Assembly: GCF_014211915.1 (NCBI RefSeq)
Contig: NZ_CP060040.1
Coordinates: 2,046,001 to 2,110,000 of the forward strand
Length of the DNA: 64,000 nucleotides
Direction of reading: 5' to 3'
From: Burkholderia cenocepacia
GTDB lineage: Bacteria; Pseudomonadota; Gammaproteobacteria; Burkholderiales; Burkholderiaceae
Translations under genes and position numbers: made by a program
In this document: positions 1 to 64,000 of the stretch, piece after piece
Layout of the letters: each line of letters opens with the position of its first letter
How positions within the stretch are numbered: position 1 is the stretch's first letter
The notes under the pieces: generated by a model
The model's input: the letters and a program-made list of their open reading frames with translations, nothing else
What the model was told of the DNA's origin: nothing
Database searches by the model: none

Positions 1-699
1 GACGACCGGCTGTCGCTCGCCGAGTTGTCGCGCCGCACCGGGCTGTACAAGAGCACGGTCCTGCGCCTGCTCGCCGCGCTCGAGCATGGCGGATTCATGC
101 GCAAGCTCGACGACGGCCAGTACGCGGTCGGGCACGAGCCGTTGCGGCTCGCCGCGCTGTACCAGCGTTCGTTCCGCGTCGGCCCGGTGGTCGAGCCGCT
201 CCTCGAGACGCTGAGCCGCGAACTCGGGGAAACGGCGTCGTTCTACGTGCGCCAGGGCGACATGCGCTCCGTGCTGTATCGCGTCGAGCCCGCGCGGGCG
301 GTGCGCGTGTCGATCCGGGTCGGCGAGGAGTTTCCGGTCGGCCAAGGCGCATCGGGCAAGGTGCTGCTGGCCTTCACCGACACGCACGACGCCCGCTGGA
401 ACGACGTGCGCGAACAGCTGTGGGCCGCGTCGTACGGCGAGCGCGACCCGGAAACGGCGTCGGCGTCCGTGCCCGTGTTCGGCGCGGCCGGCGAATGCGT
501 CGGTGCGCTGACGGTGTCGGGCCCGAAATCGCGGCTCGCCGCCGTGCCGGCGATGACGGCGGCGCTCGCGATGCTGCTGCCGCTCGCGCAGAAGGCGACC
601 GTCGCACTCGGCGGCGCGGGCGCCCGCTACGACGCGCCGGCCGTGCGCGACAGTCTCGCGCGGCTCGCATCGTCAGCGGACGACGCTGCCCGGTCGTAG
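1..699 (+). CDS. IclR family transcriptional regulator (5' end outside window)
   Basis: Open from the first base of the window, so the true start lies upstream. The visible 232 residues begin inside the winged helix-turn-helix (LAELSRRTGLYKSTVLRLL, recognition helix) and continue into the IclR effector-binding domain (ETASFYVRQGD, then VGQGASGKVLLAF, the typical substrate-pocket region). IclR proteins are dimeric repressors or activators, usually of nearby catabolic genes. It precedes the isomerase gene by 145 bp on the same strand. The effector cannot be deduced. The domain order and the family call are clear; only the N-terminal 20-30 residues are missing. Confidence 0.9.
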   Translation, partial: DDRLSLAELSRRTGLYKSTVLRLLAALEHGGFMRKLDDGQYAVGHEPLRLAALYQRSFRVGPVVEPLLETLSRELGETASFYVRQGDMRSVLYRVEPARAVRVSIRVGEEFPVGQGASGKVLLAFTDTHDARWNDVREQLWAASYGERDPETASASVPVFGAAGECVGALTVSGPKSRLAAVPAMTAALAMLLPLAQKATVALGGAGARYDAPAVRDSLARLASSADDAARS

Positions 700-844
700 G
701 GAACAGGTTGCGGGCGGCACGCGATACGGCAGCGCGAAAAGCCGCCGCATGCGACACTGGCCGCCGATGCACGCAGCGCGCTGTTTGCCGGCGACGCACC
801 GAACGTGCAACCGTCAACCGGACCCGCCCGAGGAGACACCCGCG

Positions 845-1483
845 ATGAACGCCGCGCGCACCGCCAGCTGGTATTTCGATTTCGTTTCGCCGTTCGCCTA
901 CCTGCAACAGGAACAGTTCGACCGGTTGCCGCCCGCCGCCGCGTTCGAGCCGCGGCCGATCGTGCTCGGTGCGCTGCTCGCGCACTGGGGCCAGAAAGCG
1001 CCGGCAGAGATCGCGGCCAAGCGAGTGTTCACCTATCGGCATGCGCAATACCGCGCGGACAAGCTCGGCATTGCGTTCCGGATGCCGCCCTCGCACCCGT
1101 TCAATCCGATCAAGCCGCTGCGCCTCGCGATCGCGATGGGCAGCTCGCGCGACGCGATCCGGCGGATCTTCCGGCATATCTGGCGCGACGGTCAGGACGT
1201 ATCGACGCCGGCAGGCTTCGCCGCCCTGTGCGAAGCCGTCGGCTTTCCGGAGGGCGTGGCGGCCGTCGAAGCCCAGCCGGTGAAGGACGCGCTGCGCGCG
1301 AACACGGATCGCGCGATCGCCGAGAACGTATTCGGCGTGCCGACTTTCGTGCTCGACGGCGACCTGTTCTGGGGCGAGGACGCGACCGACATGTTCGTCG
1401 ACTGCGCGACGTCGCGCGCGTGGCTCGACTCGCCCGAAGTGCGCCGCATCAGCACGCTGCCCGAAGGCGTCCGGCGAGGCTGA
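845..1483 (+). CDS. 2-hydroxychromene-2-carboxylate isomerase (DsbA-like fold)
   Basis: 212-residue protein of the HCCA isomerase/GST-kappa group. The N-terminus has SWYFDFVSPFAYL, with the Ser of the DFxSP motif serving as catalytic residue in the family, and FGVPTFVLDGDLFWGEDA near the C-terminus is the conserved cis-Pro/FWG region. HCCA isomerase uses glutathione in naphthalene-type aromatic degradation, but many genomic homologues have unknown substrates and no other aromatic pathway gene is adjacent. The ATG at 845 was chosen because GGAGA lies about 10 bases upstream; the upstream in-frame ATG at 749 would add 32 unconserved residues. Confidence 0.85.
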   Translation: MNAARTASWYFDFVSPFAYLQQEQFDRLPPAAAFEPRPIVLGALLAHWGQKAPAEIAAKRVFTYRHAQYRADKLGIAFRMPPSHPFNPIKPLRLAIAMGSSRDAIRRIFRHIWRDGQDVSTPAGFAALCEAVGFPEGVAAVEAQPVKDALRANTDRAIAENVFGVPTFVLDGDLFWGEDATDMFVDCATSRAWLDSPEVRRISTLPEGVRRG

Positions 1484-1512
1484 CCGCGAGCCGCCGCCGG
1501 GCACCACCCGCT

Positions 1513-2496
1513 TCAGCCGTCGCGCCCTTCGACGAGCGCCGGCACGGCCTCCCGCATCATCGCGGCGAACCGCACGAGCCGCGACGGATAGAACTGCGCA
1601 TGCGGATAAGTGAGGTAGACCGGTAGCGGCGCGGCCTGCCACTCCGGCGCGAGGTGCACGAGATCGCCGCGCGCGAGATCGTCGGCCAGCATCCACGACG
1701 ACCCGACGCACGCGCCGACGCCCAGCAGCGCCGCGCTGCGCAGCGCATACAGGTTCGCGGTCGTGATGCGCGGGCGGATCGCGATGCGCCGCGTGTCGCC
1801 GCTGGCGGCATGCGTCAGCGCGAGCTCCGTGCGGTAGTACGTGCGCAACGCGAGCCACGGCAGCGCGGCGAGCGCGTCCGGATCGGCCGGCACGTCGGCG
1901 CCGTTCAGCACCGACGGCGCGGCGACCACGAAACGCGGCACCTTCGTCAGCCGGATCGCGACCACGCCCGGATCGGTCGGCTCGCCGACCTGGATCGCGC
2001 AATCGATGCCGCTGCCGACGAAATCGCGCACCTCGTCCTGCAGCAGCCACTCGACCGACACACGCGGGTAGTCGCGCAGGAATTGCGCGAGCGGCGCAAC
2101 GAAACGCTGCTGCCCGAACGCGTGCGGCACCGCGACGCGCAGCAGCCCGTCCGGCTCCTCCTGCGCGCCGCGCAAATCGGCCTCGAACGCCGCCCAGCTC
2201 GCCAGCAGCTCCTTCGCCTGCTTGAAGCACCGCTCGCCGTCGACGGTCAGCCGCATCGTATGGGTCGTGCGTTGCAGCAGCCGCATGCCGAGCGAATTTT
2301 CCAGCGCCTGCAGCCGCCGGCTGATGGTCGGCTGCGTCGTATGCAGTTGCACGGCGGCCGCCGACAGGCTGCCGGCCTCGACTATGCGCACGAAGGTTTC
2401 CATCAGCTCGAAACGATAGCCGGCGCCGTCCACCGGCACCGCCTGGATGCGCCGAGACCCGCCACCAGCAGGAGAAGGAGAGGATTTTTCGGTCAT
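1513..2496 (-). CDS. LysR family transcriptional regulator
   Basis: The helix-turn-helix is near residues 38-80 (METFVRIVEAGSLSAAAVQL, then TTQPTISRRLQALE) and is followed by a LysR substrate-binding domain with a C-terminal half of the SAL/CrgA type. Residues 1-30 (Ser/Pro/Gly-rich) precede the usual LysR Met; an internal start at METF is possible, and an upstream start at 2532 seems less likely. The gene is divergent from an MFS transporter with about 100 bp between starts, so control of that transporter is the natural inference. The inducer is unknown. Confidence 0.88.
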   Translation of the reverse strand: MTEKSSPSPAGGGSRRIQAVPVDGAGYRFELMETFVRIVEAGSLSAAAVQLHTTQPTISRRLQALENSLGMRLLQRTTHTMRLTVDGERCFKQAKELLASWAAFEADLRGAQEEPDGLLRVAVPHAFGQQRFVAPLAQFLRDYPRVSVEWLLQDEVRDFVGSGIDCAIQVGEPTDPGVVAIRLTKVPRFVVAAPSVLNGADVPADPDALAALPWLALRTYYRTELALTHAASGDTRRIAIRPRITTANLYALRSAALLGVGACVGSSWMLADDLARGDLVHLAPEWQAAPLPVYLTYPHAQFYPSRLVRFAAMMREAVPALVEGRDG

Positions 2497-2597
2497 TCGT
2501 GGAGCGTATAACAAATCTGCGCGGGGTGGCACTACCGTCGCCGGCCGCGTACCGCCACACTCGCGTCCATCCCATTCTTCCAGCGAGGATGTCCGCG

Positions 2598-3836
2598 ATG
2601 TCCACCCCGACCCGTCTCGACGCCGCGCCCCGCGCGGCGCACGCCCCGGCCCGTCCGGCCGCGGCCGCCCATTCGATGCCCGATCGCCGGCTCGTGCTGC
2701 TGCTCGCGGCCGCCGCCGGCCTCGGCGTCGCCCCGCTCTACTACGCGCAGCCGATGCTCGGCGCGCTCGCGCCCGATCTCGGCGCGTCGGCGCGGGCGAT
2801 CGGCTTCGTGCCGACGCTCACGCAGCTCGGCTATGCGCTCGGCATCCTGCTGCTCGCGCCGCTCGGCGACCGCTTCGACCGGCGCCGCGTGATCGTGACC
2901 AAGGCCGCCGCGCTGGTCGTCGCGCTGCTGCTGGCGTCGATCGCGCCGTCGCTCGGGCTGCTGCTCGCGGCGAGCTTCGCGATCGGCCTCGCCGCGACGA
3001 TGGCGCAGGACGTCGTGCCGGCCGCCGCGACGCTCGCGCACGACGCGCATCGCGGCCGGATCGTCGGCACGGTGATGACGGGGTTGCTGCTCGGCATCCT
3101 GCTGTCGCGCGTCGTGGCCGGATTCGTCGCCGAGACGGCCGGCTGGCGCGCGATGTTCGCGCTCGCGGCCGCCAGCGTCGCCGTGATCGGCGCCGTGGCC
3201 GCGCGCGGGTTGCCGCGCTTCGAGCCGACCACGCGGCTGCCGTATCGCGCGCTGATCGGCTCGCTCGGCGCGCTGTGGCGCGCGCATTCGGCACTGCGCC
3301 GCGCCGCGCTCGCGCAGGGGCTGCTGGCCGTCGGGTTCAGCGCGTTCTGGTCGACGCTCGCGGTGATGCTGCACGGCGCGCCGTTCCACCTCGGCAGCGC
3401 GGCCGCCGGCGCCTTCGGTCTTGCGGGCGCCGCCGGCGCGCTGGCCGCGCCGGTCGCCGGGCGCCTGGCCGACCATCACGGCCCGGAGCGCGTCACGCGC
3501 ATCGGGATCGGCATCGCGACGCTGTCGTTCGCATCGATGGCCGCTGCGCCGCTGATGTCGCCGCATGCGCAGCTCGTGCTGCTCGCGGTCGCGACGATCG
3601 GCTTCGATCTCGGCGTGCAGGCAACGCTGATCGCGCACCAGTCGATCGTCTACCGGATCGATCCCGCGTCGCGCAGCCGCCTCAACGCTGTGCTGTTCGT
3701 CGGCATGTTCATCGGGATGGCGGCCGGCGCCGCGATCGGCAGTTTGTTGCTCGCGCAACTGGGCTGGAATGCGGTGACCGCACTGGCCGTCGCGACGTCG
3801 CTGGCCGCGCTCGCCGTGCGGGTGTGGCGCAACTGA
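2598..3836 (+). CDS. MFS transporter (drug/sugar efflux type)
   Basis: 412-residue polytopic membrane protein with about 12 hydrophobic segments. The loop between segments 2 and 3 carries GDRFDRRRVI, the MFS motif A signature. The N-terminal Ala/Pro-rich tail of about 30 residues is cytoplasmic. It resembles the YnfM/DHA1-like proton-coupled exporters, but the substrate is unknown. The ATG at 2598 is preferred because GCGAGG lies 8-9 bases before it; the ATG at 2589 overlaps that Shine-Dalgarno. It is divergent from the LysR gene and followed directly by a strong rho-independent terminator, so it is probably a single-gene transcript. Confidence 0.88.
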   Translation: MSTPTRLDAAPRAAHAPARPAAAAHSMPDRRLVLLLAAAAGLGVAPLYYAQPMLGALAPDLGASARAIGFVPTLTQLGYALGILLLAPLGDRFDRRRVIVTKAAALVVALLLASIAPSLGLLLAASFAIGLAATMAQDVVPAAATLAHDAHRGRIVGTVMTGLLLGILLSRVVAGFVAETAGWRAMFALAAASVAVIGAVAARGLPRFEPTTRLPYRALIGSLGALWRAHSALRRAALAQGLLAVGFSAFWSTLAVMLHGAPFHLGSAAAGAFGLAGAAGALAAPVAGRLADHHGPERVTRIGIGIATLSFASMAAAPLMSPHAQLVLLAVATIGFDLGVQATLIAHQSIVYRIDPASRSRLNAVLFVGMFIGMAAGAAIGSLLLAQLGWNAVTALAVATSLAALAVRVWRN

Positions 3837-3859
3837 AGTCGGGCATCGCGTCACGCCGG

Positions 3860-3892
3860 CGGGTAAGCCCATGAGGCTTGCCCGTTTTTTTT
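3860..3892 (+). terminator. rho-independent terminator after the MFS gene
   Basis: A 10-bp stem CGGGTAAGCC / GGCTTGCCCG (one G-T pair) with a 5-base loop is followed by eight T residues. It ends the transcript of the upstream MFS gene. Confidence 0.92.
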
Positions 3893-4253
3893 ATCGGTGC
3901 GCGTGACGCTGCGCCGCCCGACAGATTCGCGCCGCGCCGGCACGGCAATCGTTCATCCGGCGCAAGGTCCGCGGCGGCATACCGAATTGTCCAGTTCACC
4001 CAAATATTTTTCCGCCGGCCATGCCCACCCGCACGCAAACGTCGGACGATTCGGCCTTGCCGCGCCGCACGGCGCGCCCCCATCCGGCCCCACCACCCAG
4101 CTCCGCTTCATCAGGGGAATCCCGGTATTTTTTCGCATTTTCTTCGAAATAACGGGTGACATACTTGCCCCCCATTGCGCTCCGTGCGAGCGCGCTTTCC
4201 GATCCAGCCGGCCGCCTGTCATGCGCTGCGCGTCCGTCCGGGTCGCACAGGAC
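3893..4253. other. intergenic region, no gene recognised
   Basis: About 360 bp between the terminator and the PAP2 gene. Short open frames exist on both strands but show no family resemblance. The part nearest the PAP2 start is relatively AT-rich (around 4005 and 4125-4160) and probably carries its promoter, though no convincing -35/-10 pair was identified. Confidence 0.5.
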
Positions 4254-4946
4254 ATGAACGATTTCGACACCACGATCCAGGTCTTCCTCACTCACGTGAC
4301 GTTCGGCCCACTGATGAATCACGCAATCCGCGTGATCGCGGGCCTCTACACGTTCAAGGGCTTCGTGCTCATTCCCGTACTGTGCTGGCTGTGGTTCCAG
4401 CCCGGCCCGACCCGCGAGCGACAACGCGAGCTGGTCGTCGCCACCGTCGCGAGCGGGCTCATCGCGCTCGCCGTCGGCCGCGTGCTGGCGCAGGTGCTGC
4501 CATTCCGCGTGCGGCCGATCTACAACCCCGACCTGCACCTGCACTTTCCGTCGGCCGGATTGCGTGCGGCGACGCTGCAGACCTGGAGTTCGTTTCCGAG
4601 CGATCACGCGATGCTGTGGATGGCGATCGCGACCGGCATCTTCATCATCGCGCGCCGCGTCGGCATCGTCGCGCTGCTGTATTCGGCCGTGTTCATCTGC
4701 CTGCCGCGCGCGTATCTCGGCTTTCACTATCCGACCGACCTGATCGCGGGCGCGGCGATCGGCATCGCGATCGCGTGGCTGCTGACGCGCGACGCGATCC
4801 GCTCGCGCTTCGCGCCGCAGGTGCTGGAGATGATCCGGCGCTTCCCCGCGCCGGCCTATACGCTCGCGTTCCTGCTGTGCTTCGAGTTGATCACGCAGTT
4901 CGACGAACTGCTGACGCTCGCGCAGTCGGCCACGCGCACGATGTGA
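4254..4946 (+). CDS. PAP2-family phosphatase, undecaprenyl-diphosphatase-like
   Basis: 230-residue integral membrane protein with five or six transmembrane segments. The three PAP2 phosphatase motifs are visible: the first around LPFRVRPIYNP, the second SFPSDHA (catalytic His of the PSGH-like motif), and the third RAYLGFHYPTD with the second catalytic His. The family dephosphorylates lipid phosphates such as undecaprenyl pyrophosphate or phosphatidic acid at the periplasmic face. The ATG at 4254 is chosen for the conserved N-terminus MNDFDTTIQVF; an in-frame ATG at 4221 is also possible. No linked cell-envelope operon is present, so the exact lipid substrate is open. Confidence 0.85.
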   Translation: MNDFDTTIQVFLTHVTFGPLMNHAIRVIAGLYTFKGFVLIPVLCWLWFQPGPTRERQRELVVATVASGLIALAVGRVLAQVLPFRVRPIYNPDLHLHFPSAGLRAATLQTWSSFPSDHAMLWMAIATGIFIIARRVGIVALLYSAVFICLPRAYLGFHYPTDLIAGAAIGIAIAWLLTRDAIRSRFAPQVLEMIRRFPAPAYTLAFLLCFELITQFDELLTLAQSATRTM

Positions 4947-5047
4947 CGGCCACCGCGCGATGCTGCCGCTGCTGCTGTCGTTCCGTCGCCCAGGCGCGCG
5001 CTGCCGGCCATGCGCGGCAGCGGCACGCTGTGCGACGGCCGCGCCCG

Positions 5048-5707
5048 TCAGTCGCGATCGGGCGCGCCGAGCGGAAAGAACGAGCGATACGGCCGTGCCT
5101 CGTCGACCGCGCGCGCAAACGACGGCCGCGCGAGCAGACGCTTGCGGTACGCGATCACGTTCGCGAACGCCGGATCGATCCGGTGCGTCCAGTCCGCATA
5201 GAACAGGAACGGCGCCGCGCCGCAATCGGCGAGGCTGAAACGATCGCCGGCCGCCCATTCGCGATCGGCCATCGTCTTGTCGAGCCACGCATACGACGTG
5301 TCGAGCATCGCACGCGCATCGGCCACCCCGCGCGCATCGCGCTCGGCTTCGGGCCGCAGCGCATCGAACACGACCTTCTGCTGCGGCGTCGCCACGTAGT
5401 TGTCGAAGAAGCGGTCCATCGTGCGCACCTCGAGCGCGGCGCGGGGATCGTCGGGCAGCAAACGCACGGGGCCCGGATGGGCGAGACCGAGATACTCGAT
5501 GATGATCGTCGCCTCGATCACCGTGCGGCCAGCATCGACGAGCACCGGGAAGCGCTTCAGCGGCCACAGCGCGGTCAGTTCCTGCATCGGCTTCGGATCG
5601 TCGTGCGCGAGCACGCGATACTCGAACGGCGTGCCGTTCTCGTACAGCGCGGTCAGCACCTTCTGGCAGTAGGACGAAAAGGGATGGGCGTAAAGCGTCG
5701 GCATCAT
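5048..5707 (-). CDS. glutathione S-transferase family protein
   Basis: 219-residue two-domain GST. The N-terminal thioredoxin-like domain starts TLYAHPFSSYCQKVLTALYE and contains KRFPVLVDAG with the cis-Pro and VIEATIIIEYL (the SNAIL/TRY-like glutathione-binding segment). The helical C-terminal domain includes FSLADCGAAPFLFY. The start at 5707 (MMPTLYAHP) follows GAGAGA on the minus strand; residues upstream in frame are unconserved. The physiological substrate is unknown. Confidence 0.9.
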   Translation of the reverse strand: MMPTLYAHPFSSYCQKVLTALYENGTPFEYRVLAHDDPKPMQELTALWPLKRFPVLVDAGRTVIEATIIIEYLGLAHPGPVRLLPDDPRAALEVRTMDRFFDNYVATPQQKVVFDALRPEAERDARGVADARAMLDTSYAWLDKTMADREWAAGDRFSLADCGAAPFLFYADWTHRIDPAFANVIAYRKRLLARPSFARAVDEARPYRSFFPLGAPDRD

Positions 5708-5833
5708 CGTGGGGTCTCTCTGGGTTTCGGCGCCACGTCGTGCGGCGCCACGTGATCGGATACCTAGACGACGAACGGCGCCCGGCCGTTTCGACATCGG
5801 TCCGGCATTTTTTTCGAGGGACTGCCTCGGCCG

Positions 5834-6904
5834 CTACGATCGGCCGTCCATCACGACGCGCCCTTCGGCGCGCCAGCGCAGCATCCCGCCGCCGAGATTC
5901 GCGACCGCGTCGAAGCCGGCCTTCTTCAGGATCACCGTCGCCTGAGCGGAGCGCCCGCCGGCCCGGCACACGGTCACCACCGGCCGGTCGTGCGCGATTT
6001 CACCGGTGCGCGCGGCCAGTTCGCCGAGCGGGATCGGCGTCGCGCCGGGCAGATGGCCGAGCGGGCCCGCAAATTCGTCCGGCTCGCGCACGTCGACGAC
6101 CTGCACCGCCGGCAGATGATCCTCGAGCCATTGCGGATCGATTTCCCAGAAGCCGGCGAACGTATAGACGAGCGGCGCCCAGTCTGCGGTCGCCTGCGCA
6201 TCGGGTGCGTTCGCGGCGACGCCGCACTGCAGGTTCGCCGGCACCGCGACGTCAATCTGGCGCGGATGCGCGAGCCCGAGGTTGCGCATGTAGCCCGCGA
6301 AATCGTCTTCGCTGAGATCGCCGCCGAGACGCGGGTTGAAGCGCCGCTCCTCGCCGACGCTCGTCACCGTGAGCCCGCGATAGTCGTGCGCGGGATACAG
6401 CAGGCACGCGGCCGGCAGCGTGAAGAGCCGGCCGTGCACCGCGCGATACAGCGCGCGCGGGTCGCCCTGCTGGAAGTCGGTGCGGCCGGTGCCGCGGATC
6501 AGCAGGCAATCGCCGGTGAACGCCATCGATTCGTCGTCGAGCACGAGGCTGATGCAGCCGCTCGTGTGGCCAGGCGTCGCGCGCACGGTCAGGTAGCGCG
6601 GGCCGAACGCGCAGCGATCGCCGTCGTTCAGGTAGCGGTCGGCGCCGTGCGCGCCGCTCGCGGCCGAAATCACGATCGCGCTGCCGGTGCGCTGCTTCAG
6701 CAGCCACGCGCCCGTCACGTGATCGGCATGCACGTGCGTATCGACGGTCGCGACGAGCCGCAATCCGAGTTCGTCGAGCAGTGCCGCGTCGCGACGCACC
6801 TGCTCGAACACGGGATCGATCAGCAGCGCCTCGCGCGATGCGCGGTCGGCGAGCAGATACGTGTATGTCGACGATTGCGGATCGAAAAGTTGCCGGAAGA
6901 TCAT
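5834..6904 (-). CDS. persulfide dioxygenase-rhodanese fusion (ETHE1-like MBL fold)
   Basis: 356 residues. Residues 1-240 are a metallo-beta-lactamase fold of the ETHE1 type: HVHADHVTG (HxHxDH), TPGHTSG, FTGDCLLIRGTGRTDF and YPAHDYRG supply the ligands for the mononuclear iron. Residues 260-356 are a rhodanese domain with active-site loop CRAGGRSAQAT. ETHE1 enzymes oxidise glutathione persulfide to sulfite; a fused rhodanese can interconvert persulfide/sulfite and thiosulfate, as shown for PRF enzymes of Burkholderiaceae. It lies upstream of, and divergent from, an ArgP-like regulator, with 288 bp between them. It probably acts in cytoplasmic sulfide or cysteine detoxification. Confidence 0.92.
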   Translation of the reverse strand: MIFRQLFDPQSSTYTYLLADRASREALLIDPVFEQVRRDAALLDELGLRLVATVDTHVHADHVTGAWLLKQRTGSAIVISAASGAHGADRYLNDGDRCAFGPRYLTVRATPGHTSGCISLVLDDESMAFTGDCLLIRGTGRTDFQQGDPRALYRAVHGRLFTLPAACLLYPAHDYRGLTVTSVGEERRFNPRLGGDLSEDDFAGYMRNLGLAHPRQIDVAVPANLQCGVAANAPDAQATADWAPLVYTFAGFWEIDPQWLEDHLPAVQVVDVREPDEFAGPLGHLPGATPIPLGELAARTGEIAHDRPVVTVCRAGGRSAQATVILKKAGFDAVANLGGGMLRWRAEGRVVMDGRS

Positions 6905-7192
6905 TGCTCTGGTGCTCCGTCGCGGGTTCTTCAGTGAGGGGTAGTCTGATCGGCATACGGCATATCGTCGTCGGACACCGGCGTCGGCATGACGACCTCG
7001 CCGCCACGCGGGCGGCGTCGCGCACGTTCATATAGCGTAGATCAAAATGCCCGCGCCGCCGCGCATCCCCTACGCGGCAACCGATTCCAACGACGAAGCG
7101 CACCGCGGGACGATTCGCCGCGCCGGGACCGCATCGCACGCTGCCTTACACTACCGCCTGTTCTCGTTTCCGATCACAGGAATACTCCCGAC

Positions 7193-8098
7193 ATGTCGAT
7201 GACGATCGATCCGAAGCAGGCCGCCGCGCTGCTGGCCGTCGCCGACACCGGCAGCTTCGAGCAGGCGGCCGTGCGCCTGCACGTGACCGCGTCCGCCGTC
7301 ACGCAGCGGGTCCGCGCGCTGGAGGCGAGCCTCGGCACGCCGCTCGTCTTGCGCACGCGGCCGTGCCGCCCGACGGTGGCCGGGCAGCGTGTGCTGCAGC
7401 ACTTGCGCCGCGTCGCGCTGCTGCAGGCCGACTTGCAGAGCACGCTCGCGGCCGAGCGCGAATCGCCGATCTCGGTCACGATCGCGCTGAACGCCGACAG
7501 CCTCGGCACGTGGTTCCTGCCCGCGCTGACGTCGGTGCTCGCCGGCGAGCGAATCCTGTTCGAGCTGATCGTCGAGGATCAGGATCACACGTTCGCGCTG
7601 CTCGAAAGCGGGATGGCGGTCGGCTGCGTGACGACCGAGCCGAAGCCGATGCGCGGCTGCCTCGCGACGCCGCTCGGCACGATGCGCTACCGGCTGCTCG
7701 CGGCCGCCGCGTTCGCGGTGCGCTGGTTTCCGCGCGGGCTGAACCGCACGAGCGCGCGCCACGCGCCCGTCGTCGCGTATTCGCGGCGCGACACGCTGCA
7801 GTCGTCGTTCCTGAAGGAGAAGTTCGGGTTGCCGGACGGCGCGTACCCGTGCCACTACGTGCCGGGCACCCATTCGCACTTCGCGGCGGTGCGGCACGGG
7901 CTCGGCTACGCGATGGTGCCGGAGCCGCTGATCGGCACCGCGCCGCTCGACGCGCAGGGGCTCGTCGATCTCGCGCCCGCCCATCCGACCGACGTCACGC
8001 TGTACTGGCACGCGTGGACCGTGCAGTCGCCGACGATGGCGTCGCTGTCCGAACGGGTGGTCGAAGCGGCGCGGCGGTTGCTCGCACCGTTGCCGTAA
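7193..8098 (+). CDS. argP: LysR regulator, ArgP (IciA) family
   Basis: 301 residues. The N-terminal helix-turn-helix (ALLAVADTGSFEQAAVRLHV, then TASAVTQRVRALE) and the effector domain (FELIVEDQDHTFALLESG, later VPGTHSHFAAVRHGLGYAMVPE) match ArgP/IciA, which senses lysine and arginine and usually activates the argO/lysE exporter. No lysE-type exporter is adjacent in this window. The ATG at 7193 follows ACAGGA. The family assignment is firm; the name argP rests on similarity to the subfamily only. Confidence 0.85.
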   Translation: MSMTIDPKQAAALLAVADTGSFEQAAVRLHVTASAVTQRVRALEASLGTPLVLRTRPCRPTVAGQRVLQHLRRVALLQADLQSTLAAERESPISVTIALNADSLGTWFLPALTSVLAGERILFELIVEDQDHTFALLESGMAVGCVTTEPKPMRGCLATPLGTMRYRLLAAAAFAVRWFPRGLNRTSARHAPVVAYSRRDTLQSSFLKEKFGLPDGAYPCHYVPGTHSHFAAVRHGLGYAMVPEPLIGTAPLDAQGLVDLAPAHPTDVTLYWHAWTVQSPTMASLSERVVEAARRLLAPLP

Positions 8099-8261
8099 CG
8101 CGCCGGCAGCCGCGCCGGCGATCGACACGGCCGGCCGGCGCGGTACGCACTCCGACGAGAAAGTCGGCCGCGCCGCCTATACTTTTTCCATCGGCCTCGC
8201 GAACGCGCCGCGCGGCCGATCATCCCGATCCGGCCGTTCCCTTTCATGTGAGGAGAACATC

Positions 8262-8474
8262 ATGTCCCGCCGCTATATCGATTGCCGCGAGTTTCCCAGC
8301 GCGATGCATTGCTCGGTCGCGATTTCCGCCGACTCCGACAACGAACTGCTGGAGGCCGCCGTGCAACACGCGGTCTCGGTGCACCAGCACACCGACAGCG
8401 CCGAACTGCGCACGCAGCTGAAATCGCTGTTCCACGACGGCACGCCGCCCGCCGACACGCCGCGGCAGGCGTAA
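8262..8474 (+). CDS. DUF1059 family small protein
   Basis: 70 residues starting RRYIDCREFPSAMHCSVAIS, followed by a helical stretch DNELLEAAVQHAVSVHQH. This is the DUF1059 pattern, with two cysteines at residues 8 and 17. The function is unknown; the domain is small, soluble and cytoplasmic by composition. A strong GAGGAGA ribosome-binding site precedes the ATG. It appears monocistronic. Confidence 0.85.
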   Translation: MSRRYIDCREFPSAMHCSVAISADSDNELLEAAVQHAVSVHQHTDSAELRTQLKSLFHDGTPPADTPRQA

Positions 8475-8578
8475 TCCGCCGGCACGGCACCGATCGACCG
8501 ACGACGCGCCGCGTCAACCCTGCGCGTCTTGCGTCATGCCATGTCGCGCCGGCCCGTCGCCGGCCGGCGCATTCCGCT

Positions 8579-9592
8579 TCACGCGCGACGCTGCGAGAAA
8601 TACTCGCCGACCGCGCCGAGGAACGTGTCGATGTCCGCGCGCGACACGTCGCAATGCGTGACGAAGCGCGACGCGTACAGCATCTGCGTGAGCATCCCGC
8701 GTTCCTTGAGCCACGCCTCGAGCGGCGCACAATCGGCTTCGGGGAATTGCGCGAACACCATGTTCGTCGCATGCGACAGCACCTTCACGCCGTCGATGCG
8801 CGCGAGGCCGGCCGCGAGATGCGCGGCGTTCGCGTGATCGTCCGCGAGCCGCTCGACGTTGTGATCGAGCGCATACAGGCATGCCGCCGCGAGAATGCCC
8901 GACTGCCGCATCCCGCCGCCCAGCACCTTGCGCCAGCGCTGCGCGCGCTCGATCAGCGCACGGCTGCCGACCAGCACCGAGCCCACCGGCGCGCCGAGCC
9001 CTTTCGAGAAGCAGATCGACACGGTGTCGAACGGCGCGCACAACTTCGCGATCGGGCGCCCCGACGCGACGGCCGCATTGCAGACGCGCGCGCCGTCGAG
9101 GTGCGTGGCCAGCCCGCGGCTGCGCGCGAACGCGACGGCTTCCTGCACATAGCCTTCCGGCAGGACCTGGCCGCCGATCGTGTTTTCGAGCGCGAGCAGG
9201 CGCGTGCGGGCAAAGTGATTGTCGAGCGGCTTGATCGCCGCGGCGATCTTCGCAAGCGGCAGCGTGCCGTCCGGCGCGTTCTCGATCGGTTGCGGCTGGA
9301 TGCTGCCGAGCACGGCCGCGCCGCCGCCTTCGTACTTGTAGGTGTGCGCGAGCTGGCCGACGATGTACTCGTCGCCGCGCTCGCAATGCGACATCAGCGC
9401 GGCCAGGTTGCTCTGCGTGCCGCTCGGGAAGAACAGGCCGGCTTCCTTGCCGGCCCGCTCGGCCGTCACCGCCTGCAGGCGCAGGACGGTCGGGTCGTCG
9501 CCCCAGACGTCGTCGCCGGTTTCGGCGGCGGTCATGGCGGCCAGCATCGCCTGGCCCGGACGTGTCACGGTATCGCTGCGTAAATCGATCAT
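8579..9592 (-). CDS. ltaE: low-specificity L-threonine aldolase
   Basis: 337-residue fold-type I PLP enzyme. MIDLRSDTVTRP at the N-terminus, FFPSGTQSNLAAL, ATHLDGARVCNAA (Asp contacting the pyridine nitrogen) and ICFSKGLGAPVGS (Schiff-base Lys near residue 197) are diagnostic of the LtaE family. It cleaves L-threonine and L-allo-threonine to glycine and acetaldehyde. The length equals that of the E. coli enzyme. It stands alone, with minus-strand exported-protein genes upstream on the same strand. Confidence 0.95.
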   Translation of the reverse strand: MIDLRSDTVTRPGQAMLAAMTAAETGDDVWGDDPTVLRLQAVTAERAGKEAGLFFPSGTQSNLAALMSHCERGDEYIVGQLAHTYKYEGGGAAVLGSIQPQPIENAPDGTLPLAKIAAAIKPLDNHFARTRLLALENTIGGQVLPEGYVQEAVAFARSRGLATHLDGARVCNAAVASGRPIAKLCAPFDTVSICFSKGLGAPVGSVLVGSRALIERAQRWRKVLGGGMRQSGILAAACLYALDHNVERLADDHANAAHLAAGLARIDGVKVLSHATNMVFAQFPEADCAPLEAWLKERGMLTQMLYASRFVTHCDVSRADIDTFLGAVGEYFSQRRA

Positions 9593-9709
9593 CGCTGTGT
9601 CCTGAGTGAACGCGGGCCGGCCTTCCTGCGCCGGCCCCGCCGAAAACGAGACTCAGAGTGTACGCAATTCACGCGGCATGTGCCGAGGGATGCGCCGCGA
9701 TCGCGTGCG

Positions 9710-10261
9710 TCAATATCGCGGCGGCGGCGGCTGGACGCCCGCCGGCGGCATCGGCGGCGCCGCGCGCGGCGCGGTGCCGTATCCGCCGCCGCCATACCCG
9801 CCGCCACTACCGCCGCTCATCCCGCCCGGCACCGGCACACGATTGCCGGTCGCATACATGCACTGCAGATACGCGTAGTCGTAGCGGCGCTGGACGTCAT
9901 AGGCCGAGCCCTGCGCGGCGCCCGCGCCGACGACGCTGCCCGCGAGCAGCCCCGCGCCCGCGCCGACCGCCGCGCCGGTGCCGCCGTTGAACGCGGCGCC
10001 GGCCGCCGCGCCGAGCGCGGTGCCGACGGCCGCGCTGCCGACCGCGCTCGCGGTCGACGCCTGCCCGGCGCTCACGCCGCCCGATTGCTCGAACGCGTAC
10101 TGCCGGCAACTGCCGTCGTCGGCGCGGAACTGGTCGAACGACTTGCCGGTGCCCGGCAGCGCCATCACGCTCGGCCCGGTCGGCAGGTAGGCGCACGCGC
10201 CGAGCAGCGCGGCGAGCGACAGTACCGCCGGCACGCGCAGCGGTCGAAATACGGTTTTCAT
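9710..10261 (-). CDS. glycine-zipper lipoprotein
   Basis: 183-residue predicted lipoprotein: the signal peptide ends in a lipobox LLGAC (Cys 22). The mature protein has a DDGSCRQYAFEQ segment, then a long Gly/Ala glycine-zipper membrane-like stretch (roughly residues 65-115), then RRYDYAYLQCMYATGN and a Gly/Pro-rich tail. This architecture (YMGG/glycine-zipper outer-membrane lipoproteins) is common in Burkholderia, but its function is unknown. It follows the next gene by only 13 bp, so the two are likely co-transcribed. Confidence 0.85.
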   Translation of the reverse strand: MKTVFRPLRVPAVLSLAALLGACAYLPTGPSVMALPGTGKSFDQFRADDGSCRQYAFEQSGGVSAGQASTASAVGSAAVGTALGAAAGAAFNGGTGAAVGAGAGLLAGSVVGAGAAQGSAYDVQRRYDYAYLQCMYATGNRVPVPGGMSGGSGGGYGGGGYGTAPRAAPPMPPAGVQPPPPRY

Positions 10262-10274
10262 CGTTGCGCCTCCG

Positions 10275-10601
10275 TCACTGCGGCCGCGCCGGCACCGAGC
10301 GCCAGCCCGACTTGCAGGTCTTCACGTACGGGTAGTAATGCTTCGACGCGTCGCAGTAGTACCAGAGGTTCGCGTCGCCGTTGTCCTGCGGCTGCCCCTG
10401 CTCGACATACTCGGGCGGCGGCGGCGGAGCGACCGGCACCGCGACGACGGGCGGCGGGTAGTAGTAAGGCGCAGGGACGACCGGGGCGTAATACGGATAG
10501 CCGGGGCCGATATAGACCCCGACCCGGGCGGCATGCGCCACGCCGCCCGTCGCGACCGCCAGCGCGGCCGCCGCGCCCAGTGCGAGCTTCAATCCATTCA
10601 C
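10275..10601 (-). CDS. small exported proline/tyrosine-rich protein
   Basis: 108 residues from a GTG start at 10601 preceded by GGAGAA with a 6-base gap; the upstream ATG frame (from 10676) lacks such support. A signal peptide (LALGAAAALAVATGGVAHA) is followed by a Pro/Tyr-rich segment (PYYAPVVPAPYYYPPP) and a C-terminal ANLWYYCDASKHYYPYVKTC with two cysteines. Similar short exported proteins occur widely in beta-proteobacteria, with no known function. It is first in a two-gene unit with the glycine-zipper lipoprotein. Confidence 0.78.
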   Translation of the reverse strand: MNGLKLALGAAAALAVATGGVAHAARVGVYIGPGYPYYAPVVPAPYYYPPPVVAVPVAPPPPPEYVEQGQPQDNGDANLWYYCDASKHYYPYVKTCKSGWRSVPARPQ

Positions 10602-11070
10602 GTCACGTTCTCCGGCTGGCCGGTTCGCCGATGCGAACCCGGCATCCCGAACGCTACGCCGCACGCGCTCCGGCATCCATTACGGGCGAGCGCGCGAATG
10701 TTGCGCGACGTTACCCGTGTGACAAACGGCCCCGCCCGTCCGGACGGTCGCGTTACGCGCTAACGGATCGAAACCGATCGCCGTCCCGGCACGCGGTTGG
10801 CGCATGCGCAAAACCGTTCCAATGACGCGACGCGCCATATTGACGCACGTGCGTCAGACCGCCACGCCGCGACCGCACGCACTGCGAACGACCTTCTTGA
10901 TACGAATCAACGATTTATCCCGAAATCGCGCGCGACGGGCTGGACATCTGCGACGAGTTGGCGCATTTCGCGGTGCAACATCGCGGCACATACTCCAGCC
11001 AACCCCGACGCCTGTCCGCCGGGGTCCGCCGGCACCCGCCGGCGGGTATCGTCAGCTTCGGTCATCTGGT
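10602..11070. other. intergenic control region upstream of cydA
   Basis: About 470 bp between the exported-protein gene and cydA, divergently oriented. Apart from the FNR-type box at 10897-10910, no gene was recognised. The reading frame of cydA is open far upstream, but those residues are not cytochrome bd sequence. Confidence 0.6.
10897..10910. promoter_or_regulatory. FNR/ANR box upstream of the cytochrome bd operon
   Basis: TTGATACGAATCAA is a perfect match to the FNR/ANR consensus TTGAT-N4-ATCAA, centred about 167 bp before the cydA ATG. FNR-family regulators respond to low oxygen, which fits an operon for a terminal oxidase. No clear -10 hexamer could be placed, so whether the site activates or represses is undetermined. 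Confidence 0.8.
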
Positions 11071-12483
11071 ATGGACACCGCACTTTCGGCCCTCGATCTG
11101 GCCCGCCTGCAATTCGCGTTCACCGTCTCCTTTCACATCGTCTTTCCGGCATTGAGCATCGGCCTCGCCAGCTTCATCGCCGTGCTCGAATATCGCTGGC
11201 TGAAGACCGGCAAGCAGTACTACAAGACCCTCTGCCTGTTCTGGTCGAAGATCTTCGCGGTCGCGTTCGGAATGGGCGTCGTGTCCGGCGTCGTGATGAG
11301 CTATCAGTTCGGCACCAACTGGTCGGGCTTCTCGAGCTTCGCCGGCGCCGTCACCGGCCCGCTGCTGATGTACGAGGTCATGACCGCGTTCTTCCTCGAG
11401 GCCGGCTTCCTCGGCATCATGCTGTTCGGCTGGAACCGCGTGAGCCCGCGCGCGCACTTCGGCGCGACGCTGATGGTCGCGATCGGCACGCTGATCTCGA
11501 CGTTCTGGATCCTCGCGTCGAACAGCTGGATGCAGACGCCGCAGGGCTTCGAGATCGTCGACGGCCGTGTCGTGCCGACCGACTGGTTCGCGATCATCTT
11601 CAACCCGTCGTTCCCGTACCGCCTGTTCCACATGGCGATCGCCGCGTTCATCGTCGCCGCGCTGGTGGTAGCCGCGACCGGCGCGTGGCACCTGCTGAAG
11701 GGCCGCCGCGACAAGGGCGTGAAGAAGATGTTCTCGATGGCGCTGTGGCTGCTGCTGGTGCTCGCGCCGCTGCAGGCCGTGATCGGCGACCAGCACGGCA
11801 TCAACACGCTGAAGCACCAGCCCGCGAAGATCGCCGCGATCGAGGGGCTGTGGGAAACCGAGAAGGGCGGCACCGCGCTGAACCTGTTCGGCATCCCGGA
11901 CATGCAGGCGGAAACGACCCGCTACGCGGTGAAGGTGCCGCACCTCGGCAGCCTGATCCTCACGCACAGCTGGGACGGCGAGATCCGCGGGCTGAAGGAC
12001 TTCCCGCCGCAAGACCGCCCGAATTCGACGGTCGTGTTCTGGAGCTTCCGGATCATGGTCGGCCTCGGCTTCGCGATGATCGGCCTCGCCGCGCTCGCGT
12101 GGCTGCTGCGCCGCCGCGGCCGCCTGTACGAATCGAAGTGGTTCCAGCGCTTCGCGCTCGTGATGGGCCCGACCGGTTTCGTGTCGCTGCTCGCGGGCTG
12201 GGTGACGACCGAAGCCGGCCGCCAGCCGTGGGTCGTGTATGGCGTGATGCGCACCGCGCAGGCCGTGTCGCCGCTGTCGGTGCAGCAGGTCAGCCTGTCG
12301 ATGATGACGTTCGTGATCGTGTACTTCCTCGTGTTCGGCACCGGCGTGTACTACATGCTGAAGCTGATGAAGGCTGGCCCCGCGCTGCCCGACGTCAAGC
12401 ACGACGATAAACCGGACACGCGCCCCGATCACACCGCGCGCCGCCCGATGTCGGCCGTCGACGAGCTGATCGAGACCGTCTGA
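11071..12483 (+). CDS. cydA: cytochrome bd-type quinol oxidase subunit I (CIO type)
   Basis: 470-residue membrane subunit. SFHIVFPALSIG carries the haem b595 ligand His (residue 22). GDQHGINTLKHQPAKIAAIE (about 239-258) is the quinol-binding Q-loop start, and GRQPW (about 383) is the family signature. The loop is short, as in cyanide-insensitive oxidases. It oxidises ubiquinol and reduces O2 to water in the inner membrane. The ATG at 11071 begins at the conserved N-terminus. It is followed by cydB after 29 bp, then the overlapping DUF2474 gene. The upstream FNR box suggests oxygen control. Could equally be named cioA. Confidence 0.95.
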   Translation: MDTALSALDLARLQFAFTVSFHIVFPALSIGLASFIAVLEYRWLKTGKQYYKTLCLFWSKIFAVAFGMGVVSGVVMSYQFGTNWSGFSSFAGAVTGPLLMYEVMTAFFLEAGFLGIMLFGWNRVSPRAHFGATLMVAIGTLISTFWILASNSWMQTPQGFEIVDGRVVPTDWFAIIFNPSFPYRLFHMAIAAFIVAALVVAATGAWHLLKGRRDKGVKKMFSMALWLLLVLAPLQAVIGDQHGINTLKHQPAKIAAIEGLWETEKGGTALNLFGIPDMQAETTRYAVKVPHLGSLILTHSWDGEIRGLKDFPPQDRPNSTVVFWSFRIMVGLGFAMIGLAALAWLLRRRGRLYESKWFQRFALVMGPTGFVSLLAGWVTTEAGRQPWVVYGVMRTAQAVSPLSVQQVSLSMMTFVIVYFLVFGTGVYYMLKLMKAGPALPDVKHDDKPDTRPDHTARRPMSAVDELIETV

Positions 12484-12512
12484 GCCTACCCCATTCGCAA
12501 ACGAGAAAACCT

Positions 12513-13520
12513 ATGGACGTCACCGTAATCTGGGCCGCGATCATCGCGTTGGGGCTCTTCATGTACGTCGTGCTCGACGGCTTCGACCTCGGCATCGGCA
12601 TCGTCTTCCCGTTCTTCCCGGACGAAAAGGAACGCGACCTGATGATGAACACGGTCGCGCCCGTGTGGGACGGCAACGAGACGTGGCTCGTGCTCGGCGG
12701 CGCCGGGCTGTTCGCCGTGTTCCCGATCGTCTATTCGACCGTGCTGTCGGCGCTGTACCTGCCGCTGATCTTCATGCTGGTGTGCCTGATCTTCCGCGGC
12801 GTGTCGTTCGAGATCCGCGCGAAGGCGCGGCGCACGAAGCAGCTGTGGGATCTCGCGTTCATCGGCGGCTCGGCCGGCGCGACGCTGTTCCAGGGCATCG
12901 CGCTCGGCGCGTTCCTGCAGGGCATCGACGTGAAGGACGGCGTGTACGCGGGCGGCGCGTTCGACTGGCTCACGCCGTTCAGCCTGCTGACCGGCCTCGG
13001 CCTGATCGTGACTTACGCGCTGCTCGGCTGCTGCTGGCTCGTCGCGAAGACCGAAGGCGACCTGCAGCGCCGCCTGCATCGCGTCGTGTGGCCGCTGACC
13101 GTCGTGCTGCTCGGCTTCATCGCGGTCGTCAGCCTGTGGACGCCGCTGCAGGACCCGACCATCGCGCAGCGCTGGTTCGATTCGGGCCTGTTCTGGCGCC
13201 TGCTGCCGGTGCCGTTCCTGGTCGCCGCGTGCGCGGTGTGGATGCGTCGCGCGGTGCGCGACCGGCACGACATGACGCCGTTCGTGCTCGCGCTGGCGCT
13301 GGTGCTGCTCGGCTACGTCGGCCTGCTCGTCACGCTGTTCCCGTATGCGATTCCTCAGACGATGACGATCTGGGAAGCGGCGGCGCCGCGTTCGAGCCAG
13401 ACCTTCACGCTGGTCGGCGCAGCGGTTATCCTCCCGATCATCATCGCCTACACGACGATGGGTTATTGGGTATTCCGAGGCAAGGTGCGCCATGAAGACC
13501 AGCATTACTACCACCACTGA
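12513..13520 (+). CDS. cydB: cytochrome bd-type quinol oxidase subunit II
   Basis: 335-residue integral membrane protein with eight or nine transmembrane helices. The N-terminus WAAIIALGLFMYVVLDGFDLGIG and the following MMNTVAPVWDGNETWLVLGG are hallmark CydB sequence. It pairs with CydA to form the oxidase core. It ends HEDQHYYHH, and its last 29 bases overlap the start of the downstream DUF2474 gene. Could equally be named cioB. Confidence 0.95.
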   Translation: MDVTVIWAAIIALGLFMYVVLDGFDLGIGIVFPFFPDEKERDLMMNTVAPVWDGNETWLVLGGAGLFAVFPIVYSTVLSALYLPLIFMLVCLIFRGVSFEIRAKARRTKQLWDLAFIGGSAGATLFQGIALGAFLQGIDVKDGVYAGGAFDWLTPFSLLTGLGLIVTYALLGCCWLVAKTEGDLQRRLHRVVWPLTVVLLGFIAVVSLWTPLQDPTIAQRWFDSGLFWRLLPVPFLVAACAVWMRRAVRDRHDMTPFVLALALVLLGYVGLLVTLFPYAIPQTMTIWEAAAPRSSQTFTLVGAAVILPIIIAYTTMGYWVFRGKVRHEDQHYYHH

Positions 13521-13671
13521 TTCCACCGCCGGCCAGCCCGAGGCGCCGCGACCGCGGATGCGCGGCTGGATGTGGTTCGTCGTTCTGTGGGCGGGCGGCG
13601 TGGTCGGCGCCGTCACGCTCGGCTATGCGTTCAAGATTTTCATGAACCTGACGCTGTTTGCGGTGAAGTAG
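13492..13671 (+). CDS. DUF2474 small membrane protein of the cytochrome bd operon
   Basis: 59-residue protein beginning MKTSITTTTDSTAGQ. A basic stretch (RPRMRG) leads into one transmembrane helix (WMWFVVLWAGGVVGAVTLGYA). It overlaps the 3' end of cydB in another frame (ATG inside GCGCCATGAAG), implying translational coupling. Position, size and single-helix architecture match the DUF2474 proteins that accompany CIO-type oxidases and are analogous to CydX/CydZ accessory subunits. A terminator follows at once. Its role in assembly or stability is inferred from the family position, not shown. Confidence 0.82.
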   Translation: MKTSITTTTDSTAGQPEAPRPRMRGWMWFVVLWAGGVVGAVTLGYAFKIFMNLTLFAVK

Positions 13672-13677
13672 GTAAAG

Positions 13678-13715
13678 CGGCCGCCCAGTCGAACGATCGA
13701 CCGGGCGGCCGTTTT
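13678..13715 (+). terminator. terminator of the cydAB operon
   Basis: A 14-bp GC-rich stem (CGGCCGCCCAGTCG / CGACCGGGCGGCCG, one mismatch) with a short loop is followed by TTTT. It sits 6 bases after the DUF2474 stop. Confidence 0.85.
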
Positions 13716-13792
13716 GTCGTTGGGCCGCGGCTTCGGCTGGCTGCAGCCAGCGCCGCAATAACGAGGACCCGCGGACGACACGTCCCGCCCGG

Positions 13793-14077
13793 CTATGGGC
13801 TCTGTCGCACCACACCCAATTTAAGCCCCAGCATGCCGAAGATGCGATTCATCGTCTGTACCGTCCCGTCGCTACGACCCTGCTCGATATCTTGAATCGT
13901 CTTGGTCGACACGCCGGCCAGCTTGGCCACTTCGGCACTCGTCAACCGCATCGTCTTCTTCAAATGACGCACCGATTCGCGCAGCGTCCATTCAGGGTGT
14001 GCAAGAACCTCCTCGACCGCTTGTCGCCGCAGTGCGAGCTGCTCGGGAAGCGGCATCGTGTTATAGCGTTTGTCCAT
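13793..14077 (-). CDS. hipB: HipB-like XRE-family antitoxin
   Basis: 94 residues with a C-terminal helix-turn-helix of the XRE/Cro type: LTSAEVAKLAGVSTKTIQDIEQG, then TMNRIFGMLGLKLGVV, a typical HipB-like dimerisation strand. The N-terminal 40 residues (ALRRQAVEEVLAHPEWTLRES) form a helical extension absent from short HipB. It lies 14 bp after hipA on the same strand. As a HipB homologue it should bind and neutralise HipA and repress the operon. The call is supported by the neighbour as much as by sequence. Confidence 0.85.
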   Translation of the reverse strand: MDKRYNTMPLPEQLALRRQAVEEVLAHPEWTLRESVRHLKKTMRLTSAEVAKLAGVSTKTIQDIEQGRSDGTVQTMNRIFGMLGLKLGVVRQSP

Positions 14078-14091
14078 GGTGCCATCCCCGC

Positions 14092-15408
14092 TTAGCGCAG
14101 CGCATCCAGTTCGCGCGCAAACCGCTCCAGGCCCGGTTTAAGAAAGGCATGCACATCGGGCTCCAACCCAAGATCCGTTCCTTGATCGGCGATCTCCTGT
14201 AGGCGCGGTGCCATTGCACGCAGCCGCGTCTGCAATGCATCGCGATCAAGCACGGGTCGCTCGCTCCCCGCCCAGGATTCGCTCGACCGAACCACCGTGT
14301 CAAGCACTCTCGCCCAGTCCGGCCGGCCACCGTCATTTCCCTCCCAGCGAATGCGTCGGGAAATGCCATCGGGATGCAGATACATCGGCGCAAAGTCGAA
14401 AAGCGGCGTCAACGCAATGCGCCCTTGGAAATCGCGTTGCAACGCGGTGTTTCGCGCATGATTGTCCTTATTGCCCAACGCAAGATTGGCGACGTCGCGA
14501 CACAAGTACTCCGCAACCTCGGCCTGGGAATCGGTACATTGCCGTACGAGATGCGCGCATACCTCGTCGTGACTCGGCACGACGCCGAAGCCGGCTTTGC
14601 CCGTCAACGAAGCAATGCTTTCCTGGGCGAACCGGACAACGCCGTCACCCACTCGCGCGCGATCGAACCGCGGAATGAACAGCGCCCGATCACGCAGCGT
14701 CAGCGGTGCATGCACGCGCAGACCGAGACGCCGGGCCAACGCCATGTAGGGCGCTTCGTGGCGCAGAATCTGTGCAAGACGCTCGTTGCTGCCGCGTCCG
14801 AACTTGACGATGTAGTGTGCAACCGCACGCTCGTCGGGCAGCGTGTGATCGAGGTAGAGCAGCCCATCGTCGGCGCGGGTCAGCAATAGCTTCGGCCATT
14901 CACCCTGCACGCCGGAAGAGCCTGCAACGAAGAATCCGTGTTCGGCGAGATACTCGCTGAATGCGTCTCCGCGCATGGCCACTTCGTCGTCCGTGAAACC
15001 GTGCTGCGGCCCTTGTTGCTCGGCGAGCCATTGGGCGGCTTCCTTGATTCGCAGATTGCCGATCGAATTACCAGCTCCCGCCAGCAGTAAGGGCCAGTCG
15101 GCTCGCTCCTCCGCCGTTTCCGGCAAATCGAGGCTGCGCAACAGTTCCTGGCGACCGAAACCCTGGGGCAACAAATCGATCAGGAAAACCGGCCAATGGG
15201 ATGTCACCAGCGGCTTGAGTTCGACGGGAAAGGTGCACGACATCGCATGCGCATCGCGCGCAGCCTGATGACGAACGATCCATTCAACGCCGTAGCCCGA
15301 GTAGGCGCGAGCGCGCCATCCTCCGTCAGGCTCGCCGAACAAGGTGACGCTGCCGATGTCGTGCCAGTGACCGGCGGCGTGAAGCTGAATGGTGCAGGAA
15401 TTCGTCAT
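14092..15408 (-). CDS. hipA: HipA-family serine/threonine kinase toxin
   Basis: 438 residues, the size of E. coli HipA. The N-terminal subdomain-1 motif PVFLIDLLPQGFGRQELL, the flexible Ser loop GSSGVQGEWPKLLL, the catalytic loop LALGNKDNHARN (Asp and Asn of the kinase site) and the metal-binding LTPLFDFAPMY are all present, so the kinase looks intact. HipA phosphorylates glutamyl-tRNA synthetase in E. coli, causing growth arrest; the substrate here is unknown. Unlike the canonical hipB-hipA order, hipA is transcribed first. No strong Shine-Dalgarno precedes the ATG. Confidence 0.9.
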   Translation of the reverse strand: MTNSCTIQLHAAGHWHDIGSVTLFGEPDGGWRARAYSGYGVEWIVRHQAARDAHAMSCTFPVELKPLVTSHWPVFLIDLLPQGFGRQELLRSLDLPETAEERADWPLLLAGAGNSIGNLRIKEAAQWLAEQQGPQHGFTDDEVAMRGDAFSEYLAEHGFFVAGSSGVQGEWPKLLLTRADDGLLYLDHTLPDERAVAHYIVKFGRGSNERLAQILRHEAPYMALARRLGLRVHAPLTLRDRALFIPRFDRARVGDGVVRFAQESIASLTGKAGFGVVPSHDEVCAHLVRQCTDSQAEVAEYLCRDVANLALGNKDNHARNTALQRDFQGRIALTPLFDFAPMYLHPDGISRRIRWEGNDGGRPDWARVLDTVVRSSESWAGSERPVLDRDALQTRLRAMAPRLQEIADQGTDLGLEPDVHAFLKPGLERFARELDALR

Positions 15409-15480
15409 TTCGGCAAAAATCTATACATATCACGTCTCTCGATATGAATAAAATATATAAATTTCTACCGAAATGCAGAC
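15409..15480 (-). promoter_or_regulatory. AT-rich hipAB promoter with candidate HipB operator
   Basis: This 70-bp stretch is far richer in A+T than the rest of the window. On the minus strand TTCATA and TATAGA are separated by 17 bases and could be -35 and -10. Between them lies a perfect inverted repeat, CATATC and GATATG arms with nine bases between (15426-15446). A dyad overlapping the promoter fits autorepression by HipB. Assignment is by position only. Confidence 0.55.
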
Positions 15481-15527
15481 TACCCGGCCGAACTACGCCG
15501 AAAGAGTTCTGATGCGCTCATTGCGCC

Positions 15528-15722
15528 TCACCCCCGCCCGCGCAACGCCGCGTCGATCTTCCGATCGGTCTTGTACTGACTCAGCGCATACACCGACCAG
15601 ATCGCGGCCGGCAGCCAGCCGATGATCGTGAGTTGGAGCAGCAGGCAAATGATCCCGGCGATCGGGCGGCCGATCGTGAAGAACTGGAACCACGGGAGCA
15701 GCAGGGCAAGCAGTAGGCGCAT
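15528..15722 (-). CDS. YqaE/Pmp3 family membrane peptide
   Basis: 64-residue protein with two hydrophobic helices: LLLALLLPWFQFFTIGRPIAG and ICLLLQLTIIGWLPAAIWSVYAL, ending in a charged tail KTDRKIDAALRGRG. This is the PMP3/YqaE pattern, stress-associated proteolipids of the inner membrane with unclear function. The ATG at 15722 follows GAGAGGA; a longer in-frame extension to 15863 is unconserved. Confidence 0.85.
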   Translation of the reverse strand: MRLLLALLLPWFQFFTIGRPIAGIICLLLQLTIIGWLPAAIWSVYALSQYKTDRKIDAALRGRG

Positions 15723-15863
15723 GAACGATCCTCTCGGTACGTCGTTGAACGGGTGATGCGCGACGAATATGCCGGTGCACGCGCCTGAATTCAAGCCATG
15801 CACCGGCATCGCGGCGCCGTGATGCGCCCGGGTCATGCCGCAGGCGTACCGCCCTTCCCCCAC

Positions 15864-17543
15864 TCAACGCCCGATACCGAGCCCCGGCAGCACGCGCGTG
15901 TTCTCGGCCACGACCGCCTGCAGCAGGCGCGGATCGGCGCCGAGCAGCGCGAGGATCGTCGGCGCGACCTGCTTCGTGCCGACGAGATCGTTCACCGTGC
16001 GCGCACGATGAATGCCTGGATACGACACGAGCAGGCCGAGATGGCTGTCGTCCGGCGCGTTGCCGCCGTGCTCCTCGTCCTTCTTCGTGCTCGACGTGTA
16101 GATCACGCCCGGATTCGGCTGGACGACGATGTCCGGCGTACGGCCGTTGGCCGGATCGCCGAAGCGGTCGGCCAGCGCCGCGCCGTACAGCACGTACGCC
16201 TGCGGGCCGTCCGCGCAGATTCCTGGCGCGTTGCAGCCGAGATTCGCCTTCAGCGTCTGCACGACGGCCGTGCGCTGGCCGCGGTCGCGCAGCCAGATCA
16301 ACCCGACGTCGTCGGTCTGCACGAAGCCCGTGCCGACCAGGCCCGAACCGTCGTTCAGGTTGCCCGTCGTCGTGTTGTTCTGGCCGAAGTTGCCGTTCGG
16401 ATCGAGGAAGTCGTTCGCTTCGAGCAGCTTCGTCAGCGTGTCGCCGTTCTTCACGAGCTTGGTGTGATCGCTCGGCGACTGGCCGTGCTTCGACGTGACG
16501 ATCACGGCCGTCGACGAATACAGGTTCGCCTGCTTCAGCGCCGCGACGACGTGGCCGATCGCGTCGTCGACATACGTGATCGCGTTCGCGACTTGCCCGT
16601 TCGGCGTGAAATCGGCGTCGAGATAGCCGCCGCCCTTCGCGACCGGCGCCTTCTGCGCGACGCTCAGCGTCTGGAAGTTCGCACCGAACAGCGTCGGCAC
16701 CGGCGCGGTCTTCGTGCCGCTCGAATCGCGGCCGCCGATCTGGTGGATCAGCGCCTGCACGTGCAGGTTGTCGAAGCGCGCGGTGTGCGAGTAGACGTCC
16801 GTATAGTCGGTGTTGGTCGCCGGGTCGATCGAATTGATCTCGGTGCGCATCAGGTCGTCGACGCCGGTGCCCGACGGGCCGTTCAGCCAGTCGTAGCCCC
16901 ACGCGTGCTTGTCGGCCCACGCGGTGCGCGCATGCGGCACGCCGGCCTTGACGGCCTCGAACACCGTGTTGGTCTTCACGTAGTCGTGCGGGTAGACCGG
17001 CACGCACTGGCCGTTGACCTTCGCATGCGGGATCGCCTGCGGATTGAACGCGCCGCCGCCGTCGAGGTGCACGAGCGCGCCGCCGTTCTGCGCATCGATG
17101 CCGGTCGTCTCGTCGAACACGACGTTCCAGCCCTGCTTGCCCGAGCACGTCGTGTCGCTCGGCGCGTACAGGTTGCGGTCGTACGATACGTCGTAGAACA
17201 GGCCGGCCGTCTTCGGCGAGCCGCCCGTCACCAGTGCGGCGAGGCCGGGAAACGAATCCGACAGCCCCGGCGTGTACGCATTCGCGTACGTCACGCCGCT
17301 CTTCGCGAGCACCGCGAGGTTCGGGCACGTATTCGCGCCGATGCAGCGCGCCAGATCCTGCTCGTGCAGGCCGTCGATGCTCAGCAGCAGCACGTGCTTC
17401 ACGACGCGGCTCGCCCGGCCGTTGCTCTCGCCCTGAGCGTTACCGTCCTGTTGCGCCGCGTGCACGCCCGCGCTTGCGAGCGCCAGCGCACCCGCCACCA
17501 TCACCGCCATGTTTCGTTGCTTGACGAACCTGGAAATCATCAC
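15864..17543 (-). CDS. secreted alkaline phosphatase/phosphodiesterase superfamily protein
   Basis: 559 residues with an N-terminal signal peptide (VMVAGALALASAGVHA). The mature enzyme has the type I phosphodiesterase/nucleotide pyrophosphatase fold: HVLLLSIDGLHEQDL supplies the first metal-binding Asp, CPNLAVLAKSGVTYANAYTPGLSDSFPG contains the likely nucleophile Ser/Thr region, IVTSKHGQSP the His/Asp metal site, and EEHGGNAPDDSHLGLLVSYPG the C-terminal His. Periplasmic or secreted hydrolysis of phosphodiesters or phosphonates is inferred; the exact substrate is unknown. It stands alone. Confidence 0.82.
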   Translation of the reverse strand: MMISRFVKQRNMAVMVAGALALASAGVHAAQQDGNAQGESNGRASRVVKHVLLLSIDGLHEQDLARCIGANTCPNLAVLAKSGVTYANAYTPGLSDSFPGLAALVTGGSPKTAGLFYDVSYDRNLYAPSDTTCSGKQGWNVVFDETTGIDAQNGGALVHLDGGGAFNPQAIPHAKVNGQCVPVYPHDYVKTNTVFEAVKAGVPHARTAWADKHAWGYDWLNGPSGTGVDDLMRTEINSIDPATNTDYTDVYSHTARFDNLHVQALIHQIGGRDSSGTKTAPVPTLFGANFQTLSVAQKAPVAKGGGYLDADFTPNGQVANAITYVDDAIGHVVAALKQANLYSSTAVIVTSKHGQSPSDHTKLVKNGDTLTKLLEANDFLDPNGNFGQNNTTTGNLNDGSGLVGTGFVQTDDVGLIWLRDRGQRTAVVQTLKANLGCNAPGICADGPQAYVLYGAALADRFGDPANGRTPDIVVQPNPGVIYTSSTKKDEEHGGNAPDDSHLGLLVSYPGIHRARTVNDLVGTKQVAPTILALLGADPRLLQAVVAENTRVLPGLGIGR

Positions 17544-17761
17544 CCCACCTCATCGATTGATGTTGAACCGCGTGACCTGCCATCAGGCGCGCAAAATATC
17601 GCCGGGCCGTGCGGCGGTCGGATGAAGCGGGGCTTTCTGTTCTCTGTCAAACGTAACCAATCGCAAATGACATGAAGGGTCGCAATCCGCGGCCCTCGCG
17701 TGCGCCGGCCCGTGCGACGGGATTTTTTTCGACTTGGCCCGCGACTATTGGCGTGTGATAA

Positions 17762-17773
17762 AGGGTTTTCCCT
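17762..17773. promoter_or_regulatory. palindromic AGGGTTTTCCCT motif at a promoter
   Basis: The perfect 12-bp dyad AGGGTTTTCCCT lies just downstream of a candidate promoter (TTGGCC, 16 bases, TGATAA at 17756-17761) and 16 bp before the ATG at 17790. Two identical copies occur at 28512 and 28542 before another small-protein gene. It could be an operator for one regulator. Confidence 0.55.
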
Positions 17774-17789
17774 GACCCGGAGCACGACT

Positions 17790-18011
17790 ATGTCAACCCT
17801 GGAAGCTCTCCGGTTCGTGCTGGACGATGCACGTACCCCCGAAATCATTCGCCATCACGTCGTCGACGCGTTGCAGTACGCGTTGCGCAACTACGGACAG
17901 GTGTTTACCGCGAAGGAAGTCGAATGGCTGGCGCAGTGGGACGACGCGCGTCTGCCGCTGGCCGCGAGGAAGGAGCTGGACAAGCGCGAACCGGCGATCG
18001 CCGGACGCTGA
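17790..18011 (+). CDS. small hypothetical protein
   Basis: 73 residues, MSTLEALRFVLDDARTPEII, then HHVVDALQYALRNYGQVFTAKEVEWLAQWD and a charged end. Mostly helical and soluble, with no cysteines; no family recognised with confidence. The start is supported by a promoter-like region and the AGGGTTTTCCCT motif directly upstream. It is convergent with the DUF748 gene; the two are separated by a hairpin. Confidence 0.7.
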   Translation: MSTLEALRFVLDDARTPEIIRHHVVDALQYALRNYGQVFTAKEVEWLAQWDDARLPLAARKELDKREPAIAGR

Positions 18012-18053
18012 AAAAAAACGCCGCCACGCCCGACGGGTGCGGGAGTGGCGGCG
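18011..18053 (-). terminator. terminator of the DUF748 gene (minus strand)
   Basis: A 9-bp stem CGCCGCCAC / GTGGCGGCG is followed, on the minus strand, by eight T residues (the A run at 18011-18018). It therefore terminates the minus-strand DUF748 transcript. Confidence 0.8.
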
Positions 18054-18081
18054 GATGAGGGATGACGGGCGGCGGTAAGGC

Positions 18082-21000
18082 TTACTGCAGCCCGAAGTCG
18101 ACGCGGGTCGTCGCGCCCTTGTCCGAGATGCCCTTCGCGTCGAGCTTCGGCGCGACGACGAACATGCGGCTCGAATCGATCTTGCCATCGAGATACTGGC
18201 GCACGGCCTGCGCGCGCTGCTGCGCGAGCGCACGCAGCGCATTGTCGTCGGCCGGCGCGTGATCGGCGAGCGCCTGCTTCATGTCCGCATCGGGCAGCGT
18301 CTTCTGCAAGCCCACCAGGTTGCGCGGCTTCTTGAAATCGGCGGCCTTGTACGCACGCGTCAGGTACTTCGAGTATTCGGCCTTGTCGACCTTCACCGAC
18401 ATCGGATCGATGCTCTCGCCCTGACCCACCACGTCCTTCAGCTTCTGCTGGCGCACCAGTCGCTCGACGTACGCGTCGCGCAGCCCCGGCGTGTCCTGCG
18501 CCGGATCGACGCGGCCGATCAGGTCGAGGCGGATCGACGGCTTCTCGGTCAGCATCTTCACGACGGTGTCGAGCTTCTTCTGCTGCGCGTCGGTCAACGC
18601 GTACGAACCCGGCGCGAACTCGACGTAGCCGAGATCCTCGCCGCCGCTGCCGCCGAACGCATTCGCGAGCAGCGTGAACGGCGACGTGACGGCCTTCGCG
18701 ATCAGGTTCAGCACCGCGTGCCAGATCAGCCCGCCGACGCTGAACTCCGGATTCGACAGCGAGCCCGACACCGGTAGATTCACGTCGATCTGGCCGCGCG
18801 TGTTCTTCAAGAGCGAGATCGCGAGCTTCACCGGCAGCTTCGTCGCGGTGTCGTTCTCGACGCGATCGCCGAACGTCAGCTGGTCGATGAAGATGTGGTT
18901 GTTCGCCGACAGCTGGTCATTCGCGAGCTGGTAGTGCAGGTCGACGTTGAGCTTGCCCTTCGTGATCGGATAGCCTGCGTACTTCGCCGAATACGGCGTC
19001 AGGTTGGTCAGCTCGATGTCGTGCGCGGTGGCCGTGAGGTCGAGCGCCGGCTTCTCGATCAGCGGGTTCACCGAGCCCTTGATCGAGATCGGCCCGTTGC
19101 CCGCGAGGTTCGCGGCGACGTCGACCGGCGCGGACGTCGTCGAATCCGTGCCGAACGCGCCGACCGTGCCCTTGATCGCGACGAGGTTCGCCGTGTAGTT
19201 CGGCTTGATGAAGTTGTCCGTGTACGTGACGCGGCCGTTCTGCAACAGCAGTTCGCCGAAGTGCATCCGCACCGGGTTCTGCGGCTGCGGCGCGGCCTTC
19301 ACGACCACCGTCGCCGACGCGGCGGCCGGCACGGACGCCTGCTGCGCGGCCGCGGCCGACGCGGCCTGCGCGGCGGCCGGCGGCGTCACGCCCGGCGACA
19401 GCGGCACCGGCTCGCCCTTGCTCGCGTCGCGCGTGAGCGACTGCGCGGGGCCCGTCTCCTTCGCGACCACGTCCTTCAGGTTCAGCCGGCCCTGTGCGTC
19501 GAGCAGCACGCGGCCGTAGAAGTTCGAGAACGTCACGCGCGCGGCGTCGACGTCGGTGCCCTTCTCGTCGTAGTTCGCCTTCAGGTTCGACAGCGCGAGC
19601 GAGCGCCAGCCGGCGAACGGATCGGAAGTCGCCTTGTCGAGCATCCGCACGTCGACCAGCGCGACGTCGCCGCGATAGGTCGCGCGCGGCGTGTCCTTCA
19701 CCTGCGCGAACGTCAGGTTGCCCTGCGCGTTGAGCAGCGCGCTCGCGATCGTCGCGTTCAGCGCGCTGCCGAAGTACGGCTCGAACGCGGCCGCATCGAG
19801 GCGGTTGCCGTTGATCTTCAGGCCGAGCTTCAGCGGCTGCGCGGTCACGTCGCCCGTCACGTTCAGCGAGCCCTTGCGGTTCAGCGTCGCCTTCAGTTGC
19901 ACCGGCAGCGGCTTCGTCAGGTCGTCGCTCACCTTCTGCACCGACAGCTCCAGCGGCTTGATCGCCAGCTTCACCGGGCGCGGCGTCGACAGGTCGGTGA
20001 AGTTCGCGGACGCCTCCTTCACGTTCAGCGCGTCGATCCGGTAGTGCCACGACGGCGCGGCAGCCTGGGCCTTGCGCGCGACCGTGCGCGGCGGCACCGC
20101 GGCTTGCGCGGGTTCGGCCAGCGCCGCGAGGTCGATCTTGCCGTCCTTCAGGCGCTTCACGTCGAGCGCGAGGCCAGTCGCGTCGACGCTCGCGATCTCG
20201 GCGGTGCGCGCGGCGACGTCGATCTTCGCGATCTTCGCGCTCGCGTCGGGCAGCGCGATCGCGGGCGCCTTGTTGTCCGGCGCGGCGATCTTCAGCGACT
20301 TGAGGCTGACCGTGCTGTCGGCGACTTCCGCGGCGAGCGGCGTCTTGCCCCAGTCGGTCTTCGCGTTGACGGTCGCGCCGAGCGTGCCGTCGAGCACGCG
20401 CGCACGCGTCGCCTCGCCGAGATACGGCTGCAGCGCCGGCAGCGCGAGCGCGGCGACCGTCAGCTTCGTGTCGGCCTGCTTCGCGGCGAGATTGAACGCG
20501 CCTTCGGCCGTCACGTCGCCGCCGCGCGACAGCGACGTCGACAGCGTGTACTTGGCGGGCGTCTTGCCCTGCAGCGAGAAGCCGTCGAGCGTCGCGGCGA
20601 GCTTCGTCAGCGACAGCGCGGTCGGCGTGGCCGGCACGCGGTCGTCGACGTTGATCGTGCCGCCGTCGATCGCGACATGGCGGATCGTCAGGTCGAGCGG
20701 CGGCGCTTCCTTCGCGGCGGCGCTGCCTTCGGCCTTCGCGCCGCTGGCGGCGGCAACGGCCGCACCGGACGCGGCGGACGCACCGGGAACGGCGGCGGCC
20801 GACGCGGCCGGCTTGCCGGCTTCGGCCTTCGGCGCGGCGGCCGGTTGCGCGACGAGCTTCTCGACGTTCAGCACGCCCTGCCTGTCGCGCGACAGGTCGA
20901 TCACCGGCTGGTCGAGCCGGATCTCGTCGAAGTGCATCGCGTTGCGCAGCGGTTCCAGCCCGGCCGCCGCGACGTGCACGCCGCGCGCGGCGAACAGCGG

Positions 21001-21909
21001 CGCCGACGCGCGGTCGGTCACCTTCGCGTCGTTCAGGTCGACGGTGCCCGACACGCGCAGCGCGGGCGTCTCGCCGCTCATCACGAAATTGACCGTGAGG
21101 TTGCTGCTGAGCAGGCCGCTCGTCACGGCCACCGGCAGCTTCGCCGGCACGTACGAGATCAGCTTCGGCACGTCGAGGCGGTCGAACTTCAGCGCGATCT
21201 CCGATTCGCGCGACTGCGCGAACGGCTTGGTCTTGCCGTCGATCGAGATCGGGCTGCCGTCGAAGCGCGCACGCAGCTTCGGCTCGACGAAGATGTCGGT
21301 CTTCGAGGCCAGCGTCGCGATGTACGGAATGCCGAGCGTCCAGTTGTCGACCACGTGCTTTTCGTTCAGCAGGCGATCGTCGAAGTCGATCCGGCCGTCG
21401 TTGACCTGGATGTTCGACACCGAGAATTGCGTCGGCTTGCTGTCGGACTTCGGCGTCGGCGACGAGAACTTCTCGATCAGGTCGGTGAAGTTGAAGCGCT
21501 GCGCGTCGTAGCGAACGACGTGAAAGCGCGGCGAATCGAGCCGGACCTCGTTGACGATCGGCGCGCCGCGGAACAGCGACGACCACGACGGCCTCACGAC
21601 GAGCTTGCCGATGTCGATGAAGTCGCCCTGGCCGCCGCGCTCGCCGAGATGAATGCCATCGGCTTCGAGGTTCAGCGTGTACGGGTTCAGTGCGATGCGC
21701 TGGATCGTGGCCGGCCGGTCGAGCTGCTTGCTCAACTGCTGTTCGGCGACATGGCGGATCAACGGCGGCGCCGCGAAGAAGCCGAGCAGTCCGAATAAAA
21801 CGAGGAAGATCAACAGGCCGATGCCGATACGCCTGGTCCGGCGCGAGCGTGCAACGCCGCCGAGGGCATGGAGGGTCGAGGGTACGGTTTCTTTGTCTGC
21901 GCTTGCCAT
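18082..21909 (-). CDS. DUF748 domain protein, AsmA-like envelope protein
   Basis: 1275 residues. One N-terminal transmembrane helix (RIGIGLLIFLVLFGLLGFF) anchors a long periplasmic region of repeated beta-rich segments typical of DUF748/AsmA-like proteins, for example VNEVRLDSPRFHVVR, IQVNDGRIDFDD and VRMHFGELLLQNGRVTYTDN. Ala/Ser-rich linkers occur near residues 365-405 and 850-885. The C-terminal part (QQKKLDTVVKMLTEKPSIRLDLIGRVDPAQD) resembles an OmpA-like fold. AsmA-type proteins bridge the periplasm and move phospholipids; a similar role here is inferred. Monogenic, with a terminator downstream. Confidence 0.85.
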   Translation of the reverse strand: MASADKETVPSTLHALGGVARSRRTRRIGIGLLIFLVLFGLLGFFAAPPLIRHVAEQQLSKQLDRPATIQRIALNPYTLNLEADGIHLGERGGQGDFIDIGKLVVRPSWSSLFRGAPIVNEVRLDSPRFHVVRYDAQRFNFTDLIEKFSSPTPKSDSKPTQFSVSNIQVNDGRIDFDDRLLNEKHVVDNWTLGIPYIATLASKTDIFVEPKLRARFDGSPISIDGKTKPFAQSRESEIALKFDRLDVPKLISYVPAKLPVAVTSGLLSSNLTVNFVMSGETPALRVSGTVDLNDAKVTDRASAPLFAARGVHVAAAGLEPLRNAMHFDEIRLDQPVIDLSRDRQGVLNVEKLVAQPAAAPKAEAGKPAASAAAVPGASAASGAAVAAASGAKAEGSAAAKEAPPLDLTIRHVAIDGGTINVDDRVPATPTALSLTKLAATLDGFSLQGKTPAKYTLSTSLSRGGDVTAEGAFNLAAKQADTKLTVAALALPALQPYLGEATRARVLDGTLGATVNAKTDWGKTPLAAEVADSTVSLKSLKIAAPDNKAPAIALPDASAKIAKIDVAARTAEIASVDATGLALDVKRLKDGKIDLAALAEPAQAAVPPRTVARKAQAAAPSWHYRIDALNVKEASANFTDLSTPRPVKLAIKPLELSVQKVSDDLTKPLPVQLKATLNRKGSLNVTGDVTAQPLKLGLKINGNRLDAAAFEPYFGSALNATIASALLNAQGNLTFAQVKDTPRATYRGDVALVDVRMLDKATSDPFAGWRSLALSNLKANYDEKGTDVDAARVTFSNFYGRVLLDAQGRLNLKDVVAKETGPAQSLTRDASKGEPVPLSPGVTPPAAAQAASAAAAQQASVPAAASATVVVKAAPQPQNPVRMHFGELLLQNGRVTYTDNFIKPNYTANLVAIKGTVGAFGTDSTTSAPVDVAANLAGNGPISIKGSVNPLIEKPALDLTATAHDIELTNLTPYSAKYAGYPITKGKLNVDLHYQLANDQLSANNHIFIDQLTFGDRVENDTATKLPVKLAISLLKNTRGQIDVNLPVSGSLSNPEFSVGGLIWHAVLNLIAKAVTSPFTLLANAFGGSGGEDLGYVEFAPGSYALTDAQQKKLDTVVKMLTEKPSIRLDLIGRVDPAQDTPGLRDAYVERLVRQQKLKDVVGQGESIDPMSVKVDKAEYSKYLTRAYKAADFKKPRNLVGLQKTLPDADMKQALADHAPADDNALRALAQQRAQAVRQYLDGKIDSSRMFVVAPKLDAKGISDKGATTRVDFGLQ

Positions 21910-22060
21910 GCTTGAATGCCTCGGGAATGGATGCCGGGCCGCACCGGAGAACCGGGCGGCCGCGCACGCTATCCCGAAAGTATAGGCTCAGGAGGTGACG
22001 GTACGGCGGTCGGGCGCCGCCGCCGCGCCCGCCGATCGGACAACGGCGGCGGTCAACCGT

Positions 22061-23497
22061 TCATTTCCGGACGACGACGGGCGGCATCCACGAGCCGTCG
22101 CTCGCCTGCGGCTTCGGCGCGTACAGGCGCAACGCGAGCGCGAAATCGGTCCGCGGCGCCGGCAGCCAGTTGGCCGCATGCGTGCCGCCCGGCGACGCCG
22201 ACACGACGATGTCGATCGAGCCGTCGTGGTTGCGGCGCAGCCGGTCGCGATCGCCGAGCGAGCGGCGCGCCGACCCGACGTCGGGCAACGCGCCGTTGGT
22301 GGTGTACGGCGTGAGCGTCCAGAACGCGCGCACCGGCGGCAGCGCGCCCGGCGCGAAATGCAGCACGTACCGGTTCGCGCCGTTCAGCGCGTGGCCGTCG
22401 CTGTCGACGCGGGTGATCGCGAGCGTCTCGTCGTCGCGCGTCGCGGTGCCGAACTGCGTGTAGGCCGCATACGCGCGCAGCGCGTAGTCCTGGCCGTACT
22501 TGCCGGCCGTATCGCCGAGCCAGGTCCAGCCGTTCGCGTTCAGCAGGTTCGACGGCGGGGTCGCGAGCCGCGCGCGCGCCTCGGCGACGCCGGCCGTCGC
22601 GGCCGTCAGACGGTCGCCCGTCCACAGCACCGGGTAGCCGGCCGTCACGCCGATGTCGCCGAGCGATTCCTGCGCGTGTGCGTCGTCGGCCGGCGCCGGA
22701 TTGTCCTGCAGCGCCCGCGCGAAGCGCGTGAAGAACGCCTTCGGGTCGAGCGCGGCCACTTGTTCGGCCGGCGTGCCGCCGCCCACCGCTTCGGATGGTG
22801 CGCTGCCCGCATGGACCGCGACCGATGCGCCGCGCTCGGCGCCCGTGTAGACCGACAGCGGCACCACGCGGATCGCGCGCTGCAATTTCTTCACGTTCGT
22901 CAGATCGCGCCCGCCGCTCGTCTGCAGCCGCACTTCGAGCCACGCATTGGCGGACGGCACGTCGACACGCTGCACGCCCTTCGGCAGCGTGCCCTGCCAG
23001 TCCTTCGCGGCGAAGGCAATCGTTTGCGACCGCCCGGCGCCACGGGCGCCGCGCGCCGCGACGCTCGACGACGACCACAGCACGTTCGTCCACATGTCGA
23101 GCGCGCGTGCGTCCCAATAGCGGCCGCGCGTGTCGGGCAGCGTGACGATCACGGGTTCGGCGGCGACGTCGAGCCAGCCGGTCGAGTCGAGCGTGTCGAC
23201 GCCCGGCAGCGGCGGATTGACCGCGCCGACGGGCGGCAGCGCCTGCGCGTGGCGCAGCGTGTTGAGCGGCGCCTGCCCCGGCTGCGCGCCGTCGCCGCCC
23301 GTCGCCGCTTCCTTCGCGACGTCCATCAGCACGAGCGGATACGCATAGATATAGGAGTCGGCGACTTCCGCGCGCATCCAGCCGGTTTTCCGCTGGATCG
23401 CGTCCGGTTGCGACGCGCATCCTGCAAGCAACGCCGCAATGGCCAGCGACGCGCACGCGCGTCGCAGAGAAACTGATTCTCGCTGGTTTTCAATCAT
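22061..23497 (-). CDS. DUF1254/DUF1214 family lipoprotein
   Basis: 478 residues. A lipobox ALLAGC ends the signal peptide. The N-terminal DUF1254 domain includes YIYAYPLVLMDVAKE, NTLRHAQALPPVGAVNPPLPGVDTLDSTGWLDV and a GRYWDARALDMWTNV motif. The C-terminal DUF1214 domain shows RYVLHFAPGALPPVRAFWTLTPY, then RLRRNHDGSIDIVV. The function of this family is unknown. The gene is single, and no partner is suggested by the context. Confidence 0.88.
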   Translation of the reverse strand: MIENQRESVSLRRACASLAIAALLAGCASQPDAIQRKTGWMRAEVADSYIYAYPLVLMDVAKEAATGGDGAQPGQAPLNTLRHAQALPPVGAVNPPLPGVDTLDSTGWLDVAAEPVIVTLPDTRGRYWDARALDMWTNVLWSSSSVAARGARGAGRSQTIAFAAKDWQGTLPKGVQRVDVPSANAWLEVRLQTSGGRDLTNVKKLQRAIRVVPLSVYTGAERGASVAVHAGSAPSEAVGGGTPAEQVAALDPKAFFTRFARALQDNPAPADDAHAQESLGDIGVTAGYPVLWTGDRLTAATAGVAEARARLATPPSNLLNANGWTWLGDTAGKYGQDYALRAYAAYTQFGTATRDDETLAITRVDSDGHALNGANRYVLHFAPGALPPVRAFWTLTPYTTNGALPDVGSARRSLGDRDRLRRNHDGSIDIVVSASPGGTHAANWLPAPRTDFALALRLYAPKPQASDGSWMPPVVVRK

Positions 23498-23796
23498 CGA
23501 TTACTGGCCGAATATCGTTCTTTTCAGTCAACGCCCTGTTCGTCTCGCGAACGGCGAAAACAAGGCACCCCAGCGTGCCCGGATGACCGTTTCGCTACGT
23601 TTCGTAACGGTGGGCGCTGATGTCAGGCCGGTATCATAGCGCCTAAGGGCATCCCCCAATATGCCGAATAACGGGTAAAACGCTAGCCGAATCGTCAAGA
23701 AATCTGAAATAGTTCACGGGATTCATCAAAAATCCGGAACGGTCCGATCGCGCTGGAATGATGGTCGGGTGAGAACCGTCGACGAGGATGGATAAT
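23498..23796. other. intergenic region upstream of hicB, no toxin gene found
   Basis: About 300 bp, more AT-rich than its surroundings. A HicA toxin is expected next to a HicB antitoxin, but no short open frame here on either strand resembles HicA (no conserved catalytic-His motif within a 55-80 residue basic protein). Confidence 0.55.
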
Positions 23797-23816
23797 TGGT
23801 GTCACTATTGACACCA
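23797..23816. promoter_or_regulatory. palindromic operator upstream of hicB
   Basis: TGGTGTCACTATTGACACCA is a perfect dyad with 8-bp arms and a 4-bp centre, 50 bp before the hicB ATG. It contains TTGACA, a perfect -35 hexamer, so a protein bound here would block transcription. HicB-family antitoxins carry a ribbon-helix-helix or Xre domain and often autoregulate. Confidence 0.65.
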
Positions 23817-23866
23817 TAGGCTGTGGCAAGATCCTCGACCAATGATCGACTGAAGGCACAAAAATC

Positions 23867-24190
23867 ATGACCCAAGACCACTTTACGTACCGCGTAACGT
23901 GGTCCCCGGAGGACGGGGAGCACGTCGGCCTCTGCGCGGAATTCCCGTCTCTTTCGTGGCTCGATGCAACCCCGGAAGGCGCGCTGGTCGGCATTCGCCG
24001 GCTCGTTGCCGACGTCGTGCGCGACCTGACCGCGAACGGCGAAAAGGTGCCCGAACCGATCGCCGACCGACCCTACAGCGGCGAATTCAAGGTCCGCATC
24101 CCGCCGCAGGCGCACCGCGCGCTCGTCATCCAGGCCGCCGAACAGGGCGTCAGCCTCAATCGCCTGGCAAGCGCCAAGCTCTGCGCCTGA
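23867..24190 (+). CDS. hicB: HicB-family antitoxin-like protein, solitary
   Basis: 107 residues. The N-terminal HicB fold begins FTYRVTWSPEDGEHVGLCAEFPSL and continues TPEGALVGIRRLVADVV; the C-terminal part GEFKVRIPPQAHRALVIQAAEQGVSLNRLASAKL is a ribbon-helix-helix DNA-binding motif. No hicA toxin is found on either side, and a strong terminator follows directly, so the gene is monocistronic. It may act as a stand-alone regulator or be an orphaned antitoxin. Confidence 0.85.
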   Translation: MTQDHFTYRVTWSPEDGEHVGLCAEFPSLSWLDATPEGALVGIRRLVADVVRDLTANGEKVPEPIADRPYSGEFKVRIPPQAHRALVIQAAEQGVSLNRLASAKLCA

Positions 24191-24212
24191 GCGCGTACGC
24201 GTGCACCACGCA

Positions 24213-24256
24213 CGATCGCCCGGCTCGTCCGTCTCGAAGCCGGGCGATCGCTTTTT
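24213..24256 (+). terminator. rho-independent terminator after hicB
   Basis: A perfect 13-bp stem CGATCGCCCGGCT / AGCCGGGCGATCG is followed by CTTTTT. Confidence 0.9.
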
Positions 24257-24308
24257 CCAGGTTGTGACACCCTGTGCGCATCGACCTGCGTCGCATCGTC
24301 GCCGACGC

Positions 24309-24339
24309 TTGACCTTACCATCATGGGAATGTTGATACT
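24309..24339 (+). promoter_or_regulatory. CueR (MerR-family) type promoter of the copper ATPase
   Basis: TTGACC (24309-24314) and GATACT (24334-24339) are separated by 19 bases, the elongated spacing typical of MerR-family promoters. The spacer contains an imperfect dyad around ACCTTACCATCATGGGAATG, close to the CueR pattern ACCTTCC-N7-GGAAGGT. The transcription start would lie about 35 bases before the ATG at 24382. No cueR gene is in the window. Confidence 0.75.
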
Positions 24340-24381
24340 GGAACCATTCGCGGCACGAACCGCGCTTTTGGGGAATCCGAC

Positions 24382-27300
24382 ATGACTGAACCACTTGCCT
24401 CCGCGGCGCTGCAAACGATCGAGCTGAACGTCGACGGCATGCATTGCGGCGGCTGCACGGGCCGCGTGCAGCGCGCGCTGGCCGCCGTGCCGGGCGTCGT
24501 CGATGCGGCGGTCGATCTGGATGCGCATACGGCGACGGTCACCGCGCAGGAAACCGTCGCGCCGGATCAGCTCGTGAACGCCGTCCATCAGGCCGGCTAT
24601 CGCGCCGCGGTGCGCGACGCGGCCGGCGAAGCCGTCGCGCGCCCGCATGCGGCGCACACGACAGCGGACGCAACGCCGTCTGCGCCGGCTGCCGCCACGA
24701 CGATCGAACTCGATATCGATGGCATGACCTGCGCGTCGTGCGTGTCGCGCGTCGAGAAGGCGCTCGTCAAGGTGCCGGGCGTCACGCGTGCATCGGTCAA
24801 CCTGGCGACCGAACGTGCGACGGTCGACGCGTCGGCCGGCGTTTCGGCCACGCAATTGGCGGATGCCGTGAAGCAGGCCGGCTACGGCGCGACGCCGACG
24901 GCGTCGGACATCGACGTCCCGGCCCTCGCCCCTACCCTGCCCACCGCGCCCGCAAGTATCGAACTCGACATCGACGGGATGACCTGCGCGTCCTGCGTGT
25001 CGCGCGTCGAGAAGGCGCTCGCGAAGGTGCCGGGCGTCACGCGTGCATCGGTCAACCTCGCAACCGAACGCGCGACGGTCGACGCATCGGACGACGTATC
25101 CGCCGCCCAGCTTGTCGATGCGGTGAAACAGGCCGGCTACGGCGCGACACCGACTGCCGTCGCCGCGCCGTCCGCCACGCCCGCTTCCGCCGACGTCGAA
25201 CTCGACATCAGCGGCATGACCTGCGCGTCCTGCGCCGGCCGCGTCGAAAAAGCGCTGGCCGCCGTGCCGGGCGTCGCCCGGGCGACGGTCAATCTCGCGA
25301 CCGAACGCGCGTCGGTGCACGGCGCCGGCGCACTCGACGCCGCCACGCTGATCGCAGCGGTCACCACAGCCGGCTACCGTGCGTCGCTTCCGGCCGCGTC
25401 ATCCGCCAGCGCACCGGCCGGCGCCGACTTACAGCCGGCCAGCCCCGCGCAGGACCCCGACGCCCGCAAGCGCCGCGAAGCGATTCGCGAACGCACCCTC
25501 GTGATCGGCGCCGCCATGCTGAGCGCGCCGCTCGTCGCGCCGATGCTCGCCGCACCGTTCGGTATCGACCTGATGCTGCCCGGCTGGCTTCAGTTGGTGC
25601 TCGCGTCGATCGTGCAATTCGGCTTCGGCGCGCGCTTCTACCGGGCGGCCTGGCATGCGGTGAAGGCACGCACCGGCAACATGGACCTGCTCGTCGCGCT
25701 CGGCACGTCGGCCGCGTACGGGCTGAGCCTGTGGATGCTGCTGCGCGATCCCGCGCATCCCGGTCATCTGTATTTCGAAGCGTCGGCCGTCATCGTCACG
25801 CTCGTGCGCTTCGGCAAGTGGCTCGAATCGCGCGCGAAGCGCCAGACCACCGAGGCGATCCGCGCGCTGAACGCGCTGCGCCCCGACCGCGCGCGCGTCG
25901 TCGAGCACGGCGTGGAACGCGACGTGCCGCTGTCGCAGGTGCGCGTCGGCACGCGCGTCGGCATCCGGCCCGGCGAGCGCGTGCCCGTCGACGGACGGAT
26001 CGTGTCGGGCCGCTCGCACATCGACGAATCGCTGATCACCGGCGAAAGCCTGCCCGTGCCGAAGGACGATGGCGACGCCGTCACGGCCGGCTCGATCAAC
26101 GGCGAAGGCGCGCTCGTCGTCGAAACCACCGCGATCGGCGCGGAGACGACGCTCGCGCGCATCATCCGCCTCGTCGAATCCGCACAGGCCGAGAAGGCGC
26201 CGATCCAGCGGCTCGTCGATCGCGTCAGCGAGGTGTTCGTGCCGGCGATCCTCGGCATCGCCGTGCTGACGCTCGTCGGCTGGCTGATCGCCGGCGCCGG
26301 GACGGAAACCGCGATCCTCAACGCGGTCGCGGTGCTCGTGATCGCGTGCCCGTGCGCGCTCGGTCTCGCGACGCCCGCCGCGATCATGGCCGGCACGGGC
26401 GTCGCGGCCCGGCACGGCGTGCTGATCAAGGACGCGCAGGCGCTCGAGCTCGCGCAACGCACGACCGTGATCGCGTTCGACAAGACCGGCACGCTGACCG
26501 AAGGCAAGCCGTCCGTGACGGCGTTCGACGCCGTCGGCGTGCCGCGCGCCGAAGCGCTCGCGCTCGCGGCGGCCGTGCAGCGGCAGAGCGACCATCCGCT
26601 CGCGCGTGCGGTGGTCGCCGCGCACGACGCGGACGTGGCCGCACAGGGCGGTGCGGCCGAGTCGGTCGTCGCGACCGATGCGCGCGCGGTGGCCGGGCGC
26701 GGCGTGGAAGCGCACGTCGGCGGGCAACAGCTTGCGCTCGGCAGCACGCGCTGGCGCGACGAACTCGGCATCGCGGTGCCGCCGGCGCTCGATGCGCATG
26801 CGGCGGAACTCGAACGCGCGGGCAACACGATCTCGTGGCTGATGCGTGCCGATACGCCGCGCGCGGTGCTCGCGCTGATCGCCTTCGGCGACACCGTGAA
26901 GCCGGGCGCCCGCGACGCGATCGCGGCGCTGTCAGCGCGCGGCGTCGCGAGCGCGCTCGTGACGGGCGACAACCGCGGCAGCGCGGCGGCCGTCGCGGCG
27001 GCGCTCGGCATCGGCGAAGTGCACGCGCAGGTGCTGCCCGACGACAAGGCACGGGTCGTCGCCGAGCTGAAGCGCACGCACGGCGGAATCGTCGCGATGG
27101 TCGGCGACGGGATCAACGATGCGCCCGCGCTCGCCGCGGCGGACGTCGGCATCGCGATGGCGACCGGCACCGACGTCGCGATGCACACGGCCGGCATCAC
27201 GCTGATGCGCGGCGACCCGGCGCTCGTCGCCGACGCGATCGACATTTCCAAACGCACGTACCGCAAGATCCAGCAGAACCTGTTCTGGGCGTTCGTGTAC

Positions 27301-27435
27301 AACCTGGTCGGCGTGCCGCTCGCGGCGCTCGGCTTGCTGAATCCGGTGATCGCGGGCGCGGCGATGGCGTTTTCGAGCGTCAGCGTCGTGACCAACGCGT
27401 TGCTGCTGCGGAGATGGAAAGGCCGCGCGCGTTGA
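24382..27435 (+). CDS. copA: copper-translocating P1B-type ATPase with four N-terminal HMA domains
   Basis: 1017 residues. Four heavy-metal-associated domains have CxxC pairs at Cys22/25 (MHCGGC), Cys117/120, Cys202/205 and Cys281/284 (MTCASC). The second and third are nearly identical, suggesting a recent internal duplication. Eight membrane helices follow. The Cys-Pro-Cys ion site is near 656-658 ([11 protein letters not shown]), TGES marks the actuator, D700 in FDKTGT is phosphorylated, SDHPLA binds ATP, and GDGINDAP closes the site. Exports Cu(I) from the cytoplasm. A GGGGAA ribosome-binding site and a CueR-type promoter precede it. Most bacterial CopA have one or two HMA domains. Confidence 0.94.
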
Positions 27436-27466
27436 TGCGGCGGGCGGTGAAGGCGGGATAGCCGTT

Positions 27467-27584
<118 letters not shown>

Positions 27585-27628
27585 CGCCGAATCGCAACCC
27601 CATGACGATGCATCGCGAGCCGGCGGAT

Positions 27629-28108
27629 TCAGTCCGACACGACCGGTTTGATCAACGTCGTGGTGATCGGCACGAAGCCGCATGAGCGATACAGCGCACG
27701 CGCCGCCGCGTTGTGATTGAACACCGACAGCCCGATCTCGGTGACGCCGTAGCGACGCGCCTCGGCGTCGAGCGCATCGAGCGCGCGCGTGGCCCAGCCC
27801 TGGCGGCGCCGGGACGGGACGATGTCGAGGTCGTAGATGAACAGCGTGCGGTTCGGCCCTTCGGGGACGATCGCGTACCAGAGGTCGCCCACCGTGTCGC
27901 CGCTGGCGCCGTCGATGAGCGTGACGAGGGTCTGGCCGGCGGTCAGCAGGCCGTCGGGCAGCAGCGTGTCGAAACAGGCGCGTGCACGATCGGCTGCGTC
28001 TTCGACAGCATTTTGCCCGGAGGAAACGAGATCGATCGCGTAGCCGTGGATGGCTCGCGTGCGGTACGCGTGGAATTCGCCGGCCGTCATCGGCCGCATC
28101 TGCAGCAT
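27629..28108 (-). CDS. GNAT family N-acetyltransferase
   Basis: 159 residues. LFIYDLDIVPSRRRQGWATRALDALDAEARRYG contains the acetyl-CoA-binding motif A (RRRQGWA, an R/QxxGxG/A variant), and NHNAAARALYRSCGFVPITTTLIKP is motif B with the typical GF strand. It acetylates an unknown small molecule or protein. It is convergent with copA, across a tandem-repeat tract, and has a second repeat tract upstream of its start. Confidence 0.88.
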   Translation of the reverse strand: MLQMRPMTAGEFHAYRTRAIHGYAIDLVSSGQNAVEDAADRARACFDTLLPDGLLTAGQTLVTLIDGASGDTVGDLWYAIVPEGPNRTLFIYDLDIVPSRRRQGWATRALDALDAEARRYGVTEIGLSVFNHNAAARALYRSCGFVPITTTLIKPVVSD

Positions 28109-28215
28109 GGCCCGGTCGCCGTGAACGGAATCGGACTTCCAGTGTAGCGGGACAGTCGCACCGGCGCGCGAGGCGGCGGCGGAAAACGGGCGAGCAGGTA
28201 CGGCGGACGCCGCGC

Positions 28216-28335
28216 CGAATCAGCGAATCAGCGAATCAGCGAATCAGCGAATCAGCGAATCAGCGAATCAGCGAATCAACGAATCAACGAATCAACGAAT
28301 CAACGAATCAACGAATCAGCGAATCAACGAATCAA
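28216..28335. repeat. fifteen copies of an 8-bp tandem repeat
   Basis: Fifteen perfectly phased octamers, CGAATCAG (eight copies) or CGAATCAA (seven copies), with no other variation. The last unit contains the stop codon of the DUF3563 gene, so the array forms the start of that gene's 3' region. It is not coding: the unit length is not a multiple of three, and the open frame across it is repetitive and belongs to no gene. Confidence 0.95.
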
Positions 28336-28487
28336 CGACGGTACAGGACGATCGGCACCAGGTTTGCACGGCGCACGCGCTCGGCTTCGGCGTGACGTGC
28401 GGCGTACGAGTAGTCGGCGTCGAGCGGCAGGTGCGGGGACACGAACAGGTCGTCGATTTTTTGCAGCAAGGCGAAGATGAAGCTCAT
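28332..28487 (-). CDS. DUF3563 family small protein
   Basis: 51 residues, MSFIFALLQKIDDLFVSPHL, then PLDADYSYAARHAEAERVRR and the end ANLVPIVLYRR. This is the pattern of DUF3563 proteins, found throughout Burkholderia, of unknown function. The N-terminal hydrophobic helix may associate with a membrane. A CAGGAG ribosome-binding site precedes the ATG by 5-6 bases. Upstream are two copies of AGGGTTTTCCCT with a plausible -10 (TAGAAT) between them. The stop codon lies within a tandem octamer array. Confidence 0.82.
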   Translation of the reverse strand: MSFIFALLQKIDDLFVSPHLPLDADYSYAARHAEAERVRRANLVPIVLYRR

Positions 28488-28511
28488 GTGAGACTCCTGA
28501 CAGATGTAGCT

Positions 28512-28553
28512 AGGGTTTTCCCTTAGATGACCTCCATTCTAAGGGTTTTCCCT
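28512..28553 (-). promoter_or_regulatory. two AGGGTTTTCCCT palindromes flanking a -10-like element
   Basis: Identical 12-bp dyads at 28512-28523 and 28542-28553 have starts exactly 30 bp apart, with TAGAAT on the minus strand between them. They lie 25-66 bp before the DUF3563 start. The same dyad occurs at 17762 before another small gene. This looks like a repressor or activator binding pair placed on one face of the helix. Confidence 0.6.
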
Positions 28554-28661
28554 GAACTCTGCCAGCGGACTGCATCGGTTTGCCGCACCCGCGCGACAGC
28601 CGATCGCCGGCGGGAAACGGCGATCCTTGCTGCGTCGGGCTGTCAGGATAGGGTCGAAACG

Positions 28662-30068
28662 TTAGCGGGTGCGACGAACCCGCTTCGCGACGGCCGCCTC
28701 GCGGTTTGCGCTGCGCTGAAGCCGGTCGACTTGCGACAGGAGCGCTTCGTGGTGCTCCTCGAGCGTCATCAGCGTGGCCTGCTGCGTCGACAGATCGGCC
28801 GCGAGGCGATCGATCCGTTGCTGCTTGGTGGCCACGTCCTGCTTCAGGTGCGCGATCTGCCGCGTTTGCAGCACCAGCGCGACGAGCCCTACCAGCACGA
28901 CGACGGCCAGCGCCAGCAGCAGCCGGTTGACGCGGCGCATCTCGCGATCGGCCGACCGCGTCAGGCCGTCCACGTCGGACTGCAGCGCGGCGAGCCGGTC
29001 GGTCAGCGGGCGCAGGTGCGTGTCCGGATCGAAGACCGGCGCGAGCGGTTGCGGGCGCTCCGACGAGGGCTTGGTGACGAACGAGGCGGCGGATACCGCC
29101 GGCTGCGCAACCGGCGACGGCGAAGCGTCGGGCTGCGGGGTCGTGTCGCGGGGCTTCGCGGAAGGTGTGGCGATTGCCGGTTCGAGCGGCCGCACCGACT
29201 GTGCCGACTGTGCCGACTGTGCCGACTGGGTCGGCTGTGCCGGCGTCTGCGGCTCGACCGGCACGGCGACGACCAGCGGCGGGTTCGAGTCAACCGCTTC
29301 CGGCTTCGAATCGACGCTCGTCGCAACTGCTACGGTTGGCGTCGTCGCCGCTTCATTGCCCCCGGCAGCCGCCCGACGCTTGCCGCCCGACGACGAGCGA
29401 CGCTCTTTCACCGCATCCCCCGAAGATTTCCCTTCGCGGGATTTGACGACCGCCGCGTCGACGACAGGCTTCGCAACTTCTCCATTTGCCGCTTGCGACT
29501 CCGCCGCCTGCGCCGCAGCGCCATCGTCGGCTTCCAGCTTCGTCTCCGCGTTCGCGGCGCGGTCGACCGCGGGCACGTCGATCTGCGTTACGCCGCCATC
29601 GACCGCTGGCAAATCGGCGGCCTTCGTTGCAAGCTCCTCTGCCGATGCGCCGTCGACGTTCGCGGCCACATCGCCTTCAGGTGTCGAAACGGAAACGGCC
29701 TCGACCGCCCCATCCTGCGCCGCCGTACCTTCAGCTTCCGCACGCGTTGCCGCCGCCGCATCCGCCAGCGGGATAAACCCGTCCAGCGTAGCCTGTCGCC
29801 CGTCATCGGCACCGGCCGCCGCCTCGGCTTCCCCGAGCCCTTCCTCGCGCGCCGTCACCGGCACGCGCTCGCCCGGCTCCAGCACCGGATCGCCGAACAG
29901 GTCGAGCGTCCGTTCGTCGCGCGGCGCGTCGCCGGCCGGTGCGCTGCCGGACCGCGCCGTCGCCTTGGCGGACGTGCTGCCTGCGGCAGCGGCCGAGCGC
30001 GGGCGCGAACGGGCCGACGAACGGGTGGGACGGGAGCGGGAACGAGGCGTGGAAACGGATTCGGTCAT
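28662..30068 (-). CDS. membrane-anchored coiled-coil hypothetical protein
   Basis: 468 residues, no family recognised. Residues 1-330 are low complexity: an Arg/Ser-rich start (TPRSRSRPTRSSARSRPRS), acidic Ala-rich middle, and a SAQ triplet repeat (four 9-bp DNA units near 29201-29236). Residues 350-380 are helical (LTDRLAALQSDVDGLTRSADREMRR), followed by one transmembrane helix (LLLALAVVVLVGLVALVLQ) and a C-terminal coiled coil (TKQQRIDRLAADLSTQQATL). A disordered cytoplasmic N-terminus with an anchored coiled coil suggests a scaffold or envelope-linked protein; function unknown. Confidence 0.75.
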   Translation of the reverse strand: MTESVSTPRSRSRPTRSSARSRPRSAAAAGSTSAKATARSGSAPAGDAPRDERTLDLFGDPVLEPGERVPVTAREEGLGEAEAAAGADDGRQATLDGFIPLADAAAATRAEAEGTAAQDGAVEAVSVSTPEGDVAANVDGASAEELATKAADLPAVDGGVTQIDVPAVDRAANAETKLEADDGAAAQAAESQAANGEVAKPVVDAAVVKSREGKSSGDAVKERRSSSGGKRRAAAGGNEAATTPTVAVATSVDSKPEAVDSNPPLVVAVPVEPQTPAQPTQSAQSAQSAQSVRPLEPAIATPSAKPRDTTPQPDASPSPVAQPAVSAASFVTKPSSERPQPLAPVFDPDTHLRPLTDRLAALQSDVDGLTRSADREMRRVNRLLLALAVVVLVGLVALVLQTRQIAHLKQDVATKQQRIDRLAADLSTQQATLMTLEEHHEALLSQVDRLQRSANREAAVAKRVRRTR

Positions 30069-30173
30069 GGAAATCGGATAGCAGGGCCCGCAGACGCGAA
30101 CCCGGATGTCGAACGGAATCGGTGGTCGGCCATTGTCGCACGCCCCGCAACCGAGTCACGCAATCGAGTCACG

Positions 30174-30872
30174 CTATTCGTCGCCCGCCAGCCCGTTCCC
30201 GCCGTCGAAGCGCGTGACGCCCGGCAGCGCGCGCAGCTTGGCGCAGATGGCCTTGTATTCGAGTTCCGACACGCGCGCCAGCGCGATGCGCACCTCGTCC
30301 TGCTCCCCCGTGTCGTCGGCACGCTGCACGATGAACTGCTTCACGCGCGCACTGTCCGGGCCGAGCGCCGCGTGCAGCGAATCGAACGTCAGCGTGCCGC
30401 TCGCGACCGTCAACGCGAGCTGGCGCCGCTGGCGCACCGTGAAATAGCGCCGCTCCAGCGGCTTGATGCCGGCCAGGATGATCAGGATGATGATCGTCGC
30501 GGAAATCGACGCGACATAGAGCCCGCCGCCCACCGCCAGGCCGATCGCGGCGACCGACCACAGGCTCGCGGCCGTCGTCAGCCCGCGCACGATCTCGCCG
30601 CGCAGCAGGATCGAGCCCGCGCCGAGGAAGCCGATGCCCGACACGACCTGCGCGGCGATCCGCGACGGATCGAGCACGACGTGGTCGCTGGTGCCGAGCA
30701 CGTCGGCGAAACCGAACGCCGACACGATCATGATCAGCGTCGAGCCGACGCACACCAGCATGTGCGTGCGCAGGCCGGCCGCCCACGACAGGCGCTCCCG
30801 CTCGAAGCCGATGACGCTGCCGAGCGCCGCCGCGAGAACGAGCCGCATCACGAGTTCCAGGTTGCTGAGCAT
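30174..30872 (-). CDS. MgtC/SapB family membrane protein
   Basis: 232 residues. The N-terminal membrane domain has the MgtC signature: LVLAAALGSVIGFERE, then GLRTHMLVCVGSTLIMI and VSGIGFLGAGSILLRGEIVRGLTTAASLWSVAAIGLAVG. The C-terminal cytoplasmic ACT-like domain spans about residues 150-232. In some pathogens MgtC inhibits the F-ATPase and supports growth at low Mg2+; many paralogues are uncharacterised. No Mg2+ transporter or riboswitch is adjacent. Confidence 0.9.
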   Translation of the reverse strand: MLSNLELVMRLVLAAALGSVIGFERERLSWAAGLRTHMLVCVGSTLIMIVSAFGFADVLGTSDHVVLDPSRIAAQVVSGIGFLGAGSILLRGEIVRGLTTAASLWSVAAIGLAVGGGLYVASISATIIILIILAGIKPLERRYFTVRQRRQLALTVASGTLTFDSLHAALGPDSARVKQFIVQRADDTGEQDEVRIALARVSELEYKAICAKLRALPGVTRFDGGNGLAGDE

Positions 30873-30987
30873 CCGATTTCTCTCCTTTTTTTGGTGCCGG
30901 TCGCGCGGAATGTTTTATCCTTGGCCCCGGCCGCGCCGATTCTCCGGGCCGCGCCGACACGTTTCGATCCAAGCGCTCAACCCCGCC

Positions 30988-32097
30988 ATGTCCGTTTCCG
31001 ACTCCGCTTCCGCCCAGGCCGCCCAGCTGCGCCACCATTTCGCGCACGTCGTCTTGCCGATCTGGCGGGGTTCAGGGTTCGACTCGGCGTTGCAATTGCC
31101 GTTCGAGGCCGTCGATCCGGCCACCCACGCGCCGCTGCCCGTGACCCGTTATCGCGCAATGGCGTGCGCAAGGCAACTCTTCGTGTTCGCGCAGGCCGGC
31201 GACACCGCGCACGCGGCCACGCTGTTCGACGCGCTGTGCCGGCACTTTCGCGACCCGCGCCACGGCGGCTGGATCTACAGCGTCGATGCGCAGGGCGCGC
31301 CGCTCGATACGACCAAGGATCTCTATACGCACGCGTTCATCGTGTTCGCGTGCGCCGCGTGGCATGCGGCGTCGGGCGCCGCCGCCGCGCGCACGGTGGC
31401 CGAGGAAACCGCCGCGCTGATCCAGGACCGCTTCGCGCCGCGCCACGGCGACGCGTTGCTCGATGCCGCGCGCGATGCCGATTTCTCGTCATCCGGCAGC
31501 GGTGCGCTGCAGAATCCGCTGATGCACCTGACCGAAGCGTGGCTCGCGGCCGCCGATGCGTTCGGCGACCCGGCATTCGACGATGCGCTCGCGCGCACCG
31601 CGCAGGCCGTCGAGCGCACGTTCGTCGATGCGGCGACCGGCTGCGTGGCCGAGCTGCCGCTCGGCGCGGCCGACAACCGTTTCGAGCCCGGCCATCAGTT
31701 CGAGTGGTTCTATCTGGTCGATGCGGCCGGTGCGCGGCTCGCGCAGACCGGGCTGCCCGCCGCGCTGTCGCGCGCGTTCGCGTTCGCCGAGCAATACGGC
31801 GTCGATCCGCAGACGGGCGGCGTGTGCGCGGCGCTCGACGCTCGAGGCGCATGCATCGACGGCACGCAGCGGATCTGGGCGCAGACCGAATACCTGCGCG
31901 CGCTCGCGACGCACGGCGGCACGCCGGCCTCCGCGCCGCTCGCACGCCAGATCGAACGGTTCGCCGCGCGCTTCCTGCATCCGCGCGGCTGGTTCGAATG
32001 CAAGACGGCGGACGGACAGGTGTCGCGCGCCGACATGCCGTCGACGACGCCCTATCACCTCGCGACCGCCTACGCGGCGCTGCCGACCGGTTCGTAA
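30988..32097 (+). CDS. N-acylglucosamine 2-epimerase (AGE) family protein
   Basis: 369 residues forming an (alpha/alpha)6 barrel: [28 protein letters not shown], then [33 protein letters not shown] and [12 protein letters not shown] are the conserved AGE/mannose isomerase motifs, including the two catalytic His (LTHAF-like and GHQFEW). Family members isomerise mannose, cellobiose or N-acylglucosamine; the sugar here is unknown. The ATG at 30988 has a weak ribosome-binding site. Its 3' end overlaps the chemoreceptor gene on the other strand by 28 bp. Confidence 0.85.
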
Positions 32098-33688
32098 TCC
32101 GTCGCGGCGAACGACGGCGCGCGCGGCCGCCGAGGGCGGCGCGTCCGTCGCCCAGCTCGAACACCGACACCGCCTGCAACAGGTGCGCGGTCTGGTCGTT
32201 CAGCGATGCGGCCGCCGCCGCGACTTCCTCGACCAGCGCCGCGTTCTGCTGCGTGAGCTGATCCATCTGCGTGACGGCCTGGTTCACCTGCTCGATCCCG
32301 ACGCTCTGCTCGACCGACGCCGCCGTGATCTCCGACATCGTCTGCACGACGCGCGTGATCGACGCCGATACCGTGCGCATCGCGTCGCCGGCGCGCTCGA
32401 CGAGCTCCGCGCCACCGTTGATCTGTGCGACCGAATCCTCGATCAGCGCCTTGATCTCCTTCGCCGATTGCGCGCTGCGCTGCGCGAGCGAGCGCACTTC
32501 GCCCGCGACCACCGCGAAACCGCGCCCCTGTTCGCCGGCCCGCGCGGCCTCGACCGCCGCGTTCAGCGCGAGGATGTTGGTCTGGAATGCGATGCCGTCG
32601 ATCACCGAGATGATCTCCGCGATCCGCCCCGAGCTCTGCGCGATGCCGCGCATCCGGTCGATCACGCTGTCGACCACGCCGCCGCCGTGGCTCGTCGCTT
32701 CGAGCGCCGCGTCGGCCAGCGCGCTCGCCGCGCGCGCGCTGTCGGTGTTCTGCCGGACGGTCGCGGTCAATTCCTCCATGCTCGCGGCGGTTTCCTCGAG
32801 CGACGCGGCCTGCGTGCCCGTGCGCGCCGACAGGTCGGCGTTGCCGCCCGCGATCTCGCCCGCGCCCAGGTGGATCGCGTCGGACGCCTGGCGCACCGTG
32901 CGCACGGTGCCCGCGATACTCGTCTGCATCGCGCCGAGGGCGCGCAGCATCCGGTCGATCTCGAACACGCCACCCGCCTGCACGGCTTCGTCGAGACGGC
33001 CCTGCGCGATCCGCTCGAAATGGCGGCCGGCCTGCTCCAGCGGCGCGACGACCGCGCGCCGCGCGGCCGCGTAGATCGCGGCGCTCGCCGCGAGCATCGC
33101 CACCAGCAGCACGATGCCGACCGACTTGAACCACAGCATGCCGCCGTCGATCGTGTCGAGCGCCGCGCGGCTCGACGTGCCGCCATAGTCGGTGAAGCGA
33201 TGCAGTTCGGCGATGTACGCGTCCTGGAAGCCCTGGGTCGGCTGGTCGAGGAACGCCTGGATGTTGTCGGCGTCGAGGAACTGCACGAGTTCGCCCAGCG
33301 CGCCGCGCAGCGCGCGATAGCGCTCGGTGAGCGCCGCGACGCGCGCGCGGTTGGTGTCGTCGACCGCCTGCGCGGTCGTCAGTACGGCGAACGCCTTGTC
33401 CGCTTCCGCGAGCGACGCGCCCGCGTGGCGGATGATGTCCTCGGGCTTCGGCCCGCCGCGCACCATCCGCGTGCCGGCACGCGACAGGTTGATGCGCGCG
33501 TCGAGCAGTTGCTCGGTCGCCCGGCTGGCCGCGTCGACCTGCGCGATCGCGACGTTCGACAGATCGTCGACGCCGCTGCGCGTCGACGTGAGCGCCCAGA
33601 AGCCGAGCGCTTCGATCGCGAACAGGAAGAGACAGAACACGGTCAACACGCCGAGCAGACCCGACGCGAGCTTGATTTTTCCGAACAT
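32070..33688 (-). CDS. methyl-accepting chemotaxis protein with frameshifted C-terminus
   Basis: Transmembrane helix 1 ([21 protein letters not shown]), a Tar-like ligand domain, transmembrane helix 2 near residue 190-212, a HAMP domain ([22 protein letters not shown]) and the signalling hairpin ([20 protein letters not shown]) are intact. Near 32118 the natural tail ([16 protein letters not shown], stop at 32070) lies in another frame; two bases of a GC-dinucleotide run seem to be missing. As written the frame runs on to 31337 antisense to the AGE gene, adding about 240 Arg-rich residues, which is implausible. Could be a true mutation or a sequence error. Confidence 0.8.
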
Positions 33689-33966
33689 GGGGATTCCTGG
33701 AGAGCGGACGATGAGGCAATGCCCCGGCATTAGCGGCATTTCTTCGTCGGACTTTAGGCGGAATGGCCGCCACGCAGGTCAATCGCGCGCGTCGCTCGCG
33801 CATTCGCGTCGAATCGCCCGCAAACGCGGCGATCTTGCGTATTCGACGCAATAATCGCGTCGCATCGCGCCGGGATTTGCACGAAACGCGGACGAATTTC
33901 CTTGCTTATCCGGAGCCCCCTTCCTAGAGTTCAGCGCAAGCAGGCACTCATTTCGAGGGACGTTCG

Positions 33967-34410
33967 ATGACCGACATCACGGACCACGCGCGCGGCGCAT
34001 TGCGCGCGCAACCGTTCAGCATGCTGCTAGGCACGGAGCTGATGCATATCGGCGACAACGAAGTGTCGCTGTGTCTGCCGGTGCGCGAGGAATTGCGGCA
34101 GCAGCACGGTTTCGTGCACGGCGGCGTCATCAGCTATCTCGCGGACAACGCGTTGACGTTCGCCGGCGCGCTCGTGCTCGGCCCGCGCGTGATCACCGCC
34201 GAATACAAGATCAACTACCTGCGGCCGGCCGTGAACGGCACGCTCGTCGCCCGCGCGAAGCTCGTCTACGCGGGCCGGCACCAGGCGACCTGCCAGTGCC
34301 ACGTGTTCGTCATCGACGGCGATCACGAGCGGCTCGTCGCGATCGCGCAAGGCACGATCAACCGCGTCGGCGACGGCAAGATGCCGGATGCGCCGGTGGA
34401 AACGGCGTGA
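33967..34410 (+). CDS. PaaI-type hotdog thioesterase
   Basis: 147 residues with the hotdog fold signature QQHGFVHGGVISYLADNALTFAGAL (the HGG loop and catalytic Asp) and ITAEYKINYLRPAVNGTLVARAKLVYAG. It hydrolyses acyl- or aryl-CoA thioesters, as PaaI does for hydroxyphenylacetyl-CoA. It stands between the chemoreceptor and a broken toxin-antitoxin pair; the nearby CoA-linked catabolic genes at 35-44 kb make a related role possible but unproven. A GAGGGA ribosome-binding site precedes the ATG. Confidence 0.88.
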   Translation: MTDITDHARGALRAQPFSMLLGTELMHIGDNEVSLCLPVREELRQQHGFVHGGVISYLADNALTFAGALVLGPRVITAEYKINYLRPAVNGTLVARAKLVYAGRHQATCQCHVFVIDGDHERLVAIAQGTINRVGDGKMPDAPVETA

Positions 34411-34450
34411 ATGGCCGAGGCCGGGCGTCGATGCCGTGACGCGGGTCGCG

Positions 34451-34727
34451 CTAGCGTTTCATCTCAGCCAGATAGACCGCATCACGCTCGCGGCGGCCCA
34501 CCGCGACCACCAGCACGATGACTTCCGCGTCGCGCACTTCGTAGACGAGGCGATAACCGACACCGCGCAGCTTGATCTTGTAGCGATCCGGGTGGCCATG
34601 CAATTTGGCTGACGGGATACGAGGATGCTCGAGCCGCTCGGCGAGCTTGGCCTTGAATTGATCGCGCACGGTGCGATCGAGCTTCCCCCTTCAATGCAGG
34701 CTCGAGAAAGGCGAGATCAAAGGCCAT
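34451..34727 (-). pseudogene. RelE/ParE-family toxin gene with an internal frameshift
   Basis: The first 13 residues (MAFDLAFLEPALK) are in one frame and the remainder (KLDRTVRDQFKAKLAERLEHP to YLAEMKR) in another; together they form a complete RelE toxin of about 90 residues. Relative to the family spacing the break at about 34687-34691 fits a 5-base deletion. The start overlaps the end of the antitoxin gene by 11 bp, as usual for relBE/stbDE pairs. As it stands no functional toxin can be made from the normal start. Confidence 0.8.
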
Positions 34728-34965
34728 TCAAATTGACCTTGACGATCTTCTCCCTGGCGCGCGAATCGGCCATCGCATTGTCGTCGGTGTCTTCCAGGCG
34801 TTCGACCATCGCCTCCCACGTCTTCGCTGGAATGCAGTAGAACGCGGGTTCGTTGCGATTCAGGATGGCGACCGGAAAACCCTCGCCCGCGGCAACGGTT
34901 CCCATCGGATTCCGCTTCAGCTCCGAGACGCTAGCCGTCACGCTAGCCAGAATGGTGTGAGGCAT
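34717..34965 (-). CDS. Phd/YefM (StbD-like) antitoxin
   Basis: 82 residues. SVTASVSELKRNPMGTVAAGEGFPVAILNRNEPAFYCIPAKTWEAMVERLED is the Phd/YefM fold, and the polar C-terminal tail would wrap the toxin. A GGAGAA site precedes the ATG at 34965; a longer open frame to 35163 is unconserved. It is intact although its toxin gene is frameshifted, so it may persist as a DNA-binding orphan. Confidence 0.85.
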   Translation of the reverse strand: MPHTILASVTASVSELKRNPMGTVAAGEGFPVAILNRNEPAFYCIPAKTWEAMVERLEDTDDNAMADSRAREKIVKVNLNGL

Positions 34966-35092
34966 ACCCGCTCTTTCTCCAATCGAGCGTCGATTGTACT
35001 TAATTTGATACCAGACTAAGCACGAAAATTGACACCCTGATGCAGTCGACACTCGGCCGTCGACGAACGGAAACCACCCCTGAAAGCCAGCC

Positions 35093-36125
35093 CTAATCGG
35101 CGTCATCCCTCGCCAACGGCAAAAACCGCGGCGCCACCCGCGCCCGCACGTTCCCGTGCTCATCCGTCCGATAGATTCCGCGCGCCGCGTTGTGCGGGTG
35201 CACGGCCGCGTCGGCCACGCTCAGCACCGGCGCGAAGCACGCATCGGTGCCTTCGAGCAGCGTGCGCCAGTGCGCGGACGGCTGCCGCGCGAACACGTCC
35301 GCGAAACGCGCCTTCAGCGTGGGCCAGCGCGCCCGGTCGTACTGCGACGCGGGATCGACGTCGGTCAGCCCGAGCCGTTCGACCAGCAGCGCATAGAACG
35401 GCGGTTCGAGCGCGCCGATCGTCACGCATTCGCCGTCCGCGCAGCGATACACGTCGTAGAACGGCGCGTCGTGGAACAGGCTCGGCTGCGCGCCGTCGAC
35501 TGGCCGTTCCGCGTGCCCACAGCGCGAGCGAACGAGCATCGACACGATGTCGACGATCGCCCGTCGACCACCCCCGGCCCGCCGCCGCGCACGTCGAGCC
35601 GCGAGACGCCGAACGCGAGCCCGAGCGCGCACGCCCGATCGCACGACGGTCGGCGGCACGCCCGGCGGCCGCATCGGCGCGGACAGACAGCAGCCCGGTC
35701 AGCGCGACGTAGTTCAGGTCGTGCCCGGCCGCGGCTGCCAGCGGTCCATCCTGGCCCCAGCCGGTCATGCGCCCGTAGACCAACTTCGGATTGCGGCGCG
35801 CGCAAACGTCGGGCCCGAGGCCGAGCCGCTCCATCACGCCGGGCCGCAAGCCCTCGATCAGCGCATCGGCTTGCGCGATCAGATCGAGCGCGGCGTCCCG
35901 CCCGGCCGGCGCCTTCAGGTCGAGTTCGACGATGTTCTTGCCTTCGCGCAGCAAGTCGCCGTCGCGGGCCCGCAGCGCGTCCGGTGCGCTCGTGCGGCCG
36001 GACGGGCGCGCGATCAGCGTGATGCGCGCGCCCATGCCGGCGAGCATCCAGCCGGCGAGCGGGCCGGGGCCGAGCCCTTCGAATTCGACGATGTGGATGC
36101 CGGCAAGCGGCGCGTTCAATGGCAT
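35093..36125 (-). pseudogene. CaiB/BaiF CoA-transferase (alpha-methylacyl-CoA racemase type), frameshifted
   Basis: The N-terminal half is clear (LAGIHIVEFEGLGPGPLAGWMLAGMGARITLI, VYGRMTGWGQDGPLAAAAGHDLNYVALTGLLSV), and so is the C-terminal half (GAQPSLFHDAPFYDVYRCADGECVTIGALE). Between about 35500 and 35690 the coding signal jumps through all three frames several times, with one segment (ALGLAFGVS) in the third frame. Modelling the expected sequence needs at least four missing G/C bases. Not translatable as one protein. In family terms it would have moved CoA between acids or epimerised 2-methylacyl-CoA. Confidence 0.82.
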
Positions 36126-36250
36126 GGCGACCTCGCTGAAATGCAGTCGGAACAGGGGCGGCGAAACTTTCCGATTCTATGCGAATGTCTGCGCGCGCCG
36201 GCTTCGCGCGACCAGCGCCTGTTCACGCCGATAACGGGCTTGCGCGGGCC

Positions 36251-37010
36251 CTAGCGCAGCCCGTCCCCCGCCCGCTCCGCCAGCGCCAACCGCATCGCGC
36301 GCACGATCGCGTCCCGATGCGGGTCGATCCGCTCGACCGGCCCGGCCACGCCCATCGCCAGCGGCAGCCCGTTCCAGCCGTCCGCGATCACCATCGAGAT
36401 CATCGCGGCGCCCTGCGTCACGGTATGCGCCGAATACGAATAGCCGAGCCGGCGCGTCTGTTCGACCTTGTCGAGCACGACGTCCTCGTCGATCGTCCTG
36501 CCCGACTTCCCGATCCGGCGGATGCTGCGCGACACGAGCCGGCGAATCGTGCTGTCGGGCTGAATGCTCAGCAACGCCCAGCCGAGGCCCGACATGCAGA
36601 TCTCGCGACGCGTGCCGATCGGCGCATAGAACTGCACCGGAATCGAATGCGAGCCCTCGACCGCGTCGATGTACTGCACGTACAGGTCGCTCTGCACCGC
36701 GATCACGACCGCCTCGTGCGTGCGCGCCGCCAGTCGCTTCGCGACCGCATGCCAGTGCCGCCGGCTGCCGGCCGCCGAATCGACCAGCGCTTCGCCGAGA
36801 TTGACGAGCCGCGCGGTGGGTGCATACGCATGGGTTGCATCGTCGTAGGCAAGATAGCCGAGCGTCTTCATGCTGGTGAGCAACGCCGCTCGACCCCGGA
36901 TACCCGCAGCGCGTCGCGATCTCGCGCACGCTCAGCGGCCGCTGCAAGGTGCTGAAGAGTTCCAGCACCTCGAATACGCGCGCCGCGCTCTTGACCACGT
37001 TTCCGCTCAT
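36251..37010 (-). pseudogene. IclR family regulator, frameshifted after the HTH
   Basis: Residues from MSGNVVKSAARVFEVLELFS and REIATRCGYPGSS are in one frame, and LLTSMKTLGYLAYDDATHAYAPTARLV with the full effector domain in another; the shift lies near 36888. GGAGG precedes the ATG at 37010. It is divergent from the truncated enoyl-CoA hydratase gene, across a palindrome, as expected for a local regulator. The internal ATG at 36883 would give a protein lacking the DNA-binding domain. Confidence 0.82.
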
Positions 37011-37041
37011 CCCGCCTCCTCCGCAGCGACCGGCAGGGGCC

Positions 37042-37057
37042 TTCCACGTATGTGGAA
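37042..37057. promoter_or_regulatory. palindromic operator TTCCACGTATGTGGAA
   Basis: A perfect dyad with 6-bp arms and a GTAT centre lies between the divergent IclR pseudogene and the enoyl-CoA hydratase start, followed at once by a second small dyad (GGAACGGAATTTCC). Position and form fit an IclR-family operator. Confidence 0.6.
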
Positions 37058-37144
37058 CGGAATTTCCCGCCGCCGACCGTCGTGACGATACTAGGCTTCG
37101 GCCCGCGACGTGAAGTCCCGCGGCACAGAACATACGGAGACACC

Positions 37145-37577
37145 ATGGCAGCCTTTTTGATCCGTGAACGGCAGGGCCCGATCCTGACCGTCACGATGAA
37201 CCGTCCCGACACTCGCAACGCCATTTCGGACACCGATGCGATCGACGCGCTGACCGAATGCTGCGACGAAGCGAACCGCGACGAATCGATCCGCGTGCTG
37301 ATACTGACCGGCGCCGGCACGACGTTCTCGTCGGGCGGCAACGTGAAGGCGATGCGCGCATTCGTGGAAGCCGGCCCACACGACCCTGCAGCGATCCGGA
37401 CCAGCTATCGCCGCGGCATCCAGCGGCTCGCGCATGCGTTCGATCACCTCGAAGTGCCGGCCATCGCGGCGGTCAACGGCCCGGCCGTCGGCGCCGGCAC
37501 CGATCTCGCATGCATGTGCGACATCCGCATCGCCGCCGAGCGCGCGCGCTTCGCGGAGAGCTTCATCGCGCTCAGCA
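37145..37577 (+). pseudogene. enoyl-CoA hydratase/isomerase, 3'-truncated
   Basis: About 144 residues of a crotonase-fold enzyme: FLIRERQGPILTVTMNRPDTRNAIS, LTGAGTTFSSGGNVKAM (oxyanion loop) and IAAVNGPAVGAGTDLACMCDIRIAAERARFAESF. Homology stops at about 37577; the following residues (SRPPMTTTATVPISS) are antisense to another gene fragment. The C-terminal third, including the trimer interface, is missing, so it is probably not functional. Confidence 0.82.
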
Positions 37578-37692
37578 GGCCGCCGATGACGACGACCGCG
37601 ACGGTGCCGATCAGCAGCGTGCGGCGCGGGCGCCGTGCAGCGGCGGGCGCGGAGTCTTTCGAAGGGGGCGTGGGCTTTTGTTCGTTATCCAT
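37578..37692 (-). pseudogene. N-terminal fragment of a membrane-anchored protein
   Basis: About 38 codons from the ATG at 37692: MDNEQKPTPPSKDSAPAAAR, a basic RRPRR, then the start of a transmembrane helix (TLLIGTVAVVVIGGLL). The frame then runs into antisense enoyl-CoA hydratase sequence. The layout resembles the N-terminus of an HlyD/EmrA-type adaptor or similar anchored protein, but too little remains for a family call. Confidence 0.5.
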
Positions 37693-37946
37693 CGTGTTCT
37701 GTCAGGAAGACGGCGCGGCGGGCCGGAAAATCGGACTGCTGGGCTGCGCGTGGGCGTGCGGGTGACGGGACGGGGCGGCCCGGCTCGGTCCGGGGCCCCG
37801 CCGATCCGCGGGAAAAGAGCGGTGCGCACCGCGAATGCGGCGCGATGATGGGCATGATCCTACGTGCCGTCCCCGTTACAGTCCAGCGGTCTATCTTTCA
37901 ACGGGTTACGGTCGTTACAGAACGCGACACGGCGATGACGAAACGA

Positions 37947-38636
37947 TTACACGCCGACGCGCCGGGCCGGCGCGCCGCCGATTTCGCGGGTGATTTTCGC
38001 GATGCATTCCTGCAGCGCGGGCACCACCTGTTCCTGCAGCCATTCGGGCGGACACTGGTGCGCCGCGCCGCCGCAATTCACCGAATAGCGTTGACCGGAG
38101 GGGCCGACGAACCCGGCGGCGACCGCATTCAGGCCCTCGCGCCATTCGCCGATCGCGATCGCGTGGCCGTCGCGCATCGCTTCGTCGAGCGCGGGCGTGA
38201 GGCGAGCGGACACGTGCGGCCAGTCGTCGCCGGCCGTGGTGCGCAGCGACTCGAGCAGTTGCCGCCGCTCGTCGTCCTCGAGCGCGGCGAGGTACGCGCG
38301 CCCACGGCCGTACGCGCGATGTCCATCCGCGAGCCGATCTCGAGGCGCGTGACGAGCACGGCCGAGCGCGGGCGGATCACGTCGATCGCGACCATGTCGA
38401 GGCGGTCGCGCACCGCGAGATGCACGGACAGCGACGTGCGTTCGACCAGTTCGATCATGAACGGCCGCGAACGCGCGCGGATGTCGAACGCGTTGCGCGG
38501 CGAAGCCGTGGCTCAGTTCGAGTACGGACGCGGTCAGCACGAAGCGCTCGCTGTCGGCAACTGGAACAGGAAGCCGCGCGCTGACGAGCGTCGCGGTGAT
38601 GCGCGAGACGGTCGGCTTCGGATGCCGGTCAATACC
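37947..38636 (-). pseudogene. second IclR-family regulator, truncated and frameshifted
   Basis: Reading on the minus strand, the fragments HPKPTVSRITATLVSA (winged HTH), DSERFVLTASVLELSHGF, MIELVERTSLSVHLAVRDRLDMVAIDV and GRAYLAALEDDERRQLLESL to the stop at 37947 lie in different frames, with at least three shifts. The N-terminus is missing: the sequence abuts a CoA-transferase fragment at about 38636. PcaR/PobR-like IclR proteins have this length and order. Confidence 0.78.
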
Positions 38637-39236
38637 GCGCTGTCGATGCTGCATCCGGTCAGCACGAGCTGGATGGCGACCGGCGACGTGCCCGTCGCGA
38701 CCGGCAACGTGTACGGCGCGATCGCGCCATACGGCGTCTATCCGTGCAAGGACAAACCGGTTGCGACCGGCGCCGGCAACAACCGCACGTTCGCGCGGCT
38801 CGTCGACGCGCTCGGCGTGCCCGAGCTGGCGCGCGATCCACGCTTCGCGACCAATGCGCAGCGCGTCGCGCATCGCAAGGCGCTCGACACGCTGCTCGGC
38901 CAGCTGACCGCCGAACTGCAGGCGGACGAGGTCGTCGAGCGGCTGATGCACGCCGGCGTCGCGACGGGACCGGTGAACACCGTGGCCGATGCGTTCGGCC
39001 ATCCGCAGACGGCGCGCAACGCGATGTTCGTCGACACCGATACGTACACCGGCGCGGGCATCCCCGCCAAGCTGTCCCGCACGCCTGGATCGATACGCCG
39101 GCCACCCCAGCCGTTCGCCGCCGACACCGACGCCGTGCTCGACGCATTCGGGATCGACGCGGCACGCCGCGACGCGCTGCGGCAAGCCGGCGTGCTGCAC
39201 GACACGCGGGCGGACGTGGCCGGGAGCGCGTCATGA
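38637..39236 (+). pseudogene. CaiB/BaiF CoA-transferase, C-terminal fragment
   Basis: About 199 residues of the C-terminal half of a CaiB-family protein: NTALSMLHPVSTSWMATGDV, YGAIAPYGVYPCKDKP, NNRTFARLVDALGVPELARDPRF and ALRQAGVLHD. The N-terminal Rossmann half, which carries the catalytic Asp, is absent; the frame upstream is open but antisense to the IclR fragment. The stop overlaps the ATG of the following enoyl-CoA hydratase (ATGA), indicating an original operon. Confidence 0.82.
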
Positions 39237-40030
39237 CCACCCCGCGCTTTTCTTCACCGGCGCGCGACGATGCCCCGTCGATCCTGCGCGACGACGCCGA
39301 CGGCATCGCGTGGCTGACGATCCATCGCCCGCACGTCGCCAATGCGCTGTCCGCCGAAGCGATCCGCCGCCTGTGCGACGAACTCGTCACGCTCGACGAC
39401 AACCCGTCGATTCGCGTCATCGTGATCCGCGGCGCGGGCGAACGCGCATTCAGCGCGGGCGTCGATCTCGGCGACCCCGAGATCCGCGGAATGCAGCCGA
39501 TGCGCGGACTCGCACGCAACGTGCACGAGCTGATCCTGGAGCTGCGCAAGCCGACCATCGCGGCCATCAACGGCTACGCGATCGGCGGCGGCTGCGAAAT
39601 CGCGCTCGCGTGCGACCTGCGGATCGCCGCCGATCACGCGACCTTCGCGCTGCCCGAAGCGCGAGTCGGCATGGGTGCGAACTTCGCGAGCGTGCTGCTG
39701 CCGCGCATGTTGCCGCGCGCGATCGCGATGGAGCTGCTGTTCACGGGCCGCCGCTTCGACACGGACGAAGCGCAACGCGCCGGCCTGCTCAACCGCGTCG
39801 TGCCCGGCGCCGCGCTCGACGACACCGTGCGCGAGCTCGCGCAGACGATCGCCGCGAACGCGCCGCTCACGATCCGCCGCATCAAGGAAACCGCGACGCG
39901 CAGCCAGGGGCTGCCGGTGGCCGCCGCGCTGCGGCTGGACGTCGGCCCCGACGTCTACGCGAGCGAGGACCGGATCGAGGGCGCCCGCGCGTTTCTCGAG
40001 AAGCGCAAGCCGGTGTTCAAGGGACGCTGA
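39233..40030 (+). CDS. enoyl-CoA hydratase/isomerase family protein
   Basis: 265 residues, complete crotonase fold: IAWLTIHRPHVANALSAEAI, GAGERAFSAGVDLGD (oxyanion-hole segment), IAAINGYAIGGGCEIALACD (second oxyanion Gly), FALPEARVGMGANFASVLLPRML and the C-terminal AFLEKRKPVFKGR. Unusually, the usual catalytic Glu region reads EARVGMGANFA. It hydrates or isomerises an unknown enoyl-CoA. It overlaps the CoA-transferase fragment by four bases and precedes a broken porin gene. Confidence 0.9.
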   Translation: MTTPRFSSPARDDAPSILRDDADGIAWLTIHRPHVANALSAEAIRRLCDELVTLDDNPSIRVIVIRGAGERAFSAGVDLGDPEIRGMQPMRGLARNVHELILELRKPTIAAINGYAIGGGCEIALACDLRIAADHATFALPEARVGMGANFASVLLPRMLPRAIAMELLFTGRRFDTDEAQRAGLLNRVVPGAALDDTVRELAQTIAANAPLTIRRIKETATRSQGLPVAAALRLDVGPDVYASEDRIEGARAFLEKRKPVFKGR

Positions 40031-40111
40031 GGCCGGCGCCGCACCGCAGCACCCGCGCGCACCGCTCCCAGAACGCGGGCGCGCCCAAAAAACATGGACG
40101 GAGACACCTTC

Positions 40112-41156
40112 ATGCAACGGAAAGCATTCCTGGTCGGCGCGTGCGTGCTGTGCGCCACGCCGGCGCACGCGTCGTCGTCACGCTGTACGGGATCGTCGAC
40201 AGCTACGTCGAATTCGATCGCATCGGCAGTCTATCGAGATGCGGCAAAGCGGCGGTGGCGCGTCGACGAGCCGCTTCGGCCTGACGGGCGTCGAGGATCT
40301 CGGCGGCGGCACGTCGACGAAATTCGTGCTGGAAAGCGGCTTCTCGCCGGCCGACGGATCGTTCCAGGGCGGCACGCTGTTCTACCGGCGGGCGTACGTG
40401 TCGCTGCAGAACACGCGCTACGGCGACCTGCGGCTCGGCCGGCAATACACGCCCGCGTTCTACGTCGTGTACGACGGCGATCCGTTCGGACTCAACGAAC
40501 GGCTGTCGCCGCTCGCGCTGCGGCGCCACGTCGACGGACACGATCACGAGCAACACGACGCCGCCGATTCCGCTTCAACCAGGCGGCGTCGTACCTGAGC
40601 CCGACCGGAACGGCCTGCGCGTGATGGCCACGTACGGCTTTCCGACGCCGAACGCGCTCTCGACGCAGGCTGGACGCAACTACGGCGCCGGGCTGCAATA
40701 CCGGATCGGCGGACTGTACGTCGGCGCCGGCTTCCAGGGCGATACGTCGGCCGGCAACCTCGCACCCGTCATCTCCCCGTCGACGACCCGCACTATGTGT
40801 TCGCGGCCAACTACGCGTTCGCGCACGTCAAGCTGTACGCCGCGTTCCTGTACGGCGTCGGCACGCCGCGCGCCTGCCCGCGTTCTCGACCGCGAGCGTC
40901 GGCGCGTCGATCAACGTCGGTGCGCTCGATCGCGTGCTCGTGTCGGTGGTGCGCCCGACGTGAAGGGCTCGGCGAACGACGCGACCGGCTCGGCGTCGGC
41001 TACGACCATCCGCTGTCGAAGCGGACCTCGCTCTACGCCCGCTATCTCTACATGAAGAACAGCGGCGACGCCCGCAACACCGTCGTCGCCGGCCTGCAGC
41101 CGCAACCGGGCGGCACCGAGCAGGTGTTCGCGCTCGGCATCGTTCACCGCTTCTGA
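40112..41156 (+). pseudogene. Gram-negative general porin, multiply frameshifted
   Basis: Signal peptide MQRKAFLVGACVLCATPAHA, then VTLYGIVDSYVEFDRIGS in a second frame, STSRFGLTGVEDLGGGTSTKFVLESGF and YRRAYVSLQNTRYGDLRLGRQYTPAFY in a third, and further pieces (AGRNYGAGLQYRIGGLYVGAGFQG, VFAANYAFAHVKLYAAFLYGVG, final GTEQVFALGIVHRF) in alternating frames. At least six shifts are needed to join them. The family is the OmpC-like porin of beta-proteobacteria, here probably for uptake of the island's substrate. Confidence 0.85.
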
Positions 41157-41166
41157 CGGAGTGCCC

Positions 41167-42478
41167 ATGACCCCGACCCTTTCGACCCACCCGGCGCGTC
41201 GACGACGGCGCGACGCAGGCGCTCTATCGCCGATCTCGCGCCGGCTGCTGCCGTGATCCTGTGCTACACGCTGTTCATCGACCGGATCAACATCGGCTTC
41301 GCGCACGCGCAGATGGCCGCCGAACTGCACTTCTCCGACGCCGTCTACGGGCTCGGCGCGGCATCTTCTTCATCGGCTACATGGCGTTCGAGATTCCGAG
41401 CAACGCGTGGCTCGCGCGGATCGGCGCGCGCCGGACGATTGCCCGGATCATGGTGCTGTGGGGCCTCGGCTCGGCCGCGACGATGTTCGTCACGACGCCC
41501 GCGCAGTTCTACGCGTGCCGCTTCCTGCTGGGCGTGTTCGAGGCCGGCTTCTTCCCCGGCATCCTGTTCTATCTCGGCGCGTGGTATCCGCCGCGGCAGC
41601 GCGCCAAGGCGTTCGCGCTGTTCATGACCGCGCTGTATCTCGCGGGGTTGATCGCCGGCCCCGTGTCGGGCGCGATTCTGTCGTACTTCGACGGCGTGGG
41701 CGGCCTGAGCGGCTGGCAATGGCTGTTCGTCGTCGAAGGGCTGCCGAGCAGCGCGCTCGGCCTCGTCGCACTGCGCTTTCTCGACGACCGGCCGGACGAC
41801 GCCCGCTGGCTGTCGGACGCCGACAAGGCCGCGCTGCGCGCCGCCCACGCGCAGGCCGAAGCCGATACGCCGGCCGCGAACGCGGCACGGCCGTTGCTCG
41901 CGCATCGCGATTTCTGGCTGCTGTGCGCGGCCAATTTCGCGATCGCGGCCGCCGGCTACGCGCTCGTGTTCTGGATGCCCGTGATCCTGCATCGCGGCGG
42001 CCTGCATGGCGCGATGCAGATCGGACTGCTGTCCGCGCTGCCGTACCTGTGCGGCATCGCCGGCATGCTCGCGATGGGCTGGCGCACCGAGCGCCGGCGC
42101 GAATGGCGCAAGCACGGCGCCGTCGCGATGCTCGCGTGCGCGGCGGCGCTCGCTGGTCTCGCGAGCAGCGCCGGCACGTCGCATCTGATGATCGCGCTGT
42201 GCATCGCGGTCGCCATGCACGCCGCGGCACTGCCCGCGTTCTGGGTGCTGCCGGGGCTCGCGCTGCCGAAGCGCTCGATGGCGGTCGCGATCGCGGCGAT
42301 CACGATGACCGGCGCGATCGGCGGATTCGCGAGCCCGTTCCTGATGGGCGTGCTCAACACGGCCACCGGATCGATGCGCGGCGGCCTCTATTTCAATGCC
42401 GCGCTGCTGGCGGCCGGCGCGCTCGCGTTGCTCGGGACGCTGCGCGCCCGCGCGGCGGTGCACACGAACGCCGGCTGA
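41167..42478 (+). pseudogene. MFS transporter (anion:cation symporter type), frameshifted near the N-terminus
   Basis: The first 65 residues are split over three frames: ISRRLLPVILCYTLFIDRIN, then INIGFAHAQMAAELHFSDAVYGL, then GIFFIGYMAFEIPSNAWLARIGARRTIARIMVLWG, after which the frame is clean to the stop at 42478. Single missing G residues at about 41234, 41253 and 41360 would restore it. The family imports organic acids such as hydroxybenzoates or tartrate. Confidence 0.82.
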
Positions 42479-42515
42479 CGGCGCGCCTTCTTTCTCTCCC
42501 GAACGGACCACCCTC

Positions 42516-43676
42516 ATGAATTTCGAACTCGAACTCGAACTCGAACACCGGATGATCCGCGACCTCGTCGCGCGTTTCGTGAAGGACGAACTGATTCCGC
42601 TCGAAGCGGCGGTGATGGCGCGCGAGGCCGACGGCCAGCGCTTCGGGCTGCTCGCCGACGAACGTGCGCACCTCGACGGACGCTCCCGGCAACTCGGCCT
42701 GTGGGGACTCGACGCGCCGCTCGCCGCGGGCGGCTCGGATCTGCCGGCCGTCGCGATGGTCGGCGTGAACGAGGCGATCGGCACGACCGTGACCCCGTAC
42801 ATCCTGCCGCCCGACTCGCCGAACCTGCGGATGCTGTGCGATGCGGCCGACGCGGCGCAGCGCGCGCGCTATCTCGACCCGTACGCACGCGGCGCCACGC
42901 GTGCCGCGATGGCGATCTCCGAGCCGGGCGCCGGCTCCGATCCGGGCGCGCTGTCGACGACCGCCGTGCGCGACGGCGACGGCTGGGTGCTGAACGGCCG
43001 GAAGATCTGGATCAGCCACGCGGCCGAAGCCGACTGGACGATCGTGATGGCGCTGACCGATCGCAGCAAGGGCAAGCGCGGCGGCATGTCGGCGTTCATC
43101 GTCGATCGCGACACGCCGGGTTTCGTCATCGAACGCCGGATTCCGATGATCGGCGGGCTGTCGACCTACGAAATCGTGCTGGAAGACTGCCGCATTCCCG
43201 GCGCGCAACTGCTGGGCCGGGAAGGCGCCGGCTTCGCGCCGATGCAGTCGCGGCTCGCGAACCGGCGGCTGGAGATGGCCGCGTGGTGCATCGGCCGCGC
43301 CGAACGCGCGGTCGCGCTCCTGTGCGACCATGCGAAACAGCGCACGACCTTCGGCGTGCCGCTCGCGGAGCGCCAGGCGGTCCAGTGGTGGGTCGCCGAC
43401 GCGCTCACGCAGATCCACGCATGCCGCCTGATGACTTACGAAGCGGCCGCGCGCGTGGATGCCGGGCAGGATGCACGCACGCAGATCTCGATGGTCAAGG
43501 TGTTCGCGACCGAAATGGCGTCGACCGTCATCGATCATGCGATGCAGACGCTCGGCGCGATGGGCATGACGAAGGAAATGCCGTTGCAGCAGATGGCCAG
43601 CGAGGCGCGGCTGATGCGCATCTTCGAAGGTCCGACCGAGGTGCACCGTTGGGTCGTCGCACGCAGCGTGCTCTGA
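42516..43676 (+). CDS. acyl-CoA dehydrogenase family protein
   Basis: 386 residues. The FAD-binding ISEPGAGSDPGALSTTAVRDGDGWVLNGRKIWISHA, the substrate segment STYEIVLEDCRIPGAQLLG, KQRTTFGVPLAERQAVQ and the C-terminal QTLGAMGMTKEMPLQQMASEARLMRIFEGPTEVHRWVVAR are standard for the family. It oxidises an acyl-CoA to the enoyl-CoA and passes electrons to ETF. The first codons contain four GAACTC repeats (LELELE). Its intact state contrasts with the broken genes just upstream. An esterase gene follows after 38 bp. Confidence 0.92.
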   Translation: MNFELELELEHRMIRDLVARFVKDELIPLEAAVMAREADGQRFGLLADERAHLDGRSRQLGLWGLDAPLAAGGSDLPAVAMVGVNEAIGTTVTPYILPPDSPNLRMLCDAADAAQRARYLDPYARGATRAAMAISEPGAGSDPGALSTTAVRDGDGWVLNGRKIWISHAAEADWTIVMALTDRSKGKRGGMSAFIVDRDTPGFVIERRIPMIGGLSTYEIVLEDCRIPGAQLLGREGAGFAPMQSRLANRRLEMAAWCIGRAERAVALLCDHAKQRTTFGVPLAERQAVQWWVADALTQIHACRLMTYEAAARVDAGQDARTQISMVKVFATEMASTVIDHAMQTLGAMGMTKEMPLQQMASEARLMRIFEGPTEVHRWVVARSVL

Positions 43677-43714
43677 CCGCGGCGCGCCGCCCACTTCCAC
43701 GATGGAGCCCTGCG

Positions 43715-44653
43715 TTGAACACCCTGCCTCTCGTCGATCCCGAAATCCGCCCGCTGCTCGAGACCTGGCCGACCGTCACGCTCAGCGCCGACAACCTCGC
43801 ACAGTCGCGCCAGCGCGTGCTGCCGCTGCCGCCGCCCGACCCGGCCGGCAGCACGCTCGAACGCCGCACGGTACCCGGCCCGGCCGGCGCGCCGGACGTC
43901 CCGGTCCTCGTCTATTTGCCCGACGGCCACGCGCGCCCGCTCCCGGCGATCGTCCACATGCACGGCGGCGGCTACGTGCGCGGCGCGGCGAAGGAGCTCG
44001 AAGCGGTGCACCGGTTGCTCGTCACACAACTCGGCTGCGCGCTGATCTCGATCGACTATCGCCTCGCGCCGGAAACGGTGTTTCCCGGCGCGATCGAAGA
44101 CTGCTACGCGGCGCTCGCATGGGTGTTCCGTCACGCCGACACGCTCGGCATCGACGCCGCGCGGATCGGCGTGGCGGGCGAAAGCGCGGGCGGCGGACTG
44201 GCCGCCGCGCTGGCGCTGCTGGCCCGCGACCGCGGCGAATTCCGGCTTGCGTTCCAGCACCTGATCTATCCGATGCTCGACGACCGCACCTGCACGCGCC
44301 CGCCGCATCCGCATGCCGGCGAATTCATCTGGCATGCGGCCAACAACCGGTTCGGCTGGACCTCGCTGCTCGGTCACGCGCCGGGCATCGACGGCGTGTC
44401 CCCGTACGCGGCGGCCGCGCGCGCCACGCGGCTCGACGGCCTGCCGCCCACGTTCCTGTCGGTCGGCTCGCTCGACCTGTTCCTCGACGAAAATCTCGAC
44501 TATGCGCAGCGCCTGCTGCGCGCGGGCGTGCCGACCGAACTGCACGTGCTGCCCGGCGGCGTACACGGATTCGACATCGTGCCCGGCGCGCGGGTCTCGG
44601 AAACGGCGCGCCGCCTCAGCCACGACGCGCTGCGCCGCTTCCTGCACGGCTGA
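43715..44653 (+). CDS. alpha/beta hydrolase, hormone-sensitive lipase family esterase
   Basis: 312 residues from a TTG start at 43715 preceded by GGAG; no ATG fits the conserved N-terminus. The oxyanion motif HMHGGGYVRG, the nucleophile GESAGGG, the acid near GSLDLFLDE and the His in GGVHGFD complete the catalytic triad. HSL-family enzymes hydrolyse short-chain esters or lactones. It is last in the apparent operon with the acyl-CoA dehydrogenase and convergent with prpF. Confidence 0.87.
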   Translation: MNTLPLVDPEIRPLLETWPTVTLSADNLAQSRQRVLPLPPPDPAGSTLERRTVPGPAGAPDVPVLVYLPDGHARPLPAIVHMHGGGYVRGAAKELEAVHRLLVTQLGCALISIDYRLAPETVFPGAIEDCYAALAWVFRHADTLGIDAARIGVAGESAGGGLAAALALLARDRGEFRLAFQHLIYPMLDDRTCTRPPHPHAGEFIWHAANNRFGWTSLLGHAPGIDGVSPYAAAARATRLDGLPPTFLSVGSLDLFLDENLDYAQRLLRAGVPTELHVLPGGVHGFDIVPGARVSETARRLSHDALRRFLHG

Positions 44654-44663
44654 CGAAAACGAC

Positions 44664-44685
44664 GCGGGCGGCCGAAGCCGCCCGC
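44664..44685. terminator. hairpin between the esterase and prpF
   Basis: A perfect 9-bp stem GCGGGCGGC / GCCGCCCGC with a CGAA tetraloop separates two convergent genes. On the minus strand GTCGTTTTC follows, so it may end the prp transcript; the plus strand lacks a T run. Confidence 0.6.
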
Positions 44686-44711
44686 ATCCGCGCCGATCCC
44701 AGCGGCAACGA

Positions 44712-45902
44712 TCAGAACGCATCCCCCGGCACCCGCACCCAGCCTTCCATCAGCACGCGCGCGCTGCGGCTCATGATCGCCTTCGTGACGGTCCATTCGC
44801 CGTTCTCCCGCCGCGCTTCCGCCCCCACGCGCAGCGTGCCCGACGGATGCCCGAAGCGCACCGCGTTGCGTTCGCCGCCGCCCGCCGCGAGATTGACCAG
44901 CGTGCCGGGGATCGCCGCGGCCGTGCCGATCGCGACCGCCGCCGTGCCCATCATCGCGTGGTGCAGCTTGCCCATCGACATCGCGCGCACCAGCAGGTCG
45001 ACGTCGCCCGCGTTCACGCGCTTGCCGCTCGACGCGACGTAATCGGCCGGCTTCGCGACGAACGCGATCTTCGGCGTGTGCTGCCGCGTCGCGATTTCGT
45101 CGAGCGTGTCGATCAGGCCCATGCGCAGTGCGCCATGCGCGCGGATCGTCTCGAATTTGTCGAGCGCCTTCGGGTCGCCGTTGATCGCGTCCTGCAGCTC
45201 GGTGCCCGTGTAGCCGATCGCTTCCGCGTCGACGAAGATCGTCGGGATGCCCGCGTTGATCATCGTCGCCTTCAGCGTGCCGATACCCGGCACGGCCAGG
45301 TCGTCGACAAGGTTGCCGGTCGGGAACATCGAGCCGCCCGCGCCTTCTTCCTCGGCGGCCGGGTCCATGAATTCGAGCTGCACTTCGGCGGCCGGGAACG
45401 TGACGCCGTCCAGTTCGAAATCGCCCGTCTCCTGCACCGCACCGTTCGTGATCGGCACGTGCGCCACGATCGTCTTGCCGATGTTCGCCTGCCAGATCCG
45501 CACGGTCGCGACGCCATCGCGCGGCACGCGCGCCGGATCGACCAACCCGCCGCTGATCGCGAACGGGCCGACCGCCGCCGACAGGTTGCCGCAGTTGCCG
45601 GTCCAGTCGACGAACGCCTTATCGATCGCGACCTGACCGAACAGGTAGTCGACGTCGTGCCCCGGCCGCGTGCTCTTCGACACGATCACCGTCTTGCTGG
45701 TGGACGACGTCGCGCCGCCCATCCCGTCGATCTGCTTGCCGTACGGGTCGGGGCTGCCGATCACGCGCAGCAGCAGCGCGTCGCGCGCGGCGCCCGGCGC
45801 CTGAGCGGCGTCCGGCAGGTCCTGCAGCCGGAAGAACACGCCCTTGCTGGTGCCGCCGCGCATGTAGGTCGCGGGAATCCTGATTTGAGGAATGTGAGCC
45901 AT
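44712..45902 (-). CDS. prpF: 2-methylaconitate isomerase / AcnD-accessory protein PrpF
   Basis: 396 residues of the PrpF family (diaminopimelate-epimerase-like fold): IPATYMRGGTSKGVFF, GSPDPYGKQIDGMGGATSSTSKTVIV, DWTGNCGNLSAAVGPFAI (active-site Cys and Asn) and HHAMMGTAAVAIGTAAAIPG. It isomerises the methylaconitate formed by AcnD, and is needed when AcnD replaces PrpD. The ATG at 45902 starts the conserved MAHIPQIRIPATYMRGG. It lies 26 bp after acnD and is last in the operon. Confidence 0.95.
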   Translation of the reverse strand: MAHIPQIRIPATYMRGGTSKGVFFRLQDLPDAAQAPGAARDALLLRVIGSPDPYGKQIDGMGGATSSTSKTVIVSKSTRPGHDVDYLFGQVAIDKAFVDWTGNCGNLSAAVGPFAISGGLVDPARVPRDGVATVRIWQANIGKTIVAHVPITNGAVQETGDFELDGVTFPAAEVQLEFMDPAAEEEGAGGSMFPTGNLVDDLAVPGIGTLKATMINAGIPTIFVDAEAIGYTGTELQDAINGDPKALDKFETIRAHGALRMGLIDTLDEIATRQHTPKIAFVAKPADYVASSGKRVNAGDVDLLVRAMSMGKLHHAMMGTAAVAIGTAAAIPGTLVNLAAGGGERNAVRFGHPSGTLRVGAEARRENGEWTVTKAIMSRSARVLMEGWVRVPGDAF

Positions 45903-45928
45903 GTTTGCGTAATCCCTGTGTGCGCCGG

Positions 45929-48523
45929 TCAAGCCGCCTGCGACGATTCGAGGAAGTCCTGCGCGAAACGCTGCAGCACGCCGCCCGCCTCGTAGATCGA
46001 CACTTCCTCGGCCGTATCGAGCCGGCACGTCATCGGCACCTCGACGCGCTCGCCGTTCTTGCGGTGAATCACGAGCGTCAGATCGGCGCGCGGCGTGCGC
46101 TCGCCGATCACGTCGAAGGTCTCGGTGCCGTCGATGCCGAGCGTCGTCCGGTTGGTGCCCGGCTTGAACTCGAGCGGCAGCACGCCCATCCCGATCAGGT
46201 TGGTGCGGTGGATCCGCTCGAAGCCTTCGGCGGCGATCGCCTCGACGCCCGCGAGCCGCACGCCCTTCGCGGCCCAGTCGCGCGACGAGCCCTGGCCGTA
46301 GTCGGCGCCGGCGATCACGATCAGCGGCTGCTTGCGATTCATGTACGTCTCGATCGCTTCCCACATCCGCATGACCTTGCCTTCCGGCTCGACGCGCGCG
46401 AGCGAGCCCTTCTTCACCGCGCCGTCGACGATCGCCATCTCGTTGACGAGCGTCGGGTTCGCGAAGGTCGCGCGCTGCGCGGTCAGATGGTCTCCCCGGT
46501 GCGTCGCGTACGAGTTGAAGTCCTCTTCCGGCAGGCCCATCTTCGCGAGATATTCGCCGGCCGCGCTATCGAGCAGGATCGCGTTCGACGGCGACAGGTG
46601 GTCGGTCGTGATGTTGTCGCCGAGCACCGCGAGCGGGCGCATGCCCTTGAGCGTACGTTCGCCGGCCAGCGCGCCTTCCCAGTACGGCGGACGGCGGATG
46701 TACGTGCTCTGCGCGCGCCAGTCGTACAGCGGCGCCGCGCGTTCGCCGGCGTCGGCGCTGCGCGCGAACATCGGCTCGTAGACCTTGCGGAACTGCTCGG
46801 GCTTCACGCTCGACGCGACGATCGCGTCGATCTCCTCGTCGGTCGGCCAGATGTCCTTCAGCGTGACGGGTTTGCCATCCTGATCGTGGCCCAGCACGTC
46901 CTTCTCGATGTCGAAGCGGATCGTGCCGGCGATCGCATACGCGACGACGAGCGGCGGCGACGCGAGGAACGCCTGCTTCGCATACGGATGAATGCGGCCG
47001 TCGAAGTTGCGGTTGCCGGACAGCACGGCCGTCGCGTACAGGTCGCGCTCGACGATCTCCTGCTGGATCTTCGGGTCGAGCGCGCCCGACATCCCGTTGC
47101 AGGTCGTGCACGCGAACGCGACGATGCCGAAGCCGAGCTTCTCGAGCTCGGGCAGCAGGTTCGCTTCTTCGAGATACAACTCGACCGCCTTCGAGCCGGG
47201 CGCGAGCGAGCTCTTGACCCACGGCTTGCGCGTGAGGCCCTTCGCGTTCGCGTTACGTGCGAGCAAGGCCGCGGCGATCACGTTGCGCGGGTTGCTGGTG
47301 TTCGTGCAACTCGTGATCGCGGCGATGATCACGGCGCCGTCGGGCATCTCGCCCGGCTTCTCGTCCCACTGGCCGGCGATCCCGCGCGCGGCGAGATCGG
47401 ACGTCGGCAGCCGCTTGTGCGGATTCGACGGGCCGGCCATGTTGCGCACGACGCTCGACAGGTCGAACGTCAGCGTGCGCTCGTATTGCGCGTTCGCGAG
47501 CGTATCGGCCCACAGGCCGGCCGCCTTCGCGTAGGTCTCGACGAGCTTCACCTGCTCGTCGCTGCGCCCGGTGAGGCGCAGGTAGTCGATCGTCTGGCCG
47601 TCGATGAAGAACATCGCGGCCGTCGCGCCGTATTCGGGCGCCATGTTCGAGATCGTCGCGCGATCGCCGAGCGTGAGGCTCGCCGCGCCTTCGCCGCGGA
47701 ATTCCAGGTACGCACCGACCACCTTTTCCTTGCGCAGGAACTCGGTCAGCGCGAGCACGACGTCGGTCGCGGTGATGCCGGGCTGACGCTTGCCGGTCAG
47801 CTCGACGCCGACGATGTCGGGCAGGCGCATCCACGACGCGCGGCCGAGCATCACGTTCTCGGCTTCGAGCCCGCCGACGCCGATCGCGATCACGCCGAGC
47901 GCGTCGACGTGCGGCGTGTGGCTGTCGGTGCCGACGCAGGTGTCCGGGAACGCGACGCCGTCCTGCGCCTGGATCACCGGCGACATCTTCTCGAGATTGA
48001 TCTGATGCATGATGCCGTTGCCCGGCGGGATCACGTCGACGTTCTCGAACGCCTTCTTCGTCCACTCGATGAAGTGGAAGCGATCCTCGTTGCGACGATC
48101 CTCGATCGCGCGGTTCTTCGCGAACGCGTCCGGGTCGAAGCCGCCGCATTCGACGGCGAGCGAGTGGTCGACGATCAGTTGCACCGGCACGACCGGGTTC
48201 ACCTTCGCCGGGTCGCCGCCGCCGTCGGCGATCGCGTCGCGCAGGCCGGCGAGATCGACGAGCGCCGTCTGGCCGAGGATGTCGTGGCACACCACGCGCG
48301 CCGGGAACCACGGGAAATCGCGTTCGCGCTTGCGCTCGATGATCTGCTTCAGCGAATCGGCGAGGATCGCCGGATCGCAGCGGCGCACGAGGTTTTCGGC
48401 GAGCACGCGCGACGTGTACGGCAGCGTGTCGTAGGCTCCGGGCGCGATCGCGTCGACCGCGGCACGCGCGTCGAAATAGTCCAGCGACGTGCCGGGCAGG
48501 GGTTTGCGGTTGGCGGTATTCAT
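45929..48523 (-). CDS. acnD: Fe/S-dependent 2-methylcitrate dehydratase AcnD
   Basis: 864 residues, the expected AcnD length. Aconitase signatures include SCTNTSNP (first cluster Cys), FACTTCNGMSG (two further Cys), GTDSHTPHVDALGVIAIGVGG and GADYGQGSSRDWAAKG in the swivel domain. It dehydrates 2-methylcitrate to methylaconitate in the propionate pathway. The ATG at 48523 starts MNTANRKPLPGT; the 12 residues before it are unconserved. Linkage to prpF, prpC and prpB distinguishes it from housekeeping aconitase A. Confidence 0.95.
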   Translation of the reverse strand: MNTANRKPLPGTSLDYFDARAAVDAIAPGAYDTLPYTSRVLAENLVRRCDPAILADSLKQIIERKRERDFPWFPARVVCHDILGQTALVDLAGLRDAIADGGGDPAKVNPVVPVQLIVDHSLAVECGGFDPDAFAKNRAIEDRRNEDRFHFIEWTKKAFENVDVIPPGNGIMHQINLEKMSPVIQAQDGVAFPDTCVGTDSHTPHVDALGVIAIGVGGLEAENVMLGRASWMRLPDIVGVELTGKRQPGITATDVVLALTEFLRKEKVVGAYLEFRGEGAASLTLGDRATISNMAPEYGATAAMFFIDGQTIDYLRLTGRSDEQVKLVETYAKAAGLWADTLANAQYERTLTFDLSSVVRNMAGPSNPHKRLPTSDLAARGIAGQWDEKPGEMPDGAVIIAAITSCTNTSNPRNVIAAALLARNANAKGLTRKPWVKSSLAPGSKAVELYLEEANLLPELEKLGFGIVAFACTTCNGMSGALDPKIQQEIVERDLYATAVLSGNRNFDGRIHPYAKQAFLASPPLVVAYAIAGTIRFDIEKDVLGHDQDGKPVTLKDIWPTDEEIDAIVASSVKPEQFRKVYEPMFARSADAGERAAPLYDWRAQSTYIRRPPYWEGALAGERTLKGMRPLAVLGDNITTDHLSPSNAILLDSAAGEYLAKMGLPEEDFNSYATHRGDHLTAQRATFANPTLVNEMAIVDGAVKKGSLARVEPEGKVMRMWEAIETYMNRKQPLIVIAGADYGQGSSRDWAAKGVRLAGVEAIAAEGFERIHRTNLIGMGVLPLEFKPGTNRTTLGIDGTETFDVIGERTPRADLTLVIHRKNGERVEVPMTCRLDTAEEVSIYEAGGVLQRFAQDFLESSQAA

Positions 48524-48604
48524 GATGTGGGGCGGAATTCGGGGTAAGACGTGCCGCACGCGCCGGCCGCCCGCATCACGGGCGCCGACGTGCGCGGCCG
48601 ACGA

Positions 48605-49777
48605 TCAGCGCTTCTCGATCGGCACGAACCGCAGGTCTTCCGGACCGGTGTAGTTCGCGCTCGGACGGATGATCTTGTTGTCGATGCGCTGCTCGATGAT
48701 GTGCGCGCTCCAGCCCGACGTGCGCGAGATCACGAACAGCGGCGTGAACATCGCGGTCGGCACGCCCATCATGTGATACGACACCGCGCTGAACCAGTCG
48801 AGGTTCGGGAACATCTTCTTCGCGTCCCACATCACCGATTCGAGGCGCTCCGCGATGCTGTACAGCTTGGTGTCGCCCGCTTCCTTCGACAGCTTGTGCG
48901 CGACGCCCTTGATCACCTTGTTGCGCGGATCGGAGATCGTGTAGACCGGATGGCCGAAGCCGATCACGACCTCCTTGTTCTCGACGCGGCGGCGGATGTC
49001 GGCTTCGGCGTCGTCCGGCGAGCTGTAGCGGCTCTGGATCTCGTACGCGACTTCGTTCGCGCCGCCGTGCTTCGGCCCGCGCAGCGCGCCGATCGCGCCG
49101 GTGATCGCCGAGTAGATGTCCGAGCCCGTGCCGGCGATCACGCGGCCCGTGAACGTCGACGCGTTGAATTCGTGCTCCGCGTACAGGATCAGCGACGTGT
49201 GCATCGCCTCGACCCACGACTTCGACGGCGTCTTGCCGTGCAGCAGGTGCAGGAAGTGGCCGCCGATCGAGTCGTCGTCGGTTTCCGTCTCGATGCGCTT
49301 GCCGTTGTGCGAGAAGTGATACCAGTACAGCAGCATCGAGCCGAGCGACGCCATCAGGCGGTCGGCGATGTCGCGCGCGCCCGGCAGGTTGTGGTCGTCC
49401 TTCTCCGGCAGCACGGTGCCGAGCACCGACACGCCGGTGCGCATCACGTCCATCGGGTGGGCCGACGCCGGGATCTGCTCGAGCGCGGCCTTCAGCGCGC
49501 TCGGCAGGCCGCGCAGCGCGCGCAGCTTGGTCTTGTAGGCGGCCAGTTCCGTCAGGTTCGGCAGCGTGCCGTGCACCAGCAGGTGCGCGATTTCCTCGAA
49601 TTCGCACGATTCGGCGACGTCGAGAATGTCGTAGCCGCGATAGTGCAGGTCGTTGCCGGTCTTGCCGACCGTGCACAGCGCGGTGTTGCCGGCCGTCACG
49701 CCCGACAGCGCCACCGACTTCTTCGGCTTGAATGCGCCTGCGGCGGCCGGTGCTGCTGCGTCTTTCGTCTCGCTCAT
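48605..49777 (-). CDS. prpC: 2-methylcitrate synthase
   Basis: 390 residues of the citrate synthase family. [14 protein letters not shown] contains the first active-site His, [18 protein letters not shown] the second, and the catalytic Asp lies in the later [16 protein letters not shown] segment. It condenses propionyl-CoA with oxaloacetate. The start [21 protein letters not shown] follows GGAGAAGGACAAC. An Ala-rich N-terminal extension of about 20 residues precedes the core. Confidence 0.95.
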
Positions 49778-49817
49778 GTTGTCCTTCTCCAATGGGTATC
49801 GGGGGGTGCGGGCCGCG

Positions 49818-50711
49818 TTACTTCTTGCCCTGCGCGAACAGTTCGTCGAGCTTGCGCTCGTATTCGTGATAGCCGAGGAAGTCGTACAGCTCGGCGCGCG
49901 TCTGCATCGTCGGTACGGCCGCCTTCTGCGTGCCGTCGCGGCGCAGCGTCTCGTAGAAGTTCAGCGCGGCCTTGTTCATCGCACGATACGCGCCGCAGCA
50001 GTACAGCGCGATGTCGACGTTCGCCTCGCGCAGTTCGTCGACCGTAAACAGCGGCGTCGAGCCGAACTCGGTCAGGTTCGCGAGGATCGGCACCTTCACG
50101 GCGGCCTTGAAGCGGCGGTAGTCGTCGAGCGTCTTCATCGCTTCCGGGAAGATCATGTCCGCGCCGGCTTCGACGTATGCGACCGCGCGCTCGATCGCCG
50201 AATCGATCCCTTCCGCGGCGGCCGCGTCGGTGCGCGCCATGATCACGAACTGGTCGTCGGTACGCGCATCGACCGCGGCCTTCACGCGATCGACCATTTC
50301 GTCGATCGGCACGACTTCCTTGCCCGGGCGGTGGCCGCAGCGCTTCTGGCCGACCTGGTCCTCGAGGTGCACGGCCGCGACCCCGGCGTTGATGAACGAG
50401 CGGACCGTGCGCGCGATGTTGAACGCGCCGCCCCAGCCGGTGTCGATGTCGACCAGCAGCGGCAGGTCGGTCGCGTTGGTGATCCGGGTCGCGTCGATCA
50501 GCACGTCTTCCATCGTGCTGATGCCGAGGTCGGGAATGCCGAGCGAGTTCGCGGCCACGCCGCCGCCCGACAGGTACACGGCCTTGAAGCCGACGGCCTG
50601 CGCCATCTTGGCCGCGTACGCGGTGATCGCGCCGACCACCTGCAGCGGCTGCTCGGCCGCGACTGCCGCGCGGAATTTCGCGCCGGCGCTCTGAAGATGC
50701 GTATTGCTCAT
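49818..50711 (-). CDS. prpB: 2-methylisocitrate lyase
   Basis: 297 residues of the isocitrate lyase/PEP mutase superfamily. [12 protein letters not shown] is the methylisocitrate lyase catalytic loop, [15 protein letters not shown] and [17 protein letters not shown] the Mg2+-binding region. It cleaves 2-methylisocitrate to pyruvate and succinate. The ATG at 50711 follows CAGGAGG. It is the first gene of prpBC-acnD-prpF, 20 bases or so after a sigma-54 promoter start. Confidence 0.96.
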
Positions 50712-50741
50712 GAACGGCCTCCTGATGGAATGCCTGATAAC

Positions 50742-50757
50742 AGCAAGGTCCGGGCCA
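50742..50757 (-). promoter_or_regulatory. sigma-54 promoter of the prp operon
   Basis: On the minus strand TGGCCCGGACCTTGCT matches the -24/-12 consensus TGGCACG-N4-TTGCW with one mismatch and the obligatory GG-N10-GC spacing. The start site would be near 50731, just before the prpB ribosome-binding site. PrpR, encoded divergently, is a sigma-54 activator, which agrees. Confidence 0.85.
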
Positions 50758-50821
50758 GCTTGCGGAATGTCGCTAACCCACTGATTCTTAAGCAAGCGCC
50801 GTGAGCGCTGCATCGCCTGTC

Positions 50822-50860
50822 GATTTCAATTTGGCAATTCCATGTTTCAAAAATGAAATC
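50822..50860. promoter_or_regulatory. candidate PrpR binding region
   Basis: Outer arms GATTTCA and TGAAATC (25 bases apart) enclose an inner dyad TTTCAAAAATGAAA. It lies 65-115 bp upstream of the sigma-54 promoter and just before the prpR start, the right place for an upstream activator sequence that could also autoregulate prpR. Confidence 0.55.
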
Positions 50861-50881
50861 GTGCGCGCATAATCGGCCGTC

Positions 50882-52870
50882 ATGGACCTCTCCTCGACCA
50901 AGCCCGTCGGCCCCGCCGACCGCACCGTGCGCCCGCGCATCTGGGCGATGGGTATCAGCCGGCTGCGCGAGCTGTTTCGCGAGATCGCCGGCGAATTCGA
51001 CGAACGCGCCGACGTGCGGATCGTCACGCGCGCCTACGAAGATGCGCTGAGCGCGATCGCCGAGGCCGGCACCGCGCGGCCCGACGTGATCGTCGCGGCC
51101 GGCTCGAACGGCGGCTTCCTGAAAACGCGCGCGCAAGTGCCGGTGGTGGTCGTGTCGCCCACCGGCTTCGACGTAATGCAGGCGCTCGCCCGAGCGCGGC
51201 GCGACGCAGCGCGGATCGCGCTCGTCAGCGCCGGGGAAACGCCACCCGAAGTGCGCCGCTTCGTCGCCGCGTACGGCCTCGACGTGCAGTTTGCGTCATA
51301 TCAGTCCGCCCAGGAAGCGGAGGCCTGCGTGCACGACTTGCGCGATCGCGGCATCGAGACGATCGTCGGCCCGGGCCTCGTCACCGATCTCGCGGCCAGC
51401 GTCGGCATGGGCGCGGTATTCCTGTATTCGCATGCATCGGTGCGCAAGGCCGTCGAGACGGCGCTCGAAGTCGCGTATGCGACGCACGCCGAGGCGTTCC
51501 GCCGCCAGCGGCTCGATACCCTGCTGCAACATCTGCGCGACGGCGTGGTCGCGCTCGACGCGCACGGCCGCGTCGAAGCGATCAACGAGCGGCTCGCATC
51601 GGCGCTCGGGGTCGAACCCGCGGCGGCCGTCGGCCGCGCGCTCGTCGATCTGCGACCTGAGCTGCGCACGCTACGCGGCGAGGACGGCGACGCGCTCGCG
51701 ACCGTGCGCGGCGTGCGTTACGTCGTGCATCGCGGGCCGCTGGTCGATCGCGGCGTCACGTCGGGCAGCGTGCTGACGTTCCAGGAATCGCGCGCGGTCG
51801 AACGGCTCGATCGCGCGTTGCGTTCGCAACCGACCACGCAGCAGTTCGCCGCCCGTTACGCGCTCGACGACGTGGTCGGCGCCTCGGCGCCGATGACGCG
51901 CGTGCGCGAGCTCGTGCGCCGCTACGCGAAATCCGATGCGACCGTGCTCGTGCTCGGCGAGAGCGGCACCGGCAAGGAGATGATCGCGCAGAGCCTGCAT
52001 GCGCTGTCCGCGCGGCGCAGCTATCCGTTCGTCGCGGTCAACTGCGGCGCGTTTCCGGAAGCGCTGCTCGAAAGCGAACTGTTCGGCTATGAGGAAGGCG
52101 CGTTCACCGGCGCGCGGCGCGGCGGCAAGACCGGCCTGTTCGAGGCCGCGCACCGCGGCACGCTGTTTCTCGACGAGATCGGCGAGATGCCGCCGTCGCT
52201 GCAAAGCCGGCTGCTGCGCGTGCTGCAGGAGCGCGAGGTGATTCGCCTCGGCTCGACCGAGCCGATCCGCATCGACGTGCGCGTGATCGCCGCGACGCAC
52301 CGGCCGCTGCTCGCTGCCGTCGAGGCCGGCACGTTCCGCGCGGATCTCTATTACCGGCTCAACATCCTGAACATCGGCCTGCCGCCGCTGCGCGAGCGCG
52401 CGGCCGACATTCCCGCGCTCGCGGCGACACTGCTCGTGCAGGCCGCGCGGCGCGAGCCGCGGCTCGCCGAACGCGTGCGCGACACCGACGACGCGCTGCG
52501 CGTGCTCGACGCGACGCAAGCGACGCTCGCGCGCTACCGCTGGCCCGGCAACGTGCGCGAACTGCAGAACGTGGTCGAGCGGATCGCGGTGGAGCTGGCG
52601 GAGGCAGTCGACGAAAGCGATCCGGGCGCCCCGTGCGCGGCGCTCGCCCCCGGCGCGCTGCATGTGATCGCGCCCGAGCTGTTCGCCGCGACGCCCGACG
52701 CGGCCGGCGCCGCCGACGACGATGCACGGACGCTGCAGGCGCGCCGCCGTCGCGCGGAAGCCGACGAGATCCGCGCGGTGCTCGACGCATGCGGCGGCGA
52801 CCGCGACCGCGCGTGCGCGATGCTCGGCATCAGCAAGACGACGCTATGGCGGAAGTTGTCGGCGAAATAG
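50882..52870 (+). CDS. prpR: sigma-54-dependent propionate regulator PrpR
   Basis: 662 residues. The PrpR-N domain ([29 protein letters not shown], binding 2-methylcitrate in relatives) spans about 1-200, then a PAS-like segment ([26 protein letters not shown]). The AAA+ domain has GESGTGKE (about 359), GAFTGA (about 406, sigma-54 contact) and [14 protein letters not shown]. The C-terminal Fis-type helix-turn-helix is [23 protein letters not shown]. It activates the divergent prpB operon when propionate is metabolised. Confidence 0.95.
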
Positions 52871-52892
52871 GTTCGCGGTTCGGGCCGCCCCG

Positions 52893-53528
52893 TCATTCGG
52901 CCTTGTGATAGTGGCGATACGCCTTCGCGCGATTGCCGCACGACGACATCGAGCACCAGCGTCGGCTGCCGTTCTTGCTGTCGTCGATGAACAGCCACTG
53001 GCACGCATCGTTCGCACAGCGCTTGACCTTCGCGAGCCGCGCGCCGCCGAGCAGATCGATCGCCGACCACAGCACCGGGCTCAACAGCCCCGCGAGCGTC
53101 GCCCCCGACGCATCGATCCGCCACGCATAGCGGCCGTCCACGCGCGCCAGCGCAACGCGCGGCGACGCTTCCGCGAGGAAGCCGCCGAGCAGCGCGAGAT
53201 CGTCGGGCTGCGGCTCGCGCTGCTCCGCCTGCGCATGAAACAGCCGGTATAGCGCTTCGCGCAATGCGAGCGCCCGCGCAAGCATCGCCGGCTCGTCGCC
53301 CTTCTCCTTCTCTTTCTCCTTGTCGGGCACGCGACATGCGTCGACCAGACCGGCCGGCACGCCCGCCTGTTCGCGGCACCACGCCAGCAGGTCGTCCAGC
53401 GTGCCGAAGGTTTCCGTCGGCGGATCGCTGCCGCGCCAGTACAGCGTGTTCGCGAAGTCGAGGCTCAAGGTCTCGGGCGGCGCCGGGATCAGGCAGTCGA
53501 TCGTGACGGAAGGTTGCGTTTTGCTCAT
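52893..53528 (-). CDS. CGNR zinc finger (ABATE domain) protein
   Basis: 211 residues. The N-terminal ABATE-like domain runs LSLDFANTLYWRGSDPPTETF to about residue 150, with a short charged insert (DKEKEKEKGDE) encoded by a simple repeat. The C-terminal CGNR motif KRCANDACQWLFIDDSKNGSRRWCSMSSCGNRAKAYRHY supplies four Cys for zinc. CGNR proteins are probable transcription regulators. The start MSKTQPSVTIDC is used. It is divergent from the VOC genes, across an inverted operator pair, suggesting it controls both. Confidence 0.88.
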   Translation of the reverse strand: MSKTQPSVTIDCLIPAPPETLSLDFANTLYWRGSDPPTETFGTLDDLLAWCREQAGVPAGLVDACRVPDKEKEKEKGDEPAMLARALALREALYRLFHAQAEQREPQPDDLALLGGFLAEASPRVALARVDGRYAWRIDASGATLAGLLSPVLWSAIDLLGGARLAKVKRCANDACQWLFIDDSKNGSRRWCSMSSCGNRAKAYRHYHKAE

Positions 53529-53540
53529 GACGCGATCGTA

Positions 53541-53605
53541 TCTAACCACCATGCCGGTTGACAAGCGTCCGAGCGATTTCTAACATAACCTGCATGGTGG
53601 TTAAA
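53541..53605. promoter_or_regulatory. duplicated inverted operator between CGNR and VOC genes
   Basis: TAACCACCATGCCGGTT (53543-53559) and, inverted, AACCTGCATGGTGGTTA (53587-53603) are copies of one 17-bp site with a single difference. Each copy is itself a dyad with AACC and GGTT ends. The centres are 44 bp apart, about four helical turns. One copy lies 15 bp before the CGNR start and the other about 50 bp before the VOC leader, fitting joint control of divergent promoters. Confidence 0.75.
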
Positions 53606-53651
53606 AACAGGTTTCGCTGCACCGACGCCCCTTCAATCCAAGGAGACACAG

Positions 53652-53759
53652 ATGATCGATCGCTTTTCGTTCAGCGTTATCCACACCGTCGCCGGCCGCA
53701 CGTACGAGGCGACCACGCTCGGCGCGCTTCGCTACAAGCGGCTGGCATGGTGCCTCTAG
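53652..53759 (+). pseudogene. degenerate 5' copy of the VOC gene
   Basis: A 35-codon open frame beginning MIDRFSFSVIHTVAGRTYEA and ending LGALRYKRLAWCL parallels the first 35 residues of the downstream VOC protein (MIDHLSFGV, then SALGALGYKRLYSD). The ribosome-binding leaders (CAAGGAGA) also match, so it is a partial tandem duplication, 155 bp upstream, that ends at a stop. It could still be translated as a short peptide. Confidence 0.7.
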
Positions 53760-53806
53760 GCAAGTTTGCCGTTCTGACGTCCCCCTCAGTTCAAGGAGAG
53801 CCAAAG

Positions 53807-54190
53807 ATGATCGACCACCTTTCATTCGGCGTTGCCCACATCGACCGCAGCCGCGCCTTCTACGACAGCGCGCTCGGCGCACTCGGCTACAAGCGTCTGT
53901 ATAGCGACGACAGCGCCATCGGGTACGGCACGACCGAGCCCGAGCTGTGGTTGCAGCACGCGGCCCGCCCCGTCGTCGCCGATCCCGAATCGGGGATGCA
54001 CCTGTCGTTCAAGGCCGCGTCGCCGGTCGAGGTCGATGCGTTCTACCGTGCCGCGCTCGCACACGGCGGCAAGGACAACGGCGGGCCCGGCAAGCGCGAG
54101 CACTACGGCCCGGGCTACTACGCGGCGTTCGTCGTCGACCCCGACGGATATCGACTCGAAGCGCACTGCGAACTCGACAACGTCGTTTGA
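53807..54190 (+). CDS. VOC (glyoxalase/dioxygenase superfamily) protein
   Basis: 127 residues, one vicinal-oxygen-chelate module of two beta-alpha-beta units: MIDHLSFGVAHIDRSRAFYDSAL with metal-ligand His 4, WLQHAARP, GMHLSFKAASPVEVDAFY with the central His, and YYAAFVVDPDGYRLEAHCE with the final Glu. The substrate is unknown; members include glyoxalases and antibiotic-resistance proteins. A CAAGGAGA site precedes the ATG, and a strong terminator follows. Confidence 0.88.
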   Translation: MIDHLSFGVAHIDRSRAFYDSALGALGYKRLYSDDSAIGYGTTEPELWLQHAARPVVADPESGMHLSFKAASPVEVDAFYRAALAHGGKDNGGPGKREHYGPGYYAAFVVDPDGYRLEAHCELDNVV

Positions 54191-54221
54191 TCCGCTTCGC
54201 GCGGACGCGCACCAGCGACAA

Positions 54222-54260
54222 GGGCCCGATTCCGCATCGCGCGGAATCGGGCCCCTGGTT
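54222..54260 (+). terminator. rho-independent terminator after the VOC gene
   Basis: A perfect 14-bp stem GGGCCCGATTCCGC / GCGGAATCGGGCCC with an ATCGC loop, then CTGGTTTT. Confidence 0.88.
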
Positions 54261-54379
54261 TTGGCTACATCTTCGTTCGGTACGCGCCGGTTATCGTCGG
54301 CGGTCATGCCGACGGGTCGGGCAGCATGGCCAGCGCGCGGGTGGCTACGTCCAGGAGCCGACCCGCGCCGCTCGCGCGC

Positions 54380-55228
54380 TTATTGCGCGTTGCGCGTGCG
54401 CTGCAACTGCTCGCCGAGCCCTTCGATCCCGAGGCGCACCGTCTGGCCAGCCTTCAGGAACACCGGCGACGGCTTGACGCCCATGCCGACGCCCGGCGGC
54501 GTACCGGTCGTGATCACGTCGCCCGGCTGCAGCGTCATGCAGGTCGACAGATAGGCGACCAGCTGCGCGACGGTGAACACCATCGTGCGCGTATTGCCGT
54601 TCTGATAACGGTGGCCATCGATTTCGAGCCACAGGTCGAGCCGCTGCGGATCGGGCACTTCGTCGCGCGTGACGAGCCACGGGCCGATCGGGCCGAACGT
54701 GTCGAAACCCTTGCCCTTGTCCCACTGGCCGCCGCGCTCGATCTGCCATTCGCGCTCGGACACGTCGTTGACGACGCAGTAGCCCGCGATGTAATCGAGC
54801 GCGCGCGCTTCGTCGACGTCCTTGCACTTCGCGCCGATCACGACGCCCAGTTCCACTTCCCAGTCGGTCTTGACCGAACCCTTCGGGATATCGATGCCGT
54901 CGTTCGGGCCGCAGATCGAACTCGTCCACTTGCCGAATACGACCGGCTCCTTCGGCACCGGCATGCCGGCTTCGGCCGCGTGGTCGGCATAGTTCAGGCC
55001 GATGCCGATGAACTTGCCGACGTGACCGACGCACGCGCCGATGCGCGGCTCGCCCGACACGAGCGGCAGCGTGGCCGGATCGATGGCGCGCAGCCGCGCG
55101 AGACCCGCGTCGGACAGCACATCGCCGGCAAGATCCGGCACATGCGCGGACAGGTCGCGAATCCGGCCGGCCGAGTCGAGGATGCCAGGCTTTTCCTGGC
55201 CGGACGGGCCATAGCGAAGCAGTTTCAT
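54380..55228 (-). CDS. fumarylacetoacetate hydrolase (FAH) family protein
   Basis: 282 residues. The N-terminal domain (MKLLRYGPSGQEKPGILDSA) is followed by the FAH catalytic domain: IGIGLNYADHAAEAGMPVP, DWEVELGVVIGAKCKDV (metal-binding Glu), YCVVNDVSEREWQIERGGQWDKGKGFDTFGPIGPWLVT and TGTPPGVGMGVKP. The DTFGP and RGGQW motifs match the group containing acylpyruvases, ureidoglycolate lyases and 2,4-diketo-3-deoxy-L-fuconate/rhamnonate hydrolases. The divergent IclR gene may regulate it. The substrate is not resolved. Confidence 0.88.
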   Translation of the reverse strand: MKLLRYGPSGQEKPGILDSAGRIRDLSAHVPDLAGDVLSDAGLARLRAIDPATLPLVSGEPRIGACVGHVGKFIGIGLNYADHAAEAGMPVPKEPVVFGKWTSSICGPNDGIDIPKGSVKTDWEVELGVVIGAKCKDVDEARALDYIAGYCVVNDVSEREWQIERGGQWDKGKGFDTFGPIGPWLVTRDEVPDPQRLDLWLEIDGHRYQNGNTRTMVFTVAQLVAYLSTCMTLQPGDVITTGTPPGVGMGVKPSPVFLKAGQTVRLGIEGLGEQLQRTRNAQ

Positions 55229-55890
55229 CGTGCTTAACCTCTGTTGTCGAATGGGACAGGATACCGGCCGACGCAGCCTTTCGCAGCCGCGCGCCGGACT
55301 GATCGTCGATCGTCGACTGCACACGTCGGCGCCGCATGCGGCAGTCGACGCGCGAGGGTCGCGCGGGCGCAGCGATCGCGGCGCCGTACGCCAGTAGGGC
55401 GCGCATCGAACGGGCGGCCGCCGGTCTGCGCATCGGCGACGACGGCCCGGCATCCGCGACGCGTGCCGGCCCATGCCGACCGGCTGCACGCGCGGCCGCG
55501 CCGTCGCTGGCCCGCCAGCCTTTGTACCATCGGCCGCGCGCCGTGAAATGACGCGCGACGGATACCGACTATTGGTGCACCTGCCGACGCTGCGGCGCGC
55601 AGCACGCGCTGCACCGGCGTCGATCGATCGGCTGTCGTTCGCGGCGGCGCCTGCCATCGGTGCATGAATACTGGCTATTCGGGGTGCCCCTGTCATCGAA
55701 AACGTTTGACCATCCGTTCTTGTCCGGTAATGATCGGTAAAAAGACGCTGCATTGCACACCGTATGTTTATTGCTAAGCTCATACGAATGGCTTTCATCG
55801 CCATACGCGGGCTCGCTGCTATACGCGTGCAGAACCGGCCAGCGTGCGTCGCCAACCGATCGACGGTAATCCCCCAACCTCACATCGACA
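55229..55890. other. 660-bp intergenic region, no gene recognised
   Basis: Between the divergent FAH and IclR genes. The first 430 bp is GC-rich with open frames on both strands that show no family features; they may be remnants of a lost gene. The last 220 bp is AT-richer and promoter-like. It contains a dyad ATGGC-N7-GCCAT at 55788-55804, a possible operator for the adjacent IclR protein. Confidence 0.5.
55788..55804. promoter_or_regulatory. candidate IclR operator ATGGC-N7-GCCAT
   Basis: A perfect 5-bp-arm dyad about 87 bp before the IclR start, in an AT-rich segment. IclR-family regulators often bind such short palindromes at their own divergent promoters. Short arms make chance occurrence possible. 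Confidence 0.35.
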
Positions 55891-56712
55891 ATGCAGACAA
55901 CCAACGACCCGCTTCCCGGCTGCGACGCACGGGAATCGATGGCCGCTATCGACCGCTATCGCGCACCCGCGCTCGACAAGGGCCTCGACATTCTCGAACT
56001 CCTGTCCGAGCAGAAGGAAGGACTCACCCGCACCGAAATCACGAAGGAACTCGGCCGTAACGCGAGCGAAATCTACCGGATGCTCGAACGTCTCGTCGCG
56101 CGCCGCTACGTGATGCGTTCGACCGGCGGCGACCGCTACACGCTCAGCCTCAAGCTGTTCGCGCTTGCGCACCGGCATCCGCCGATGAACCGGCTGATCG
56201 CCGAGGCGCTGCCGCCGATGCAGCGCTTCGCGGATGCCGCCGAACAGTCGTGCCACCTGTCCGTCTACGATCGCGGCAACATGCTCGTGATCGCGCAGGT
56301 GGACGGGCCCGGCCCATGGGGCGTATCGGTGCGACTCGGCTCGCGCGTCGGGCTCGCCGATACCGCGTCGGGGCGCATGCTGCTGGCGTTCCAGGGCCCC
56401 GAGCAACGCGCGCACATGCTGGCCGAGCATCGCAAGGTCAAGGGTGAAGCACCGCTGAACGAGCAGGAACTCGCGAATGCGTGCCAGTCGATCCGGCAGT
56501 CCGGCTACCTGCGTCAGGACAGCCGCCAGGCGTACGGCGTGACCGACCTGACCGTGCCGATCCTCGGGCCGGCCGGCCATGCGATCGCGGTGCTGACGTG
56601 TCCGTACATGCGGCGCATCGACGCGCACATGGCGCCGTCCGTCGACGTGGTCGTCGACGCGCTGCGCGACACGGCCGCCCATCTGTCGATGTGCCGCACC
56701 GAGGCCTGCTGA
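55891..56712 (+). CDS. IclR family transcriptional regulator
   Basis: 273 residues, intact. The winged HTH is near 28-85 (APALDKGLDILELLSEQKEG, then TRTEITKELGRNASEIYRMLERL), and the effector domain includes SCHLSVYDRGNMLVIAQVDGPG, LADTASGRMLLAF and GVTDLTVPILGPAGHAIAVLTCPY. It probably regulates the divergent FAH-family hydrolase in sugar-acid or aromatic catabolism. An alternative start at 55939 would remove 16 residues before the conserved region. Confidence 0.9.
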   Translation: MQTTNDPLPGCDARESMAAIDRYRAPALDKGLDILELLSEQKEGLTRTEITKELGRNASEIYRMLERLVARRYVMRSTGGDRYTLSLKLFALAHRHPPMNRLIAEALPPMQRFADAAEQSCHLSVYDRGNMLVIAQVDGPGPWGVSVRLGSRVGLADTASGRMLLAFQGPEQRAHMLAEHRKVKGEAPLNEQELANACQSIRQSGYLRQDSRQAYGVTDLTVPILGPAGHAIAVLTCPYMRRIDAHMAPSVDVVVDALRDTAAHLSMCRTEAC

Positions 56713-56895
56713 CGCGCGGGTTCCCCGGCAAAGCGCGCCGGGCACGGCGCAGCGGCACCGACTCCGGTTGCGCGCAATGCCCGCGGTGGCCGATATGCGA
56801 TGTCGCATCGGCCACCCGTGGCGCTACGCTAGAATAGCGGCCCTCTCAAAAACTACGGCGGCCGGTTGTCGCGGCCGTCGTGTCCGATGGATGTC

Positions 56896-57438
56896 ATGGC
56901 CAAACTTCTGAACGATCAAGAATTCCAGCGTTTCTCCGAACTTCAGCAGAAGCAGGCAAGCTTCACGATCACGCCCGAGGAAGCGGACGAGCTGCGCGAT
57001 ATCGTCGCGCGCGCGCAGAAGAAGCGCGACGATCGTGCCGCCGCAATGCAGGCGATCGAGAACTACATCGAGCAGTTCGACATCACGCCTGACGAACTCT
57101 TCTCGCCCGAGCAGATCGGCGACGCGGCGCGTACCTACGGGCTCATCACGGCGACCAAGAAGGAACGCACGCTGCCGCCGTCGATCACGTTCAACGGCAA
57201 GCCGTACCAGTGGACCAAGACGCTTCCGGACGACGTGCGCGGCGCACTGTTCGACGCGTTCACGTCCGGCGAGTCGGTCAAGCGCTTCATCGCGATGCCG
57301 AAAGACACCGCGCGCTGTGCGCTGACGATCGCCCGCCTCGAGCGCGAAACCGGTGCCGTCTATGCCGATCCGCACCTCGAGGAACTCGCGATTTCGCGCG
57401 ACCAGGTGAACGACGCGGCGTCGAAACTCGCTGCGTGA
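56896..57438 (+). CDS. H-NS-like N-terminal protein with an unrelated C-terminal domain
   Basis: 180 residues. Residues 5-60 are helical (FQRFSELQQKQASFTITPEEADELRDIVARAQKKRDD), followed by IEQFDITPDELF and KKERTLPPSITFNGKPYQW. The order helix, DITPxEL, KxRTLPP matches the true H-NS protein encoded at 61043-61348 (YDITPEELGF, KPKRTLPPKY), but the TWSGRGRAPAWL DNA-binding end is absent. In its place is about 65 residues (LPDDVRGALFDAFTSGESVKRFIAMPKD, then LTIARLERETGAVYADPHLEEL). A -10-like TAGAAT lies at 56830. Function unknown; perhaps an H-NS partner. The start could also be the ATG at 56887. Confidence 0.7.
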   Translation: MAKLLNDQEFQRFSELQQKQASFTITPEEADELRDIVARAQKKRDDRAAAMQAIENYIEQFDITPDELFSPEQIGDAARTYGLITATKKERTLPPSITFNGKPYQWTKTLPDDVRGALFDAFTSGESVKRFIAMPKDTARCALTIARLERETGAVYADPHLEELAISRDQVNDAASKLAA

Positions 57439-57534
57439 ATGTAATCACGGGCACGGTTCCTGCGTGCCCGTACCTCCGCGTGACGCCGGCATTGGCCGGC
57501 GCCGCGCCCGCCGGGAGCCGTGCATTCGCATGCT

Positions 57535-57810
57535 CCCGAAAAAGCTCACCTCAGCATCCCGCAAGCGCTCACCGCAGCTTCCCGTAAAAGCTCACCCAAG
57601 GCTCCCGGAGACGCTCACTGACGCCTCCCGAACGTCCTCACCGATCGCTCCCGCAAGTGCTCACCGGGGCGTCCCGGAAAGGCTCACCGGCCTCTCCCGC
57701 AGGTGCTCACCGGCCGTTCCCGGGAAGGCTCACCGAACACTCCCGTATCGGCTCACCACGCTGTCCCGGAAAAGCTCACTCGCCGCTCCCGAAAAGTCTC
57801 ACCTTGGCGA
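57535..57810 (+). repeat. array of twelve 23-bp units (CCCG-N6-CTCACC-N7)
   Basis: Twelve head-to-tail units, each exactly 23 bp, fill 276 bp, beginning 97 bp after the H-NS-like gene. Every unit starts CCCG; CTCAC occupies positions 11-15 in all twelve, and position 16 is C in ten (T in two). The last base is T in eleven. The six bases between the blocks are variable and purine-rich; the last seven are free. No two units are identical, so the array is old or under selection at the conserved blocks. The plus strand is open in all three frames, but the unit length and divergence pattern do not look coding. Confidence 0.93.
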
Positions 57811-58105
57811 CGGCTTCGAATTTGCAAGGCCGGAATACGGCCACGCACGTGTGCAAGCACATCGCTTGAAACGGCTACCCACGGTGAACGCAGGATGAAT
57901 ATAGGCAGCACGTGACGTGCATCGCCGGACATCGCGCGCGCTTCGCGGTATCGCTGCGATCGACGGGTTCGACACGTTCGCAGGCGCTTCACGCAGGAGG
58001 CTGGTTCAAACGCTTTGCGTTCCTGAGTTAACTTCCGACATGGCGAAACGTCGGGACGCATTGCTGTCATGCGCTACCCTCGAGCATCGAACCACAGGGT
58101 GACGC
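57811..58105. other. intergenic region after the repeat array
   Basis: About 295 bp between the array and the convergent Pat-type gene. No terminator hairpin with a T run and no gene was recognised on either strand. Confidence 0.5.
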
Positions 58106-60463
58106 CTACGGCTGCAACTTCATCCTGAAACCCACGACGCCGGGTTCCTCCGTCGTCGACACCGCAAACCCGCATGATTTCGCGAGCGAGATCATCGCCG
58201 AATTCTCGCGCAGCGCCTCGCCGACCATCCAGGCGGTGCCGCGCGAGCGGGCGTAGTCGATGATGCGGGTCATCATCAGCCGGCCGAGCCCCTTGCCCTT
58301 TTGATCGGGCCGTACCGCGATCGCGAACTCCGCCGTCTCGTTGTCGGGATCGGCGACCGCACGCGCCACCGCGAGCGTATGGTCTCGCCCCGACACATCG
58401 GTAAACGACACGATGAACGCCATCTCGCGGTCGTAGTCGATCTGGGTCATGCGCGCCACCTGCGAATGATCGAAGCTGCGCACCGCGCCGAAGAAACGCA
58501 TCCGCAGATCTTCCGGCGTCATCGCACCGAGCAGTTCGTTGTGTGCGGCCTCGTCCTCCGGACGGATCGGACGGATCGTCACCGTCTCGCCACGCCACTC
58601 GAGTGTCTGCTCGAGGTGTCGCGGATACGGCATGATCGCGAGCCGGCTGCGCCCCGAGGCGAGCGTGATGCGCGGCGCGATCACCCATGCGCGGTCGGAC
58701 AGCACGCGCAGCGTGACCGACATCGCCACCACTTCCCGCACGTCGCAGACGATCTGCGACAGCACCGTCAGCGCGTCGAGCGTCGGCTCGACAGGCGTGC
58801 TGCGCGCATACGGCGAGCGCTCCATCACCGCGCGGGCGAGCACGGTGTTCAGCGGCGGCAGGCCGTAGACGACGAACGGCGCCGATACACCGTCCGCAGG
58901 CGGCACGGCATAGCGAAACACAGGACCGAAATTCGAATCGTCGTACATGTCGACCGTGATATCGACGACCTTCTTGCCGGCCGGTTCGTTGGACTGCTCG
59001 CCCTGCAGACCGAAATGGGACAGCCAGCGCAACGCGGCTTCACCGGCCAGTTCATGCTGACCGGCTTCGACCATGCGGCGCGCGTCGGCCTGGGCGGACG
59101 CCACGCACTCGGCCGGCTGCGGCGGCGTGCCCTCAGGTGTCTGCATCAGCAGTTGGCGCCCGAGGTTGTAGTCGACGAGACGCGCATACGCGCGTGCGAG
59201 CCGCTGCGGCGTCGTGTGCACCGGAATGCCGTTCGCGTGCAGCGCATCGCGCGTCGCCGCGTCGACCGCGCCGAAGAAACACGCGAGGATGCCGCGATGC
59301 GCGTACTGCCGCGAGTCGATCAGCGTACGCGCGACCGAATCGGCCGGCGCGCTGTGCGAAGTGGAATGGACGACGAACAGCGTGCCCGTCTGCGGAAACG
59401 GGGCGAGCGCCTTGATCGCCGCCGCAAAGTGCTCGGGGTGTGCATCGTCGCCCAGCGTGAGCGGATTGCCGGGCGCCGCGAGATGCGGCAGCGCGGCCGC
59501 GACGGCCGACGTTGCGGCAGGCGACCAGTCGGTCAGCACGTCACGCACCTCGGCCACCGCATCGACCGCGAGTTTCGCCACGCCCGCGTCGCTCGTCACG
59601 AGCGTCGCCGCCCCTCGCGCGGTGACGCGGCCGACGCCGAGCGTCTCGATTTCGTCGAGCAGATCGTCGAGCGCATCGACGCGCACCATGCCCGCGCGCT
59701 GGAATGCCGCCGTGTAGAGCGCGTCGCCAGGATCGGCACGGCCGGTGCGCAGCGCGAGCACCGGCTTGTTGCGTGCCGCCGCGCGCGCCGCCGACATGAA
59801 CTTGCGCGCCGCGCGCACGGTATCGAGCTCGAGCAGGATCGCGCGTGTGCCGGGATCGCTCGCCAGATAGTCGAGGACATCGCCCGCATCGACGTCGGAT
59901 TCGCTGCCGAGCGCGACGACATGCGAAAAGCCGAGACCCCGCGCATCGGCCCAGCCCAGCACCGCGTTCGTCAACGCATTCGATTGCGACACCCACGCGA
60001 CGCCGCCCGATCGCGCCGTGTAGGCAGGCGCGCCGAAATGCGCATGCCGCACGGGCGACAACACGCCCAGGCTGCCGGGCCCGACGATACGGAGCACGAA
60101 CGGCTTCGCCGCCTTCAGCATGCGATCGACCGCGGCGCGATCGGCATCGGTGCGCGCCTCGCCGACGATCACCGCGACGCGCGCGCCCAGCTCACCGAGC
60201 TTGCGCACGATGCCGGCCCAGGTCGCGGGCGGCGTGCAGATCACGGCAACCGACGGCGGCGCGGGCAACCGGTCGACATCGGAAACGACCGCATGCCCGT
60301 CCAGTTCGCGATATTTCGGATTCACGGGCCACACGGGCCCCTGGAACGCGCCGTCGAGCACGCGCGACCACACCATCGCGCCGATACTGCCCGCGCGCGA
60401 CGACGCGCCGACGACCGCAACGGACTTGGGCTGGAACAACGCATCGAGATGGCGAACGGTCAC
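58106..60463 (-). CDS. Pat-type bifunctional protein: NDP-forming acyl-CoA synthetase domains plus GNAT acetyltransferase
   Basis: 785 residues. The N-terminal CoA-binding Rossmann domain begins LDALFQPKSVAVVGASSRAGSIGAMVW, then the succinyl-CoA-ligase-like domain (SGGVAWVSQSNALTNAVLGWADARGLGFSHVVALGSESDV) and an ATP-grasp-like region. The C-terminal GNAT domain (about 620-785) has IAVRPDQKGKGLGRLMMTRIIDYARSRG with the acetyl-CoA loop. This is the organisation of Pat/YfiQ protein lysine acetyltransferases, which inhibit acyl-CoA synthetases such as PrpE and Acs. A link to propionate metabolism is plausible but only inferred. Confidence 0.88.
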   Translation of the reverse strand: MTVRHLDALFQPKSVAVVGASSRAGSIGAMVWSRVLDGAFQGPVWPVNPKYRELDGHAVVSDVDRLPAPPSVAVICTPPATWAGIVRKLGELGARVAVIVGEARTDADRAAVDRMLKAAKPFVLRIVGPGSLGVLSPVRHAHFGAPAYTARSGGVAWVSQSNALTNAVLGWADARGLGFSHVVALGSESDVDAGDVLDYLASDPGTRAILLELDTVRAARKFMSAARAAARNKPVLALRTGRADPGDALYTAAFQRAGMVRVDALDDLLDEIETLGVGRVTARGAATLVTSDAGVAKLAVDAVAEVRDVLTDWSPAATSAVAAALPHLAAPGNPLTLGDDAHPEHFAAAIKALAPFPQTGTLFVVHSTSHSAPADSVARTLIDSRQYAHRGILACFFGAVDAATRDALHANGIPVHTTPQRLARAYARLVDYNLGRQLLMQTPEGTPPQPAECVASAQADARRMVEAGQHELAGEAALRWLSHFGLQGEQSNEPAGKKVVDITVDMYDDSNFGPVFRYAVPPADGVSAPFVVYGLPPLNTVLARAVMERSPYARSTPVEPTLDALTVLSQIVCDVREVVAMSVTLRVLSDRAWVIAPRITLASGRSRLAIMPYPRHLEQTLEWRGETVTIRPIRPEDEAAHNELLGAMTPEDLRMRFFGAVRSFDHSQVARMTQIDYDREMAFIVSFTDVSGRDHTLAVARAVADPDNETAEFAIAVRPDQKGKGLGRLMMTRIIDYARSRGTAWMVGEALRENSAMISLAKSCGFAVSTTEEPGVVGFRMKLQP

Positions 60464-60701
60464 ATCGGCTCCCTGCGGTGACGAAAGACGACACGATCGG
60501 CATGCGGCCGGCGGGCCGCGCGCCGATCGACGCGAATCCCAAGCATAGGCGAAGCGCCTGCGACTGCCTATATGCCGATCGGCCGACTATTCGACGGACG
60601 TCAACGCTCGCATCATGGACTGCAACACACGCGGCCCGGCATCGCGGCGCCGCACGCACGATGCACGCAATGCGGCACGACGCTGCTGCCGCTTTCTCAA
60701 A
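60464..60701. other. intergenic region between the Pat-type gene and the repeat motifs
   Basis: About 240 bp directly upstream of the minus-strand Pat-type gene, which should contain its promoter; no clear hexamers or gene were identified. Confidence 0.45.
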
Positions 60702-61040
60702 GGTGAGGATTTACAGGAGCCATGGTGAGTATCTTCGGGAATCGCACGACACACCGCGCCAACACGCGAAAGGTGATGAAAATCGGCACCATGCATGCAC
60801 CGCGAAAATCGCGAATGCCAATGCGTGTGCGTTACGCCATTACACGCTTGTTTACGGAAATTCCCCGCAATATGCGGCCGGATCACAGCAAATTCGCAAA
60901 ACAGGAGCCGTTAATTGCGCGGCATTGCACTTCAATTCGGCGGGAAAAATCGCATGGCGACCGCACCAAAACAAAACGGTGCGAAGGCCGGAAGGCCGTT
61001 CGCACCGTCAGTCGGTACAGGAAAGGTGAGGATTTTCGGG
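60702..61040 (-). repeat. dispersed copies of the CCCG-N6-CTCACC motif downstream of hns
   Basis: On the minus strand (hns sense) the motif occurs as CTCCCGAAAATCCTCACC at 61025-61042, immediately after the hns stop; as TTCCCGAAGATACTCACC at 60724-60741; as CTCCTGTAAATCCTCACC at 60702-60719; and in weaker form (GCCG-N6-ATCACC) at 60772-60787. All keep the six-base spacing seen in the 57.5-kb array. The copy nearest hns lies between its stop codon and its terminator. Confidence 0.75.
60968..61007 (-). terminator. terminator of the hns gene
   Basis: A stem of CGGTGCGAA and TTCGCACCG plus an inner GGCC/GGCC pairing is followed on the minus strand by TTTTGTTTTGG. It lies about 35 bp after the hns stop. 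Confidence 0.8.
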
Positions 61041-61042
61041 AG

Positions 61043-61348
61043 TCAGTCCTTGATCAGGAAACGTCCGCGATTCTTGCCGAGCCATGCCGGCGCGCGCCCG
61101 CGGCCACTCCACGTTTCGCCCGTCTTCGGGTTCAGGTACTTCGGCGGCAAGGTGCGCTTCGGCTTCGCGGTGGCAGCAGCGGTACTCGATCCTGCGGGGC
61201 GAAAACCGAGCTCTTCCGGCGTAATGTCGTATTCGTCGATTTTCGCGCGGATATGCGCAATCGCGTCGGCAATCGCCTTTTCCCGTTCCTTGTCGATCTT
61301 TTGCTGAAGCCGTTCGAGCTGCGCGCTCAGTTGCCTGTAGGTCGCCAT
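61043..61348 (-). CDS. hns: H-NS family nucleoid-associated protein
   Basis: 101 residues. The N-terminal coiled coil (ATYRQLSAQLERLQQKIDKE, REKAIADAIAHIRAKI) drives oligomerisation; YDITPEELGF and KPKRTLPPKYLNP form the linker; the C-terminal GETWSGRGRAPAWLG is the AT-DNA-binding motif of the BpH3-like H-NS group. It silences AT-rich and acquired DNA. Monogenic with its own terminator. Burkholderia genomes hold several paralogues, so the symbol is generic. Confidence 0.92.
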   Translation of the reverse strand: MATYRQLSAQLERLQQKIDKEREKAIADAIAHIRAKIDEYDITPEELGFRPAGSSTAAATAKPKRTLPPKYLNPKTGETWSGRGRAPAWLGKNRGRFLIKD

Positions 61349-61451
61349 ATGGATGGGACTCCGTGAGTGTTATTCGTGAAAAACAAGTGACTCAAAGCAA
61401 ACAGAAAAGCGCTTCACCCGATCGTGGTCTCCTCAGCCGGTCATATCGGGC

Positions 61452-61724
61452 TCAATAACCGCTCTTCTTCTTGCATGCGAAGAGAAGATTTCGCACGGCG
61501 TCATCCGTCGATTGCTGGATCACGTCGAAATCGCCGTTGCACATGGCCCGGGCATTGTCCGTGCAATTGCTCCAGTCGTTGCCGGTGCATTGCACCTGGG
61601 TGGTCGGCCGCCCGTCCGAAGTGAACAGCGGCGCACCGCCGCCGCACCCGCCGAGCCCTGCAACCAGAGCCAACATCACGGCCGCCCGAGGCCACCGACA
61701 GACCGACGCAAGCATGTGTTTCAT
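61452..61724 (-). CDS. small cysteine-rich lipoprotein
   Basis: 90 residues from the ATG at 61724. Signal peptide AAVMLALVAGLGGC with lipobox LGGC; the mature part has QCTGNDWSNCTDNARAMCNGDFDVIQQ with four further Cys in total (including FACKKKSGY), likely two disulfides. No named family recognised. It follows the BON-domain gene by about 60 bp on the same strand and may share its transcript. Confidence 0.75.
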   Translation of the reverse strand: MKHMLASVCRWPRAAVMLALVAGLGGCGGGAPLFTSDGRPTTQVQCTGNDWSNCTDNARAMCNGDFDVIQQSTDDAVRNLLFACKKKSGY

Positions 61725-61785
61725 TGTGGTTCCCGTCAACCTTTTTTTGAATGTGGCGAGTATGCCATGGGCGGCCCTTCGACCG

Positions 61786-62322
61786 TCAGTCCGGCGCGCG
61801 GTCGGGTTGCCCACGCGCCTTGTACGGCAAGCGCTTGCGCGGATCGTCGGTGATGCGAACGAAAACCTGCTCCACGTCCGGAAGCGCCTCGAATTCGCGT
61901 TGCAGCGCCTGGCGATCGAGCGTCGTATCCGCGCATCCCTCGACGTAGATGAAACGTCGCTGCACGGTGATCCACAGGCTCGTGCCGCGCAGATGATCGG
62001 AGCCCGCGAAGTGCGCCTTCGCCGCATCGGCGATCGACGCGTCATACATATAGGAGTTCGGCTTCGTGCAGCGATGGGCGAGCCAGCAGGTCGTGCCACG
62101 TTCGGCGCGGTAGTGCGCATCGTCCGTCATCTCGGCGCGCGTCATCCACGGGCCGAGCGGCAACGGGCATTCGGCCACGTCCTGCGACAGCGCGACGAAC
62201 GGATCGTTGTACCAGTTGCGCCGCGCGTCTGGAGCGTCGGGCCCGTCGATGTTGCCGGCCTGCGCGAGTGCGGCGCTCGCCAGCACCATGGTCAGCCATC
62301 CTGCGATGCCGATTCGCTTCAT
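61786..62322 (-). CDS. exported BON-domain protein
   Basis: 178 residues with a cleavable signal peptide (MKRIGIAGWLTMVLASAALA). After a Cys-containing segment (CPLPLGPWMTRAEMTDDAHY, CWLAHRCTKPNSYMYDASIA) comes a BON-like domain, LRGTSLWITVQRRFIYVEGCADTTLDRQALQREFEALPDVEQVFVRI, resembling OsmY modules that bind membranes. Periplasmic. It lies 54 bp downstream of the PAS/sigma-54 activator on the same strand. Confidence 0.78.
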   Translation of the reverse strand: MKRIGIAGWLTMVLASAALAQAGNIDGPDAPDARRNWYNDPFVALSQDVAECPLPLGPWMTRAEMTDDAHYRAERGTTCWLAHRCTKPNSYMYDASIADAAKAHFAGSDHLRGTSLWITVQRRFIYVEGCADTTLDRQALQREFEALPDVEQVFVRITDDPRKRLPYKARGQPDRAPD

Positions 62323-62376
62323 CGTGATCTCCTGTTCGATGCGTTACATCGGGAAGCACCGTCCTCGCCGATCGGC

Positions 62377-63864
62377 CTACCGGTCGATGCCCAGCGCCGC
62401 CAGTTTCTTGTACAGCGTCGCGCGGCCGATGCCGATACGCGCAGCCGCTTCGATGACCTTGCCGTCACAGGCCGCGAGCGCATCGGTCAGGAACTGGCGC
62501 TCCCACGCCGCCAGTGCATCGGCATACGAGGCAGCCGGCGCAGCGGATGCCGTCGGGGCATCGACCGCGCGCTGCTCGGCCGGCACCGCGCCAAGCCGCT
62601 GCGCCGGCGCAGCGCCGTCCGGCGAAATGCGCACCGGCCCGAGAAACGGCGCGAGCGCGCGCGCATCGATCACCGAGCGATCCGACAGCATCAGCGCGCG
62701 CTCGAGCGTATTGCGCAACTCGCGCACGTTGCCGGGCCACGGATACGCGCACAGCATCCGCAACGCATCGTCGGTCAGTTCGCAGTGCGCGGCGCGCCCG
62801 TGCTGGGCGGCCAGCTCCTCGAGCGTCGCGTAGACGAGCGCCGCGATGTCCGAGGCGCGCTCGCGCAGCGGCGGCGCATGGATCGTCAGCACGTTCAGCC
62901 GGTAATAGAGATCCGCGCGAAAACGCCCGGCCGCCACCAGCGCCGGCAGATCGGCCGACGTGGCGGCGATGATGCGCACGTCCGCGCGCACGATCCGGTT
63001 CGAACCGACCGGCTCGAACTCCTTGTCCTGCAGCACGCGCAGCAGCTTGCCCTGCAACGGCAGCGGCATGTCGCCGATCTCGTCCAGAAACAGCGTGCCG
63101 CGATCGGCCAGTTCGAACTTGCCGACGCGCCCCTTGCGATCGGCGCCGGTGTAAGCGCCGGGCGCCGCGCCGAAGAATTCGGTTTCGAGCAGCGTATCGG
63201 GAATCGCGGCGACGTTGACGGTCACGAGCGGCTGCAGCGCACGCGCCGACGCCGCGTGAATCGCGTGGGCGAGCAACTCCTTGCCGGTGCCCGTCTCGCC
63301 GAGCAGCAGCACCGGCGAATCGACTTGCGCCGCGCGGCGCGCCTGGCGCTTGGTCTCGAGGCTCGCGGCACTCGTGCCGACGAAGCTCGCGAACGTGTAT
63401 TTCGCGCGGCGTGCCTGCGCGAGCGAGCGCTGCGTCGCGATCAGCTGCTGCTGAAGCTGCGCGTAGCGGGAAAAAATCGGCGTGAGGGTCTTCAACTGGT
63501 CGAACAGCGCGAAGCCGATCGCGCCGACCGTCTCGCCGGCCTCGTTCTTCAACGGCAGGCGCGTGACGACGAGCGGCTCGCGGCCCGTCTCCATGATGTC
63601 GAGCAGGATCGGCTGCCCGGTCGACACGACTTCCCGCATCAGGCTGTTCGGGATCACGGCCTCGCAGTCGAGGCCGACGGCCTGCTGCGGGTCGGCGAAA
63701 CCGAAGCGTGCCGCGTAACGCTCGTTCATCCACACGACGCGCGCGTCGCGATCGACGACCACCGTGCCCGCACTCGAATCCTCGAAGGTCCGGAACAGCG
63801 ACTCGGCGGCGCGCCGCAGCACGTCGCCGTAGTTGACGGGCAGGCGCGCCCAGTCGTTCATCAT
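62377..63864 (-). CDS. PAS-domain sigma-54-dependent transcriptional activator
   Basis: 495 residues. An N-terminal PAS domain (about 20-130: [24 protein letters not shown]) senses an unknown signal. The AAA+ domain has [19 protein letters not shown], the sigma-54 contact loop as GAYTGA rather than [31 protein letters not shown] and [13 protein letters not shown]. The C-terminal Fis-type HTH is [25 protein letters not shown]. Its targets are probably the genes beginning to the right of the window or the downstream BON-domain gene. A tandem Met start is present; the first is used. Confidence 0.9.
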
Positions 63865-63896
63865 CGTGTCTTCGTCTCCATATATCGTCGACCGGA

Positions 63897-63935
63897 TGTC
63901 TCCGGAACGAGACGGATTATCTCACTCTGGAGACA
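63897..63935. promoter_or_regulatory. TGTCTCC / GGAGACA inverted repeat upstream of the sigma-54 activator
   Basis: Perfect 7-bp arms separated by 25 bases, with a smaller dyad GTCTC-N6-GAGAC (63898-63913) overlapping the left arm. It lies 33-71 bp before the activator's start and faces the gene outside the window; it resembles an upstream activator sequence. Confidence 0.5.
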
Positions 63936-64000
63936 CGTCGCAATCGGTTGTCCGGAAAAGCCCTGCCCGATTTCGAGGGTTGACCGAACGGCCAAATCGT

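Follow-up and report, generated by a model that had tools for sequence, protein, structure and literature searches.

The inc or copy-control arrays of plasmids P1 (incA), RK2, F and R6K lie at or beside the plasmid origin and are built of head-to-tail iterons spaced about two helical turns apart, with an initiator of the Rep_3 type. On the second chromosome of Vibrio cholerae, sites for the initiator RctB that lie 40 kb from ori2 bind and titrate RctB, and lower the copy number of ori2 plasmids (PMC3937223, PMC6090056). The datA locus of Escherichia coli binds DnaA and promotes DnaA-ATP hydrolysis (PMC3937223), and the Vibrio site crtS, which is located on chromosome 1 and is not iteron-like, is activating (PMC6090056, PMC11711613). 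It is an open question how a single firing per cycle is ensured for secondary chromosomes outside Vibrio and Agrobacterium, and a 2026 survey still asks for such ‘timers’ (PMC13342612). In Burkholderia, a crtS-like link was deemed worth exploring by Du et al. (2016; PMC4948915); a figure legend in that paper gives the c2 iteron consensus of Burkholderia cenocepacia J2315 as ctCCCGAAAAacCTCACCTtt, and one line of a supplementary legend mentions a second iteron cluster 140 kb from the origin. That line is a mention only, giving neither sequence form, phase, conservation, selection nor function, and in the passages returned by our literature search no treatment of the cluster beyond it was found.

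We analysed a stretch of 64,000 nucleotides of B. cenocepacia chromosome 2 (NZ_CP060040.1, positions 2,046,001 to 2,110,000), referred to here as the window. A first-pass annotation of its sequence had reported twelve units of exactly 23 bp, no two of them alike, each with CCCG at position 1 (57535 in the first unit) and CTCAC at position 11; all twelve have this form and all twelve differ. The two fixed boxes that it described are present, but the motif is longer than was stated: T precedes CCCG in every unit, CTCAC is followed by C in ten units and by T in units 4 and 11, and the second base of the interior is A in 11 of the 12. In each unit a 17-bp iteron core, TCCCG-N6-CTCACC, is joined to 6 bp of free spacer, and the units are arranged head to tail (Table 1). 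TCCCGN6CTCAC was matched 14 times in the window against 0.14 expected (100 dinucleotide shuffles, the largest giving 2); twelve of the matches form the array, and the other two are on the minus strand at about 60725 and 61026. When the whole 7.6-Mb genome (four contigs) was searched with a two-unit pattern allowing three mismatches, 11 of the 12 matches fell inside the array, and the sole match outside it, with three mismatches, lay within the chromosome-2 origin described below; the reversed control gave none. By this search there is no second such array in the genome.

The array is located between the 3′ ends of two convergent genes. The gene preceding it had been called H-NS-like, a label that finds no support: its product has no Pfam or NCBIfam match. 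An inverted repeat overlaps the start of the array; of the 50 loci folded, 30 place box 1 of unit 1 in a predicted stem, and the repeat could be an operator-like site for a dimer. Elsewhere, the window holds tandem repeats of 7, 8 and 9 bp within 2 kb (27467–27525, 28216–28338 and 29195–29242), and a 255-bp direct duplication, 87% matching (24703–25162), in what appears by eye to be the coding region of a metal-binding domain.

Table 1. The array, its neighbours and related sites (window positions unless another contig or locus is named).
Feature	Position	Strand	Basis or remark
Tandem array of twelve 23-bp units	57534–57809	+	Motif searches, likeness to ori2, conserved locus, slowly changing boxes
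Unit starts	57534, 57557, 57580, 57603, 57626, 57649, 57672, 57695, 57718, 57741, 57764, 57787		
Flanking gene, conserved protein without known family	56896–57438	+	Synteny anchor; in 65/65 Burkholderia genomes
Convergent flanking gene, 785 aa, with CoA-binding, succinyl-CoA-ligase-like and GNAT acetyltransferase domains	58106–60463	−	Domain matches
Inverted repeat CGGGAG...CTCCCG	57512–57538		Shares box 1 of the first unit as its right arm
One-mismatch iteron, TCCTGTAAATCCTCACC, on the upstream side of the acetyltransferase/CoA-binding gene	60702–60718	−	Motif search
Single exact iteron, TCCCGAAGATACTCACC, 22 bp from the 60702 iteron	60724–60740	−	Motif search
Single exact iteron, TCCCGAAAATCCTCACC	61025–61041	−	Motif search
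Chromosome-2-type iterons next to the chromosome-3-type origin	Own genome C3:593819–593869 (L070:1820–1870); also L274–L293, L308–L327		

Exact TCCCGN6CTCACC sites number 40 in this genome, against three for the reversed control, and 30 of the 40 fall within C2:2103534–2259262, ten of them in the array. A 1.3-kb stretch with 18 sites at no more than one mismatch, nine of them exact and all on one strand, lies directly upstream of the gene for a 455-aa Rep_3 initiator (Pfam Rep3_N and Rep3_C), which adjoins parA and parB and then a kfrA-like gene; this stretch is the origin of chromosome 2, ori2. The array is 138 kb from rep on the same contig, its units have the same orientation as the ori2 iterons, and their boxes and free interiors match these direct repeats beside rep. 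The predicted model of the initiator has the Rep_3 fold with two winged helices and resembles RepE and π bound to iteron DNA. A pair of such helices would account for the one-turn separation of the two boxes, and the predicted fold fits the annotation’s proposal of two contacts about one helical turn apart. Interiors beginning AAAA are found in two of the 12 array units versus six of the nine exact ori2 sites; the array interiors being less A-rich, the affinity of the initiator for them may be lower.

We conclude that the array is almost certainly a set of sites for the chromosome-2 initiator. Its unit is the chromosome-2 origin iteron, in agreement with the earlier suggestion of an iteron-like protein-binding array. 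The 17-bp core is common to the array units and the c2 iterons of J2315 (PMC4948915), and at 138 kb from rep the array is very probably the cluster of the supplementary legend. The annotation’s statement that no element of this form had been described was therefore mistaken, as the iteron is published and the legend line notes the cluster. What is new here is the form of the array, its conservation, the selection on it, its proposed role, and the chromosome-2-type iterons beside the chromosome-3 origin. The double-hairpin CU-rich small RNAs of Burkholderia (PMC5688073), considered as relatives of a C-rich repeat RNA, were dropped on the ori2 match.

Iterons also occur singly or in pairs elsewhere. 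TATCGG, the interior of unit 10, occurs at 57741 and also at L065:16771 and L067:2485; it is shared by an early ori2 iteron in nine of the 19 genomes read, by a solitary site at a distance of 26 kb from the array, and by some of the species that have one or two iterons. Over about 18 kb to the right of ori2 there are single and paired iterons, all on the minus strand (L065:19568–19608; L066:4447, 6103–6149 and 14225–14263), which have counterparts among the other genomes with listed sites; the minus-strand iterons at 60702–61041 likewise have counterparts at the same place in several of the genomes whose sites were listed. Chromosome 1 carries three exact motif sites, each inside a stop-to-stop open frame; for two of the three, the genes that they lie in or next to resemble prophage genes by eye. 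A crtS-like counterpart on chromosome 1, sought in this genome with the array motif, gave no sign of a conserved site.

We then compared the locus across Burkholderia. Both the initiator and the flanking gene are present in all 65 genomes, and the tandem pattern in 53. The locus itself was read in 57 genomes, 45 with the pattern and 12 without (the other eight were scored by pattern count alone), and none of the 57 is without an exact iteron there, the range being one to 22 units; the largest array, that of G040, has 22 units, 16 of them exact. Steps between sites with no more than two mismatches, counted at 60 different loci from 56 genomes and four named records, were exactly 23 bp in 466 of 540 cases and 22–24 bp in 510. 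The 12 genomes without the pattern have just one to six exact iterons at the locus. Nine of them have two exact iterons at a distance of 22–34 bp; in G038 an exact iteron is accompanied by one carrying a mismatch, and G015 has a single exact one. In G013 there are six, at steps of 46, 46, 68, 46 and 46 bp, which looks like the decay of every second unit. In G021 (L141), the two iterons are followed by a true satellite, a simple repeat of near-identical units of roughly 10 bp (GTGTTGGTC-like). Small arrays are not compensated by extra sites elsewhere, the median total of exact sites per genome being 29 without the tandem pattern versus 38 with it; a large array is therefore non-essential to the genus. 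The keeping of the array in relatives, to which the annotation had tied its proposal of selection, holds for the locus and for most of the phase, but not for the full array in these 12 genomes.

Rates of change were compared at 17 fully phased loci (14 genomes including our own, and three named records). The mean pairwise difference at these loci, whose choice as in phase with at least five exact units favours conserved boxes, was 5.8% for box 1 and 2.8% for box 2, against 20.7% for the interior and 36.5% for the spacer; the gene-side flank gave 21.4% and the downstream flank 40.2%. For units 2–11 alone, which are not anchors, the values were 6.9%, 3.4%, 20.9% and 36.6% respectively, and interior base 2 (A) differed by just 2.0% across the 17 loci. 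A calculation with 21 loci, including four with compensating 22/24-bp steps that were dropped for the smaller set, gave a weaker contrast: 13.8% and 17.8% in boxes 1 and 2, 28.9% in the interior and 46.0% in the spacer. Likeness at the free positions is 71% between orthologous units, 37% between non-orthologous ones and 38% among the units of one genome. These comparisons argue that selection holds the boxes and the phase while the spacers drift, and that the units are orthologous and not homogenized. The selection proposed in the annotation is thus borne out in relatives, in which the locus is kept, the phase mostly kept, and the units are not identical copies.

Outside Burkholderia, 18 of 20 loci from other genera have the same iteron upstream of rep, with 11–18 sites at no more than one mismatch; the remaining two loci end at a contig end. 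The flanking gene pair is kept in the 13 other-genus loci read, and in all 13 there is no iteron between the genes (two have a single motif match inside the second gene). The motif thus occurs across the family, and in the loci read an array at this place was seen in no genus but Burkholderia. A three-unit pattern with no more than one mismatch was found in 51 of 398 genomes, all of one genus, and was missing from ten of the 61 Burkholderia in that sample. A pattern of looser spacing matched 58 of 299 genomes in five genera. Six of the non-Burkholderia genomes with this pattern were inspected: in three the match was ori2 itself (G245 also has a four-site cluster elsewhere), and the others were a 14-bp satellite, a replicon with a 36% identical Rep, and a three-site cluster without a rep match in a 3-kb locus. 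A search of the named GTDB genomes yielded 53 stretches, of which 34 carry the name Burkholderia. Five from Caballeronia or ‘Burkholderia sp. Leaf177’ had pairs off-locus, with no flanking gene or rep within 8 kb, and a Janthinobacterium stretch had one pair with a mismatch in each site; the other 14 stretches (Streptomyces and others) may be chance matches.

The distance from locus to rep, measured between the midpoints of the flanking gene and rep in 47 genomes (six contigs treated as circular), is 103–238 kb in 39 array genomes (median 153 kb) and 97–273 kb in eight others; in the further 18 of the 65 genomes the genes are on different contigs or at contig ends. Side and orientation relative to rep are the same in 37 of the 39 array genomes and six of the eight others, and the remaining genomes look, on this comparison, inverted about ori2. 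Because gene order is generally conserved, the conserved distance alone is weak evidence.

We believe that the array probably serves as a set of off-origin chromosome-2 iterons, bound by the Rep_3-type initiator encoded 138 kb away, that prevent chromosome 2 from re-firing, and negative control of initiation is, in our analysis, the likelier main role. Both the binding of the initiator to the array and this negative control are what we infer from the comparisons above. One initiator monomer would occupy each unit, its two winged helices contacting TCCCG and CTCACC respectively, the two boxes lying on neighbouring major grooves of one DNA face, and the two-turn phase would allow neighbouring initiators to pack. 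Early copying follows from the position of the array: with a c2 fork speed of about 33 kb/min (PMC4948915), 138 kb would be covered about 4 minutes after ori2 fires. Doubling of the array would then provide more sites and draw initiator off ori2 (titration), and array-bound initiator may pair with ori2 (handcuffing); by titration or handcuffing, chromosome 2 would not be re-fired in the same cycle. A point against titration comes from V. cholerae, in which Chr2 was little affected when three prominent RctB sites located outside ori2 were mutated, one of the effects being weakly negative but significant (PMC11711613); the mutated sites are VC-numbered, which would place them on the other chromosome. 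The array is a conserved, deletable element of 276 bp with a named candidate protein and clear predictions, and the natural range of one to 22 units across species forms a dose series.

An alternative to which we give a minor but real chance is that the array binds the initiator for a mainly positive or structural purpose, bridging to ori2 or remodelling the initiator, rather than as a sink. The strict phase and per-unit conservation go beyond the needs of a mere sink, and the orientation of the units like that of the ori2 iterons and the placement of 37 of 39 arrays on one side of rep point the same way; however, the off-origin plasmid iterons that are known are inhibitory (PMC3937223). We consider it unlikely that the units are relics, left from a rearranged ancestral ori2 neighbourhood and bound without consequence. 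In six genomes of genus g10 (G093, G122, G131, G140, G157 and G164) the flanking gene lies about 4.5–5.2 kb from rep (12–17 kb in three other g10 genomes), suggesting that the locus was ori2-adjacent in relatives, and a site number ranging from 1 to 22 would suit a relic; but the boxes differ by 3–7% against 37% for the spacers, and the 13 other-genus loci without iterons between the flanking genes include two within about 5 kb of rep.

It is more improbable still that the array is an operator through which Rep, as a transcription factor, controls the flanking genes. The three further iterons, one of them mismatched, do lie 239–578 bp upstream of the acetyltransferase gene start (60702–61041 versus 60463), but the array itself sits between convergent 3′ ends, a consensus scan of 56700–58200 found no sigma-70-like promoter, and in V. 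cholerae RctB barely or not at all altered two other genes with promoter sites (PMC11711613). A repetitive RNA exposing CUCACC loops, raised by the annotation from a resemblance by eye of the C-rich boxes to the 16S 3′ end, or a protein-coding repeat, has a negligible chance of being correct, since folding is no better than that of shuffles (z −0.28 and −0.45 on the two strands), no Rfam family reaches threshold (best 23.8 bits versus 40), 23 is not a multiple of 3, the 144-aa frame has no Pfam match, and the ori2 cluster is built of the same boxes. A neutral slippage satellite, which the tandem arrangement and fixed period might suggest, can be dismissed with similar assurance, as the annotation had argued, because the units are not homogenized at their free positions and a true satellite with a chance match (G138, 14-bp near-identical units) looks quite different.

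A rep paralogue, 35–37% identical, is present in 54 of the 65 genomes, and is on the third chromosome in our own. One or two exact chromosome-2-type iterons were found upstream of this chromosome-3-type rep in 32 of the 41 paralogue genomes read there (18 of 21 and 14 of 20 in two sets), and the reversed control gave no exact match in the 41. In all of the 32 but G029, where the distance is about 3.1 kb, the first exact iteron stands about 1.6–1.75 kb from the start of rep, and a partner, exact or with one mismatch, is 32–35 bp away in 31 of the 32. No chromosome-2-type iterons were found upstream of the chromosome-3-type rep in G013, G014, G024, G025, G028, G037, G052, G063 and G064. The chromosome-3 origin’s own, different iterons lie mostly in the first 0.3–1.35 kb (eight regions mapped in detail), and iterons of that type, at no more than one mismatch, are absent from 40 kb around ori2 and from the window. 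In G029 the chromosome-3-type rep (G029:C2:1370129–1371364) is on a 4.85-Mb contig, and the third replicon may there be fused with the main chromosome, or misassembled.

The iteron pair suggests contact between the chromosome-2 initiator and the chromosome-3 origin. We put forward, as a tentative extension that is rather doubtful as it stands, a single initiator network in which chromosome-2 Rep would fill the array and bind the chromosome-3 pair, and doubling of the array would both block re-firing of chromosome 2 and time chromosome 3. If true, this network would be a timer made of iterons alone, unlike crtS.

Off-origin initiator sites are a known kind of element, of which the array is an unusually regular and large member. 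The off-origin RctB iterons and 39-mer of V. cholerae (PMC3937223, PMC6090056) are, like the array, origin-type sites that lie outside ori2 on the same secondary chromosome and are copied early. They differ in arrangement, being six sites scattered across 74 kb at a distance of 40 kb, whereas Burkholderia has one phased tandem block of up to 22 units, and the RctB site motif differs from the Burkholderia iteron motif. The analogy with datA is at the level of role only, both being initiator-binding loci near but outside the origin; the array motif is of the Rep_3 initiator type, unlike DnaA-binding datA. Both crtS and the array are off-origin sites tied to a secondary chromosome, but the array is on chromosome 2 and is iteron-like. 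The array shares with the plasmid iteron arrays the head-to-tail arrangement at about two helical turns; unlike them, it is located 97–273 kb away (47 genomes), on a replicon of chromosome size.
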